Origin: Vicinamibacterales bacterium
Lineage (GTDB): Bacteria; Acidobacteriota; Vicinamibacteria; Vicinamibacterales; Fen-181
Length of the DNA stretch: 53,662 bases
Assembly (NCBI GenBank): GCA_036504215.1
Contig: DASXVO010000055.1
Coordinates: 1-53,662, forward strand
Direction: 5' to 3'
Part shown: positions 1-53,662 of the stretch, piece after piece
Numbering within the stretch: the stretch's first letter is position 1
How the letters are laid out: each line of letters starts with the position of its first letter
The notes under the pieces: generated by a model
Told to the model about the DNA's origin: nothing
The model's input: the letters and a program-made list of their open reading frames with translations, nothing else
Databases searched by the model: none
Translations under genes and position numbers: made by a program

Positions 1-1060
1 CACGTGCCAATGCGGCCGCCAGGACCTGGTTCCCGGTACTGCCCTCTTTCATCTCGCCCACCAGGACGTCCTGCAGGCGATTACCGAGCGCGAGCGCGTC
101 GCGCAAACCCGCCGGCGCGTCGGCCTCGTCGGGCTTCAGCACGTACGCCACCTGCTGCACGTCGGCCGTGAGTCCCATGTAGGTCACGCCGATGTCGCAG
201 CGCAGCATGTCGCCGCGCTCGATGACGCGCGGGTTCTTCGCGGCTGATCCCGGCGGCCGGACGATGTAGAACATCGGCTGGAACCAGGTCGAGAGCCGCC
301 ACTCGGCGATTCGTTCGCGCACCCACCAGGCGAGGTCGTCGATGCTGGTCACGCCAGGCTTGATGACGGCGCTCGAGAACGCGTCGGCGACGACCTGATG
401 GGTGATCGCCACGATCTGCGGATAGAAGTCGATCTCCGGCTGGGAACGGCGTTCCATCCAGCCGACCGTCAGGCGGCCGGCGGACACGACGCGACTGGCC
501 AGGTCTGGGCCCAGCGAACGCACGAGCAGGTTCTTGTGCGCGGCCGAGAGCCCGTCGGCAAACGCGAACGTCTCGGACTCGTCCACCGCGATCTTCCTGG
601 GATTCCTGGCCCTGATGATGGCCGCGAGACGCTGCCACGGGTCGAGTTGCTCGGGTTCGAAGGCCGGCTGGTAGTAGTCGGCGAACTCCTTGTGGAGGTC
701 ACCACTGCCGTAGCGGTTCACGATGAGATGCTCGATGCCAGCCGCTCCCCTGTCGAAGAACACCAGCATCGTCAGGCGCCAGGCGAACATCGAGGGCGCG
801 GGAACGAGCGTCCAGTACACCGGGTCTTCGTTGTGCTCGCGGCAGATGACCACCCACATGTCGATCTGCTCGCGGCGCATGATCTTCGGCAGGACGGTCT
901 CGAAGCGGACTTTCAGCCAGCGGTTCTGCAGGAGCGCGCGATCCTTCTGATTCAAAATCGCCGGCGCAGCAGCCGTCGCAATCTGGGCCGGCAGGAGCAC
1001 GGCCAGCAGGAGCAGTGACATCAGAACAACCGTGCAGCGGCCGGCGGACCATCGCGTCAT
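1..1060 (-). CDS. Exported M24-family peptidase (partial, C-terminus off window)
   Basis: Translating the minus strand from the ATG at 1060, which has GGAGG just upstream, gives 353 residues before the window edge. Residues 8-31 form a hydrophobic signal peptide. A creatinase-type N-terminal region (about 40-200) is followed by the start of the pita-bread fold (from about 205). In it, D289 of the DIG triplet and D300 of the ADV triplet sit where M24 enzymes place their first two metal ligands. The remaining His and Glu ligands would lie beyond the edge. The family cleaves Xaa-Pro or similar N-terminal bonds; signal and context suggest periplasmic peptide processing. It is the last seen gene of a minus-strand run of four. 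The exact substrate cannot be told. Confidence 0.85.
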   Translation of the reverse strand, partial: MTRWSAGRCTVVLMSLLLLAVLLPAQIATAAAPAILNQKDRALLQNRWLKVRFETVLPKIMRREQIDMWVVICREHNEDPVYWTLVPAPSMFAWRLTMLVFFDRGAAGIEHLIVNRYGSGDLHKEFADYYQPAFEPEQLDPWQRLAAIIRARNPRKIAVDESETFAFADGLSAAHKNLLVRSLGPDLASRVVSAGRLTVGWMERRSQPEIDFYPQIVAITHQVVADAFSSAVIKPGVTSIDDLAWWVRERIAEWRLSTWFQPMFYIVRPPGSAAKNPRVIERGDMLRCDIGVTYMGLTADVQQVAYVLKPDEADAPAGLRDALALGNRLQDVLVGEMKEGSTGNQVLAAALAR

Positions 1061-1137
1061 GTACCCTCCAATCTCGGCCATGGACTCTACCCGAGGCCGG
1101 TCTGGCGAAACAACCGCGAGATCCGGTCTGGCACCCG

Positions 1138-1644
1138 TCAGCCCTTGCCCGACGCCTGCAACCGTTTCAGCAGCTGGATCTGGCCGGCGTGGTACAAGTC
1201 GTGAGCGGTCACGCCGCGGATGAGAAACGCCGCGGAGTACTTGCTGCGCGGCACGCGCTGGTCGAGCCGTCCCGGGTCGAGCGTCATCACGGCCTGGCGC
1301 AGCCGACGGTGTTCGTCGATGAGCAGGCGCACGTCGCCGCGCCACGAACCGGCCGGATCGGCATCGCCTGCCACCGGGCGCGCGAACCAGTTGCTGCCCT
1401 CGAGCGCGAACGTGCCCCTTGCCTCCCCGGTGAGCTTCCGTCGCACGGCGTACTTCCAGTAGGCCGCGTGCACGGCCAATTCCCAGATATTGTGACGCCC
1501 CGGCGCCGAGCGCCACGACGCCTGCACAGGCTTCACGGCACGGAGGGCGCCGCGCAGGTTGGCGCCGTGCCACGACATCCTGTCGAAGGCTTCATCGAGT
1601 GCGTCCAGCAACTGCGCCAGCCTCGTATCCCCGGTCTTCGCCAT
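1138..1644 (-). CDS. DinB-like four-helix metal-binding protein
   Basis: This 168-residue protein has the layout of the DinB/YfiT superfamily: an N-terminal helix, the H59 region (motif ELAVHAAYWK), then a C-terminal helix with H148 and H152 (motif HDLYHAGQ). That gives the three-histidine metal site. The start has GGAGG seven bases upstream. In this family some members are thiol transferases (bacillithiol or mycothiol S-transferases), but most are unassigned. It lies between the membrane protein and the M24 peptidase in a same-strand run. A second, divergent DinB protein is encoded at 12153-12701. The molecular function is not known. Confidence 0.85.
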   Translation of the reverse strand: MAKTGDTRLAQLLDALDEAFDRMSWHGANLRGALRAVKPVQASWRSAPGRHNIWELAVHAAYWKYAVRRKLTGEARGTFALEGSNWFARPVAGDADPAGSWRGDVRLLIDEHRRLRQAVMTLDPGRLDQRVPRSKYSAAFLIRGVTAHDLYHAGQIQLLKRLQASGKG

Positions 1645-1728
1645 CGTTCAGCCTCCGTCTCGCCTGGAGCGTGCCATCGGTGTTCCGTGTCGCTCCTCCC
1701 CCGCAGGTCGCCTCGTTCGGCCGCCTGT

Positions 1729-2781
1729 CTACGATCCGGCCGTCGCGGTGCCCGGTCCCGACGCCGGTGTCCAGGCCGTCGCGGCCTTGGTCTTGATCTC
1801 TCGGAACTTGTCGCTCACGCCCGAGAGCCGCTCGTCCCACTCGGCGTTGATCGCCTGGTTCTGGATCACCACGTGGAACTTCGTCATCACCATGACGAGG
1901 AAGATCGGCTTGAGAAACGCCTGCCGCACGTTCGACGCGAACAGCGCGGCGATGGCCAGCCCGCCCAGGAAGCCGCCCGGCTTGGCCGACGCCGGGAGCA
2001 ACGCCAGCATCAGGAACGCCGGCAGCAGCATCACGATCCAGACGACCGCGGTGAGCACCTTGTCCAGCACGACGACGTAGATCGCCGTCTTGAGAATCTC
2101 GGTGCTGTTCTGCGCGTAGTAGATGAGGCCGTCCTTCCCGGCGCGCCATGGGTTCTCGTCGCCCCGCGCGAGGTCGTAGGAGAAGATGGTCTCGTCGATG
2201 TACCGGGTCGCGGCCCGCACCACCGCGTTCACGATGCCCATGACCGACTGCAGGCCGGGAATGGGAATGAAGCCGGCGATCCAGTCGAGCGTCCGGTTGA
2301 ACGTCGACACCACGCCGCGAATCAGCAGGCTGATGGCCAGCAGGACGTTGACCTCACCGAATCGCTCGGTGACGATGCGCTTGCCGTAGTCGAACATGCC
2401 GGTGGCGCCGTTGCCGATGCTGCCGTTGGTCATGAGCTCGGTCAGCACGGCGACATGGCCGGCCTGGATCAGGTAGAGCGCGTAGCGCACGACGAACCAC
2501 CACGCGTAGCCGTAGCCGCCGAGGCCGACGATCATCCAGCCAACGCCGACAAACGGGTGGATCCTGGCGCCGAGCAACGCGGCGCCGCCGAAGGTCGCGC
2601 CGAACCACGCTACTGTGACCAGCGTGAAACCGACGAGGATCCCGAAACGGACGAGCGCATACGGCAGCGTCCGGGCGACGAGCGAGACAGCCGTGCCGAA
2701 GCCCGCCTGGGTCACCGCCAGCGGATACGAGTGACGAACCGGGGCGTCGGGGTGGCTGAAGGATGTCGGAGAGGCAGTCAT
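1729..2781 (-). CDS. Multi-pass integral membrane protein of unknown function
   Basis: The 350-residue product has about six to eight hydrophobic segments: roughly 45-70, 75-100, 145-165, 185-205, 235-285 (probably two) and 290-310. A soluble C-terminal tail of about 50 residues follows. I recognise no catalytic motif. The sequence between TM segments includes an acidic stretch (IDETIFSYDLARGDENPW), a pattern seen in uncharacterised bacterial membrane proteins. The ATG lies only four bases past the stop codon of the upstream hydrolase gene, with AAAGGA just before, so the two are very likely translated from one message. Transport or envelope roles are possible, but nothing in the sequence decides. 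Confidence 0.8.
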   Translation of the reverse strand: MTASPTSFSHPDAPVRHSYPLAVTQAGFGTAVSLVARTLPYALVRFGILVGFTLVTVAWFGATFGGAALLGARIHPFVGVGWMIVGLGGYGYAWWFVVRYALYLIQAGHVAVLTELMTNGSIGNGATGMFDYGKRIVTERFGEVNVLLAISLLIRGVVSTFNRTLDWIAGFIPIPGLQSVMGIVNAVVRAATRYIDETIFSYDLARGDENPWRAGKDGLIYYAQNSTEILKTAIYVVVLDKVLTAVVWIVMLLPAFLMLALLPASAKPGGFLGGLAIAALFASNVRQAFLKPIFLVMVMTKFHVVIQNQAINAEWDERLSGVSDKFREIKTKAATAWTPASGPGTATAGS

Positions 2782-2784
2782 CGG

Positions 2785-3744
2785 TCATCGTTCCTTTCTG
2801 TCGAGCCAACCGTGCGCGCGCATCCAGTCGAGGAGGCGGTCGGGCCATTCGGATGTCGGGCCGAGGCCCGCGCGCGTGCCGAACGCGTGCTGGCCCTTTT
2901 CGTAGAGGTGGAGTTCGGCCGGGACGCCTGCGCGCCGCAAGGCCTGGAAGAACAGCAGGCTGTTCTCGAGGGGCACGCTCGTGTCCTCCGCCGTGTGCAC
3001 CATGAAGACCGGGGGCGTGTTCTTCGTCACTCGTGTCTCGACGGAGAGTCGCTCCAGGAGCGCCGGCGACGGCTGTGCCCCCAGGAGATTGCGCCGCGAA
3101 CCTTCGTGGGCGTGCGGCGGCTTCATCGTGATGACGGGATAGAGGAGTGCGACGAAATCCGGGCGCGCGCTCGTGGAGTCGAGGGCTGCCCCGGTGCGAC
3201 CCTCGGGCGCGTCGTAGAGCGTGGCCGCGCTGGCCGCCACGTGCCCGCCCGCAGACGCGCCGAACACGCCAATTCGATCCGGGCTGACGCCGAACTCCGC
3301 CCCGTGCGCACGAACGTATCGCACGGCACGAAGGACGTCCTGTAGCGGCGCTGGATGCCCGTACTCGGCGAGCCGGTACTTGAGGATGAACACCGTCACG
3401 CCCGCGGCCGTCAGCCGACGCGCCACGCCGTCAGCTTCGTTGGCGATGGCGAGCCGCGCGTACCCGCCACCGGGGCAGTTGATCACCGCCGTACCGGTCG
3501 CGATGTCGGGCGGGGCCGGCACGACAGTCAGCGTGGGCTTCTGCACGTTGAAGACACGCCCGTCCTCCACTCGCTCTTCACCGCCGCCCGGCTTCGCTCC
3601 AGGCACGCCTTCGGGCCAGAGTTCGATCACGCGGGCCGTGGTGGCCGTCGCGCGCCGCGATGGGGCCCCCTGGCGCGGCGTGGCGCCCACGTGAACGACC
3701 ACGACCGCAACGAGTCCAACGACTACGGCAGCTGCAACGCTCAT
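2785..3744 (-). CDS. Exported alpha/beta hydrolase (BD-FAE-type esterase)
   Basis: I start this gene at the ATG at 3744 because the resulting 319-residue protein opens with a clean signal peptide (MSVAAAVVVGLVAVVVVHVG); an in-frame extension to 3906 lacks one. The alpha/beta hydrolase triad is visible. The nucleophile S164 lies in GASAGG, the acid is D254 in HTAEDTS, and the base is H286 in KGQHAFG. The oxyanion stretch NCPGGGY at about 89-95 is the HGGGY-like signature of the BD-FAE/acetylxylan-esterase group. Members deacetylate or deesterify polysaccharides or small esters. It is the first gene of a minus-strand run and diverges from the permease gene at 3921. Substrate is inferred only at family level. 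Confidence 0.87.
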   Translation of the reverse strand: MSVAAAVVVGLVAVVVVHVGATPRQGAPSRRATATTARVIELWPEGVPGAKPGGGEERVEDGRVFNVQKPTLTVVPAPPDIATGTAVINCPGGGYARLAIANEADGVARRLTAAGVTVFILKYRLAEYGHPAPLQDVLRAVRYVRAHGAEFGVSPDRIGVFGASAGGHVAASAATLYDAPEGRTGAALDSTSARPDFVALLYPVITMKPPHAHEGSRRNLLGAQPSPALLERLSVETRVTKNTPPVFMVHTAEDTSVPLENSLLFFQALRRAGVPAELHLYEKGQHAFGTRAGLGPTSEWPDRLLDWMRAHGWLDRKER

Positions 3745-3920
3745 CGACCTCAAAGCGAGCTCCCTGCATCCGGGCCAGGAACGACTCCATCGAGTCGGCC
3801 GGATGATATCCCATATTGGGCCGGGACTATTTTCCCGAATCGGCGACGAAACTGTAAGAATAGGTACCTCGAGCTCGACACGGGTCCCGACCCCGTTTCT
3901 CTGCACAGGGGCAAACTACC

Positions 3921-4940
3921 ATGCCTCCTTCAGCGACGACACTCGAAGCGATCGGCTGGCTGGCGCTCACGGGGTTGCTGGCCGTGTTCATCGCGCTCGG
4001 CCTCCTGAAGTTCATCGTCTTCCTGCTGTTCATGCGCCTGGTCATGGACCTGCTCGTGGACAGCCTAGGCAACCGCGTGGGGTTCATGTCCAGGAAGGCC
4101 ATCCTCTACGCCGTCTCGCTGATCGTCGCAGGCGTCATCGCCCTGCTCGCCGCCGTCGTCGTACCGTCCTTCGCGGCGGAGCTTCCCGCGTACACGCTGA
4201 ACCTCGACCGGAACCTGACAGGCAAGGTCACCGAACTGCTCGCCTCGACAGGGGTCTCGGTGGACGTCGAGATGTTGAAGGTCAGGGCGATGGAGTGGGG
4301 TCGCGAGCACGTCGGCGAGTCCATGTCGCTCGCCAGGCGAGCCGGCACCAACGTGGTGCTCCTGATCATGGCCTACATCATCACCGTCGTCGTCAAACAC
4401 GACCGGATCGGCGAGGCGGACGCGCGGGGATCGGGTCGCCCGCCGGACAACCTGTGGGAGTTCCTCGCAGACTTCCTCGGGCAGAAGATCGGCACGTTCT
4501 ACCGGGGCTTTCGCCAGGTGATGGCCGGCCAGGTGGTGATTGCGCTCGTCAACGCCGCCCTGACGGTCGGCCTGCTCGTCGTGCTCGGCATTCCCCACAA
4601 GACCGCGCTGACCGTGCTCGTCTTCGTGTTCGGCCTCTTGCCGATCGTCGGCAACCTCATCTCGAACACCGTGATCTGCGTGAGCGCCCTCTTGTGGACC
4701 GGGCCCGCTCAGGTTCTCGTGGCGCTCGCGTTCCTGGTGGTGATTCACAAGCTCGAGTACGTCCTGAACGGAAAGATCATCGGACACATGGTGAAGCTGC
4801 CGCTCCACCTGACGCTGCTCGGCCTCATCGTGGGCGAACTGCTGTTCCACATCTCCGGCATGATCCTCGCGATTCCGTTGATCCTGTTCGTGCGGGCCGA
4901 GTTGGCTGCGGTCGAGATCGGCGCGCCGCAGTCGTCCTGA
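3921..4940 (+). CDS. AI-2E family permease (TqsA/PerM-like)
   Basis: The 339-residue protein has the family pattern: two N-terminal membrane helices (about 12-40), another at 60-82, a soluble central segment rich in charged residues (about 90-140), then four to five helices from 145 to the end. The C-terminal signatures are present: GLLPIVGNLISN, and HKLEYVLNGKIIGHMVKLPL, which corresponds to the family's conserved (Y/H)xxE...P.I.G..V.L.P stretch. Members have been linked to autoinducer-2 export and Na+/H+ antiport, but substrates are mostly unproven. The gene stands alone, divergent from the hydrolase gene. No strong ribosome binding site is seen before the ATG. Confidence 0.88.
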   Translation: MPPSATTLEAIGWLALTGLLAVFIALGLLKFIVFLLFMRLVMDLLVDSLGNRVGFMSRKAILYAVSLIVAGVIALLAAVVVPSFAAELPAYTLNLDRNLTGKVTELLASTGVSVDVEMLKVRAMEWGREHVGESMSLARRAGTNVVLLIMAYIITVVVKHDRIGEADARGSGRPPDNLWEFLADFLGQKIGTFYRGFRQVMAGQVVIALVNAALTVGLLVVLGIPHKTALTVLVFVFGLLPIVGNLISNTVICVSALLWTGPAQVLVALAFLVVIHKLEYVLNGKIIGHMVKLPLHLTLLGLIVGELLFHISGMILAIPLILFVRAELAAVEIGAPQSS

Positions 4941-5057
4941 TCGCAGGCGCCAGGCCGTGGCGGCACAGGGGAGTCCGCTCGTTCCTGGTGCAGTTGCTCG
5001 AGGATGCGCTCACCCTCCGGCGAGAGACGGTCGAAGCGCTCGTTGCGCCTGTCCTCT

Positions 5058-5537
5058 TCAGGCCGGTCCGCTTTGCCGGCGCGACGCGTCCGTGGCTGAC
5101 TGGGTGGCACCCGCTGGTCCCGGCGGATCCGGCGCCTCGCTGCGAACCTCCCACTCTGTCGCGCCCGCGGTGAGAAGCACCAGGCCGAGGCCCCCAACCG
5201 TCACCACCGCGATCAGGCGCAGGACGAGCACCATCATCCCGAACATCACGTCCTGCTGATCCGAGATCACCGTCACGAGATAGAGCTCGGTGCTGTTGTT
5301 CGGCGTGACCCCCCGCATGTGGAAGGGCGCCCGGGTGAGTCGAGAGGCCATCTGCACGACCGGCTGGTCGAAGGCGGTGAGGTCGGCGCCGCGCTTCGCG
5401 AACCGCGCGCCTGCCCAGACCCCGTACGACAGCGCGAGAGCCGCCAGCACGAGGCCTGCGACGAGATTGCGCCGAGGCCGGCCCGTGAAGACCGAGCGGC
5501 GGAAGCGCACGGAAAGACGTACCGGCTCAGTGGGCAT
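5058..5537 (-). CDS. Small two-helix membrane protein, unknown
   Basis: This 159-residue protein has a basic N-terminus, one hydrophobic helix at about 24-45 and a second at about 100-125. A region of about 55 residues between them probably faces the periplasm. The C-terminal 30 residues are Pro/Ala/Ser-rich and disordered. I do not recognise a family. It is convergent with the permease gene (117 bases between stops) and divergent from the secreted-protein gene at 5746. The reading frame is supported mainly by its hydrophobic pattern and by the lack of a better frame on either strand here. Confidence 0.6.
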   Translation of the reverse strand: MPTEPVRLSVRFRRSVFTGRPRRNLVAGLVLAALALSYGVWAGARFAKRGADLTAFDQPVVQMASRLTRAPFHMRGVTPNNSTELYLVTVISDQQDVMFGMMVLVLRLIAVVTVGGLGLVLLTAGATEWEVRSEAPDPPGPAGATQSATDASRRQSGPA

Positions 5538-5745
5538 CCTGACATTCTACTGCCGCATCGCGCGCCGCCCGCTCAGCCAGCGCCGGCACGCGCGTGCCTT
5601 CCTGGAGCGGATCTGGTGGAGGCAATCGGCCCGAGCGGGGGTATAGTCGATGTCCGGATGGAGGCATCGTGCCCTCCTACGCCTGCCATGCCGCGATATT
5701 CGACGAGCGCGTCCCGGGGAAGACGATGGGACGGGAGCAGATGTC

Positions 5746-7035
5746 ATGACAAGACCACGACTGCTGGTGATCCTTCTCTCGCTCGCGGTGATGCCGACTG
5801 CCGCGCGCGGCCAGGCCCCGTCTCCAATCCTCGAGAGCCACGAGGGCGACGACTACACGCGCTACGAACTGCTGACGCCGGGGTCGGGGCAATTCCGGAT
5901 CGTCTATGAAGTCACGGCCACGTCGCCAGGCGCCAGGTTCTATTTCAACATCATCCGGAAAGGGAGCGAGGCCAGCGACGAAGCGGTTATCGATCAGATG
6001 ACCGGCCAACCACTGCCGTTCACGATGGTGAACGGAACCGCCGCGCGCGCGGCCGGCCTGGCGCACGCCGATCCCGACGCTCAGTACATCCAGGTGACGC
6101 TCTTGCGGGCCGTGCCGACGGGCGGCGAGATTCGACTGCGGATCCTCAAGACCTACAAGGATCCGAAGTCGTACTACCAGGAGGCCGGCGGGATCGTGTT
6201 CGCCCGCGGCCTGGGCATCCGCCGAAACTCGGTCGTGATGCCGGCCGGCTACGAGATCGTGTCGTGCAACGTGCCGTCTCAGGTCGTTCGGACTGCGGAT
6301 GGGCGGCTCACGATCAGCTTCTTCCACACGGGCGCCGGCGAGGCGCCGCTCGTGGTCAAGGCCCGGCCGCTGCAGAAGACGGTCGCAACCCCTGCTTCGA
6401 TGACGAATCCAGCCACGGCGGCCCCCACGGCGAGAGCGACCGTCACGGCCCCGGCCGCCCCGCCGTCGATCGCGGAACGCCTGAGTGAGCGCGCGCACCA
6501 GGACCGCGAGATCGTGTATTTCCTGCAGCAGCCGGAATCCCACTCCTTCTCGCTCTACCACGACTACACGGAATCGCAGCCGGGGATCGACAAGTACCTG
6601 AACGTCGTCCGCGCTGGCAGCCGCGCGTCGAATCCCTCGGCGAGGCTGCTCGACACCGGTGAAGCGTTGAAGGTGGAGACTCTGAAGGGCGATCAGATCA
6701 CCGCCGCCCGGCTCGACATCGGCGAACCGGTGACGCCGGCCACGGAAGTCGTGGTCATCCGCTTCCCCGCCGTGCAGAAGGGACAGTCGGTCCGACTTCG
6801 CATCCTCGAGACCTATACGGATGGAGGCCGCTACTACCTGGATGGCGACGAACTCGTGTGGGACCGGAGTCTGGGCCGACCGCGAAACGCGGTGGTCCTC
6901 CCAGCGGGCTGGTATCTCTCGGCAAGCTCGATCCCGGCCGTGGTGAGGATGACCGAGGACGGCCGCGTCCGGCTGGACTACGACAACCCCCGGCCAGATG
7001 AGGTCGACGTCTTGCTGAAGGCCGCGCGGCGGTGA
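5746..7035 (+). CDS. Secreted protein with two copies of one domain, unknown
   Basis: I use the ATG at 5746 (GGGAG eight bases upstream). It gives a 429-residue protein with a signal peptide (about 1-22, ending TAARG) instead of a 32-residue basic extension. The mature protein is an internal duplication of about 170 residues per copy. RLRILKTYKDPKSYY followed by RGLGIRRNSVVMPAGYE in copy one matches RLRILETYTDGGRYY and RSLGRPRNAVVLPAGWY in copy two. A Pro/Ala/Thr-rich linker (about 220-250) joins them. Each copy looks beta-rich and soluble. I do not recognise an enzyme motif. A periplasmic binding or scaffold role is a guess. Confidence 0.8.
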   Translation: MTRPRLLVILLSLAVMPTAARGQAPSPILESHEGDDYTRYELLTPGSGQFRIVYEVTATSPGARFYFNIIRKGSEASDEAVIDQMTGQPLPFTMVNGTAARAAGLAHADPDAQYIQVTLLRAVPTGGEIRLRILKTYKDPKSYYQEAGGIVFARGLGIRRNSVVMPAGYEIVSCNVPSQVVRTADGRLTISFFHTGAGEAPLVVKARPLQKTVATPASMTNPATAAPTARATVTAPAAPPSIAERLSERAHQDREIVYFLQQPESHSFSLYHDYTESQPGIDKYLNVVRAGSRASNPSARLLDTGEALKVETLKGDQITAARLDIGEPVTPATEVVVIRFPAVQKGQSVRLRILETYTDGGRYYLDGDELVWDRSLGRPRNAVVLPAGWYLSASSIPAVVRMTEDGRVRLDYDNPRPDEVDVLLKAARR

Positions 7036-7099
7036 TGGATCTGCCTTCTTCAAGTCTGCCGCCCCTCACGCCGATTACACGAAAGCCCCGAGGTGTGAT

Positions 7100-8407
7100 G
7101 TGACGATGATGAAGGTGCTGCTGGTTGATGACAGTCTGACGATTCGGTCCCTGCTGCAGCGGACGCTCCACGGCTTGTTCCCCGTGGAGACCGCCCACGC
7201 CGCCAACGGGGTGGAGGCGTTGGCGCAGATCAACCACCACCGCTTCGACCTCGTGATTCTCGACGTCAACATGCCCGTGATGGACGGCGTCGAGACGCTC
7301 GAGGCGATCCGCACGTCACCAGACCACGCCGCGCTGCCTGTCGTCGTCCTCACCAGCGAGCGGAACGAGGCCGTTGTCCGGCGCCTGGTGGAACTGGGCG
7401 TCAGCGATTTTCTCTCGAAGCCGCTCCGGACCGAGGTCCTCGGAGAACGACTGCTCAAGCTCCGGAACCAGTGGCTGGATCGCGCAAAGGCCGCGCTCCC
7501 CATCTCGCACCAGGCGGGCGAACGCCTCAGGATCATGGTCGTCGAGCAGGATCCGGACCGGCGTCACTTCTTCACGACCGTTCTCCACTCGCACTTCGAT
7601 GTCGTCGAGGCCGATTCCGGGGCCGCCGCCCTTCAAATCTGCCTCGCACCGAACCAGCAAAAGCTCGACCTCGTGCTGGTTGGCGATCAGATTGGGCTGC
7701 CCCCGGTCGAGATGTTCGTGCCGAAACTGCGGACGCTGGCGCCCGCGTCGAGCGCCCGCATGGTCGGGTGCCGATCGAGTCGTCAGGCCAGCGACATGCG
7801 CATCGAGCACCTGTTCGACGGCATGGTGCAGCGAAGCCTCGTGCCGGAGGTCTTCCTCGCGGAGTTGCAGCGGATCTTCTCCGGCGCCGGCCGTCCGCTC
7901 GGCAAGCTGCTGGCGCTCCGCCCGAGCCTGCGCAAAGACATCGTCTCCGCGACTGAGCAGGTATTCGGGATCATGCTGTCGGTGCCGGTCGAGTTGAGCG
8001 ACAGCGGATCCGCGGCGGCCACCAGCCAGCCGCTCGATGGCGCCCACGCCACCATCGGCCTCGAGACCGACGGCGAGCTCACGCTGGACCTCCGGTTCGA
8101 CGCGAGCCACCAGACCGGCCGGGAGATCGCGGCCCGCATGATCGGTGTGGATGCGAGCGAAGTGCAGGACGCCGACGTGCTGGCATCGGCGGCCGAGCTC
8201 GTCAACATCGTCATGGGTCGACTGCGAAACCGGCTGGTGGAGACGGACGTGCACGCGCAGATCCAAATCCCGAAGACCTGGTTCGGCGACGACGGCTCGG
8301 CACCTGTCGCGGATGACCCGGACGGGATCGTTCTCCACTTCGGTTCCCCCGCCGCCAATCTCTCGTTCCAGCTCACGCTGTCGGCAGGACCCAAGAGCAG
8401 CGGATAG
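7100..8407 (+). CDS. Response regulator fused to a degenerate receiver and a CheX-like phosphatase domain
   Basis: Residues 5-120 are a canonical receiver: acidic pocket VDD at 9-11, phosphoacceptor D55 in LDVNMP, T85, and K107 in SKP. Residues 142-260 resemble a second receiver, but the phosphoacceptor position is Gly (LVLVG), so it is probably a pseudo-receiver. Residues about 285-430 look like CheX/CheC: S363, E366 and N369 (SAAELVN), then P391, fit the SxxExxN...P signature of CheY phosphatases. The protein may therefore both accept phosphate and remove it, from itself or a partner. GTG at 7100 has GAGG six bases upstream; ATG at 7106 or 7109 is possible. It converges on the hybrid kinase gene at 8443. 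Confidence 0.85.
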   Translation: MTMMKVLLVDDSLTIRSLLQRTLHGLFPVETAHAANGVEALAQINHHRFDLVILDVNMPVMDGVETLEAIRTSPDHAALPVVVLTSERNEAVVRRLVELGVSDFLSKPLRTEVLGERLLKLRNQWLDRAKAALPISHQAGERLRIMVVEQDPDRRHFFTTVLHSHFDVVEADSGAAALQICLAPNQQKLDLVLVGDQIGLPPVEMFVPKLRTLAPASSARMVGCRSSRQASDMRIEHLFDGMVQRSLVPEVFLAELQRIFSGAGRPLGKLLALRPSLRKDIVSATEQVFGIMLSVPVELSDSGSAAATSQPLDGAHATIGLETDGELTLDLRFDASHQTGREIAARMIGVDASEVQDADVLASAAELVNIVMGRLRNRLVETDVHAQIQIPKTWFGDDGSAPVADDPDGIVLHFGSPAANLSFQLTLSAGPKSSG

Positions 8408-8423
8408 CGGGACAGCGGGACGC

Positions 8424-8442
8424 AGACGTCTCGAACGGCCGC

Positions 8443-8453
<11 letters not shown>
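8424..8453. terminator. Inverted repeat between convergent signalling genes
   Basis: Two copies of the 8-nt palindrome AGACGTCT lie at 8424-8431 and 8446-8453 around a centre containing CGGCCG. An RNA from either strand could pair the copies. The second copy overlaps the last codons of the kinase gene. There is no T-run, so termination is unproven. The right half is shared with the intergenic inverted repeat at 40625-40680. Confidence 0.4.
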
Positions 8454-10836
<2,383 letters not shown>

Positions 10837-10982
10837 CAGAAAGGTAATCGGCACGGCGGGCCCGAAGCTCATCATCTTCAGGTCCCGGTATGCCGAGAAG
10901 GAACGGAACGTGACTGGCCGGTGGAGGGGGCTGGCGGCTGGCGGCCTGCTGCGAATAGGATCTGTCATTGGAGGTTCCAATC

Positions 10983-11729
10983 ATGCGTACTGTTGCCGGC
11001 CTGCTGGCGATCTGTCTTCTCCTTGGTCCGAGCCTCGGGTCCGCGGGTGCGCAGGGCATCACGCAGCAGCAGGCTGACGACATGCTGAAAGAGCTGCGGG
11101 GCATCCGCGCGGTGCTCGAGCGGATGGCGGCCGGTCAGGCCTCAGCGCGCCCGACCACGCCGCCGCCGGCCCCCGACCCGCGCGTCCGCCTCCCGAAGGT
11201 CGGAGGTCACGTGCTCGGCAAGCCCGATGCGCCGATCACCATGGTGGAGTTCACGGACCTGCAGTGCCAGTACTGCGCCCGCTTCGCAAACGGCGCGTTC
11301 CCGCAAATCAAGTCGGAGTACATCGACAAGGGGCTCGTTCGGTTCGTCACGCGCGATTTCCCGCTCGACATCCACCCACACGCGGAGCTGGCCGCCCGCG
11401 CCTCTCGCTGTGCCGGAGAGCAGGGCCGGTTCTGGGAGGTCCGCCGGACGTTGATGATCAACTACTCGAAGTTGAATCCGGACTTCATCACGGCCACGGC
11501 CACCGACGCCAAGCTCGACATGGCGGCCTTCACCGGGTGCCTCAGCAGCGGGCGTTTCAAGGACGAGATCAGGAAGGAGCTCGATGAGGCGTTCGACTTC
11601 GGCGTCGAGGGCACTCCGACGTTCTTCATCGGGCGAACGCAGGGCGAAGGCCTCGAGGGCCAGCGCGTGGTCGGCGCCCTGCCGTTCGAGATGTTCGACG
11701 CGAAATTCAAGGAACTGCTGAAGAAGTAG
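10983..11729 (+). CDS. Exported DsbA-family thioredoxin-fold protein
   Basis: The ATG at 10983 follows GGAGG and gives 248 residues with a signal peptide (about 1-24). A helical linker (about 28-55, QQQADDMLKELRGIRAVLER) precedes a Pro-rich hinge and a DsbA/DsbG-type thioredoxin fold from about 70. The active-site pair is C95-C98 (CQYC) in EFTDLQCQYCARF, and the cis-proline loop is GTPTFFIG near 205. Such proteins oxidise or isomerise disulfides in the periplasm. The N-terminal helix may dimerise the protein. It is divergent from the kinase gene and convergent with the YgbA-like gene, whose stop lies one base away. Confidence 0.9.
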   Translation: MRTVAGLLAICLLLGPSLGSAGAQGITQQQADDMLKELRGIRAVLERMAAGQASARPTTPPPAPDPRVRLPKVGGHVLGKPDAPITMVEFTDLQCQYCARFANGAFPQIKSEYIDKGLVRFVTRDFPLDIHPHAELAARASRCAGEQGRFWEVRRTLMINYSKLNPDFITATATDAKLDMAAFTGCLSSGRFKDEIRKELDEAFDFGVEGTPTFFIGRTQGEGLEGQRVVGALPFEMFDAKFKELLKK

Positions 11730-11730
11730 C

Positions 11731-12096
11731 TCAGGCCCGCGGATCCGAGGAGGTGCGGCGAAAACGGGGTCGTTGGGGGTCGGGGCGAAGATACTCGGTC
11801 CAGACGTGCATCACGGCAAGCCAGGGGTGACGCCGGAACATCTTCGGGCCGGCGTACCGCATGACGGTCTGCATCGAGGCCCGACGCGCGGCCTGATAGC
11901 AGTGAACCGGGCACACCTTGCAGGTCGGCTTGCCGTCGCCGTACGGGCAGCGGTCGAGCCGCTGCCGGGAGTAGTCCAGGAGGCCCGCGCAGTCGTCGCA
12001 CAGCCCGCCACGGGGTGATCCGTGGAGGTCGGTGCAGTAGATCCCGACCATCGCGGCCACGGTGCGCTTCTCGCGTTCGACGTGACGGCGGTCCAT
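11731..12096 (-). CDS. YgbA-like protein (nitrous oxide-stimulated promoter family)
   Basis: The 121-residue protein matches the YgbA pattern strongly: an N-terminal basic REKRTVAAMVGIYC, a CDDC pair, LLDYSRQRLDRC, then KPTCKVCPVHCY, followed by VMRYAGPKMFRRHPWLAVMH. Seven cysteines are in the expected places and could hold a metal or iron-sulfur centre. In enterobacteria ygbA is controlled by NsrR and helps growth under nitrosative stress. Here no NsrR site was identified. It probably shares a transcript with the upstream DinB gene (56-base gap). Confidence 0.88.
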   Translation of the reverse strand: MDRRHVEREKRTVAAMVGIYCTDLHGSPRGGLCDDCAGLLDYSRQRLDRCPYGDGKPTCKVCPVHCYQAARRASMQTVMRYAGPKMFRRHPWLAVMHVWTEYLRPDPQRPRFRRTSSDPRA

Positions 12097-12152
12097 GAGT
12101 CCGTTCTACACCATCGGCCGCCTCCGCGTCATGATCGGGATCACGTACCCCG

Positions 12153-12701
12153 CTACTGCTCCTGTTGCTGCTGACGCCGCCTGGCCAGGGCCGCCTCGCG
12201 CCCGGCGGTGATGTGCGGGACGATGCCGATGAGGCGCTCGATGAGCATGAGCTGCGCCCTGTGGTGCATCTCGTGCTCCTTGACCGACAGCAGCATCTCG
12301 AAGCGCGTCTTGCTCGGCGGGCTCGACGGCGGCTCGAACTCCACGCGTTCGGCCAGCACGTCATCCGACAGCGTCTCGAGCCAGGAGGCAAAGATCTCGC
12401 CTTCTTCCTCCAGCACCTTGACGAGCGCATCCTTCGTCGTCAGGGCCGCCTCCTCCTTACGGGCGCGCTCGAAAATCCCGGCGAAGAACTTGAAATCGAA
12501 CGCCGACATCCGGTCGCCGTGAACGCGGTGCTGCCACCGGGGAGCGACCGCGACGTGCGCCAACATCTCCGCGACACTTCGCACACCCGGCGCCGCCCGG
12601 AACTGGTACTGCTCCTCCGGTATGTCCTTCGCGACTCGGACCGTGTTCGCCCGCACGACGCGGAACGACCGCGCCAGATCACTCGCTCCATATCCGCGCA
12701 T
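12153..12701 (-). CDS. DinB-like protein (second copy type)
   Basis: This 182-residue protein has DinB topology, with metal-ligand candidates in MLAHVAVAPRW (about residue 49) and in the helix KEHEMHHRAQLMLIERL (about 140-157). The C-terminus is a Gln/Arg-rich tail ending QQQQEQ. GGAGG precedes the ATG by seven bases. Family members bind a divalent metal through three His and some transfer thiols. It is clearly diverged from the DinB protein at 1138-1644. It sits upstream of the YgbA-like gene on the same strand and is divergent from the M28 peptidase gene. A link to detoxification is only suggested by the neighbour. Confidence 0.85.
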   Translation of the reverse strand: MRGYGASDLARSFRVVRANTVRVAKDIPEEQYQFRAAPGVRSVAEMLAHVAVAPRWQHRVHGDRMSAFDFKFFAGIFERARKEEAALTTKDALVKVLEEEGEIFASWLETLSDDVLAERVEFEPPSSPPSKTRFEMLLSVKEHEMHHRAQLMLIERLIGIVPHITAGREAALARRRQQQQEQ

Positions 12702-12779
12702 CGCTGTTCCTCCCTTGGGACTCTCCAGGCTCCGGGGACCAGGAAGCCGCTGCCTGTAGGATAACCCGAAGGATATAGA

Positions 12780-15089
12780 ATGCGCCGCATGTCATGTCGC
12801 CCTCCCGTCGTCCTGTGCGTCGTCGCACTCTTTGCCACCGCCTGCGCCCCCGTACCGACCGGCTTCTCGTTGGATCGGGCGCGGAAGCACGTGCGCGTGT
12901 TGTCCGAGACGATTGGCTGCCGCCCTGTGGGCAGCGACGCGAATCGTCAGGCACGCGAATACATCGTCGACGAGCTGCGACGCGACGGATTCGAGGTACG
13001 CCTGCAGGAAGCGAATGCGTCGCGCCCGGAGTACGGACTGACGACGCGCGTGTTCAACGTCATCGCGTTGAGGCAGGGCACCTCGCCGGACACCGTGGCG
13101 TTGATCAGCCACTACGACTCGCCCCCTGAGTCCGTCGCTGCGGCGGACGATGGCCTCGGGGTGGCGGTGAGCCTCGAGGCCGCACGCGTCCTCGCCCAGC
13201 GAACGAATCCGCGCTACACGCTGCTCGTCGCCGTGACCGACGCGGAAGAGGTCGGGCTGATGGGCGCGGCGGCGCTCGTCGAGGACCCGGTGATGCTTCG
13301 GGTGCGGGCGTATCTGAATTTCGAGGCGGTCGGGACCTCCGGCCCCAGCATGCTGTTCCAGACGGGACCCGGCAATGCGTGGCTGGTGAAGGCGTGGGCC
13401 AGGGCGTCGCGCCGGCCGGGCGGCGCGTCGATGTCCACCGAGATCTACAAGCGGCTCCCCAACGATACCGACTTCACCATCGTGCAGCGCCTGGGGATTC
13501 CGGGGCTGAACTTCGCGCCCATCGGCAACAGCGAGGCATACCACACGCACCGGGACATTTCGGCCAACCTCGGCGACGACACGATCCTGACCACGGGCGA
13601 GAATGCGGTCGCGATCGTGCGCGCGCTGGACGGTGTCGACATCACCGAGCGCTCCGCGACCGAGCAAGCCACCTATTTCGACATTGCCGGGCGCGCGGCC
13701 GTGGTCTACGGTCCGCGGACGGCCACGACGATTGCGTGGGCGGCCTTCGTGCTCGGAGGCCTGGCGTGGCTCAGGGTGTTCGTGACGGCCCGGAAGACCG
13801 TCGGGCTGATCCGGGTCCTCATGGGTGTCGCGTGGACGATCGTGGGCGTGGTCGCGGCGGGCGCGGCCATGGTGGGCGTCACCTGGCTCGCACGCTTCGT
13901 CTCCGACACCAATCATCCGTGGTACTCGCATCCCGAGCATCTCTTCGCGTTGCTGGCTGGCGCGGGGTTGCTGGCACTCTGGGTGCTCGCGAGACTGGCC
14001 GCCTGGCTGCCCCGGCGGGCCCAGGGCTGCATGCAGCCGTCGTGCGTGTGGTCGATCGCGCTGCCGCTGTGGATGGCAGGTACCTGGTGGTTGAATCGCG
14101 TGGCCCCCACTGCCAGCTTCATGCTGGCCTGGCCGTTGATCGCGGCGGGCGTCTGTCTGCTCGTCACGCCGCTCACCAACCGCGTCGCGTCGCGCGCGGC
14201 GGCGGGCGTGGTGCTCCTCGTCGCCGTCGGCACGTCGCTCGCCAATGCCCCGGCGCTCTTCCACTTCGTGGACCCCGTCTTCGGTCGCCTCGGCGTGGTG
14301 ATGCCTGTCTGGGTGTTCGCGGCAATCGCCCTGGCGTTCTGCATTCCGGTCGCACCGTCGCTCGTCGCGCTGATGTGCGGGCGCCGTGCGGGAACCACGC
14401 GCGTCGAGGGGTGTGTGTTGCTGCTGCCCGTCGTCGTGGCGTTCGGATCGGTGGTCATGTCTCCACCGTACAGCGTCGAGCGGCCGCAGCTCCGGGTCGC
14501 CCGCTACATCAACGGCGGCGAGGGTATCGAGTACTGGGAGGTGGGTGGACTGGAGGCGGAACGCGCCCCGGAGCCGGGCCCGGGAGGCACATGGAAGAGC
14601 GTGCAGGATGCACCGCGAGTCGGCGTCCCGATCTTCCGATTGCGTCGGCCGTATGTGTATCGTATCGAGCGGCCCGTCGTCCCGACCTCGCCCGGCTTTC
14701 CCGGTGAGGTGGCCGCCACGCTCGAGCCTCGCCCCGACGGCGGCGTGATGCTGCGGGTCCGGGTCGTTTCTTCGTCCTCGACCGCAACCGTGTCGTTGTG
14801 GCTTCCGCGCGGCATCACACCGATCCGGGCGAACCCGGACGGACGCGACGCCGATGGGCGCTGGCGCGCGGTGTTCATCGCGCCCCCGGCGGGTGGCGTC
14901 GAATTTCGCGTGGACCTCCCGGCCGTCACACCCGGGACCCTGTCCGACACCCATGTGGCGATCCTGGACCGCGGCCTTCCCGGCGGCTCCGGATGGGAAC
15001 ACCTGCCCGCCTGGCTGCCGCAGGACGCCGCCGCGTGGACAGCCCGGTCGGTCTACCTTCAGAAGCTGGCGCTTGGCGGAACGAAATAG
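12780..15089 (+). CDS. Membrane-anchored M28-family metallopeptidase
   Basis: The 769-residue protein begins with a signal peptide ending in a possible lipobox (ATAC, C22). The M28 domain (about 30-280) shows the metal ligands H111 (SHYD), D123 (AADDG), the E156-E157 pair (AEEVGLMGA), E182 (NFEAV) and H255 (AYHTH). It is followed by eight or so membrane helices (about 315-560) and a C-terminal beta-rich domain (about 580-769). This is the layout of ER Fxna/Ermp1-like and related bacterial M28 proteins. It should release N-terminal residues from peptides outside the cytoplasm. AAGGA precedes the ATG. A strong hairpin at 15111 follows the stop codon. Confidence 0.9.
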   Translation: MRRMSCRPPVVLCVVALFATACAPVPTGFSLDRARKHVRVLSETIGCRPVGSDANRQAREYIVDELRRDGFEVRLQEANASRPEYGLTTRVFNVIALRQGTSPDTVALISHYDSPPESVAAADDGLGVAVSLEAARVLAQRTNPRYTLLVAVTDAEEVGLMGAAALVEDPVMLRVRAYLNFEAVGTSGPSMLFQTGPGNAWLVKAWARASRRPGGASMSTEIYKRLPNDTDFTIVQRLGIPGLNFAPIGNSEAYHTHRDISANLGDDTILTTGENAVAIVRALDGVDITERSATEQATYFDIAGRAAVVYGPRTATTIAWAAFVLGGLAWLRVFVTARKTVGLIRVLMGVAWTIVGVVAAGAAMVGVTWLARFVSDTNHPWYSHPEHLFALLAGAGLLALWVLARLAAWLPRRAQGCMQPSCVWSIALPLWMAGTWWLNRVAPTASFMLAWPLIAAGVCLLVTPLTNRVASRAAAGVVLLVAVGTSLANAPALFHFVDPVFGRLGVVMPVWVFAAIALAFCIPVAPSLVALMCGRRAGTTRVEGCVLLLPVVVAFGSVVMSPPYSVERPQLRVARYINGGEGIEYWEVGGLEAERAPEPGPGGTWKSVQDAPRVGVPIFRLRRPYVYRIERPVVPTSPGFPGEVAATLEPRPDGGVMLRVRVVSSSSTATVSLWLPRGITPIRANPDGRDADGRWRAVFIAPPAGGVEFRVDLPAVTPGTLSDTHVAILDRGLPGGSGWEHLPAWLPQDAAAWTARSVYLQKLALGGTK

Positions 15090-15110
15090 CAGGCGGGTCC
15101 ACGAACACGA

Positions 15111-15136
15111 AGGGGACGGGCACCGGCCCGTCCCCT
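15111..15136. terminator. Strong hairpin between convergent genes
   Basis: AGGGGACGGGC (15111-15121) pairs perfectly with GCCCGTCCCCT (15126-15136) across a four-base loop. It sits between the stop codons of the M28 and PEGA genes and can work on both strands. Only a short CTTC tract follows on the plus strand. Confidence 0.7.
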
Positions 15137-15203
15137 CTTCACCTCTCGGTTCTCTGTTCCGGGTGCTGACTCCCGGCTCCTCGGTCGTGGTTCCCGAGGC
15201 GTG

Positions 15204-16190
15204 TCAGTAGATCTCCATCTCCCCGCGGAACGGAATCACCTCGCCTGGGATGACCTCGACGTCCCAGACCATCGAGCGGTACCCGTCGGCCTGGACCTCG
15301 ATTCGGTGGCGGCCGGGCGAGATGGTCAGTGGCGCAGCGCTCGGCGGGAAGTTGCCGACCACGCCGACGTAATCGCCGTCCACGAACACCGCGGCGTCAC
15401 CCGGCGAGATGTCGAAGCTGAGGCCGCCGTACGCCACGCCGGGGCCGACGTTCACCATCCCCTGCGGGTAGCCGTAGACGGGCAGGTCGTAGCTGCTCAC
15501 GTAGCCGTAGGGGTACGGCACCGGGAACCCGAGCCACAGACCGAAACCGAGATTGAGCCGCGCCCGGAACGAGTAGTACGGCCCATCGAAGTACCGCGGC
15601 CGGTAGTGGTCGAAGAAGCCGTAGGAGCGATACGGGGCGCGGGGGTAGTAGGACCCGTACCCGTAGCTGCGGGGCACGGCGCGCCCGTAGCCGGCGTAGC
15701 CGCGGTCACGATACGAGCCGCTGTAACCCCGGTTCGAGTAGTACTGGCCCGAGTAGCCGCGGTTCGAGTAGCCGCGATCCGGGTAGCCGCGGTTCGAGTA
15801 GTTGTGATCCGAATAGTTGCGATCCGAGAAGTTGCGGTTCGAGTAGCCCCGGTCGGACGGACGTCGATCTGCGTACTGCTGTCCGCCGTAGGCGCGCGGC
15901 ACCACGTTCTGACGAGGCGCGTCGTACCGGGGTTGCGTGTACTGCCGCGACTCGCTCGGACGAGGCTGCGGGTATTGCCGCTGTTGCGGTTGCGGTTGCT
16001 GGTACGAGCGCCCTTGCTCGCGGGGCACGGCTCGCCGTTCGCCGCCGCCGTCGCGCTGTCCAGCGCCACGCTGCCCATCGCGCTCGCCGCCCCGATGTTC
16101 GCCGCCACCAGGCCGCTGCGCATCCGCCGGCAGCGCGGTCAGACCGAGCGCGAGCACGAGCACGACTGGAATCGTCGGGTTGAGTTTCAT
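15204..16190 (-). CDS. Exported Tyr-rich repeat protein with PEGA domain
   Basis: The ATG at 16190 (GGAGGG upstream) gives 328 residues with a signal peptide ending near ALPADAQ. After that come a Gly/Arg/Gln-rich low-complexity stretch, a run of pentapeptides of the type YSNRG/FSDRN (see repeat), a Tyr/Pro-rich region (YPYGYVSSYDLPVYGY), and a C-terminal PEGA-like beta domain (about 255-328: VFVDGDYVGVVG, LTISPGRHRIEVQADGY). PEGA domains are thought to sit in the cell envelope and are common in surface and lipoproteins. The Tyr/Arg repeats could bind polyanions or be cross-linked; that is inference. A sigma-54-like site lies 79 bases upstream. Confidence 0.88.
   Translation of the reverse strand: MKLNPTIPVVLVLALGLTALPADAQRPGGGEHRGGERDGQRGAGQRDGGGERRAVPREQGRSYQQPQPQQRQYPQPRPSESRQYTQPRYDAPRQNVVPRAYGGQQYADRRPSDRGYSNRNFSDRNYSDHNYSNRGYPDRGYSNRGYSGQYYSNRGYSGSYRDRGYAGYGRAVPRSYGYGSYYPRAPYRSYGFFDHYRPRYFDGPYYSFRARLNLGFGLWLGFPVPYPYGYVSSYDLPVYGYPQGMVNVGPGVAYGGLSFDISPGDAAVFVDGDYVGVVGNFPPSAAPLTISPGRHRIEVQADGYRSMVWDVEVIPGEVIPFRGEMEIY
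15690..15860 (-). repeat. 15-bp (pentapeptide) coding repeat
   Basis: Within the PEGA gene, about nine near-tandem units encode [YF][SP][ND][RH][GN], for example YSNRG, FSDRN, YSDHN and YPDRG. Unit changes are mostly single-base, suggesting recent slippage. Confidence 0.85.
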
Positions 16191-16268
16191 GATGCCCTCC
16201 ACCGTCAGCCGAACACCCGATCCCCTGTTGACGCTCGAGCGACCGGAGCAGGCTATGCCCGGGATACT

Positions 16269-16283
16269 TCAAGGTTGATGCCA
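16269..16283 (-). promoter_or_regulatory. Sigma-54-like -24/-12 site upstream of PEGA gene
   Basis: On the minus strand the sequence reads TGGCATCAACCTTGA, with GG and TTG in -24/-12 spacing but A in place of C after TTG. It lies 79 bases before the ATG. Two other sites with the same TTGA variant occur at 29290 and 37898. Confidence 0.35.
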
Positions 16284-16555
16284 AGTTCAACCGTCTAAAT
16301 TGCCGATGATTCTACCTGGTACTGGCGATCGGCCGCCCATCTCCCAGCCTGCAGAGGACAGTTGCCGTTCCGGTGGACCGCTCGCACATTCGCGAGAGCG
16401 CCGGACCTCCCGGCGCCACCAGCTCAACCCGCCGTCAGTTCCGGCACTCGAGGAGCGGCCGTAAGGGCTTGTCGCCGGCCCCTGGCACCACCGTAACGCG
16501 TCCGTCCCACCGGATCACCTCCAGCCGAGGCTTCCTGATGGGCGCAGCTGGATTA

Positions 16556-16651
16556 TAAACCCTGAGCTCACCTGTGTTGACCATGCTTCGCGCCCTGCGC
16601 ACCCTGTGAAACGGACGTTCAGAGCGCCAGAGGGTGGTCAACACAACTGAG
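16556..16651 (-). repeat. Dispersed 65-bp element, copy 1, with inverted arm
   Basis: Positions 16556-16620 on the minus strand match 22591-22655 on the plus strand at about 58 of 65 bases by eye. Next to it, TGTGTTGACCA (16573-16583) and its exact reverse complement (16635-16645) form an 11-bp inverted repeat around a 51-base centre, as in a small MITE or hairpin element. The element ends in TTATAAT-like sequence on the minus strand, which could act as a -10 box. Confidence 0.65.
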
Positions 16652-16700
16652 TCGAAGGGTGGAACGACCGAGGAGGAGAGAGGGAGCAACCTCTGTCACC

Positions 16701-18587
16701 CTACATTCGCGTGAACAGCGAACCCACGCTGACCGACACTGACACGGCCACGTATCCCGCCCCGACAAATTTCTTCGCCGTCCGAATGTCGTCACGCGAC
16801 GAGACGGACGTCCCTTCGTTCTGGCCGTCGAGCGTGTTGACCTGTTGCCAGGTCCAGCCACCCGACAGGCGCAGGTACTTGAAGCACTCGACGCCCACAC
16901 CCACGAACACCTCGGCGGTACCCGTGAGACCCGCGCCGGCCTGGGCGAAGGGCTTGACCCACAAGCGTCGTGCGATCGGGAAGAGCGGATCGAGAAATCG
17001 GTAGTCGGCAAACAGCCCGACGGTGCCGCTGCGGGAGTCAGATCCCGTGCGGGCGATGATCTTCGTGCCGGGACGGACGGGGTCCGGCACGGCAGACCAG
17101 GACGGATCGACGATCGACGTGCCGATCAGGCCCACCGCAACGCCGAGTGCCCGGGCAGAGGCGGCGCCGACGCCGAACGTCGTGGAGAGGCTCTCGGATC
17201 GCGCGAGTGCGAGCGCCGAACGGAACGCCGGATCAGCCGCGAGGGTGATCGGGTACGAATCGATCGTGTCCCAGTGGATGCGCGCATCGGAGGGCAGGAT
17301 CGAGATCCACCGGAGCACGGATCCATTGGGTAGCGTGAAGCGACGCTGTCGCGCCGCGGCCGCGTCGACTTCGTGTGCGGTGCGGATCGCCTGCGTGCGC
17401 CCCGTGAGCAGGCCATCGATGTCGTGTAGCGGCCCGTTCTCGCCCGACATGTCGAGGTCGCGCAGGATCCCGCGGGTGGTGATCGCCCGATCCAGCGCGG
17501 GCTGGAGACCGGATTCGGTCCCTCCCGGCGCCACGCCGCCTGGCAGAAGCCGGCGCGCGATGCCCTCGAGGTCGTCGATGAGGAACGTCCTGAGACTGTC
17601 GGCCGGGCCGGGACATCCCGTCGTCGCCACGCTGTCGAACGCGAACTTGTGCGCCGCGAACTCACGTGGCGCCCGTGCCGCCATGTCCACCGCATCCGCA
17701 TAGGCGCGGAAGGTCGCTGCGCACGGCAGCGAGGCGTCGGCGAGATCGCCGCGCGCCCTGACCATCGCGTCGAATCGTGCCGACAGCAGCGTGGCGCCGG
17801 CGCCGGTCGCGCCATCGCCCGGCTCCGGCGCGCAGGTCGCCGCACCCAGTTCCGCGGCCTGCGTGCATCGGACGATTCGGTCGCCGGCGCGTGAGATGGC
17901 ATCGAGCGTGTGTTGCAGTGATGAGGCGGCCTGCCTCATCGCTGCAATCCGCGAGTGGATCGCGGCGGCGTACTGGCCCAGCGGCGAACCGGCCGTGCCG
18001 GCCGGCGCCTCGAAGTGCCCGCCGAGAAACGCATTGGCACCGCGCACGCGCTGTCCGAGCGCCGCGCCAAGCAGGCCGAGGAGCGATTCCAGGTTGTCGA
18101 GCGACTCGATCGCGGCCGACTTCACCGGGCCGTACGAAACGCTGTAGGCGAGCGGGTTCATGTCGTCGACGATGACGAGGACGGACGCGAGGGAGACGGC
18201 GTGGATGATCGGAATCCGGTTGCGATCGAAGGTGACATCCACGCCGCGGACACGGCCCGGATCGGTACGCCATCGCTGCAGCCGGTGGCTGTAAGCGAGG
18301 ATGAAGGGCCGCCGCGCGGCGAGCGGCGCAAATGACGCGCACACGGCCGACTGGTCCGGCATCCGGCAGACCTCGTCGAGCATCCACCACTTGGCGCTGT
18401 CCGGATAGGCCGACGGGTCCTCACACATGTAGCGTCCGGCCCCTTCGGGCGTAGCGCAGTAGGCGGCGAACACACTGGCGACGGGACCGACGGCGGCTGG
18501 TCGGCCGCCGGACGTCTGGTCGCCGGCCTCAGCCGGACACGAGGGACTCAACAGGAAGAGGATGGCAAATGCGGCAGGCAGGCGCAT
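16701..18587 (-). CDS. Large exported protein of unknown function
   Basis: The ATG at 18587 (GAGG eight bases upstream) gives 628 residues with a signal peptide (about 1-21). The protein is Ala-rich and mainly helical through residue 420. Several cysteines (for example in YCATPEGAGRYMC and EVCRMPDQSAVC) could form disulfides. The last 200 residues look beta-rich, with alternating hydrophobic residues, Gly and aromatics (FGVGAASARALGVAVGLIG, VGLFADYRFLDP, KPFAQAGAGLTGTAEVFVG), as in an outer-membrane barrel or autotransporter-like end. It finishes in ...LFTRM rather than Phe. I do not recognise the family. It is encoded on the same strand as the glutamate cyclase pair, 102 bases downstream. 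Confidence 0.78.
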   Translation of the reverse strand: MRLPAAFAILFLLSPSCPAEAGDQTSGGRPAAVGPVASVFAAYCATPEGAGRYMCEDPSAYPDSAKWWMLDEVCRMPDQSAVCASFAPLAARRPFILAYSHRLQRWRTDPGRVRGVDVTFDRNRIPIIHAVSLASVLVIVDDMNPLAYSVSYGPVKSAAIESLDNLESLLGLLGAALGQRVRGANAFLGGHFEAPAGTAGSPLGQYAAAIHSRIAAMRQAASSLQHTLDAISRAGDRIVRCTQAAELGAATCAPEPGDGATGAGATLLSARFDAMVRARGDLADASLPCAATFRAYADAVDMAARAPREFAAHKFAFDSVATTGCPGPADSLRTFLIDDLEGIARRLLPGGVAPGGTESGLQPALDRAITTRGILRDLDMSGENGPLHDIDGLLTGRTQAIRTAHEVDAAAARQRRFTLPNGSVLRWISILPSDARIHWDTIDSYPITLAADPAFRSALALARSESLSTTFGVGAASARALGVAVGLIGTSIVDPSWSAVPDPVRPGTKIIARTGSDSRSGTVGLFADYRFLDPLFPIARRLWVKPFAQAGAGLTGTAEVFVGVGVECFKYLRLSGGWTWQQVNTLDGQNEGTSVSSRDDIRTAKKFVGAGYVAVSVSVSVGSLFTRM

Positions 18588-18689
18588 GGCGGTGAACCTC
18601 GCCGCCAATCTGCGCCTCGCCCGGCGCCGAGGCAAGATCCAGAACGCATCGTTGCACGCAATCTGCGCGTCGCGGCGTGCGGTTGGCGG

Positions 18690-19547
18690 TCAGCGCACCC
18701 CGACGTGGTGCCGCGCCAGCCAGTCGTGCATCTCCGACAGCAGCCGGTCGTTCTCTTCGATCGGAAATCCGTCCACGCTCTCGCGGTTGCGGCGGCTGAC
18801 GCCGTCCACTGCACCCATCGCGACCGCCCGCCGCAGCAGGTCGTGCGCCTCGTCGACGGTCGGCAGCAGGTTGCGCCCGCGCAGGCGCGACATCGCGGCG
18901 ACAACCCCCCACGCACCCCAGTTGGAGACGCTCGAGATCACGAGGCGGGTCGTCTTCGTGACGCACGGAGGCGAGTCGATTGGCATCACCTCTGGAATGA
19001 CGTTCGCGAGATTGCCCATTCCGATCTCGTTGCCGCCGTCACCGATCCCGACGCTCGCCCGGTCCGGGGAAAAGAGGTAGTCGAGCTTCGCATTGAACGG
19101 CGAGACGTCGACCCCGCGCATGTTGCGATAGAGCCCCTCGTCGGTCAGGCCGCACCGCTCGATCGCAATCGAGACGGTGGGCGCCACGCGCTCGATCAGC
19201 GCCGCCGCGAACTCGCGGCTCTCGGTGTGACCGGTGACCGGCCACTCGACAATCTCGGCCGCCTGGCCGAGCAGGCCGCACAACAGGGGTGTGGTGAACC
19301 GGTCGGAGACGTACACCACGCGGTAGCCCAGCCAGGCGAGCGCGTCGCCCATCGCCACCGCGCCGGGTGGCCCGTCGGTCTCCGTCGCGCAGGCCGCCGG
19401 CACGTAGAAGCCGGTTGCGATGATCGCCGTGCCCGGGTTGTCGAGGATCAACGCGGCAGCGCGCCCGCAGAAATCGTCCGCGAGAAAGGGCCGGAGCGCG
19501 GAGACGCCACGATGGTCGCGCGACAGGACGAGGTTCTCGATGGACAT
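18690..19547 (-). CDS. D-glutamate cyclase, DUF4392-type catalytic half
   Basis: The 285-residue protein carries the C-terminal domain of vertebrate D-glutamate cyclase (DGLUCY). Visible signatures are AIIATGFYVPAACATETDGP near the N-terminus, the SIAIERCGLTDEGLYRNMRGVDVS stretch split here as SIAIERCG and NMRGVDVS, and SVGIGDGGNEIGMGN, a glycine/acid-rich loop likely at the active site. The reaction known for DGLUCY is conversion of D-glutamate to 5-oxo-D-proline. The start codon lies three bases after the stop of the DUF1445 gene, so the two are one operon. In animals the same two domains form one polypeptide. Biochemical role here is inferred from that fusion. Confidence 0.85.
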   Translation of the reverse strand: MSIENLVLSRDHRGVSALRPFLADDFCGRAAALILDNPGTAIIATGFYVPAACATETDGPPGAVAMGDALAWLGYRVVYVSDRFTTPLLCGLLGQAAEIVEWPVTGHTESREFAAALIERVAPTVSIAIERCGLTDEGLYRNMRGVDVSPFNAKLDYLFSPDRASVGIGDGGNEIGMGNLANVIPEVMPIDSPPCVTKTTRLVISSVSNWGAWGVVAAMSRLRGRNLLPTVDEAHDLLRRAVAMGAVDGVSRRNRESVDGFPIEENDRLLSEMHDWLARHHVGVR

Positions 19548-19550
19548 ACC

Positions 19551-20333
19551 CTACAGCACCGCGAACTCTGCGTCCCGCCGGTCGGTGATGAACATGTAGC
19601 CCGGGGCATGGGTCAGCATCAGCGGCGGCTTCGACGCCATCGCGACCGCCTGGGGAGTCACGCCGCACGCCCAGAACACCGGCACCTCGCCGGACTCGAT
19701 GCGGACCGCGTCGCCCAGATCCGGCCGTGAGATGTCGCGGATGCCAATGGCGGCCGGGTCGCCGATGTGGACGGGCGCCCCGTGAACCGACGGGAACCGC
19801 GACGTCACCTGCACCGCGCGCACGACCTTCTCCGGCGGAATCGGCCGCATCGACACGACCATGGGCCCGTGGAAGGCACCCGCAGGGGTGGTCGGGATCG
19901 AGGTGATGTACATCGGCACGTTCACGCACTGGTCGATGTGCCGCATCGGAATGCCGGCTTCCACGAGCGCCGACTCGAACGTGAAGCTGCAGCCAATCAT
20001 GAACGAGACGAGGTCGTCACGCCACAGGCCCGCGATCTCGCTTCGCTCCTCGACCAGCGCCCCGTCGCGATACACCCGGTACTTCGGCAAGTCGGTCCGC
20101 AGGTCGGCGCCCGGTGCCATTTGCCGCGGTTCACTCGCCCCCGGCTCGAGCACCTCGAGCAGCGGACACGGCTTCGGATTGCGCTGCGCAAAGAGAAGGA
20201 AGTCGAAGGCGAGGTCGCGGGGGAGCACGACCAGGTTGGCCTGCACGAATCCCGGTGCCAGGCCTGCGGTCGGCTGCGAGCGGTCGCCCCGGCGGAAGTC
20301 TTGCCGCAAATCGGCTGGAATGGTCGGAAGCAC
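19551..20333 (-). CDS. DUF1445 / YcsI-type putative hydro-lyase, partner of D-glutamate cyclase
   Basis: The 260-residue protein shows the DUF1445 pattern: an N-terminal RxxxFRRG, then [18 protein letters not shown], a [11 protein letters not shown] stretch, [32 protein letters not shown], and the C-terminal [19 protein letters not shown] with [10 protein letters not shown]. The annotated start is GTG. YcsI-type proteins are labelled putative hydro-lyases; the same domain is the N-terminal half of animal DGLUCY. The gene is first in the two-gene operon and divergent from the VWFA gene at 20399, with only 65 bases between start codons. Confidence 0.87.
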
Positions 20334-20398
20334 GGCACACAGCCTAGTGCGTGCGGGGAAAGCCCGTCAAGCGGCCGGCGATGGCGCTATCATGCCCT

Positions 20399-22465
20399 AT
20401 GCGCGCCTGGTCACTGACGCCACGCCTCGCGACGCTGCTCTGCGCGGGCGCTGTCGCTCTCCTGCTCGCGCGGGACCAGGCACCAACCTCGAGCGGACCG
20501 GCGGTTCCGCCCGGCCCCCCGGTCCTCGACGTGCTCGTGCTCGATGGCGCTGGCCATCCTGTCCGCACCCTCGCGCTCGCCGACTTCGCCGTCTCCATCG
20601 ACGGCCGGCCGCGTCGCGTCGTCGCCGCGTCGTTCGTCTTCCGAGGTCCCGGCGCCGAACAGGCCGCGGCGTTCACGGCAGCATCGGCCAGACCGGCGGC
20701 TGGCGCGTCCGCGATGCCACAGCCTTTTCCGGCCTCGCCGGTCGGTTTCGCCGAGACTGCCCGCTCGATCGTGATCGCCGTGGACGAGAACACCATCGCG
20801 CGTGGCGCCGAGAAGCCGATCGCCGGTCTGCTCAACGCCGTCGTCGATCTGCTCGGCGCCTCCGATCGTCTCGCGCTCGTCGCCCTGCCCGAACTGCGGG
20901 GAGGCGTCTCGTTCGACACCGACCGGGAGCCCGTCCGCGAGCAGACGGCACGACTGGCCGGCCGCGCGGCGACGGGCGATCACCTCGCACGCCCACAGGA
21001 CGAGCACGCAGCGCTTCCGACGCTGAGCGACGATGTCGTGCCGGAGCGGCAGCAGGCCTCCGGAGTGTCGGACAGTAACAAGACGCCGACCGAGCCCACG
21101 GCGGCGGAGGTCAACCGCGAAACCCCGGCACGAGGGTCGTTCGAGGCGCTCGCGCGCACCCTGGCCGCGCTGCAGCCGGTGCCCGGGCTGAAGACCGTGC
21201 TCCTGATCTCTGGCGTGACCAGCCCATCCGAGCGGCAGGCCGCCCAGGCGCGCGCGGAGATCGTGCGGATCGTGGAGGCTGCCGGCGCCGCACGCGCCAG
21301 CGTCCATGTCGTCAAGCTCGGCACGACGCTGACGCAGGCCGAACTGGTCGAGTTGGGGGGGCTTGCGCAGGCGACCGGCGGCGGGCTCTTCCGCGTCGCG
21401 CGCAATCCGGCGTTCGAGTTTCAGCGGCTCGGACAACAACTGTCGGGCAGCTACGTGCTGGAACTGGAACCGGACGCCGCCGACCGGGACGGACACGCGC
21501 ATGCGGTCGAGGTTTCCGTGGCGCGCGGCGGCATGCGGCTGCAGTACCCTCGCCGATGGACGGCGAGAGCCGATCCTGCCCCGATGCGGGTTGAGTCTGC
21601 GCCGCCGCCGGAACCGCCGCCGCCCGCAACCCCTGTCGCCGGCAGCAACATCGGACCGGCCCCGAAGCCGTTGCGCCGTGAGCCGATCACCGACCCGGAA
21701 CTGGCGGTGGTGCTCACCCGGACGGCGGACTACGTGAAGTCCTACATCCGCGACTTCGCGAACGTCGTCGCGGAAGAGGCCTACGAGCAGCGGATCGAGT
21801 ATCGCTACGACGGCCGCCACGAGGACCGGAAGCTGAAGTCCGATTTCCTGCTCGTAACGTCTCCGGGAGCCGCCGGGTGGGTGCCGTTCCGCGACGTGTT
21901 CGAGGCCGACGGCCGGAAAGTGCGCGACCGCGAGGACCGCCTGAAGCGCCTGTTCATCGAGCGGCCGGATACGGCCATCTCCGACGCGCGGGTCATCAGC
22001 GAGGAAAGCGCGCGATACAACCTCGGCACCATTCAGCGAACCACCAACGTGCCAACGCTGCCGCTCATGCTTCTGACGCCCGAGCGGATGCCCGGCGTCA
22101 ATTTCAAGAAGGTGGGCGAGGAGACGGTCCAGGAGGTCACCGCCTGGCGCGTGGACTTTCAGGAGTGGGCCAGCCCGACACTGATTCGATCGATCCGGAC
22201 CACCGACGTGCCGTCGAATGGCACGATCTGGGTGGAGCCGCTCACCGGCCGCGTGGTGAGGACCATCCTGCGCGCCACACCGACCAACGTCGACAGCGAA
22301 TCGATGGTGGTGTACCGCAAGAACGACACGCTCGGCCTCTGGGTCCCGGCCGAGATGCACGAGCGCTACAAGACGAGGCAGGAGGAGACGACGGGCACGG
22401 CCCAGTACACGAACTTCCGCCGGTTCCAGGTCAGGACCGAAGAGAAGATTACGGTGCCGAAGTGA
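20399..22465 (+). CDS. Exported VWFA-related protein, acidobacterial type
   Basis: From the ATG at 20399 the protein has 688 residues and a signal/TM segment (about 8-25). An N-terminal beta stretch (VLVLDGAGHPVRTLALADFAVS) is the lead-in typical of VWFA-related proteins of acidobacteria. The VWA-like fold (about 110-390) has IVIAVDENTI in place of a full DxSxS MIDAS. A Pro-rich linker (about 405-430) leads to a C-terminal domain (about 440-688) starting TADYVKSYIRDFANVVAEE, seen alone or fused in many acidobacterial secreted proteins. Both parts probably mediate protein contacts at the envelope. No metal or catalytic motif is evident in the second domain. Confidence 0.82.
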   Translation: MRAWSLTPRLATLLCAGAVALLLARDQAPTSSGPAVPPGPPVLDVLVLDGAGHPVRTLALADFAVSIDGRPRRVVAASFVFRGPGAEQAAAFTAASARPAAGASAMPQPFPASPVGFAETARSIVIAVDENTIARGAEKPIAGLLNAVVDLLGASDRLALVALPELRGGVSFDTDREPVREQTARLAGRAATGDHLARPQDEHAALPTLSDDVVPERQQASGVSDSNKTPTEPTAAEVNRETPARGSFEALARTLAALQPVPGLKTVLLISGVTSPSERQAAQARAEIVRIVEAAGAARASVHVVKLGTTLTQAELVELGGLAQATGGGLFRVARNPAFEFQRLGQQLSGSYVLELEPDAADRDGHAHAVEVSVARGGMRLQYPRRWTARADPAPMRVESAPPPEPPPPATPVAGSNIGPAPKPLRREPITDPELAVVLTRTADYVKSYIRDFANVVAEEAYEQRIEYRYDGRHEDRKLKSDFLLVTSPGAAGWVPFRDVFEADGRKVRDREDRLKRLFIERPDTAISDARVISEESARYNLGTIQRTTNVPTLPLMLLTPERMPGVNFKKVGEETVQEVTAWRVDFQEWASPTLIRSIRTTDVPSNGTIWVEPLTGRVVRTILRATPTNVDSESMVVYRKNDTLGLWVPAEMHERYKTRQEETTGTAQYTNFRRFQVRTEEKITVPK

Positions 22466-22540
22466 GAAGAGTCAGGAGCCAGGAGTCGGCGGCGAGAAGA
22501 GAGAACTCAGAAGCGAGAATGGCGACAGAGCCGCGGGTGA
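22466..22540 (+). repeat. Purine-rich AGGAGCCAGGAGTC-type intergenic repeat
   Basis: Directly after the VWFA stop codon, GTCAGGAGCCAGGAGTC is followed by GAGAAGAGAGAACTCAGAAG. The complement of 43455-43515 carries the same words in the same order. Related CAGGCTCTCGGCTCC-type tracts lie near 33366-33405 and 38236-38285. Confidence 0.5.
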
Positions 22541-22590
22541 TGGGTGGCGCTCGCAGCGCCCGAACGCGGGTTCAGAGCCCGGAGCGCAGG

Positions 22591-22655
22591 GAACGCCCGT
22601 TTCACACGGTGCGCAGGGTGCGAAGGATGGTCAACACCAGCGAGCTCAGGGTTTA
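22591..22655 (+). repeat. Dispersed 65-bp element, copy 2
   Basis: This copy matches 16556-16620 (opposite strand) at about 58 of 65 bases. It ends 30 bases before the M1 peptidase start codon, so it forms the gene's leader or promoter region. The inverted arm present at copy 1 is missing here. Confidence 0.65.
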
Positions 22656-22685
22656 GTGTAGGATCGCCGACAAACGGGAGGATTC

Positions 22686-24818
22686 ATGCGTCGCTGGCTG
22701 CTACCCGTGGTTGCCGTGCTGGTTGTGATTGGGGTCGGCGTGGCCGCCCGCCCGACGCTCGAGGCCCAGCGGCGTGGGCGCACCAAGGCCCCGGCCGGCG
22801 CGAAGGGCCACGCGGCAAGAGTCGCACGCCCCGCTGCCGCACCGAAACAGGCGGTCGCGGCCCGGGCGCAAACCGAACCGCCCCCCGGATCGCTCTCGCC
22901 CCGCAACGCGAACTACTCGATCAAGGTCGTGCTGGATCCGCTCGCCCGTACACTCGCCGGGACCGAACTCCTCACCTGGCGCAATATCACGACGTCGCCC
23001 ACCTCCGAGCTCCGCTACCACCTCTACTACAACGCGTGGCGCAACACGCGTTCGACGTGGCTGCGCGAGGCGATGTTGTCGCGCCGGCGGCGCGGGTCAC
23101 CGTCCGACCTGAAAGAGAAGGACTGGGGCTGGACGGACGTGAAGGCAATCCGGTTGATCGGTCTCGGCGGCGCGACGCCGGTCGATCTCACCGCCGACCT
23201 CCGCTTCATCGCGCCCGATGACGGCAACCCGGACGACCGCACGGTGATGATGGTGCCGCTGCCGCGCCCGGTGAAGCCCGGCGAGACGATCAACGTCGAG
23301 ATCGACTGGACGGCGCAGATCCCGCGCACGTTCGCGCGCACGGGTGGCATCGCCGACTACTTCTTTGTGGCCCAGTGGTTCCCGAAGGTCGGCGTGCTGC
23401 AGGACGACGGATGGAACTGCCATCAGTTCCATGCCGGCACCGAGTTCTTCTCCGACTACGGGGTCTACGATGTCCGCATGACGGTGCCGAAGGGATGGAC
23501 CGTTGGCGCGACCGGCGTGCAGCACGAACGGCGTGACAACGCCGACGGCACCACCGAGCATCGCTACTACCAGGAGGACGTTCACGACTTCGCCTGGACC
23601 ACGAGCCCGACGTACATCGTGAAGCAGGCGCGTTTCGAGCAGGCCGGGCTGCCTCCCGTCGAGATGCGGCTCTTGCTGCAACCCGAGCACGAAGGGCAGG
23701 CGGACCGCCACTTCACCGCCACGCGCGCGGCGCTCCGCTATTACGGCCAGTGGTTCGGTGCGTACCCGTACCCGCACATCACGATCGTCGATCCGGCCTG
23801 GCAGAGCGGCGCGGGCGGCATGGAGTATCCGACACTCTTCACGGCCGGCACCTCGTGGCTCGCTCCGGCAGCGGTCGCCGACCCGGAAGGCGTCACCGTG
23901 CACGAGTGCGGTCACCAGTTCTGGTACGCCATCGTCGGCAACAACGAGTTCGAGGATGCCTGGCTCGACGAGGGCCTCAACACCTTCTCGACCGGCCGGA
24001 CGATGAGCGTGGCGTTCAACCCGAACTTCGGATCGCGGCGGTTCTTCGGCGGGTTCCTTCCGTACGTGCTGCGCGACTTCCCGCAGACCCGTGAGGTGGA
24101 CGAAGACGGGTTGGCCAGCTACCGGGAGGGCGCGAAGCTCGATGCGCAGTCCACGCCGTCCTGGCGTTACTGGCCAGCGGCCGGCGGTGCCTTGTCGTAC
24201 AGCAAGACCGCACTGTGGCTCAACACGCTGGAGCGCTACCTCGGATGGCCGACGCTCCAGCGCATCATGTCCACGTACTTCGCGCGCTGGAAGTTCCGTC
24301 ACCCGAAGCCGGACGATTTCTTCGCGGTGGTCAACGAGGTGAGTGGTCGCGACATGACCTGGTTCTTCGACCAGGTCTACCGCAGCTCGAACGTGTTCGA
24401 CTACGCCATCGACGAGCTGCGCAGCGGGCCTGTGACCGCGAGCGGACTGTTCGACCAGGCGGGCCGCCGCGAGTTCAAGGCGGAGAACCCGACGCGCGGG
24501 CGGTCCCGCACGACCGTTGTGGTGCGCAGGCTTGGCGAAGCGGTCTTCCCGGTGGACGTGCTCGTGACGTTCGCCAACGGCGAGCAGGCGCGCGAGCGCT
24601 GGGACGGACGCGACCGCTGGAAGATGTTCACGTACGACCGGGCGGTCGAGGCGAGGTCGGCCGAGGTCGATTCCGACCGGGTGCTGCTGCTCGACATCAA
24701 CCGCACGAACAACAGCCGGACGCTCGATCCGCAGGGCACTGCGGCTGCGACGAAGTGGACGTTGAAGTGGATGACGTGGCTGCAGGACCTGATGCTGACC
24801 TATTCGTTCTTCGTGTGA
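22686..24818 (+). CDS. Exported M1-family metallopeptidase
   Basis: The 710-residue protein has a signal peptide (about 1-27), a basic Ala/Arg-rich linker to about 60, and an M1 aminopeptidase core. The N-terminal beta domain runs to about 320. The exopeptidase-type loop GGMEYP is at 377-382. The zinc site is H406-E407-x-x-H410 (HECGH) with E429 nineteen residues later (WLDEG), exactly the HEXXH-X18-E spacing. A Tyr-containing C-terminal region follows (ALSYSKTALWLNTLERYLG). Its likely role is periplasmic peptide degradation. AAACGGGAGG lies seven bases before the ATG. The next gene starts 24 bases after the stop codon, so they are likely co-transcribed. Confidence 0.93.
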   Translation: MRRWLLPVVAVLVVIGVGVAARPTLEAQRRGRTKAPAGAKGHAARVARPAAAPKQAVAARAQTEPPPGSLSPRNANYSIKVVLDPLARTLAGTELLTWRNITTSPTSELRYHLYYNAWRNTRSTWLREAMLSRRRRGSPSDLKEKDWGWTDVKAIRLIGLGGATPVDLTADLRFIAPDDGNPDDRTVMMVPLPRPVKPGETINVEIDWTAQIPRTFARTGGIADYFFVAQWFPKVGVLQDDGWNCHQFHAGTEFFSDYGVYDVRMTVPKGWTVGATGVQHERRDNADGTTEHRYYQEDVHDFAWTTSPTYIVKQARFEQAGLPPVEMRLLLQPEHEGQADRHFTATRAALRYYGQWFGAYPYPHITIVDPAWQSGAGGMEYPTLFTAGTSWLAPAAVADPEGVTVHECGHQFWYAIVGNNEFEDAWLDEGLNTFSTGRTMSVAFNPNFGSRRFFGGFLPYVLRDFPQTREVDEDGLASYREGAKLDAQSTPSWRYWPAAGGALSYSKTALWLNTLERYLGWPTLQRIMSTYFARWKFRHPKPDDFFAVVNEVSGRDMTWFFDQVYRSSNVFDYAIDELRSGPVTASGLFDQAGRREFKAENPTRGRSRTTVVVRRLGEAVFPVDVLVTFANGEQARERWDGRDRWKMFTYDRAVEARSAEVDSDRVLLLDINRTNNSRTLDPQGTAAATKWTLKWMTWLQDLMLTYSFFV

Positions 24819-24841
24819 GTGCCTCACGGCTGGACTGATCT

Positions 24842-25882
24842 ATGACGACCCTCTCCGCGCTGCGCGATGGAATCCGCCGGGTGAACGCGGCCCCGGCGGT
24901 GATGTTCGGCGTGCTGCTCCTGACGTTCCTGCTGGCCCTTCCGTTGGGCGTTGTCCTGCACGGGATGATCCGCGAGAGCCTGGGTGACAGCCTGGCGGCC
25001 GGGGCGGCCGCGACCGGCGTCAACAGCGAGTGGTGGCAGGAGTTCGAATCCCAGGCCACTGGCGTCGGACTCGCGTTCACGCCGCGTATCATCGGCTTCG
25101 GCGCCGTGCTCGCGAACCTCAACTCGCTGGTGGACGGGCATCCGCAGGTGCCGGCAGTGGCCGGCGCGGCGGTCGCCTACCTGCTGGTCTGGACGTTCCT
25201 GGCGGGAGGCATCCTCGATCGCTACGCGAGGAACCGCGCGGTCCGCACGGCCGCGTTCTTCTCGGCGTGCGGCATCTTCTTCTTCCGGTTCCTCCGCCTC
25301 CTGGTCATCGTCGTCGTCGCGTACGGACTGCTCTACCGGTTCCTGTATTCGTGGCTCTTCCTCTCGTTCTACCCGTGGATGACGCACGACTGGGTCGTCG
25401 AGCAGAACGCCTTCTTCCTGCGCGTCGCACTCTACGTCGTCTTCGCCTCGGCGCTCATCGCCGTGAACCTGCTGTTCGACTACGCGAAGGCCCGCGCCGT
25501 GGTCGAAGATCGCCGAAGCATGATCGGCGCGGTGCTCGCGTCGTTCCGTTTCGTCCGGCGCCACCCCGGCCAGACCATCGGCCTGTACCTGATCGATGGC
25601 GTCCTGTTCGGGATCGTGGTGCTGCTCTACGGCCTGGCGGCCCCCGGTGCCGGGTCGATCGGCTGGTCGATGTGGGCCGGATTGATCGTCAGCGAGCTGT
25701 ACCTGCTGGCGCGCCTGTGGGTGAGGCTGGTGTTCTCCGCCTCGGAGGTCGCGCTCTTCCAGGGCCTGGTGGCGCACGCCGAGTACACCGCGGCACCGAT
25801 ACCTTCGTGGCCGGAATCGCCGGCGGCGGAGGCCATTCGGCCTGGAGCGGGGGACAAGTTGGAAAAAGGTGCTGGGTGCTAA
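24842..25882 (+). CDS. Six-helix membrane protein, unknown
   Basis: The 346-residue product has hydrophobic helices at about 20-42, 95-120, 138-168, 185-212, 246-265 and 272-295. A long soluble loop between helices one and two (RESLGDSLAAGAAATGVNSEW) and a conserved-looking DYAKARAVVEDRR after helix four are notable. I recognise no transporter signature. Position right behind the M1 peptidase gene in the same reading direction suggests a functional link, such as anchoring or regulated display. Its last 15 codons run into a repeat-like tract before the convergent transketolase gene. Confidence 0.75.
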   Translation: MTTLSALRDGIRRVNAAPAVMFGVLLLTFLLALPLGVVLHGMIRESLGDSLAAGAAATGVNSEWWQEFESQATGVGLAFTPRIIGFGAVLANLNSLVDGHPQVPAVAGAAVAYLLVWTFLAGGILDRYARNRAVRTAAFFSACGIFFFRFLRLLVIVVVAYGLLYRFLYSWLFLSFYPWMTHDWVVEQNAFFLRVALYVVFASALIAVNLLFDYAKARAVVEDRRSMIGAVLASFRFVRRHPGQTIGLYLIDGVLFGIVVLLYGLAAPGAGSIGWSMWAGLIVSELYLLARLWVRLVFSASEVALFQGLVAHAEYTAAPIPSWPESPAAEAIRPGAGDKLEKGAGC

Positions 25883-25888
25883 GTGCGA

Positions 25889-25901
25889 AGTGCCAAGCAC
25901 T
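25889..25901. terminator. Short hairpin between convergent genes
   Basis: AGTGC-CAA-GCACT lies between the membrane-protein and transketolase stops, inside a GTGCTAAGTGCGAAGTGCC tract. A TCTTCCTAAA stretch follows. It is weak as a terminator. Confidence 0.35.
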
Positions 25902-25905
25902 CTTC

Positions 25906-27789
25906 CTAAACACCTCGTCCATCCGCCACCTTCCTGACCGCGTCCACGATGTGGCTCGCCGAGATCCCGAACCGGTCCAGCAGTTCCTCGGGCTTGCCGC
26001 TGCGCGGGATGTCGCGCACCGCGAGCACGCGAACGGTGGCGAGGCCGGTCGTGACCGCGGCGACCGCGTCGCCGATACCGCCGCCCGCGTAATGGTCCTC
26101 GACCGTCACGATCTGTCCGTGCGTCTCGGCGGCGGCTCTCTTCAGCGTGGTCTCGTCGATCGGCTGGATCGAGTACAGGTCGATCACGCGGATCGCGATG
26201 CCGACCTTCTTCAACTCGTCGTACGCCTTCAGCGCCTCGAACACCGTCACGCCGGCGGCAACGACCGTCGCCAGGTCCTTCTTGCTCTCGCGCAGCACCT
26301 TCGAACCGCCCACCGGGAATCGCTCGTCGGGTCCGTAGATGACCGGCGTCTTCGGTCGTGAGGTCCGGATGTATGCGGGTCCCGGGTGGTACGCCGCCTC
26401 GGCGACGAGCCGTTCCGTGCTCACCGCATCGCACGGATAGAGCACGGCGATGTTCGGCTCGGCGCGCATCATCGCGAGGTCTTCGAGTGCCATCTGCGAT
26501 GGCCCGTCCTCCCCAATCGACACCCCGGCGTGCGAGCCGGCCATCTTGACGTTCAGCCGGCTGATGGCCGCCATGCGAATGAAATCGTAGGCGCGCGTCA
26601 GGAAGCAGGCGAACGTCGAGGGAAAGGCGATGGCCCCGCGGGCCGCGAGCCCCATCGAGACGCCGAGCATCACCTGCTCGGCGATGAAGTTCTCGTAGAA
26701 CCGTCCCGCGAAGACCTTCTCGAACCTGTCGCTGAAGGTCGAGTTCTTCACGTCCGCGTCGAGGACGACGATGCGCGGATCCACTTCGCCGAGCTTCACC
26801 AGCGCCGTGCCGTAGGCCTCGCGAGTGGCAATGGCTTCGCCCATCTTGTACGCCGGCGCCGACGGCTCGGGCCGACCCGCGACATCCGGCCCGCCGCTCG
26901 TTCTCGGCGGCGGCTGCACGGCAGGCGGTCGCGTGTTCGCTCCGCCTCCCTCGGGCAGGAACTGCGCCTCGAGTTCGGCAATCGCCCGGGTCTCTTCGTC
27001 CTTCTTGAGCGGGCGGCCGTGCCACCCGTTCAGCCCTTCGACGAACGAGACACCTTTCCCCTTCACGGTCTTCGCGAGGATCATCGTCGGTCGATCGGTC
27101 GTGCGGCGCGCCCGGTCGAACGCGTCGAGCAGCGCTTCGATGCTGTGGCCGTCCACGACGATCGCGTTCCAGCCGAACGCCTGCCAGCGCGTGGCGTAAG
27201 CCTCCATGTCGTGGCCGAGCGCGGTCGGCTGGCTCTGGCCGAGGCCGTTGACGTCGATGATCGCGCACAGATTCGACAGCTCGTAGTGCATCGCGACGTC
27301 GGCGGCCTCCCACACGGAACCCTCTGCCGATTCGCCGTCACCGAGCAGCACGTACGTGCGGTACGTCGAGCCGATCCGCCGGGCGTTCAGCGCGGTGCCG
27401 ACGGCGGCGCAGACGCCCTGCCCGAGTGACCCCGTGGCGACGTCCACGAACGGAAGGCGCGGCGTCGGGTGCCCCTCGAGATCCGATTCGATCTGCCGCA
27501 GCTTCAGGAGTTCCGAGCGGTCGAATGCGCCGGCCTCGGCCCACGCGGCATAGAGGATCGGCGCGGCGTGGCCCTTCGACAGCACGAAGCGGTCGTTGTC
27601 GGGATCCTGCGGGCGCTTCGGGTCGAAACGCATTTCGGCGAAGAAGAGCGTCGCCACGATCTCTGCCGCCGAGCAGCAGGTCGACGGATGACCGCTGCCC
27701 GCTGCGGTCGTGGCCCGGATGGATTCGATCCGCAGCCGGGTCGCGACGTTGTGAAGGGTGGGGACCAGCGCGTGAGCATCAGCAGCCAC
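25906..27789 (-). CDS. tkt: Transketolase, animal-type
   Basis: I start at GTG 27789, which has GGAGGTT five bases upstream; a 27-residue extension to 27870 lacks one. The 627-residue length equals that of animal TKT rather than the about 660 of E. coli TktA. The N-terminus (LHNVATRLRIESIRATTAAG, SGHPSTCCSAAEI, RFVLSKGHAAPILYAAWAEAG) follows human TKT closely. The thiamine diphosphate motif starts GDGESAEGSVWEA and ends with the NGLGQS Asn; the catalytic Glu is in FYENFIAEQ. It exchanges two-carbon units in the pentose phosphate pathway. A TATAAT (27871-27876, minus strand) could be the -10 box, but no clear -35 is seen. Confidence 0.95.
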   Translation of the reverse strand: MAADAHALVPTLHNVATRLRIESIRATTAAGSGHPSTCCSAAEIVATLFFAEMRFDPKRPQDPDNDRFVLSKGHAAPILYAAWAEAGAFDRSELLKLRQIESDLEGHPTPRLPFVDVATGSLGQGVCAAVGTALNARRIGSTYRTYVLLGDGESAEGSVWEAADVAMHYELSNLCAIIDVNGLGQSQPTALGHDMEAYATRWQAFGWNAIVVDGHSIEALLDAFDRARRTTDRPTMILAKTVKGKGVSFVEGLNGWHGRPLKKDEETRAIAELEAQFLPEGGGANTRPPAVQPPPRTSGGPDVAGRPEPSAPAYKMGEAIATREAYGTALVKLGEVDPRIVVLDADVKNSTFSDRFEKVFAGRFYENFIAEQVMLGVSMGLAARGAIAFPSTFACFLTRAYDFIRMAAISRLNVKMAGSHAGVSIGEDGPSQMALEDLAMMRAEPNIAVLYPCDAVSTERLVAEAAYHPGPAYIRTSRPKTPVIYGPDERFPVGGSKVLRESKKDLATVVAAGVTVFEALKAYDELKKVGIAIRVIDLYSIQPIDETTLKRAAAETHGQIVTVEDHYAGGGIGDAVAAVTTGLATVRVLAVRDIPRSGKPEELLDRFGISASHIVDAVRKVADGRGV

Positions 27790-27966
27790 TCGGAACCTCC
27801 ATGGTGCACGCGCCACTCGCGCGGCGACCGTACGGGATGACGCAGGATCTTCGTCGCGGTCAAAGTGCATATTATAAGCGGTCCCGCGCGTCCTCGGCGT
27901 GGCGGCGTCGACCTCGAGGGGGATCGGGAGGGCAGCTGGCGAGCGGTGCTATAGTTCTGTTCAATC

Positions 27967-29094
27967 ATGGCGCTCGACGATATCAGCCAGGCAGTGCTCT
28001 CGCGTGACGAGGTCGTCCGGTACCTCAAGGGAACGCACGGCGAGAGTTCCGAGCAGGCGCGCGAACGCGTGTACGCCTACCTCGACGAGCTCCGGACGAA
28101 GCAGCGCTACACGCTCTACCGTGCGCTCAAGCATCCTGTCTACCCGATCCTGCGGAAGATCCGCCGGCACGTCGAGCACATCGATCGCGCGGTGAACGCG
28201 ACGCGCGAGAGCCGCGTGATGTACGCGTCGAACCACAAGAGCCATACCGACTACCTGGTCGAGCCGCTCGTCCTCGACGACAACGGCGTACGCCCGCCGA
28301 TCATCGCGGCCGGCATCAACCTGTTCGGCGGCCCACTCGGCCTGCTTCATCGCCATGTCACGGGCGCCGTGCCGATCCGCCGCGCGACCAAGGATCCGGC
28401 GTACCTCGTCACGCTCAAGGCCTACATCGCCGAACTGCTGCGCGCGCACGACCTGCTCTTCTACATCGAGGGCGGCCGCAGCTACAGCGGCGAGCTGAGA
28501 CCGCCGAAGACCGGGTTGATCCACGCGGCGATGCAATCGGACACGCAGAACCTGGTGATCCTGCCAATTGCGGTCTCCTACGACCTCGTGCTCGAGGACC
28601 GGATCCTGGCGCGCCAGGGCGTCAAGAAACGGCAGCGCCCCTTCACGCGGGAACTGGCGGAGATGATGCGTTATGCCGTCGGTTACCGCTCGCGTGCCTT
28701 CATCACCTTCGGGACGCCAATCGCCACCTCCGAGTACGATCCGCAGTCGCGGCGAGACGTGCTCGACCTGGCGCACCGGACGCGGGAGGCGATTGGGCTG
28801 TTGTACAAGGTGACGCCGACCGCGCTCGTGGCTGCCGCCCTGCGGCGGTCGATGTCGCGCGCCGAACTCGAGACCCAGATCGACCGGACGTTGGATCAGT
28901 TGCGCCAGGTTGGCGCCAACCTGGCCGTGGAGAGCGGCCGCCAGGCCGTGGCCGAGGCCAGTCAACCGCTCGAACGGCGCGGCGTCCTCGTCGTCGAGCC
29001 CGGTCGATACCGCGTGCGCAACCGGATGCTGCTTCGGTACTACGCGCGAACGATCGAGCACCTCCTCGCCCCGGCCGCCCCGCGATCCCACTAA
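27967..29094 (+). CDS. Glycerol-3-phosphate acyltransferase, short PlsB-like
   Basis: The 375-residue protein holds the PlsB/GPAT acyltransferase core: HX4D as H90-D95 in NHKSHTDYL, a glycine-rich substrate segment (AGINLFGGPLG), and IEGGRSYSGEL (E168-S172), the GPAT form of the EGTRS block. It lacks the long N- and C-terminal extensions of E. coli PlsB (about 800 residues). The expected reaction is acyl transfer to sn-glycerol-3-phosphate, the first step of phospholipid synthesis, at the inner membrane face. It is divergent from transketolase. A PlsC-type domain that could do the second step is encoded at 35336. Specific donor (acyl-ACP or acyl-CoA) is unknown. Confidence 0.88.
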   Translation: MALDDISQAVLSRDEVVRYLKGTHGESSEQARERVYAYLDELRTKQRYTLYRALKHPVYPILRKIRRHVEHIDRAVNATRESRVMYASNHKSHTDYLVEPLVLDDNGVRPPIIAAGINLFGGPLGLLHRHVTGAVPIRRATKDPAYLVTLKAYIAELLRAHDLLFYIEGGRSYSGELRPPKTGLIHAAMQSDTQNLVILPIAVSYDLVLEDRILARQGVKKRQRPFTRELAEMMRYAVGYRSRAFITFGTPIATSEYDPQSRRDVLDLAHRTREAIGLLYKVTPTALVAAALRRSMSRAELETQIDRTLDQLRQVGANLAVESGRQAVAEASQPLERRGVLVVEPGRYRVRNRMLLRYYARTIEHLLAPAAPRSH

Positions 29095-29402
29095 TGCCCG
29101 CCGGACAATAGACAGCCTCGCTCAGCGATTTCGTTGTCTGCCGTCAATACACTTCGGCCCCACTCTGTATCGTTCGCAGACTACATCCCTCCGCCTCTCG
29201 CGCTGCCTGGCTTCGGCTCGGCCCTGCGATTCGCGGGGATTGGCCATAAGTCCTTCGCCACGCGGGACCAGGCGCCAGGAGCTCATCCCTGGCACGTACC
29301 TTGAAGTCGGTTTGGCATCACCGTGGAAACTGGAGGGCGACCGCGGTCTCCCGTGGGCGTCTGCCGTCCGCAGGGGTGATCGGTCGAGGAGAGTCCGGGA
29401 CC
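29095..29402. other. 308-base intergenic leader with sigma-54-like site
   Basis: No gene is supported. TGGCACGTACCTTGA at 29290-29304 has -24/-12 spacing with A instead of C at the last position, and precedes the zinc-ribbon gene by 98 bases. The rest is unremarkable, with no stable hairpin or repeat that I can see. Confidence 0.5.
29290..29304 (+). promoter_or_regulatory. Sigma-54-like -24/-12 site upstream of zinc-ribbon gene
   Basis: TGGCACG-TACC-TTGA matches the TGGCACG-N4-TTGC consensus except for the last base. It is the best of three such sites in the window. Confidence 0.4.
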
Positions 29403-29708
29403 ATGTTCAGTCACGCCCCCGAACACGCGCTGCCGGCCGGGTCAATCCCCCGGAGTGCGGCGGATATCCGAGCACCGGGCGCGGTCGAGTCGTTGCTGCA
29501 CTGGCTGCAGTGCGGCGTCTGCAGCCTTCGCGGCCACGATCCAGTGCTGCAGTACGACCGGACCCGGATCTATCTGCGATGCACGTCGTGCGGTCACGAG
29601 ACCCCGGGTTGGGACGTCGCGCCCAGCACGTTGCCAGGTCGGCGTCCTTACGCCAAGCGCGCGCAGAGTGCGCACGCCGGTCTGTCGGTGGTGCGGAAGA
29701 TCGCCTGA
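29403..29708 (+). CDS. Small zinc-ribbon-like protein
   Basis: The ATG at 29403 gives 101 residues. A CGVC pair (in LLHWLQCGVCSLRGHD) and a CTSC pair (YLRCTSCGHETPGW) about 20 residues apart form a probable zinc ribbon. The tail is basic (PGRRPYAKRAQ). GAGGAGAG lies upstream. I do not recognise a named family; small proteins of this design are common in acidobacteria. A sigma-54-like site 98 bases upstream may control it. Confidence 0.65.
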   Translation: MFSHAPEHALPAGSIPRSAADIRAPGAVESLLHWLQCGVCSLRGHDPVLQYDRTRIYLRCTSCGHETPGWDVAPSTLPGRRPYAKRAQSAHAGLSVVRKIA

Positions 29709-29840
29709 AGGATGCGGCCCCCAGGGACCGAGGCGGCAACACCGCCTCGGTCCCACATCCTCTCGTCCCGGGCTGGTTCAAGGACTCGGCTTGGGGCTCG
29801 CCCGCCTGCCTGTCGCCACCCGCGTGCTACGATCCGCGTG

Positions 29841-31223
29841 ATGTCTGCGGCCATGACCTCAATCGAACGCGCCCGTCTGCTCGCCGACGCCATTCGGACG
29901 GCAGGCGGACGTGCGCTGATCGTCGGCGGATGGGTCCGCGACCGCCTGCTCGGTCTCACCTCGAAGGACATCGACGTCGAGGTCTACGGCCTCCCCGCGG
30001 CCGATCTGCGCCGGCTTCTCGAGCGCTTCGGCCACGTGGAGACGATCGGCGAGAGCTTCACGGTCTACAAGATTGGGGACATCGACGTCGCGCTGCCGCG
30101 CCGTGAATCGAAGGCGGGCCGCGGCCACAAGGGATTCCTGGTCGAGGGCGATCCGGGCATGGCGGTGGAGGAGGCTGCCCGCCGGCGCGATTTCACCATC
30201 AATGCGATCGCCTGGGATCCGCTGACCGAAATCTACCTCGATCCACGCGGCGGCCGCGACGACCTCGAGCGCCGCATCCTCCGTGTCGTGGATCCATCGA
30301 CCTTCGGCGACGACAGCCTGCGCGTGCTGCGCGCGATGCAGTTCGTGGCCCGCTTCGAACTGGACGTCGACCCGGCCACCCTGCAGCTCTGCCGCGTCAT
30401 CCCGCTCGACGACCTGCCTGCCGAGCGCGTCTGGGGCGAGTTCGAGAAACTGCTGCTCCTGCCGGCCCGGCCGTCGCGCGGTTTCTCCTTCGCGCGTGAC
30501 GCGGGCATCGTCGATCGTCTGTTGCCGGAAATGGCTGCGCTCGTCGGGTGCGAGCAGGAGCCGGAGTGGCACCCGGAGGGCGACGTCTGGACGCACACAC
30601 TGCTGGTCATCGACCAGGCGCACCGGCGGACCGACGATCTGCCACGCGCCTCGCGCCTCGCGGTGATGCTCGGGGCCGTCTGCCACGATTTCGGCAAGCC
30701 GTCCACCACCGCGTTCTTCGACGGCCGAACCCGGTCGCACAACCACGAGGAGGCTGGCGTCCCTCCCGCCCGGGCGCTGCTCGACCGGCTGAACGTGCAC
30801 TCGATTGACGGCGTGGACGTGAGAAGTCAGGTCTTCGGCCTGACGGCTCATCACCTCAAGCCAGGGTCCTGGTACAAGGTGCGCGACGAGGTGGGCGACG
30901 GTGCGTTCCGTCGCCTCGCGCAAAAGGTGGATCTGGAACTGCTCGCCCGCCTGGCTGCGGCGGACTGCCTCGGACGCACGGGCGAGTTCGACTGCACCGC
31001 GATGGCGTGGTTCCTGGATCGCGCGCGCTCGCTCGGTGTCGAACACGAGCCGCCTCGCCCGCTCCTCCTCGGCCGCCACCTGCTCGCCCTCGGCCTCGAG
31101 CCGGGTCCCCGCATCGGCGAGATCCTCCGCGTCGTCTACGAGCGCCAACTGGACGGCACCATCACGACGACGGACGAAGGGATTCTCGCTGCGAAGGCGA
31201 TCGTCGACGATCGTTCCGACTGA
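29841..31223 (+). CDS. cca: CCA-adding tRNA nucleotidyltransferase with HD domain
   Basis: From the ATG at 29841 (or 29853) the protein has 460 residues. The class II nucleotidyltransferase head domain shows [11 protein letters not shown] and the catalytic DIDVEVYG. It continues with [14 protein letters not shown] and the neck motif [20 protein letters not shown]. An HD domain follows (HDFGKPSTT, with THTLLVIDQ and LTAHHLKPG). The enzyme builds or repairs the CCA end of tRNAs; the HD part in E. coli has phosphatase activities. The adjacent tRNA-Ala here has CCA encoded, so repair may be the main use for that tRNA. The stop codon lies in a hairpin-type repeat. Confidence 0.92.
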
Positions 31224-31265
31224 CGCACGTCAGCCCCGACCGACCGCGTCAGACCCGACTGGCTG
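31215..31265 (-). repeat. GTCAG...CTGAC hairpin-family repeat, 31 kb cluster
   Basis: From the cca stop codon to the end of the threonine dehydratase gene, GTCAGCCCCGACCGAC, GTCAGACCCGACTGG and GTCAGTTCCGAC follow each other. The first (31229-31244) differs by one base from the complement of the two identical units at 53369 and 53405. They may fold into small stem-loops and end transcription. Confidence 0.6.
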
Positions 31266-32244
31266 CGTCAGTTCCGACGATCCGTGCGTAGGTCTTCTCC
31301 TCGACGTTCCCTCCGCTGATCACCGCGACGACCGGCCTCGCCGAATCCCGCTTCCCGTTCGCCTCGTCGGCGAGAGCGGCGGCGATTGTGATGGCGCCGC
31401 TCGGCTCGGCGACGATCTTCGCCGCCCGGAACAGCCAGCGCATGGCATCGGCCACCGCCCCGTCGTCGATCCGCACGATGCGATCGACGAACGCCTGAAC
31501 GTGCGGGAACGTGACCTCACCCGGGCGCACGGCCAGCAGGCCGTCGGTGATGCCGGGTGTCAATTCGATCGTGACGGGTTTCCCGGCCGCGAGCGACGCG
31601 GTCATGCGCGACGCGCCAACCGGCTCGACGCCGACCACGCGGATCTCGGGCCGGGAGCGCTTCAGTGCGGTCGCGATGCCGGAGATGAGGCCGCCGCCGC
31701 TCATCTGCACGTACACCGTTCCCACCGTTGGACACTGCTCGAGAATCTCGAGGCCGATCGTCCCCTGCCCCGCCGCGATGTCCAGGTGGTCGAACGGCGG
31801 CACGATCGTCATCCCGCGCGAGGCCGCCTCCTGTTCGGCTCGGGCCTTGCGCTGCACGGTCGTCGTCCCCTCGAAGATCACCTCGGCACCAAGCGCCCTC
31901 GCGCCTTCGACTTTCACAGCCGGCGCGTTGGTCGGCATGACGATGAGCGCGGGCACACCCAGCATGCGTGCGGTGATGGCGATGGCGAGGCCGTGGTTGC
32001 CGGACGAGAAGGTCAGCAGCCCGGCCCGTCGCCGGTCGTCGGACAACTGCACGGCCATGTTGTAGGCGCCGCGGAGCTTGAAGGCGCCGCCCACCTGCAG
32101 GTTCTCGCACTTGAGCAGGAGCGGCCGTTGGTTCGAGCCGCAATCGGGCAACTCACATGCCTCGAGGAGTGGAGTCAGGCGTGCAACGCCGCGGATGCGT
32201 CCGGCCGCCGCGCGGATGGCGTCGAGAGAGAGCAGTTCATTCAC
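31249..32244 (-). CDS. Threonine/serine dehydratase, PLP-dependent
   Basis: The 331-residue fold-type II enzyme has the PLP lysine K56 in GAFKLRGAYN, the SSGNHG phosphate/substrate loop at about 80, and a glycine loop SGGGLISG near 182. The SGGNV near the C-terminus contacts the pyridine nitrogen. It lacks the C-terminal ACT-type regulatory domain of biosynthetic IlvA and so resembles catabolic threonine deaminase or serine racemase. It would deaminate L-threonine to 2-oxobutanoate and/or act on serine. It starts only 16 bases from the divergent exchanger gene, leaving little promoter space. Confidence 0.88.
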   Translation of the reverse strand: MNELLSLDAIRAAAGRIRGVARLTPLLEACELPDCGSNQRPLLLKCENLQVGGAFKLRGAYNMAVQLSDDRRRAGLLTFSSGNHGLAIAITARMLGVPALIVMPTNAPAVKVEGARALGAEVIFEGTTTVQRKARAEQEAASRGMTIVPPFDHLDIAAGQGTIGLEILEQCPTVGTVYVQMSGGGLISGIATALKRSRPEIRVVGVEPVGASRMTASLAAGKPVTIELTPGITDGLLAVRPGEVTFPHVQAFVDRIVRIDDGAVADAMRWLFRAAKIVAEPSGAITIAAALADEANGKRDSARPVVAVISGGNVEEKTYARIVGTDAASRV

Positions 32245-32260
32245 GCGGGGATGCTAGCAT

Positions 32261-33430
32261 ATGGGCGAGATGACTGCCCTCCCCGATTTCTTCCGCCGGG
32301 CGGCGCGTAGCCGGCTCAACCTGCTTCTGGTGTTCGCGCCACTGTCCTGGATCGTCGGCTGGCGCGCCCCGGACACCGTGTGGCCGTTCGTGCTGGGCGC
32401 CACCTCGATCGTCCCCCTTGCCCGCCTGATCGGGGCCGCCACCGAGGAACTCGCCACCCACACCGGCCCGGCCCTCGGCGGGTTCCTGAACGCGACGTTC
32501 GGCAATGCGGCGGAGATCATCATCGGCCTCGTCGCGCTCCGCGCGAACCATCTCGAGGTCGTGCAAGCGTCGATCACAGGCAGCATCATCGGCAACCTGC
32601 TCCTCGTATTCGGTGCGTCCGCGTTCGTCGGCGGCATCGGCCGGGTCTCGCAGCGCTTCAACCGCACGAGCGCGGGAAACGCCACGATCATGCTGTTCCT
32701 CGGCGTCGTCGCGCTCACGATTCCGGCTGTCTTCGACCTCACGCTGTTCGGCAGTCTGGAGCGACGCCCCCCGGCCCTCTACACCCTCAGCGTCGGGACG
32801 TCGCTGCTGCTGATCGTCGCCTACGCGGGCAGCCTCGTCTACAGCCTCACGACGGGCCGGACGCTGATCGGGCCGCACCTGCCGGCGCACACGCCGCGCA
32901 AGATCCCGCTGTGGCCGCCGATGGTCGTGCTCGCCGTCGCCACGGCATTCACCACCGTGCAGGCGGAAGTGCTGGTCGGCGGTCTGTCGGCCGTGCTTGC
33001 CCGCTCGGGCATGAGCGAGCTGTTCGCGGGCGTGATCATCATCGCGCTCATCGGCAACGCCGCCGAGCACTACAGCGCCATCGCCGCGGCCCGCCGCGAC
33101 GAGATGACGCTCGCTGTCGAGATCGCCATCGGCAGCAGCGCGCAGATCGCCCTGCTGGTCGCGCCGGTGCTGGTTCTCGCGTCGTTCGCGCTCGGCCAGC
33201 CGATGACGCTGCTCTTTCACCCCTTCGAGATCGCGGCAGTCGTCCTGTCGGTGTGCGCAACGGCCATCGTCGCGCTCGACGGCGAGAGCAACTGGGTCGA
33301 AGGCCTGCAGTTGCTGGCCGTCTATCTCATCCTCGCACTGGCGTTCTATCTGATTCCAGCGGGAGGCGGGTCAGGACTCCAGGCTCTCGGCTCCAGGCTC
33401 TGTCTCGTCACTTGCCTGTGTACTTCCTGA
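32261..33430 (+). CDS. Ca2+/H+ exchanger, CaCA superfamily (CAX type)
   Basis: The 389-residue protein has about ten to eleven membrane helices and the two CAX alpha-repeats: GGFLNATFGNAAEIIIG near residue 75-91 and IIIALIGNAAEHYSAI near 261-276. The glutamates in both are the predicted cation ligands. It expels Ca2+ (or another divalent ion) in exchange for protons. ATG at 32270 is an alternative start. The last 20 or so residues (from GGGSGLQALGSR) are not membrane-like and come from an intergenic repeat-type tract that also overlaps the end of the convergent dienelactone hydrolase gene, so the natural C-terminus may have been extended by repeat insertion. Confidence 0.9.
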   Translation: MGEMTALPDFFRRAARSRLNLLLVFAPLSWIVGWRAPDTVWPFVLGATSIVPLARLIGAATEELATHTGPALGGFLNATFGNAAEIIIGLVALRANHLEVVQASITGSIIGNLLLVFGASAFVGGIGRVSQRFNRTSAGNATIMLFLGVVALTIPAVFDLTLFGSLERRPPALYTLSVGTSLLLIVAYAGSLVYSLTTGRTLIGPHLPAHTPRKIPLWPPMVVLAVATAFTTVQAEVLVGGLSAVLARSGMSELFAGVIIIALIGNAAEHYSAIAAARRDEMTLAVEIAIGSSAQIALLVAPVLVLASFALGQPMTLLFHPFEIAAVVLSVCATAIVALDGESNWVEGLQLLAVYLILALAFYLIPAGGGSGLQALGSRLCLVTCLCTS

Positions 33431-34310
33431 TGAACGCGATGGTCCGCGGCCAGGCTTGATCGGTGGCCTTGAGGTTGGCACCGCCGCGGCCATCCTGCTG
33501 GCGCAGGAATCCGTGACCGGCGCCGGCGTAGACCTCCACTTCGTACGCCTTTCCCAGTTTCTGCATCTGGGTCTTGGTCCCTTCGACGGTCGCCGTCACG
33601 CGCGCATCGTCTCCGCCGTAGAGGCCGAGGACCGGAGCCTGGAGGCTGGCGAGCACGTCGGCTGCCGGAGCCGTCCCGTAGTACACGACGGCCGCATCGA
33701 GCGCGGGCTGCACGACCGCGTACGCGAAGCTCGTCGATCCGCCCCAGCAGAATCCCACGGCGGCGGTCTTGCCGTTCGCCGACGGAAGCCTCATCGCGTA
33801 GTCGCGGACCGCGTTCAGCCGCTGCACGACTTCCTCCCGCGGCAGCGCCATCACGAGCTTGACGACGTCGTCCGAACTCGAGGCGGAATCGGTGCCGCCC
33901 CCGCCCGGTCCCTTGCCCGAGACCAGATCCGGCGCCACCGCGATGAACCCTTCGCGCGCCAACTGATCCGCGACGGCGCGAATCCAGTCGCTCAACCCAT
34001 AGATCTCGTGGATGACGATGACCACCGGGGCCTTGTCCTTGCGCTCCGGATAGACCACCCACGTCTTGACCGGCTTCTCGCTGCCGGCCAGTTTCACGTC
34101 CACCCATTCGCCGTGGCGTGGCGATTTCTCGAGCCTCGCCTTCGCGGTGTCCGCCCACGCGGGCCACGCGGGATTGGCCGGCACGGTGACCTTCTCCGGC
34201 TGTGCCTGGGCTGGCGGCGCGGGCGCCTGGTGATCGTGCATCGACTGACCGAGGGCGGCGGCGGGAACGGCGAGCAGGGCAACCGACAGAACGAGCGGGG
34301 GCAGCGTCAC
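33408..34310 (-). CDS. Exported dienelactone hydrolase-family protein
   Basis: GTG at 34310 follows AGGAGG and gives 300 residues with a signal peptide (LPPLVLSVALLAVPAAALGQS). The dienelactone hydrolase fold has a Cys nucleophile in GFCWGGS, Asp in YGGDDARV and His in GAGHGFLR, the Cys-Asp-His triad that sets this family apart from Ser hydrolases. An E residue in VIHEIYGL matches the family's conserved Glu. The substrate is probably a lactone or ester in the periplasm. Its start lies one base past the stop of the epimerase gene: a translationally coupled pair. Confidence 0.88.
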   Translation of the reverse strand: MTLPPLVLSVALLAVPAAALGQSMHDHQAPAPPAQAQPEKVTVPANPAWPAWADTAKARLEKSPRHGEWVDVKLAGSEKPVKTWVVYPERKDKAPVVIVIHEIYGLSDWIRAVADQLAREGFIAVAPDLVSGKGPGGGGTDSASSSDDVVKLVMALPREEVVQRLNAVRDYAMRLPSANGKTAAVGFCWGGSTSFAYAVVQPALDAAVVYYGTAPAADVLASLQAPVLGLYGGDDARVTATVEGTKTQMQKLGKAYEVEVYAGAGHGFLRQQDGRGGANLKATDQAWPRTIAFIRKYTGK

Positions 34311-34311
34311 G

Positions 34312-35217
34312 TCAGACCTCCTGTGCCCGCCATTCCTCGAACAGGCGGGCGGTGTTGCCGGAAATGGATCGGAGCGTCGGCGCCCAGCCCAACGCATGGG
34401 CGCGGGGGCTGCGGATGCGCTGATCGAGCGCCATCGCCAGGGCATAGGCCCCGTGCTTGGCCTTGGCTTCGTCGATGGGCACGCGCCGGACGTCGGGCGT
34501 GCCCGGCACCTGGGTCACGATCGCTTCGACGATGTCATTGACCCGCTCGTCGCCTTCGTCGTTGGCGTGGTAGATGCCCGAGGCGGCCGGGTTGGCGGCG
34601 AACCGCGCGTACAGGTCACCGAGGTCGCGGTCGTAGACGACCGGCCAGTGGTTCTCCCCACTGCCGATCACTCGAACGAGCCCGTTCGAGGCGTCCCGGA
34701 ACAGATCACCGACAATGCCCCGAGAGCCACCATAGACGATCCCGGGGCGCACGACGATCGTGCGAAGCCCGTTCCCGGCCGCCGCAACAACTCTCTGCTC
34801 GTGGGCGGGACGATACTCCACGATGGCCGCCGGATTGAGCGGCGCATCTTCGGCGACCGGCAGGGACGTCGGTCCGAGCACCCAGATGCCGGACGTGTAG
34901 ACGATCACGCGATCGCCGGCGCCGGTTCCCCTGCTCTGTGCCGCAGCAAGCAGCGTCTCGACCGCCGTGCGATCGACATCCACCGCGTGCGCGCCGTCGA
35001 AACCTGCGTGGATGATTCCTTCATGCCCAACAGCGGCCTCCTGATAGGACGAGGGGTCCGCGAGGTCGCCGATGAGCGGCGTCGCGCCGCGCGCCAGCAC
35101 CTGCCCGGCCTTTTCGGAGTTCCGGACGAGGCCGGTCACCTGGTGGCCGCCGCGCACCAGCGCGTCGAGAACCGCCGAACCGATGTAACCACTCGCGCCA
35201 GTCAGGAAGATACGCAT
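34312..35217 (-). CDS. NAD(P)-dependent epimerase/dehydratase-like SDR
   Basis: The ATG at 35217 (GAGG before it) gives 301 residues. The extended SDR fold shows the cofactor loop TGASGYIG at 6-13, GDLADP, the YTSG substrate strand and RPGIVYGG. The usual YxxxK is not intact: the stretch reads YRPAHEQ. It may therefore bind NAD(P) without classical SDR catalysis, as many atypical SDRs do. It lies upstream of and overlaps in operon with the dienelactone hydrolase gene. The two may act on one small lactone or ketone, but nothing names it. Confidence 0.82.
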   Translation of the reverse strand: MRIFLTGASGYIGSAVLDALVRGGHQVTGLVRNSEKAGQVLARGATPLIGDLADPSSYQEAAVGHEGIIHAGFDGAHAVDVDRTAVETLLAAAQSRGTGAGDRVIVYTSGIWVLGPTSLPVAEDAPLNPAAIVEYRPAHEQRVVAAAGNGLRTIVVRPGIVYGGSRGIVGDLFRDASNGLVRVIGSGENHWPVVYDRDLGDLYARFAANPAASGIYHANDEGDERVNDIVEAIVTQVPGTPDVRRVPIDEAKAKHGAYALAMALDQRIRSPRAHALGWAPTLRSISGNTARLFEEWRAQEV

Positions 35218-35335
35218 AACACCTCGGGGCTGCATCGGCCGGGCCGGTTCATATCAGGAAGGAGTTGGAGTCCGTTACCATTGTACCCCAGCCGGGAGCC
35301 AAGTGAACTGCTGACGCTTGCTGTGGAATTGATAC

Positions 35336-37849
35336 ATGCGCCGCGACACGCTCGTTGATTTCTTCCGGGACCTCTCCAACGCCCGCGGCCCGTTTCTGGT
35401 GCACGACGACGGGTACCGAAGCCGGGAGTACAGCTATGGGGAGGTGGCGCAGGCGGCGCAGGCGTTCGCCGCGCGCCTCGACGATGCCGGCCTGAGGAAG
35501 GGCGACAAGCTGGTCTTCTGGGCCGAGAATCGGCCGGAATGGGTTGCCGCCTTCTGGGGTTGCATCCTGACCGGCGTGGTCGTCGTCCCGATCGACTACC
35601 GCTCGTCGATCGACTTCGTCCGGCGCGTCAGCGCGATTGTTGCCGCGCGCGTCGTGCTGGTCGGGAACGACGTCGAGTCGCCGAGGCCGGGCGAGCGACC
35701 CGTGGATGGGGCAGCCGTCTGGCCGATGTCCGAGCTCGACTGGCGTGACGCGAGGCCGGCGCCGGAGGTTGCGCTGAGCCGCGATGACATCGCGCAGATC
35801 ATGTTCACATCAGGGGCGACCGCCGAACCGAAAGGCGTGCTCATCACGCATCGCAACATCCTCGCCAACATCGTCCCGATCGAGGGCGAGATCCTGAAGT
35901 ACCGCCGGTGGGGACGGCCGTTCTTCCCGCTCCGCTTCCTGAATCTGCTCCCGCTCAGCCACATGTTCGGACAGGCGATGGCGACGTTCATCCCGCCGAT
36001 GCTGCCCGGCACCGTCGTGTTCATGCGTGGCTACAACCCGGCGGAGATCCTCGCGCAGGTGAAGAGGCGGCGGGTCTCGGTCGTCGTGTCCGTACCGAAG
36101 ATCCTCGATGTGCTCCGCGATCACGTCGCGCGCACGATCCCGGGCGCCTCGACACCTCTCGTGCGGCCCGAGCCTGTAGCCTTCCGATGGTGGCGCTACC
36201 GCGCCGTGCACCGGGCGTTCGGCGCGAAGTTCTGGAGCTTCGTGGTCGGTGCCGCGCCGCTCGATCCGGCGCTCGAAGAATTCTGGTCGCGCCTCGGCTT
36301 TCTCGTCATCCAGGGCTACGGCCTCACCGAAGCCGCCCCAATCGTCAGCCTCAATCACCCGTTTGCCGCCCGAAAGGGATCCGTCGGAAGGGCCATCGGC
36401 GGCGTGGAGGTGAGGATCGCGGCGGACGGCGAAATCCTGGTCCGCGGCGAGAACGTCACGCAGGGTTACTTCGGCGCGGACCGCGAGACCTCGGCGGCTT
36501 TCGAAGACGGCTGGCTGCACACTGGTGACATCGGCGACATCGACCCGGGCGGCCAGTTGTTCGTGCGCGGCCGGAAGAAGGAACTAGTCGTGACACCCGA
36601 AGGGCTGAACGTGTTCCCGGAGGACGTCGAGCGCGTCTTGAATCAGCAGGCCGGCGTGCGCGATGCGGCCGTCGTGGGCAGGAAGACCGGGAGTGAGGAA
36701 CGCGTCCATGCCGTGCTGCTGCTCGATGTTTCCGGCGACCCGGAGGCCGTGGTCCGGTCAGCCAATGCCAGGCTCGCTGACCATCAGCGGATCCGCGGCG
36801 CGTCCGTGTGGCCCGGCGGAGAACTCCCGCGCACCGAGGGCACGCGGAAACTGAAGCGGCTGGAGATCAGGGACTGGGTGGACAGCGGTCGGCCGGCCGT
36901 GACGCCGCGTGGCACCGGCGGCAGTCTCGAAGCGCTCATCGCGCGATATCGCGCCGGCGGCGAGATCCGCCCCGAGACGACGATTGAGGAACTCGGGTTG
37001 AGCTCGCTCGAGCGCGTGGAATTGATGGTGGCCATCGAGGAGCAGTTCCACGCGACCCTCGACGAGTCGCGGTTCGCCGAGGCCAGGAGCCTTGGCGATC
37101 TCCAGGAACTCGTCTCCCAGTCGACGGCGGCCGCGGCCGTCGCTCGGCACGACTGGCAGATGCCGGCGTGGAATCGTCGGCCGGTCGTGCGCGGGATCCG
37201 TCGCGCCAGCCAGGCGCTGTGGCTGCTGCCCCTGACGCGGCTCTTCGCACGGGTCCGGGTCGAAGGGTTGGAGCACCTCGGGAAGATCGACGGCCCGGTG
37301 GTGTTCGCGGCGAACCACCAGAGTCACCTGGACACGCCCGTCATCCTGTCGGCGCTCCCCGGATCGTGGCGGCGGCGGATCGCGGTGGCGATGGCCAAGG
37401 AGTTCTTCCAGGCACACTTCCACCCGGAAGGGCACCGGTGGCGGCAACGGGTGACGAGCAGCGCCGCATACGCGCTCGCGTCCTTCTTCTTCAACGCCTT
37501 TCCACTCCCCCAGCGCGAAGCGGGCGCACGCCGGACGCTCCGGTACATCGGGGATCTGATGAGCGAGGGTTCGTCGTTGCTGATCTTCCCGGAAGGGGAG
37601 CGAACCGAGACCGGGGCGATTGGCTCGTTCCGCCCGGGGATCGGGATGATTGCGTCACGCCTTGACGTGTGGGTGGTCCCGGTGCGCCTCGATGGTGTGG
37701 ACCGCGTCCTGCACAAGTCGTGGAAGATGGCGCGGCCCGGGGCCGTGCGCGTGGCCTTCGGTGCGCCGCTGCAACTGAAGGGCGAGGACTATGCCGGCCT
37801 GGCCGCCCGGGTGGAGGCGGAGGTCAGGGCTCTGGGAGCCGGACGGTAG
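35336..37849 (+). CDS. Acyl-CoA/acyl-ACP synthetase - ACP - PlsC fusion
   Basis: One 837-residue polypeptide carries three domains. First comes an adenylate-forming enzyme (about 1-510) with FTSGATAEPKG, GYGLTEAAP, HTGDIGDID and a C-terminal Lys region (TEGTRKLKR). Second is an acyl-carrier-like domain (about 525-600) with S557 in LGLSSLERVEL, the Asp before it replaced by Ser. Third is a PlsC acyltransferase (about 620-837) with H661-D666 (NHQSHLDTP) and FPEGERT at 751-757. E. coli Aas joins the same activities in the opposite order and without ACP. The protein could activate a free fatty acid, load it on its own carrier and pass it to a lysophospholipid. Confidence 0.9.
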   Translation: MRRDTLVDFFRDLSNARGPFLVHDDGYRSREYSYGEVAQAAQAFAARLDDAGLRKGDKLVFWAENRPEWVAAFWGCILTGVVVVPIDYRSSIDFVRRVSAIVAARVVLVGNDVESPRPGERPVDGAAVWPMSELDWRDARPAPEVALSRDDIAQIMFTSGATAEPKGVLITHRNILANIVPIEGEILKYRRWGRPFFPLRFLNLLPLSHMFGQAMATFIPPMLPGTVVFMRGYNPAEILAQVKRRRVSVVVSVPKILDVLRDHVARTIPGASTPLVRPEPVAFRWWRYRAVHRAFGAKFWSFVVGAAPLDPALEEFWSRLGFLVIQGYGLTEAAPIVSLNHPFAARKGSVGRAIGGVEVRIAADGEILVRGENVTQGYFGADRETSAAFEDGWLHTGDIGDIDPGGQLFVRGRKKELVVTPEGLNVFPEDVERVLNQQAGVRDAAVVGRKTGSEERVHAVLLLDVSGDPEAVVRSANARLADHQRIRGASVWPGGELPRTEGTRKLKRLEIRDWVDSGRPAVTPRGTGGSLEALIARYRAGGEIRPETTIEELGLSSLERVELMVAIEEQFHATLDESRFAEARSLGDLQELVSQSTAAAAVARHDWQMPAWNRRPVVRGIRRASQALWLLPLTRLFARVRVEGLEHLGKIDGPVVFAANHQSHLDTPVILSALPGSWRRRIAVAMAKEFFQAHFHPEGHRWRQRVTSSAAYALASFFFNAFPLPQREAGARRTLRYIGDLMSEGSSLLIFPEGERTETGAIGSFRPGIGMIASRLDVWVVPVRLDGVDRVLHKSWKMARPGAVRVAFGAPLQLKGEDYAGLAARVEAEVRALGAGR

Positions 37850-37897
37850 GCTCTGTCCGCCGTGCGGTCAACTTCGTTTGCCGGGACATGGGCCATG

Positions 37898-37912
37898 TGG
37901 CACAATGTTTGA
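37898..37912 (+). promoter_or_regulatory. Sigma-54-like site upstream of small Cys-rich gene
   Basis: TGGCACAATGTTTGA fits the TGGCAC-N5-TTG layout with A after TTG, as at 16269 and 29290. It lies 44 bases before the TTG start at 37956. Confidence 0.3.
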
Positions 37913-37955
37913 CGGTTCAAGTCCCTGAACAGTATTTCCAGGATACGAGGACAAT

Positions 37956-38243
37956 TTGTCGGTTTACGAAAAGCTTCCGGACGCGCAGCTCTCCCCGCCA
38001 GACGCTCCCGCCCCAAGTCTAGGTCAGGCTCCCGATCCGGTGTCGGCAGCTGTGGCGCGGTTCCGCTCGTGTCGATGGCGAAAGGCAGCCGAGAACGGAA
38101 CGCCGGAGTGCTGCGGCCACCGGGACGTGCTTCCCATGACCGGCGCAAACGGCTTCGACCCCGAGGCCTGGTGCCCCGAGTGCGCGTACTACAAGCTGCG
38201 GCGCACGCCGAAGAAGCGTGAATACTACAACGACAGGTACTAG
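37956..38243 (+). CDS. Small Cys-rich protein with TTG start
   Basis: The TTG at 37956 follows GAGG by five bases and gives 95 residues. Cysteines occur as FRSCRWRK, ECCGH and WCPECAYY, enough for one zinc site. The C-terminus is basic and Tyr-rich (KLRRTPKKREYYNDRY). I do not recognise a named family. Codon pattern and the good ribosome binding site support it as real. It lies downstream of the fusion gene, with a possible sigma-54-like promoter between. Confidence 0.65.
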   Translation: MSVYEKLPDAQLSPPDAPAPSLGQAPDPVSAAVARFRSCRWRKAAENGTPECCGHRDVLPMTGANGFDPEAWCPECAYYKLRRTPKKREYYNDRY

Positions 38244-38284
38244 GCAGGCTCTCGGCGCTCGGCTCTGGGCGCTCGACTCACCTC

Positions 38285-39103
38285 TCACGACTCCTCGCCG
38301 AACTCACGGGCCAGTTGCACCCACTCGCCGTCCGGCGCCAGTTCCAGATACCGATGCCAGTGCGCCCTGGCCTCGCGCGATTGCCCCAGCTTCTCGAGCG
38401 TGACGGCCAGGTAGAAGTGCGCGTCCGGATAGCCCGGGCTCAGACGCAGCGCTTCCTCGTAGCACACGTGCGCTTCCTCCAGCCGCCCCACGTCGTGATA
38501 GACGTTGCCGAGGTTGAAGTGGGCCTCGAATGCGTCTGGCTGCAGCGCGAGCGCGCGATCGTAGAGCAGTTCGGCCTCGATGAAGTGCTCGCTGGCGTAG
38601 TGCAGGTTGGCAAGGTTGATGATCGCAGGCACCAGGTAGGGATCGACCTCGAGCGCCCGTCGGTAGGCGCGGCTTGCCGCTGCCTCGTGGCCGGGGTCGC
38701 CATCGTCCAACGCTGATGCGGTCAGGAACAGCTGCTCGGCTGCTTCCGTGGAGTCAGCAGGGCATGCGGTCTCAGCGAGCGCGCGACGGGGGCTGAGCGT
38801 GATGACCTTCGCCGGTTCGGCGCCCGACCAGAAATCGAGGCGCAATTGCCCCTCGCGCGATGCCTGCAACTCGCGCAGCACGGCGCGAAACGACGCGCCG
38901 CGCTCGAGTTCGGCGTTGGCATGGCGGATGATCGCGAGGTCGGGAAAGGCGAAATACTTCTCCCCGCCGGCCCTCAGCGCCGGGCGAATCAGGTTCCATT
39001 TCTGCAGGTAGCGAAGGTGATCCTCGCGCAGGCTGGTGTACATCGCGAGAATGTCGTGCAGGGCGTAGCAACCTGGCGTAGCGGGCGGATTCCGTTCGTG
39101 CAC
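38285..39103 (-). CDS. MerR-like DNA-binding domain fused to TPR repeats
   Basis: The 272-residue protein begins with a MerR-type winged helix (about 12-75): YALHDILAMYTSLREDHLRY, LQKWNLIRP, then a wing with KYFAFPDLAIIRHANAELERG. After a short linker come three to four TPR units (about 120-265), including YRRALEVDPYLVPAIINLAN, LYDRALALQPDAFEAHFNLG and YEEALRLSPGYPDAHFYLA. The start is GTG 39103; ATG 39043 would cut into the helix. It looks like a transcription regulator that senses a protein partner through TPRs rather than a small ligand. It is divergent from glucokinase, 60 bases away, and could control it. Confidence 0.82.
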   Translation of the reverse strand: MHERNPPATPGCYALHDILAMYTSLREDHLRYLQKWNLIRPALRAGGEKYFAFPDLAIIRHANAELERGASFRAVLRELQASREGQLRLDFWSGAEPAKVITLSPRRALAETACPADSTEAAEQLFLTASALDDGDPGHEAAASRAYRRALEVDPYLVPAIINLANLHYASEHFIEAELLYDRALALQPDAFEAHFNLGNVYHDVGRLEEAHVCYEEALRLSPGYPDAHFYLAVTLEKLGQSREARAHWHRYLELAPDGEWVQLAREFGEES

Positions 39104-39163
39104 AGTCGGGTGACACGATGCAGGAGGCTTCGCGAAAAGTCAACGCTGCAGTAGAATCCAGCC

Positions 39164-40153
39164 ATGCTCCTCGCCGGTGACATCGGTGCGACGAAGACGC
39201 TCATCGGCCTGTTCTCGCCTGCCCCCGTCCGGCCGGACCCGATCGACGTCCGCAGCTACGTCACGTTCCAGCACGACAGCCTCGAGACCATCGTCGACGA
39301 GTTCCTGTCGATCGAGCGAAGCGGCCCGCGCCTGACGGTCACCGGCGCGTCATTCGGTGTAGCCGGGCCGATCGTCGAGCAGGTTGGCCGCCTGACGAAC
39401 GTGCCCTGGAAGGTGGATGCGGCGGCGATCGCGCGGCAGTTCTCCATTCCGCGCGCGACGCTGCTCAACGACCTCGAGGCCATGGCGTACTCCGTGCCCG
39501 TGCTCGAGGCGAACGAAATCGCGGTGCTGCAGGCGGGCCGGCGCGTGAGGTCGGGCAACGCGGCGCTCATCGCGGCCGGGACCGGGCTCGGCGAGGCACT
39601 GCTGCACAACGTGAACGGACAGCTGATCCCGTCGCCGACAGAGGGCGGTCACGGGGACTTCGCTCCGCGAACGCCCCGTGAGATCGGCCTGCTCGAAGAG
39701 CTCATCCGGCTCTACGGCCGCGCTGACTACGAGCGCGTCCTGTCCGGGCCCGGGCTCGTCAACGTCCACCGGTTCGTGCATCCCCGCGGCTGTCCAGCCT
39801 GGGACGGGGCCGTGGACCCGGCGCACGCCCCGTCGCTCATCTCTCGGGCCGCGCTCGAGGGGCGGTGTCCGCAGTGCGTCGAGGCGCTCGACCTGTTCGT
39901 GTCGGTCTACGGTGCCGAGGCAGGCAACCTCGCACTCAGGTCGGTCGCGTCGGCCGGCCTCTTCCTCGGCGGGGGCATCGCGCCGAAGATCCTGCCCGCG
40001 CTCCGACAAGGTCCCTTCCTGGAAGCGTTTCTGGCCAAGGCGCCGATGGCCGAGTTCGTTTCGGCGGTGCCCGTGGCGGTCATCCTGAACGATCGCGCGG
40101 GACTGCTGGGCGCGGCCGTTCACGCCAACCTGGCGGAGCACGCTGTCAGGTGA
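39164..40153 (+). CDS. glk: Glucokinase
   Basis: The 329-residue enzyme shows the bacterial Glk signatures: ATP phosphate loop AGDIGATKT at 4-12, GVAGPI, LTNVPW, catalytic Asp in LLNDLEAMAYS, AAGTGLGEA and the TEGGHGDFAPR substrate loop. Length matches E. coli Glk (321). It phosphorylates glucose to glucose-6-phosphate with ATP. Two Cys-containing inserts (RGCPAWDG, GRCPQCVEA) are visible. Adjacent divergent MerR-TPR gene may regulate it; downstream are two DUF4870 genes. Confidence 0.93.
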   Translation: MLLAGDIGATKTLIGLFSPAPVRPDPIDVRSYVTFQHDSLETIVDEFLSIERSGPRLTVTGASFGVAGPIVEQVGRLTNVPWKVDAAAIARQFSIPRATLLNDLEAMAYSVPVLEANEIAVLQAGRRVRSGNAALIAAGTGLGEALLHNVNGQLIPSPTEGGHGDFAPRTPREIGLLEELIRLYGRADYERVLSGPGLVNVHRFVHPRGCPAWDGAVDPAHAPSLISRAALEGRCPQCVEALDLFVSVYGAEAGNLALRSVASAGLFLGGGIAPKILPALRQGPFLEAFLAKAPMAEFVSAVPVAVILNDRAGLLGAAVHANLAEHAVR

Positions 40154-40236
40154 CGCGGTTTTGTCTGGATCTAGACGTCCAGCTTGAGTAGACTGCCGCT
40201 ACCCCACGGACCCGTTCGAACAAAAGGAGATGTGCC

Positions 40237-40608
40237 ATGAGCGATCCCACGCCAGTTGGCAGCACCCCGTCAGGCAATCGGACGATCATGATCGTGCTGT
40301 CGTACCTCTGGCTTCTGGCTCTCGTCCCGCTGCTGGTGGAGAAGAACGACAAGGAAGTTCAGTGGCATGCCAAGCACGGCATCGTTCTGATGGTTGCCGA
40401 GATCGTGCTTTGGATCGTCCTGTTCATCGTGCAGATGATCGTCGGCCGCATCCCTGGACTCGGCTGCCTGTTCGCCATCGTCGGCGCGCTGATATCCATC
40501 GTCTTGTGGCTCGGCGCCCTGATCGTACACATCCTCTGCATCGTGAAGGGCGTGAACGGGCAGCGCTTCACGCTGCCGTACATCAGCCAGTACGCGGACC
40601 AGTTCTAG
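40237..40608 (+). CDS. DUF4870 membrane protein A
   Basis: This 123-residue protein has three hydrophobic helices (about 17-35, 48-75, 80-105). The DUF4870 signature is clear: LVEKNDKEVQWHAKHGIVLM and a C-terminal FTLPYISQYADQF. AAAGGAGAT precedes the ATG. Function is not known; the fold is Tic20-like. It is paralogous to the next gene, sharing LVEK.D...WHAKHG and the YAD(Q/K)F end. Confidence 0.85.
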   Translation: MSDPTPVGSTPSGNRTIMIVLSYLWLLALVPLLVEKNDKEVQWHAKHGIVLMVAEIVLWIVLFIVQMIVGRIPGLGCLFAIVGALISIVLWLGALIVHILCIVKGVNGQRFTLPYISQYADQF

Positions 40609-40624
40609 AGGCGGACTTCCAAAT

Positions 40625-40680
40625 GTCTTGAACGGCGCGAACGAAGCCGGTCTTTCGCGGCGACTTCGGCCGTTCAAGAC
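40625..40680. repeat. 12-bp inverted repeat with inner hairpins
   Basis: GTCTTGAACGGC (40625-40636) is the exact reverse complement of 40669-40680. The 32-base centre contains further GCGAA/TTCGC and CGAAG/CTTCG pairs, so a branched structure is possible. It lies between the two DUF4870 genes. The right arm and flank CGGCCGTTCAAGACGTC resemble 8437-8453. Confidence 0.7.
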
Positions 40681-40761
40681 GTCCAGCGAGACCACATTCC
40701 GGCATCCGGCACTCGAGGGCGGCGCCGGGTCGTGGGCGCCACCCTTCGGTTTGCAGTCGTC

Positions 40762-41124
40762 ATGAAGGCACCTGACACCCCGGGCAGCCCGCAAGCCAGC
40801 CATCGCGCCATCATGCTGGTGCTCGCCTACCTGCCCCCCTTTGCCGTCATCCCGTTGCTCGTCGAAAAGGACGACCCGGATCTGCACTGGCACGCGAAGC
40901 ACGGTGTCGTGCTGATGACGGCTGAGATGCTGTTGCTGCTCGCGCTCGTCGTGGTGGCGCTCGTGTTCGGATTGTTGACCGCGGGAATCGGGTGCGCGCT
41001 GCTGGCGCTCGTCCCGATCCCGTTCCTGGCCTTCCTCGTGCTGCACGTCGTGATCGTCATCAAGGCGTTCAACGGCCACCGCCTGCTGATTCCGATCGTC
41101 AGCGACTACGCGGACAAGTTCTGA
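40762..41124 (+). CDS. DUF4870 membrane protein B
   Basis: The ATG at 40762 gives 120 residues; GTG 40732 is possible upstream. It has three hydrophobic helices and the same LVEKDDPDLHWHAKHG and SDYADKF signatures as protein A, but the membrane segments have diverged. The pair looks like an old tandem duplication. It is followed after 18 bases by yidD, so membrane assembly is a reasonable but unproven context. Confidence 0.82.
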   Translation: MKAPDTPGSPQASHRAIMLVLAYLPPFAVIPLLVEKDDPDLHWHAKHGVVLMTAEMLLLLALVVVALVFGLLTAGIGCALLALVPIPFLAFLVLHVVIVIKAFNGHRLLIPIVSDYADKF

Positions 41125-41142
41125 CCCCGTCGCCTCAGCCGA

Positions 41143-41454
41143 ATGAAGAGGCTCCTGCGCTTTCGCCTCGTGGCGCCTGTCTGCCTCCTGCTCATGGCGT
41201 CGGCGTTCGCCTGGGACGTGTCGCGGCCGCCTGCCGATCAGCTCACGACGCGAACAGCGCTCCGCGCCATCGGGTGGTACCAGCGCACCCTGTCGGGACA
41301 CCTCGGCATCCGCTGTCGCTTTCGGCCGACGTGCAGCAGCTACGCCGTCGAGTCCTTCGAGCGGTACGGGTTGATCAAGGGGGGGTGGCGAACAGCGGGA
41401 CGCCTCGTCAGGTGCGGTCCGTGGACACCGATGGGCACGGTTGACCCGCCGTGA
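41143..41454 (+). CDS. yidD: Membrane protein insertion efficiency factor YidD
   Basis: The 103-residue protein has an N-terminal hydrophobic stretch and the full YidD core: AIGWYQRTLSGHLGIRCRF, then RPTCSSYAVESFERYG, KGGWRTAGRLVRCGPW. Three conserved cysteines are present. YidD helps insertion of membrane proteins with YidC. It is usually found between rnpA and yidC; here it follows a DUF4870 gene instead. The longer N-terminus (WDVSRPPAD) is unlike the short E. coli form. Confidence 0.9.
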   Translation: MKRLLRFRLVAPVCLLLMASAFAWDVSRPPADQLTTRTALRAIGWYQRTLSGHLGIRCRFRPTCSSYAVESFERYGLIKGGWRTAGRLVRCGPWTPMGTVDPP

Positions 41455-41473
41455 GCACATCCCGGGTGTGGGG

Positions 41474-41857
41474 CTACCCGCGCTCGAAGAGCGGCCTGGT
41501 GTCCTGATGGATGAGCGCCCAGAGCGTGTAGACGCCGAGCGCGGTGCCGAACGGCAGCAGGAAGAGATCGACGACCGAGAGGATGATGGCGAACGCGCGG
41601 GCCCACTCGCGAAAGCGTCGCAGGCGTCCGCCGACCCACAGATGTGCGGCACCGAAGAGAAAGCCGAGGGCGGCCAGGGTGAAGAACCCGGCAGCGACGA
41701 TGCCGGCGGCCAGTTTGCCCCCGGTGGCACTCTGGCTCACGGCCGCGCCGATGGCCGTTGCCGCGATGCCGATCGACAGCATCGACACGCTCAACAGCAC
41801 GCACATCCCGCCCCAGATCAGGTAGAGCACGCCCACGAGATCGACGTGTTTGTTCAT
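41474..41857 (-). CDS. Small membrane protein, coupled to DnaJ-like gene
   Basis: The ATG at 41857 overlaps the upstream stop (ATGA), implying translational coupling. The 127-residue product has three hydrophobic segments (about 6-30, 45-70, 88-112) and is likely a three- or four-helix membrane protein. I recognise no motif beyond a C-terminal short ...DTRPLFERG. Convergent with yidD. Confidence 0.75.
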   Translation of the reverse strand: MNKHVDLVGVLYLIWGGMCVLLSVSMLSIGIAATAIGAAVSQSATGGKLAAGIVAAGFFTLAALGFLFGAAHLWVGGRLRRFREWARAFAIILSVVDLFLLPFGTALGVYTLWALIHQDTRPLFERG

Positions 41858-42321
41858 GTCGTGCGAAGCTCTACTGCAACGCGCACTTCGATGCGTGTCG
41901 GAAGTGACAGCGGCGAGGTCACCCGGAACCGGAACCTCGCGCCGTCGAGCACACGCGCGGGAACCGTCAGCCGGACACGGTGATGGAGGAGCGACTCGCC
42001 CGTACCCCCGCACGCGCGGCACCACTCCATCCACGATTCCCCGCGTCCCCCGCAGAGCGAACAGGCGCTGAACACCGGCACGTCGAGCGGTACGGTCACA
42101 CCGTCGAACGCCTCGCTCGGCGAGAGCCGGATCTCGGCTTGGAGCGGTTGTCGCACCTCGTCATCCACGAACGCCGCGCGGATGCGGTCCACCGCCGCGG
42201 GAATCGCCGGGAAGTCGATGGCCACCTCGTCGGCACACCACCGGCAATCGAACGCGCCCTCATCCGTCGTCGAAAGAAGCGCCTTGTCGTGGTCGAGCCG
42301 TCGGCGTTCGTCGTTGCTCAA
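41854..42321 (-). CDS. DnaJ zinc-finger-like protein without J domain
   Basis: The 155-residue protein starts with a likely TTG and has CRWC early (about residues 26-29). In its middle it carries one DnaJ-type zinc pair: CSLCGGRG and CRACGGTG spaced 14 residues apart, followed by VRLTVPARVLDGARFRF, which matches the start of the DnaJ C-terminal substrate domain (V.IPaGvddG..lr). The J domain and second zinc pair are missing. It may be a chaperone-like or assembly factor. A TTGATG-N17-TAATAG promoter ends only five bases before the TTG. Confidence 0.78.
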   Translation of the reverse strand: MSNDERRRLDHDKALLSTTDEGAFDCRWCADEVAIDFPAIPAAVDRIRAAFVDDEVRQPLQAEIRLSPSEAFDGVTVPLDVPVFSACSLCGGRGESWMEWCRACGGTGESLLHHRVRLTVPARVLDGARFRFRVTSPLSLPTRIEVRVAVELRTT

Positions 42322-42326
42322 GATGT

Positions 42327-42355
42327 CTATTATCCGAGCCTTGTCAAGGCATCAA
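42327..42355 (-). promoter_or_regulatory. Sigma-70 promoter, likely leaderless transcript
   Basis: On the minus strand TTGATG (42355-42350), a 17-base spacer and TAATAG (42332-42327) face the DnaJ-like gene. The predicted transcription start would fall at or next to the TTG start codon at 42321. Confidence 0.5.
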
Positions 42356-42398
42356 CCGGGTGGTACGATTCCTCGCGTTCCGAGCGAGAGACTAATCC

Positions 42399-42578
42399 AT
42401 GCCCGAACGGCGAGAGACCAAGGAATGCCCCCTCTGCGGCGAAGTCATGCGCCGGAAGGACCTGGAACTTGTCGATCTGGTCCCGGGCACCACCGAAGCC
42501 AAGCGACGGAAGGTGAGCGAGTGGGTCTGCCCCGACTGTGACTACTTCGAGGAGATCGAGAAGGAAGGGAAAGGCTGA
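42399..42578 (+). CDS. Tiny zinc-ribbon protein
   Basis: ATG at 42399 gives 59 residues. CPLCGE near the N-terminus and CPDCDYFEE near the C-terminus form a two-CxxC zinc ribbon, separated by about 34 residues. The middle is charged (MRRKDLELVDLVPG). It is too small for most gene finders. Divergent from the DnaJ-like gene and convergent with another zinc-ribbon gene. Confidence 0.68.
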   Translation: MPERRETKECPLCGEVMRRKDLELVDLVPGTTEAKRRKVSEWVCPDCDYFEEIEKEGKG

Positions 42579-42595
42579 GCGCCCCAGCCCGGCGT

Positions 42596-42817
42596 CTAAC
42601 GGGCGCCAAGGCTGAGCAGCACTTCCTTGCGGACGGCGTCCTCCACCTCTTCGAAGTTCAGGGCCGTATCGCATTCGTCACAGAGTACCTCGAGGACGGC
42701 CGGCCGACTCTCTTCGGTCACGTCCACCCGCGAATCCTCCAGGCGAACGACGTGAATCTGCAGCGTCTTCACCAGGAAATTCCGGGCATTGCCGCAGTTC
42801 GGACAGGTCAACGCCAT
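42596..42817 (-). CDS. Small two-CxxC zinc-ribbon protein
   Basis: The 73-residue protein has CPNCGN at 5-10 and CDECDTALNFEEVEDAV near 46-62, a classic ribbon. AAGGAG lies seven bases upstream of the ATG. The middle LQIHVVRLEDSRVDVTE predicts two beta strands. The family is not named. Such proteins often bind nucleic acid or partner enzymes. Confidence 0.75.
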   Translation of the reverse strand: MALTCPNCGNARNFLVKTLQIHVVRLEDSRVDVTEESRPAVLEVLCDECDTALNFEEVEDAVRKEVLLSLGAR

Positions 42818-42945
42818 GTCATGGCTCCTTCAGCCGATTCGCTGAAAATCGTGTCAGACAAGGAATTGTACGGAATCAGGCCCTGCTGAAGCAATCACGA
42901 TCTTCCAACACCGGGCCGATGTAGGGCATTTGGGGGGGAAAGACG

Positions 42946-43152
42946 ATGAGCGGACAGCCAAACGCGATGTTCGAGATACACGCCGAGGCCAGGGGCCCGC
43001 ACTGGGTCGCCTGGATTAGTCGACCCGGTCAGCAGGATCCGTACCAGTCGGTGCTGGTGGTGGGCGCCAGCCAGCAGGAGGCCGAATCGCGAGCTCGCGA
43101 GTGGGCCGCCAGGGTCTCGGCTCAGATCGAGCGGTTGTCCTCCTCGTCGTAG
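42946..43152 (+). CDS. Small conserved-looking protein, unknown
   Basis: The 68-residue product (FEIHAEARGPHWVAWISRPG, then VLVVGASQQEAESRAREW) has a beta-beta-helix pattern. G-rich GGGGGGAAAG precedes the ATG. A similar layout occurs in the 72-residue protein at 51855 (W.AQI.R, then G.TADEAARQLCNW), so they may be distant paralogues. Its 3' end overlaps the convergent gene by 31 bases. Confidence 0.6.
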   Translation: MSGQPNAMFEIHAEARGPHWVAWISRPGQQDPYQSVLVVGASQQEAESRAREWAARVSAQIERLSSSS

Positions 43153-43382
43153 TCGAGGAGATCGAGGGATTCGCCGAGCCGGATAACCTTGTTGAGCCTG
43201 TGTTGCTGATACGTGCAGTGCGGCCCTTTCGCCTCGAGCGACATGACCGACACGCCGGACAGCCTGACCCGCTGAATCGCGATCACGCACCCGCAGGGCA
43301 GCAACTCCAGCGCTTCGAGCTGGAGCTGGGCGGCTCCCGTCGTTACGGGACGGGATCGACTGGGCACGCTGCTCATCATCAT
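43122..43382 (-). CDS. Small protein, unknown
   Basis: The first of three consecutive ATGs (43382) follows GGAGG and gives 86 residues. The core (LEALELLPCGCVIAIQRVRL, then GPHCTYQQHRLNKVIRL) holds three Cys and two His and could bind a metal. The tail is acidic (DLLDYDEEDN). No family is recognised. It overlaps the 3' end of the gene at 42946 on the other strand. Confidence 0.6.
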   Translation of the reverse strand: MMMSSVPSRSRPVTTGAAQLQLEALELLPCGCVIAIQRVRLSGVSVMSLEAKGPHCTYQQHRLNKVIRLGESLDLLDYDEEDNRSI

Positions 43383-43454
43383 GGTCCACCTCCAGGTCTC
43401 GCCCCTGGTCCCCTCGTTCCGGCCCACAACGGCCGGGGTCGGAATCCTGATCCT

Positions 43455-43515
43455 TCTTCCTTCTCAGTTCTCCATCCTCGGTTCTCGCTCCTGAATTCTG
43501 GCTCCTGTCTGCTTA
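43455..43515 (-). repeat. Purine-rich intergenic repeat (copy)
   Basis: On the minus strand, GACAGGAGCCAGAATTCAGG is followed by GAGAACCGAGGATGGAGAAC. These words parallel those at 22466-22540. It lies upstream of the small-protein gene at 43122 and downstream of the AddA gene. Confidence 0.45.
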
Positions 43516-43575
43516 GACGCTCCCGTCCCGATTCCGGTTGCACGATGTGCCGCCGAGTGGCCCTGGCAGGAACGA

Positions 43576-46500
43576 TCAGCCGTAGATCAGGCGCCCTTCG
43601 ACGAGCATCCCGGGGTACATCGCTCGCACGGCGGTGACGTACAAGTCGAGCTGCCGCTCGTGCCAGCTCTTCGGTCGGCCCGTCTTGATCTCGACGACGG
43701 TGATCCGTCCCTCGTCGAGATGACAGGCGAGACAGTCGATGCTGCCGCGAATAATCGTCGTCCGAGCAACGGTGCCACCCTCGCCAGGCGCCCTGTCCTC
43801 CCTCGAGACCGATTGCCCGGCCGTCGGTTGCGAGTCGATACGCCGTTCTGCCGTTCCCTCAGCGGCTGGAAGCGGCGCATCAACCGCGGCCGACATGCAC
43901 AGCGAGAATGGCACCTCGTACAGGCAATTGGCCGAGTCGAGGAGCAGGGTGACGTCCGGCCGCTGACGGAACGCCACGAAGACGCGCACGGCTTCTTCGA
44001 CCGTTCCGCGGCGTTCGTCGGGATTCTCGAGCTCCTGGTCTGCGAGCAGCCGGGTCGCGCGCTCGGTCAACTCCGTCTCGTCGACCGCGCACGAGCGCGG
44101 ATACCACTGGAACAGGCGGTGCACGAGCGTGCCGACGAGGACCGCGGCGATGTGGCCGGTCGGAGCCGCGGGTTCGTATGCGGCGTCCGCTCCCGTCACC
44201 TCGTCGTTGCCGCACATGGCAGAGGCGGCGGCCGCCACGTGGCGGGTGCCGGTGACGTCCAGGAGCGGTGCGAAATCCGTGTCCCGAGCGGCGCCTCGTA
44301 CGGCAGGCGAGGCTTCGGCGGCTGGCGTCGGGGCCGCGATCGCGCCACCCGTGCTGGCGCACACACGAAACCGGTGCACGCCGCCGCCTTCCGGTCGCCA
44401 CTCGATCTCGGCGTCCGGCCCGAGCGAGGCTGCCGCCGTCAGCACATCGCGAAGCGACGCGGGAAGGTCCTCGGCCAGGCTGCCTCGGCCCGGCGCGAAT
44501 CGGCCGGCCTTGAGGACACCCGACAGATACAGCCGCTCACGGGCGCGCGTGACCGCGACGTAGAGGAGCCGCTTGGTCTCCTCGCGATCGCGATCGCGGA
44601 GTGCCTCCTCGGCTTCGTCGAGGCTGCCGGCCACCGACACGATCGGCAGGCCCTGTGGTCCCGCCGGGACCACCGTGATGGGGTCACCATGCGAACCGGT
44701 ACCGCGTCCCACGTTCACGAGGAACACGATCGGGAACTCGAGGCCCTTCGCGGCGTGAACAGTCATCAGGTTGACGGCATCGAGCGCGTCCACCGCCGCG
44801 TTCGATTCGTCGCCTGCCGACAGGCGCTCGAAGTGATCGGCTATGCGGCCGAGCGTGGCGTATCCGCGATTCTGCAATCGACGCGTCAGCGCCCGGACCT
44901 TCTTCAGGTTCTCCCTGGCCTGCACGAGGCGCGGGCCGCGCAGTTCGAATGCGTAGCCCGCTTCGTCGAGCACGCGATCGAGCACTTCGGCTGGCGTCAG
45001 CCGATCGACGTGCGCCAGCCACCCTCGAACCGACTCGCGGGTTCGACCGAGCACGCGAGCATCCTCGGGACCGAGATCGGCGGCCAACGAATCATCCTCG
45101 TCCGTCATCAGGCGCAGCGCGAAACCCGGTCCGAGGCGGCGCAACGCCTGGTCGGAGAGACGAACGACGCGCGATCGCAGGAACGCGGCGGCGCGCAGGT
45201 CCGACGCGGGATCCGCGAGGTACCGCAGCAACGCCACGATGTCCTTCACCTCGTCGGCGTCGAAGAAGCCAAGGCCCTTGTAAACGTACGTCGGAATGCC
45301 CCGCGCCTCGAGCGCGGCTTCGATGTCGCGATGACTCTGGCGCGAGCGAAACAGGATCGCGATGTCGCCCGGCGTTGCCTGGCGTGCGATCCCGCTCTGC
45401 CGGTTGCGGACCACTCCCTGGTCCAGCAGTTGCTGCACCTCGCTCGCAATCGATTCGGCCGCCTGCGTGGCGCTCGACGCGAGCACGAGGCCGAGCGCGT
45501 CGGTCGAGGCCGCGGGCGTCGCATCCAACGGGAATCGGTCGGACACGCGGTAGCGGAACGCGTCGGCGCGCGCTGCCGGGCGGTCCATGCCGCCGAACAG
45601 GTCGTTCGTGAACGCGAGGAGCGCGGGTGTCGATCGGAAGCTGCGCGCGATTGATCGCCGCACGCGGCCGGACGGACGGAGCGCCTCGATGTACCGGCGC
45701 GCACGGCGCAACAGGCGCACGTCGGCGTCGCGGAACGCGTAGATCGACTGCTTGCGGTCGCCGACGATGAAAATGGACGGCTGGAGGGGGGCGTCCTGCG
45801 TCACGCCGATGCCCTCGCCCCACGACTCGATGAGCCTCGCGACGAGGCGCCACTGCGCGTGGCTCGTGTCCTGGAACTCGTCCACGAGCACGTGGTGGTA
45901 CCGCGCCTCGAGGCGATACCGGCTCTGCGCGAACTCGTCCATTCGCGCGAGCAGGCCGAGCGCCCGCTCGAGGCCGGCCGCGAAATCGAGGGCCGCCTGC
46001 GTGTCGAGCGCCCGCTGATACCGGTGGCGCGCGATGCGGAACAGCCGTTCGACGGCGCGGACCATGGCGACATTGAGGTCGCGCTGGAACACCGACATCG
46101 CCTCGCTGACCTCTGGAGCCATCAGGGCGACGGCGCGCGAGTGCCGCGCCCAGGCCGCGGGCGTCGGGCACTGCGCTTTGCGGTACGCGTTCGCCGGCCG
46201 GGACCGCGCTCCGCCGTCGTCCTTCAGAAAATAGCGCGACACACGGTCGAGGACAGCGCGAGGAGCGGCCGGACGACCGGCAACCAGCGCCCGGAGGTCG
46301 GCCGCGAGCAGTGGGTACCCGACGTGATCCACCGGCGCGTCGGCGAGGAACGCGTCGAGTCCGCCGTCGCCGCGCGAGAGCAGATCGCGCAGCCGACGAG
46401 CGACCCGTTCGAACGCAACCTCGGGCGCCGGACCGGACGTCTGACCGAGGAAGCGGCGAATCGACCGCCCGACGACCAGACGACGGTCGAGCAGCGCGGC

Positions 46501-47097
46501 GAGGCCCTCGCGCACCTTCCGCTCGCCCATGGTCGCGAGCAGCAGGGCCATGTCCGCGTTCGCGGTGGCCATCCGGCGGCCGGCGCGGAGCGCGGTGTCG
46601 AGGGCTTCGTCCACGAGGCGCGGGACCTCGGTCTCGTCGGCGATGTCGAACCCCGGATCGAGGTCGGCTTCGAGCGGGAACTCCCGGAGCAGCGAAAAGC
46701 AGAAGGCGTCAATCGTGCTGATGGAAATGTCGCCCAGGCGATCGCGTAACACGCGCCAGCGCGCCTGGTCGCCGGCAGAGAGGTCCGCCATCTGGCGCAA
46801 CTGCTGCACGATCCGCTCGCGCATCTCGGCGGCAGCCTTTCTTGTGAACGTGATGGCCAGGATGTTGGCGGGGTCGACGCCGGCGCGCAGGAGGTTGATG
46901 TAGCGCGTCACGAGGACGCGCGTCTTGCCGGTGCCGGCCGACGCCTCGAGGACGACGTTGCGGGTGGGATCGACCGCGAAGGTCCTGGCCGCCTCGTCGC
47001 GCGCCACCATCGGATCGACGGCAGGCAGGGGCGGCGACGCGCCCGAATCGTCGTCGAAGGGCAAACGTTCCGAGGCATCAGGCCTGTTCGTCGGCAA
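43576..47097 (-). CDS. AddA/RecB-type UvrD helicase-nuclease
   Basis: A start at TTG 47097 (AAGGA eight bases upstream) gives 1173 residues and a 20-base overlap with the AddB gene; ATG 47010 is the alternative. Superfamily 1 motifs appear in order: Walker A EASAGTGKT at about 51-59, AITFTRKAAAEM, VLVDEFQDTSHAQW, IFIVGDRKQSIYAFR, and late VTRARERLYLSG. The C-terminal PD-(D/E)XK nuclease has GTLVHRLF, GSIDCL and VVEIKTG followed by RQLDLY. With AddB it should unwind and trim double-strand ends for RecA-dependent repair. No Chi-like site can be named. Confidence 0.92.
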   Translation of the reverse strand: MPTNRPDASERLPFDDDSGASPPLPAVDPMVARDEAARTFAVDPTRNVVLEASAGTGKTRVLVTRYINLLRAGVDPANILAITFTRKAAAEMRERIVQQLRQMADLSAGDQARWRVLRDRLGDISISTIDAFCFSLLREFPLEADLDPGFDIADETEVPRLVDEALDTALRAGRRMATANADMALLLATMGERKVREGLAALLDRRLVVGRSIRRFLGQTSGPAPEVAFERVARRLRDLLSRGDGGLDAFLADAPVDHVGYPLLAADLRALVAGRPAAPRAVLDRVSRYFLKDDGGARSRPANAYRKAQCPTPAAWARHSRAVALMAPEVSEAMSVFQRDLNVAMVRAVERLFRIARHRYQRALDTQAALDFAAGLERALGLLARMDEFAQSRYRLEARYHHVLVDEFQDTSHAQWRLVARLIESWGEGIGVTQDAPLQPSIFIVGDRKQSIYAFRDADVRLLRRARRYIEALRPSGRVRRSIARSFRSTPALLAFTNDLFGGMDRPAARADAFRYRVSDRFPLDATPAASTDALGLVLASSATQAAESIASEVQQLLDQGVVRNRQSGIARQATPGDIAILFRSRQSHRDIEAALEARGIPTYVYKGLGFFDADEVKDIVALLRYLADPASDLRAAAFLRSRVVRLSDQALRRLGPGFALRLMTDEDDSLAADLGPEDARVLGRTRESVRGWLAHVDRLTPAEVLDRVLDEAGYAFELRGPRLVQARENLKKVRALTRRLQNRGYATLGRIADHFERLSAGDESNAAVDALDAVNLMTVHAAKGLEFPIVFLVNVGRGTGSHGDPITVVPAGPQGLPIVSVAGSLDEAEEALRDRDREETKRLLYVAVTRARERLYLSGVLKAGRFAPGRGSLAEDLPASLRDVLTAAASLGPDAEIEWRPEGGGVHRFRVCASTGGAIAAPTPAAEASPAVRGAARDTDFAPLLDVTGTRHVAAAASAMCGNDEVTGADAAYEPAAPTGHIAAVLVGTLVHRLFQWYPRSCAVDETELTERATRLLADQELENPDERRGTVEEAVRVFVAFRQRPDVTLLLDSANCLYEVPFSLCMSAAVDAPLPAAEGTAERRIDSQPTAGQSVSREDRAPGEGGTVARTTIIRGSIDCLACHLDEGRITVVEIKTGRPKSWHERQLDLYVTAVRAMYPGMLVEGRLIYG

Positions 47098-50000
47098 CGA
47101 CGTAGTCCTTTCGGCAGACCGACGCGAATGCACACGTGCTGCACAGCCACTGCGTGGCGGGTTGCGGCGGGAACTCGCCCCGCTCGATCCGATCGATGGC
47201 GCCGATAAGCCGCGCCTGACCGTCGGCCAGCGACTCCGCCGCGCCCGGTCCCGCTTCGACGACCGCGCGAACCGGCTTGCGCTCGCCGAACGCCATGTAG
47301 GACGCCTCGGCAATCTCCCACCGACCGCCTCGCGTCCTCTCCAACTGCTGCTGGACACAGATGGCGTAGATCGGCAACTGGACCGAACGGCCCGCATCCG
47401 GCATCTTGCCTATCTTGTAGTCGATCACGCGGAACCGGCCGTCGGCGAACAGGTCCACGCGGTCCGCCTTCCCCCGCAAGCGGACGCGCCTGACCGTGTC
47501 GCCGTTGGCGATCGAGAACAGGCCATCCAGCGTGTATTCGAGGAGGCGCTCGCGCACCGGTTCCGGCCGCGCCGCCTCGGCCGCCAGCACGATCTCGCCG
47601 AGCCCGGCCGCGGCAACCGATCCAAGAAGCCGTAAGCGCTCGAGCGCGGCCTCGCCCTTCGGCAGCGTGCTCAACTGCCGCTCGGCGATCGAGGCAAACA
47701 GCCCGCGTGCCTGGTCGAGCACGGTCACCGTGATCGGTCCTCCGCCCGCCGCCTGCCATTCGGTGAAGAAGGCGCGAAGCACTTCGTGGACGAAGCGTCC
47801 TCGCACCTTCGGCGACATCGAGGATTCATCCGCCACGTCCTCCGGCAGGCGAAGGACCGTTGCGGCGAAGTACTTGAACGGGCAGTCGAGGTACCGGTCG
47901 ATCGCCGTGACCGTGTACACGGGCAGCGGACCCGGGCCGGCGGCGCCGTGGAACGACGCGTCGGTCCCGGGTGAACGCGACAGGCGCAGAGTCAGCCAGT
48001 CGGACGGGTCGCCCTCGAGGACCGCGGTGTCGATCGGATCCGAGGTGATCGCTTCGTCCACGAACACCCGCGCCGACGACTCCTCGACGCGAACGACGGA
48101 AACATCGGCGCCGTCCAGTTCTTCGAGCAGCGCCGACGGGTTGACGATCGAATCGTCCTCGAGCGTAAAGGTGGAGACGAACACCGACGCGGACGGCAGA
48201 CACAGCAGATCGACGAACGCCGCGCGGACGGCGGCGAGTCGCGCGGCATCGGACGGCCACCCGAGCTCGGCGAGCAGGAATGCCGGATAGAAGATGTTGC
48301 GCGCGGACGGCTCGGGCCAATCGCCCTCGGCCAGGCCAACGAGGTGGACGGTGTCGAAGTCGCCGTAGCGTGCGGCCTGCGCGTCGGCGAACTGCACGCC
48401 GGCCGTACCGCGCCGCGGTGAGAAGGTCTCGGCCTCGAGCCACCGCCGCACGGCGGCCGCAACGTCAGCAAGGCGAGCGGGCGGATCGTCGTGCGCCAGC
48501 GCCGCAGCCCTCAGGGTCTCGAGCACCGCGATCACCGCCCCGCGCGCACGCAGGTGCCGCTGACGAATCATCTCGTCCGGCAGGTCGAAGTGTTCGTGCG
48601 AACGGAGGAACGCCAGGACGGTGGTCAGGTGCGCCGAGACCGGCGCCACCGACATCAGCGGCGCGAGTTCGGCAGCGACCCGCGCCGCCGCGCGCGCGCC
48701 CGCCGCGCCGTCGCCCGCCCAGGTCTCGGCCAGCCGTGCGAGCGCCTCTGGGTCGCCGAGATACCCCAGGTCGCCCAGCGCCCGGTCGAGCGCTGCGATC
48801 TCTGCGGGTGCCACGGGCGAGACGCCCGTGCCACTCGTGCCTTGGAGCAGCCGGGGCGAGACGCCCGTGCCACTCGTGCCTTGGAGCAGCCGGGGCGAGA
48901 CGCCCGTGCCACTCGTGCCTTGGAGCAGCCGGGACGAGACGCCCGTGCCACTCGTGCCTTGGAGCAGCCGGGACGAGACGCCCGTGCCACTCGTGCCTTG
49001 GAGCAGCCGGGACGAGACGCCCGTGTCTGGCCGATCGGCGAAATGCGGTGACTTCAGCAGCGCCACGAGCGCCGTCCGTCCGAACCGCGACTCGACCAGC
49101 GCGAAGATGAGATCGAGAAGGCCTGCAAACGGCTCGGCGGCCAGCGGGAGCGCATCCGCCGCCTGAAACTCGATCCGTGCGTGCTCGAAGACGATGGCCG
49201 CGAGGTAGACGTACGGCAGGGGGCGCTTGAAGACGATCGCCGTACGATCGAGCGGCGCGGGCGCCAGGACTCCGGACTGTGCCCGCCGGTCGCACTTGAT
49301 GCGGCGCGCGATCGCCCGCAGTTCTTCCTCCCGATCCCGGCTGCGGAAGAACCGCACGTCCGATTCCCGCGGCGCCACCAGAACCGGCCGCGGACACGCC
49401 GCGCCCATGGCTTCTTCCTCCAGCTCCGGCAGGAGATCGCGGAGCCGGTCATGGAGCCCGGCAGCGAGCTCAGCCTCGGTTGCCACGATGTCCACGGCCT
49501 CGAGGTGCGGCAGCCGCGTGAGAAGATCGAAATCGGCCGGGTGCAGGCCACCAGACGGTTCGCTGATCCGGTCGCCGATCGTCACCACGACATGACGGTA
49601 GAGCGCCACGTCGCGCGACTCGAGCAGACGCCGCCGCAGGCTCGATTCGTCGAGTGCGCCGGAGGCCGCCACCCGGCGCTCGAAGGCGCGGAACGCGGCC
49701 ACCAGGAAGCGCGTCTGGCGGAGCAGACGTTCGGCTCCGCGGTCGATGTCCGCGCGTGGCTCGAGGTCTTCGACGACAATCCGTTCGAAGGTCTCGATCG
49801 TGCGCTGCTGGCGGGCGAGCGCATCGTAGAAGGCGAGCATCTCGGCCACGAGGCCGGGCCGCACGCGGAACGGTGGGACGACACCCGCCTCGACCGTCTC
49901 GCGGGCGGCGGCACCGAGCAGCACCTCGCGTTCGATTGGCGACAGCCATGGGTCCCGCCAGCCCGCGCGTTCGTACAACCTCCGGTACCATTCATCGCGC

Positions 50001-50239
50001 GTCACCAGGTCCGGCAGCACGAGCGACCACACCACGCCCTGCTCACACGCGGCTGCCGAAGGCGGCGACGCGAAGGCCAGCCGTTCGAGCGTATGGCGCA
50101 GTTGCTGCGCTGCCGCTCGCGACGGCACCAGCACCGCGCAGTCCCGGGCGCGAAGTGCCGCGCCCACCAGCGATCCCACGGCGCGCGGGACCGCCCGCAG
50201 ATCGGGCGCCCGAAGCAGCCTGACGGAGCGTGGCGTCAT
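47078..50239 (-). CDS. AddB-like nuclease subunit with in-frame 39-bp repeat array
   Basis: ATG 50239 overlaps the upstream stop by one base (TGATG) and gives 1053 residues. The N-terminus (AVLVPSRAAAQQLRHTLERL) is the helicase-like fold without an intact Walker A, as in the inactivated AddB type. The C-terminal nuclease shows YLDCPFKYF, the GRFVHEVLRAFF helix, RVIDYKIGK with PIYA, and CSTCAFASVC, giving the four cysteines of the AddB iron-sulfur staple. Between LLKSPHFADRPD and IAALDRALGDL, about 70 residues are a 13-residue tandem repeat (see repeat). The frame stays open, so the protein may still fold, but the insertion could disrupt it. Confidence 0.9.
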   Translation of the reverse strand: MTPRSVRLLRAPDLRAVPRAVGSLVGAALRARDCAVLVPSRAAAQQLRHTLERLAFASPPSAAACEQGVVWSLVLPDLVTRDEWYRRLYERAGWRDPWLSPIEREVLLGAAARETVEAGVVPPFRVRPGLVAEMLAFYDALARQQRTIETFERIVVEDLEPRADIDRGAERLLRQTRFLVAAFRAFERRVAASGALDESSLRRRLLESRDVALYRHVVVTIGDRISEPSGGLHPADFDLLTRLPHLEAVDIVATEAELAAGLHDRLRDLLPELEEEAMGAACPRPVLVAPRESDVRFFRSRDREEELRAIARRIKCDRRAQSGVLAPAPLDRTAIVFKRPLPYVYLAAIVFEHARIEFQAADALPLAAEPFAGLLDLIFALVESRFGRTALVALLKSPHFADRPDTGVSSRLLQGTSGTGVSSRLLQGTSGTGVSSRLLQGTSGTGVSPRLLQGTSGTGVSPRLLQGTSGTGVSPVAPAEIAALDRALGDLGYLGDPEALARLAETWAGDGAAGARAAARVAAELAPLMSVAPVSAHLTTVLAFLRSHEHFDLPDEMIRQRHLRARGAVIAVLETLRAAALAHDDPPARLADVAAAVRRWLEAETFSPRRGTAGVQFADAQAARYGDFDTVHLVGLAEGDWPEPSARNIFYPAFLLAELGWPSDAARLAAVRAAFVDLLCLPSASVFVSTFTLEDDSIVNPSALLEELDGADVSVVRVEESSARVFVDEAITSDPIDTAVLEGDPSDWLTLRLSRSPGTDASFHGAAGPGPLPVYTVTAIDRYLDCPFKYFAATVLRLPEDVADESSMSPKVRGRFVHEVLRAFFTEWQAAGGGPITVTVLDQARGLFASIAERQLSTLPKGEAALERLRLLGSVAAAGLGEIVLAAEAARPEPVRERLLEYTLDGLFSIANGDTVRRVRLRGKADRVDLFADGRFRVIDYKIGKMPDAGRSVQLPIYAICVQQQLERTRGGRWEIAEASYMAFGERKPVRAVVEAGPGAAESLADGQARLIGAIDRIERGEFPPQPATQWLCSTCAFASVCRKDYVVADEQA
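48812..48830. repeat. 19-nt palindrome (form A) ending the AddB array
   Basis: CACGGGCG-AGA-CGCCCGTG is a perfect 8-bp stem with a 3-base loop. It forms the last unit of the array in AddB. Form B at 52290 has the same shape with a swapped stem pair. Confidence 0.8.
48819..49026 (-). repeat. 39-bp tandem repeat, five full units plus one partial
   Basis: Units start at 48819, 48858, 48897, 48936 and 48975, with a partial copy at 49014. They are contiguous, 39 bp each, and differ mainly at one base near the unit end (GGGGC or GGGAC). In AddB they encode GTGVSSRLLQGTS or GTGVSPRLLQGTS. The near identity indicates recent expansion. Confidence 0.95.
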
Positions 50240-51633
50240 CACCGCAACTCGGGTGGACGGGAGATGGTGTCGATCTGCTTGCGGGCTTGCGCGAGCATCA
50301 TCATGGACCCGGCGGCGGCAGACGAGGCATCCCACGCCGCGGTGAGATCGGCGGTGACCGCCGCACGCTCCCGCGTCCGGGCCGCCTGCTGGCCGAGTTC
50401 CACGGCAGACAGCAGCGTCGCATGCACCGTGGACATCTCGTCCGGAGGCTTCACGAGGACGAGCTGGCGATACGCGCGCTCCAGGCGCTGCACGACGTCT
50501 GGCAACGACGCCACGGCGGGGCCGGCGAGCGCACGGATGTCCTCGAGCGTCGGGCGCAGCCGCGCGACCTGATCGATCGGGCCGGACACGACACGGCGGT
50601 ACGCGCGATAGGCTTCCGATCGGCGAACCCACTGATCGCGCATCAGCCGCAGGCGCCGGGCCGAATCGAGACGATCCTCGAGCGCGGCCAGCAGGCCGGC
50701 GACCGTCTCCTTCCTGCGCTGGCCGAGCTTCTCGTCGCGGCTCCGCACGGAGTCGATCACCCGCTCGACGCCCCGCACGTCGGCCCCGGCCGCAGCCGTT
50801 GCCGCCTTGTCGATCGCCGTCCGGGAGAGGTCACCGTAGCTCCGATCCATGCGGGCTTCCGCCTCGAGCTGTGCCCTCGCCGACGCGCGCATGTCGTGCA
50901 CCCATTGCTTCGGCAGCCGGCTGGCCGTTTCGTCGAGGACGCCGATCGCGGAACGCAGCAGGCCCATCCGCTCGGCGGGCACGTCGGACAGCCGCGCGGC
51001 GATCAGCAGCTGATCGATCGCCTGAGTCGGCGTCGGATCCGGCAACGTCGGCATCGACGGCGGCTCGATCGTCGCGACGAGGCTGACGTCGAACTGCTGC
51101 ACGCCGGCGGCCGCCTGCAACTCGGAGATCGCCTGCTCGACGAGCGCGACCATTTCGCGGATGTCCGAGGACCGGTAGCCGAAGTGATCGGCGGGCCATG
51201 CGATCAGCGTCTTTCGCACCTGCCCGGCCAACTGCAGCCGACGCGTGGGATCGTTCGTCAACGCGATCTGGTTGAGCGTCTCGGCCACCTCTCCGGTGAG
51301 CACCGCGAAGTCGGCCTCCGCGCGGGTCCGGAGGTACTGCGCGTATCGCACTGCCTCCGCGTACCGCATCGTCGTGTCCCAGTTGATCGCCGACGCGGGC
51401 AGGTTGACGAGATGCGTGCGATCCCCGCGCGGCACCCCCACGGGCATGGAGAAGACGACGCGGTCGCCAACGCGCGTGAACTCCCCCGCCGACACGAGTG
51501 CCGTGCCGTCCTTGAGGATCACCCGGAACAGCGGGACATCGTCCCCGGCGGCATCCGCCATCGCGGGCGCGATCACACCGAGGGCGACCAGCGCGAGAAG
51601 ACCAGCCCAGGTTGCCGTGCGACGCCTGTGCAT
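50239..51633 (-). CDS. Exported helical protein heading the AddBA operon
   Basis: ATG 51633 gives 464 residues with a signal peptide (about 5-28, ending MADAAG). A short beta segment (FRVILKDGTALVSAGEF) is followed by a long helical region with charged heptads (about 80-450), including repeated ALEDRLDSARRLRLMRDQW-type stretches. No enzyme motif is seen. It overlaps the AddB start, so it is translated with the repair enzymes, though its product leaves the cytoplasm. This pairing is unusual; the genes may merely share a promoter. Confidence 0.78.
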   Translation of the reverse strand: MHRRRTATWAGLLALVALGVIAPAMADAAGDDVPLFRVILKDGTALVSAGEFTRVGDRVVFSMPVGVPRGDRTHLVNLPASAINWDTTMRYAEAVRYAQYLRTRAEADFAVLTGEVAETLNQIALTNDPTRRLQLAGQVRKTLIAWPADHFGYRSSDIREMVALVEQAISELQAAAGVQQFDVSLVATIEPPSMPTLPDPTPTQAIDQLLIAARLSDVPAERMGLLRSAIGVLDETASRLPKQWVHDMRASARAQLEAEARMDRSYGDLSRTAIDKAATAAAGADVRGVERVIDSVRSRDEKLGQRRKETVAGLLAALEDRLDSARRLRLMRDQWVRRSEAYRAYRRVVSGPIDQVARLRPTLEDIRALAGPAVASLPDVVQRLERAYRQLVLVKPPDEMSTVHATLLSAVELGQQAARTRERAAVTADLTAAWDASSAAAGSMMMLAQARKQIDTISRPPELR

Positions 51634-51793
51634 TCGAGTCAAGCCTACCACTGACGGCCGAGGCCTGTGCAAAACCTGTGGATGGACAGTGAAAATCCTG
51701 TTGAGCGAACGACAGGTTCAAAGTTCTTTCCGCACGAATGCACGCGCTCTGAGGTTTCTGCGGTTGTGCACGCCGCTTCGTCACGCCTTTCGC

Positions 51794-51821
51794 TTGACGC
51801 GTACCGCCAGCAGCTTAGAAT
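51794..51821 (+). promoter_or_regulatory. Sigma-70 promoter
   Basis: TTGACG (51794-51799), a 16-base spacer and TAGAAT (51816-51821) precede the ATG at 51855 by 33 bases. It can drive the small gene and the asparaginase gene. Confidence 0.55.
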
Positions 51822-51854
51822 GACATGGCTCTGATTTGAGGCGCATTACTTCCC

Positions 51855-52073
51855 ATGATGGCTGTTCGCCGTTTCCAGGAAACCATTGGCGGTCACGTCT
51901 ACAACATCGAGGCGTCGATGGTTCGTGACGACCGCTGGCGTGCGCAGATCGCGCGCTTGCCAGGCATGCCCACCGCCCTGATGCCGTTCTACGGATCGAC
52001 GGCGGACGAGGCGGCACGTCAGCTCTGCAACTGGCTGGCGCGGGCGCATCACGTCGTCGCCACGACCGCCTGA
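51855..52073 (+). CDS. Small protein, unknown (72 aa)
   Basis: The 72-residue product has an N-terminal beta hairpin (FQETIGGHVYNIEASMV), WRAQIARLPGMP and a C-terminal helix (TADEAARQLCNWLARAHH). The pattern recalls HicB-like or DUF-type small folds, but I cannot assign one. It is downstream of a good promoter and 31 bases upstream of the asparaginase gene. Confidence 0.65.
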   Translation: MMAVRRFQETIGGHVYNIEASMVRDDRWRAQIARLPGMPTALMPFYGSTADEAARQLCNWLARAHHVVATTA

Positions 52074-52104
52074 CCTTCCAACCAGCCCCATCGGCCAGAA
52101 CCGC

Positions 52105-53331
52105 ATGATCTTCCGGACGTCGTTCAGATTCTGTCTGCTCACGCTCATCGCGTTCTTCGCCCAGGTCACCCTCGCCACGGGCGCGCCCGATCAGCACGCC
52201 ACGGCCGATGCGAGTGGCACGGCTGCACGCGGTGCGAGCGGCACGGCTGCACGCGATGCGAGTGGCACGGCCGCACGCGATGCGAGTGGCACGGCCGTCC
52301 CGGCCGTGCGCTCCCCCCCCCAGCTCCCGCGTGTCCGCCTCGTCGCGACCGGCGGCACGATCTCGAACCGCGACGGGGGCCGCTTGACCGCCGACGAGTT
52401 GATGCAGGCGATTCCCGCGCTCGGCCGTCATGTGCGTGCCGAGGCGGAGCAGTTCTCGAACGTGGCCAGCAGTCAACTCACGCTCGAGCAGTGGCTGCAG
52501 CTCGCGCGTCGGCTGAACGACGTCTTCAGGAGCGATCCCGGCTTGTCCGGCATCGTCGTCACGAGCGGCACCGACACGCTGGAGGAGCTCGCGTATTTTC
52601 TCGACCTGACCGTGCGGGACTCGCGCCCGGTGGTGGTCGTCGGATCGATGCGCAATCCGAGCACGCTCGGGTACGAGGGTGCCGCGAATCTGCTCGAGGG
52701 CTTCCGCGTGGCGGCGGAACCGACCGCACGGAACAAGGGCGTGCTCGTGGTGCTCAACGACGAGATCAACGCCGCACGGGAAGTCACCAAGACCGACGCG
52801 CTACGGCTGCAGACGTTCCAGAGCCGCGGCTACGGCGTGCTCGGCGTGGTCGATCCCGACCGCGTGGTGTTCTATCGGGACGTGGTCAAGCGGCACACGG
52901 CGAAGAGCGAGTTCGATCTCTCCGGCGTGACGGCGCTACCGCGAGTGGACATCGTGATGGTGTACCAGGGCGCGACCGGCGACATCATCAAGGCCGCGGT
53001 GGACAACGGCGCGAAGGGCATCGTCATCGCCTCGGCGGGTGCCGGGGCAACGGCGCCGACGCAATCCGACGGCATCGACTACGCGGCGTCGAAGGGCGTG
53101 TTCGTGGTGACCAGCACGCGGGCCGGCGGTGGGCGGATTGCGGCCGACCGGGTCCGACCGGCGGGCGCGGCGGCCGACGACCAGGCCCCGGCGTCCGGGC
53201 GCCGGCAGCGGAACGCGGCGTTTCTCGCGGCCGAGGACCTCACGCCGATCAAGGCGCGGATCCTGCTGATGGTGGCGCTCACGAAGACGCAGGACGGCAA
53301 GGAGATCCAGCGGATGTTCACGGAATACTAG
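52105..53331 (+). CDS. Exported L-asparaginase (type II-like)
   Basis: The 408-residue protein has a signal peptide (about 1-27), a repeat linker (about 36-70), then the asparaginase core. The nucleophilic Thr is T85 in ATGGTIS, and the second catalytic pair is T156-D157 in TSGTDTLEE. GSMR (as GSMRNPSTLGYEG) and the C-terminal SAGAGATAP are also in place. It hydrolyses asparagine (and perhaps glutamine) outside the cytoplasm. The linker is built of ASGTAARD units and ends at a palindrome, so it was probably made by repeat growth after the signal cleavage site, a place where extra residues do no harm. Confidence 0.92.
   Translation: MIFRTSFRFCLLTLIAFFAQVTLATGAPDQHATADASGTAARGASGTAARDASGTAARDASGTAVPAVRSPPQLPRVRLVATGGTISNRDGGRLTADELMQAIPALGRHVRAEAEQFSNVASSQLTLEQWLQLARRLNDVFRSDPGLSGIVVTSGTDTLEELAYFLDLTVRDSRPVVVVGSMRNPSTLGYEGAANLLEGFRVAAEPTARNKGVLVVLNDEINAAREVTKTDALRLQTFQSRGYGVLGVVDPDRVVFYRDVVKRHTAKSEFDLSGVTALPRVDIVMVYQGATGDIIKAAVDNGAKGIVIASAGAGATAPTQSDGIDYAASKGVFVVTSTRAGGGRIAADRVRPAGAAADDQAPASGRRQRNAAFLAAEDLTPIKARILLMVALTKTQDGKEIQRMFTEY
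52207..52308 (+). repeat. 24-bp tandem repeat ending in 19-nt palindrome (form B)
   Basis: Units start at 52207, 52231, 52255 and 52279. Each encodes ASGTAARD or close to it. The last unit runs into CACGGCCG-TCC-CGGCCGTG (52290-52308), an 8-bp stem with a 3-base loop. Confidence 0.9.
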
Positions 53332-53334
53332 AAG

Positions 53335-53440
53335 AAGTCGGAACTGACGCTGTCAGTCGGTGCCGCATGTCAGTCGGGGCTGACGATGCTGGTCGGAGCC
53401 AGACGTCAGTCGGGGCTGACGGTTTCAGCCGGGCTGTCCG
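53335..53440 (+). repeat. GTCAG...CTGAC hairpin cluster after asparaginase gene
   Basis: GTCAGTCGGGGCTGAC occurs exactly twice (53369-53384 and 53405-53420), with diverged relatives before and after (GTCGGAACTGAC, GTCGGAGCCAGAC, TTTCAGCCGGGCTG). Each unit can form a 5-6 bp stem. One base away from the complement at 31229-31244. Confidence 0.75.
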
Positions 53441-53445
53441 TGTCT

Positions 53446-53475
53446 TTGACGAACACGGGTTGGCTGGGCTAATAT
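53446..53475 (+). promoter_or_regulatory. Sigma-70 promoter of tRNA-Ala
   Basis: TTGACG (53446-53451), an 18-base spacer and TAATAT (53470-53475) lie 20 bases before the tRNA. Spacing is right for a stable-RNA promoter. Confidence 0.65.
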
Positions 53476-53495
53476 TGATAGTTCCCACCCGCAGT

Positions 53496-53571
53496 GGGCC
53501 TGTAGCGCAGTTGGGAGCGCGCCTGAATGGCATTCAGGAGGTCACCGGTTCGATCCCGGTCAGGTCCACCA
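53496..53571 (+). tRNA. tRNA-Ala(GGC)
   Basis: The 76-base cloverleaf has acceptor stem GGGCCTG/CAGGTCC (one G-T pair) and D arm GCGC/GCGC. The anticodon stem CCTGA/TCAGG encloses loop ATGGCAT, whose anticodon GGC is alanine. The T arm is ACCGG/CCGGT with loop TTCGATC, followed by an encoded CCA. Confidence 0.95.
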
Positions 53572-53600
53572 ACCTTCGCTCTTGGCTGCACGCGAAGGTT
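53571..53600 (+). terminator. Hairpin after tRNA-Ala
   Basis: AACCTTCGC (from the last base of CCA) pairs with GCGAAGGTT at 53592-53600 over a 12-base loop. There is no T-run, so it may be a processing or partial terminator signal. Confidence 0.5.
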
Positions 53601-53662
53601 GTCCCGCCGAGGCCCCGCAGGGCGAAGGCGGACCCCAACCAATCGGTGACCATCTGCGGCGA

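Follow-up and report, generated by a model that had tools for sequence, protein, structure and literature searches.

A response regulator family from an Acidobacteriota order combining an intact receiver, a pseudo-receiver and a CheX-type domain

Results

A three-part protein conserved in 33 homologues

The window, i.e., the whole stretch of 53,662 nucleotides analysed here (contig DASXVO010000055.1 of a Vicinamibacterales bacterium), contains on its forward strand an ORF whose product was confirmed to be a three-part protein made up of an intact receiver (REC1), a pseudo-receiver (PsiREC) and a CheX-type domain. According to the reading favoured here, to which we give an even chance, it is a response regulator of PleD-like layout, in which phosphorylated REC1 would gate, via PsiREC, a CheX domain directed in trans against CheY-type receivers.

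The ORF and the fusion of an intact receiver, a receiver lacking its Asp and a CheX domain had both been proposed in a preliminary description; the ORF at 7100–8407 (+) is present and real, and the domain reading was borne out by Pfam, alignment and fold comparison. In total, 33 distinct family ORFs were collected, 3 of them without an alignable PsiREC, and conservation across these homologues excludes a chance origin of the domain layout. Since the homologues begin with MK or MN, translation probably starts at ATG 7106 or 7109 and not at GTG 7100. Residues are numbered from the Met at 7109, so that each number is three lower than in the preliminary description. The features of the gene and of its neighbour are as follows:

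7100–8407, + strand: gene for the REC-PsiREC-CheX response regulator, 435 codons when counted from GTG 7100 (ORF and translation; 33 homologous ORFs)
7109–7471, + strand: REC1, intact receiver, residues 1–121 (PF00072, 106.7 bits; Asp52 in 32/33 members)
7262–7264, + strand: Asp52, predicted REC1 phosphorylation site (alignment of 33 members: 32 Asp, 1 Glu)
7472–7522, + strand: flexible REC1-PsiREC linker (model pLDDT <50 at residues 123–138)
7523–7876, + strand: PsiREC, pseudo-receiver, residues 139–256 (PF00072, 16.8 bits alone; receiver-like order of helices and strands in the model)
7682–7684, + strand: Gly192 at the phospho-Asp position of PsiREC (30/30 members with an alignable PsiREC)
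7832–7834, + strand: Arg242 at the receiver Lys position of PsiREC (28/30 members)
7892–8392, + strand: CheX domain, residues 262–428 (PF13690, 36.7–39.8 bits; Z 19.3 to 3hzh_B)
8195–8206, + strand: E363-x-x-N366, the CheX ExxN pair (Glu in 28/33, Asn in 21/33 members)
8219–8221, + strand: Arg371, the CheX-domain residue best conserved in the family (32/33 members, retained where the Asn is lost)
8270–8272, + strand: Pro388 at N+22 (28/33 members; spacing matches 3hm4)
8443–10836, − strand: convergent hybrid histidine kinase HisKA-HATPase-REC-REC-HPt, a neighbour (Pfam; ORF open to 10980)

REC1 and PsiREC

The whole protein scored 106.7 bits with the Pfam Response_reg profile (PF00072), for which the cut-off is 30.2 bits. 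REC1 possesses the complete set of receiver residues (D7, D8, D52, T82 and K104), and its closest solved structures are CheY chains. In PsiREC, the phospho-Asp is replaced by Gly in every member with an alignable domain. Binding of c-di-GMP by PsiREC, in analogy to ShkA, was considered as a possibility.

The full-length model (pLDDT 75.9) had a pTM of 0.42, corresponding to low confidence in the domain packing, including any docking of REC1 onto CheX. Searching the PDB with this model ranked PleD structures first and CheX structures lower; these PleD matches are driven by the double receiver and have low TM-scores, reflecting free domain placement.

A CheX-type domain with a noncanonical motif

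The preliminary description had named a search against CheX profiles as the check on its C-terminal domain. The domain passed the PF13690 (CheX) cut-off of 27 bits, with 36.7 bits for the full protein and 39.8 bits for the domain alone, the match covering residues 319–411. Modelled alone (pLDDT 79, pTM 0.77), it superimposed on Borrelia CheX (3hzh_B) with a Z-score of 19.3 and 2.1 Å over 149 residues; Z-scores were 16.6–17.8 with other CheX structures and about 9–11 with CheC, FliY and FliM. Profile and fold comparison thus both point to CheX.

In the CheC-type consensus, Asp or Ser occupies the position four residues before the Glu (E-4). In the window's protein, this position is Ala359, with a Ser sitting at E-3, and across the family it is filled by Ser in 16, by Ala in 12 and by other residues in 5 members. 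Of the motif S363/E366/N369 proposed in the preliminary description, the Glu and the Asn were therefore placed correctly (E363 and N366 in the present numbering), whereas the Ser was off by one. Because of Ala359, the C-terminal domain is described here as having the CheX fold and matching the CheX family of Pfam, but with a motif that departs from the canonical one, rather than as a canonical CheX. The Arg371 position is more conserved than the catalytic Asn, and neither 3hm4 nor 3h2d has an Arg there.

Distribution and variation of the family

Matches to a PsiREC-CheX profile were obtained in 28 of 193 genomes of the class and in 8 of 396 genomes of the phylum, all within the window's order. 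Among the genomes searched, the family was seen only in this Acidobacteriota order, where absence beyond Acidobacteriota is weak evidence, the search there having used a single lineage-specific peptide pattern. Plasmid records searched with PsiREC-CheX gave no match. All named family loci are from Acidobacteria MAGs, save for one contig labelled Bifidobacterium breve (L034, G102:C153), which carries an acidobacterial member. With 9,888 bp, this contig is exactly as long as one in a genome of the window's order, and it is probably mis-binned or mislabelled.

The nearest homologue of the window gene is L007/L068 (49% identity), and on the family tree the window copy pairs with L040, the same gene as L007, with a support of 100/100. 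The ExxN pair is absent in 12 of the 33 members, all 12 of which retain Asp52 of REC1, and the tree requires at least seven changes of the ExxN state (fewest possible, 7). Given this loss, it is not catalysis that keeps the family together. The reverse situation is found in two members with an intact ExxN...P: in L052 (G163) the phospho-Asp of REC1 is replaced by Glu, and in L038 (G049) T82 and K104 of REC1 are changed to Ala and Arg, respectively.

Several members deviate individually. A paralogue in the window's genome (L020/L067, G000:C79:66917-68179) has an intact REC1 and Ala for the ExxN Asn, and it adjoins a REC-PsiREC ORF of 306 aa without an aligned CheX. Member L021 (G021:C1:3275162-3276403) reads E-x-x-T where the ExxN pair would be, the Asn having been lost; Pfam identifies an HPt domain at its C-terminus, and it stands in tandem with the intact member L008. 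In L014 (G001:C308:77682-78458), which comes from a genus-mate whose genome has no CheA match, the C-terminal part is no longer alignable with CheX, as if frameshifted.

Gene neighbourhoods

Many members lie in or beside clusters encoding MotA/MotB, MCP, CheA, CheW and CheR; a cluster of the type HD-MotA-MotB-(hybrid kinase)-family gene-MCP-CheA-CheW-CheR is found, e.g., at L032, L069 and L076. CheA was present in 21 of the 28 genomes that contain a family match versus 22 of 134 without one (p = 3e-9). A by-eye comparison of CheA presence with an intact ExxN is not taken as a correlation. Neither the window locus nor its sister L007 has a che cluster, so that the link of the window gene to chemotaxis is made via the family and not via its own neighbourhood. 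The window's genome has three CheA, two flagellin and five CheX matches. The five include those at another locus of this genome (L001, G000:C19:31704-34943), where a standalone CheX precedes a single-receiver REC-CheX protein.

Co-directional hybrid kinases are directly adjacent to or overlap members L032, L073, L084 and L091, an arrangement consistent with REC1 receiving ordinary input from a kinase. In the window, the end of the gene is 35 bp away from the HPt-containing hybrid kinase at 8443–10836. Inspected by eye, the first receiver of this kinase retains an Asp but is without the acid pair (MVRS), and its Lys position is occupied by Glu; on these residues, it may itself be a pseudo-receiver.

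Discussion

A proposed gated phosphatase acting in trans

In the mechanism considered best, a histidine kinase would phosphorylate REC1 at Asp52, as suggested by the intact receiver residues. The non-phosphorylatable PsiREC would act as an adaptor that relays the resulting change, probably through REC1-PsiREC packing or dimerisation by analogy with PleD, and would thereby switch the CheX domain. The ExxN pair of CheX is reported to place the nucleophilic water (PMC3510030); E363 and N366 would accordingly position the attacking water in the window's protein. The substrate would be at least one phosphorylated CheY-type receiver in trans, and the protein would couple a kinase input to the termination of a chemotaxis-type signal. 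We infer the gating of CheX by phosphorylated REC1 through PsiREC wholly by analogy. A more specific version, in which the PleD-like switch controls CheX action on CheY~P in trans and a hybrid kinase sets the shut-off speed of a separate chemotaxis pathway, is put forward tentatively.

Action in trans is favoured because L052, with Glu for Asp52, and L038, with the T82A and K104R changes, both keep the ExxN pair; the argument rests on these two members, and REC1 of L038 may still be phosphorylatable. The chemotaxis neighbourhoods of many members and the co-occurrence with CheA speak for the proposed mechanism, and the hybrid kinases adjoining some members for its kinase input. Against it count Ala359 at E-4, the loss of ExxN in 12 members and the lack of che genes around the window gene and L007. 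Switching off chemotaxis response regulators on command is most likely, ahead of a protein that switches off only itself.

Such a self-limiting timer, in which CheX dephosphorylates REC1 of its own protein, either in cis or across a dimer, and so determines how long the protein stays phosphorylated, had been suggested in the preliminary description. It would be in line with the CheY-like nature of REC1 and the action of CheX on CheY-type receivers, and the flexible linker of about 16 residues that tethers REC1 in the model may allow access. However, with REC1 altered and ExxN...P intact, the CheX domains of L052 and L038 are poorly explained by REC1 as the substrate; the 12 members without ExxN nevertheless retain Asp52, and a timer would leave REC1 without any other output. 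Self-limitation is thus a possible role but a weakened one and not the best reading; we regard it as unlikely. The conservation pattern could alternatively mean that CheX is mainly a module for docking or scaffolding, which targets the protein to parts of the chemotaxis or motor machinery, its catalysis being vestigial. Arg371 is found in 32/33 members versus 21/33 for N366, and the repeated ExxN changes on the tree would agree with this, as would the shared fold of FliM and FliY (Z 9–10), given that epsilonproteobacterial FliY is without phosphatase active sites (PMC6946799). Yet the window copy and 20 others retain the Glu, the Asn and the Pro, and the domain is far closer to CheX (Z 17–19) than to FliM/FliY (Z about 10), making a mainly docking role, in our judgement, rather improbable.

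The preliminary description had also raised a phosphate-sink role towards the convergent hybrid kinase. REC1 would then drain phosphoryl groups from the HPt of the kinase, and CheX would speed up the drain. The short distance between the two genes is in its favour. The genes are, however, convergent and not operonic, no hybrid kinase of this type is found beside the nearest homologue L007/L068, and the conserved PsiREC and CheX would be left unexplained. Phosphate sinks are usually single-domain receivers. The idea is unsupported, and we consider it very improbable.

If CheX is indeed gated through PsiREC, a further two-component input would control how long CheY~P persists, and the family, with Gly in place of Asp in every alignable PsiREC, would offer a natural test bed for pseudo-receiver function.

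Comparison with known systems

No study of a response regulator with a CheC-type output, and none of the REC-PsiREC-CheX layout, was found in the searchable open literature. Response regulators with CheC-type output and CheA-CheC/CheX fusions as such are known; what is new, in that literature, is the REC-PsiREC-CheX layout.

Classical CheX of Borrelia burgdorferi and Thermotoga maritima has the same fold as the C-terminal domain of the window's protein (Z 19.3 and 17.8, respectively), and the ExxN pair with the downstream Pro is common to both. Classical CheX is, however, a separate protein, whereas the domain described here comes after two receivers in a fusion; Ala at E-4 and the family-specific Arg371 are further differences. 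Response regulators with CheC-type output, a listed class exemplified by Pseudomonas syringae PSYR0886 (PMC2222644), likewise join a receiver to a phosphatase domain of the CheC clan; as far as the listing of PSYR0886 as 'CheC-like' goes (PMC2222644), no conserved pseudo-receiver is described there. CheA-CheC/CheX fusions occur in Leptospirae (PMC10542144) and also attach a CheC/CheX domain to a two-component protein, but the fusion partner is the kinase there and the response regulator here.

In layout, the window's protein resembles PleD of Caulobacter crescentus, a receiver-PsR-diguanylate cyclase protein in which phosphorylation of REC alters the REC/PsR contacts, so that PleD dimerises and becomes enzymatically active (PMC12632262). 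By Pfam, alignment and model, the order of intact receiver, pseudo-receiver and enzymatic output is shared, and PleD was the best NCBIfam match of the window's protein, although with 75.6 bits it scored far under the model cut-off of 474. The output differs, being a GGDEF diguanylate cyclase in PleD and a CheX fold here. The window's protein may therefore function in the manner of PleD without being one itself.
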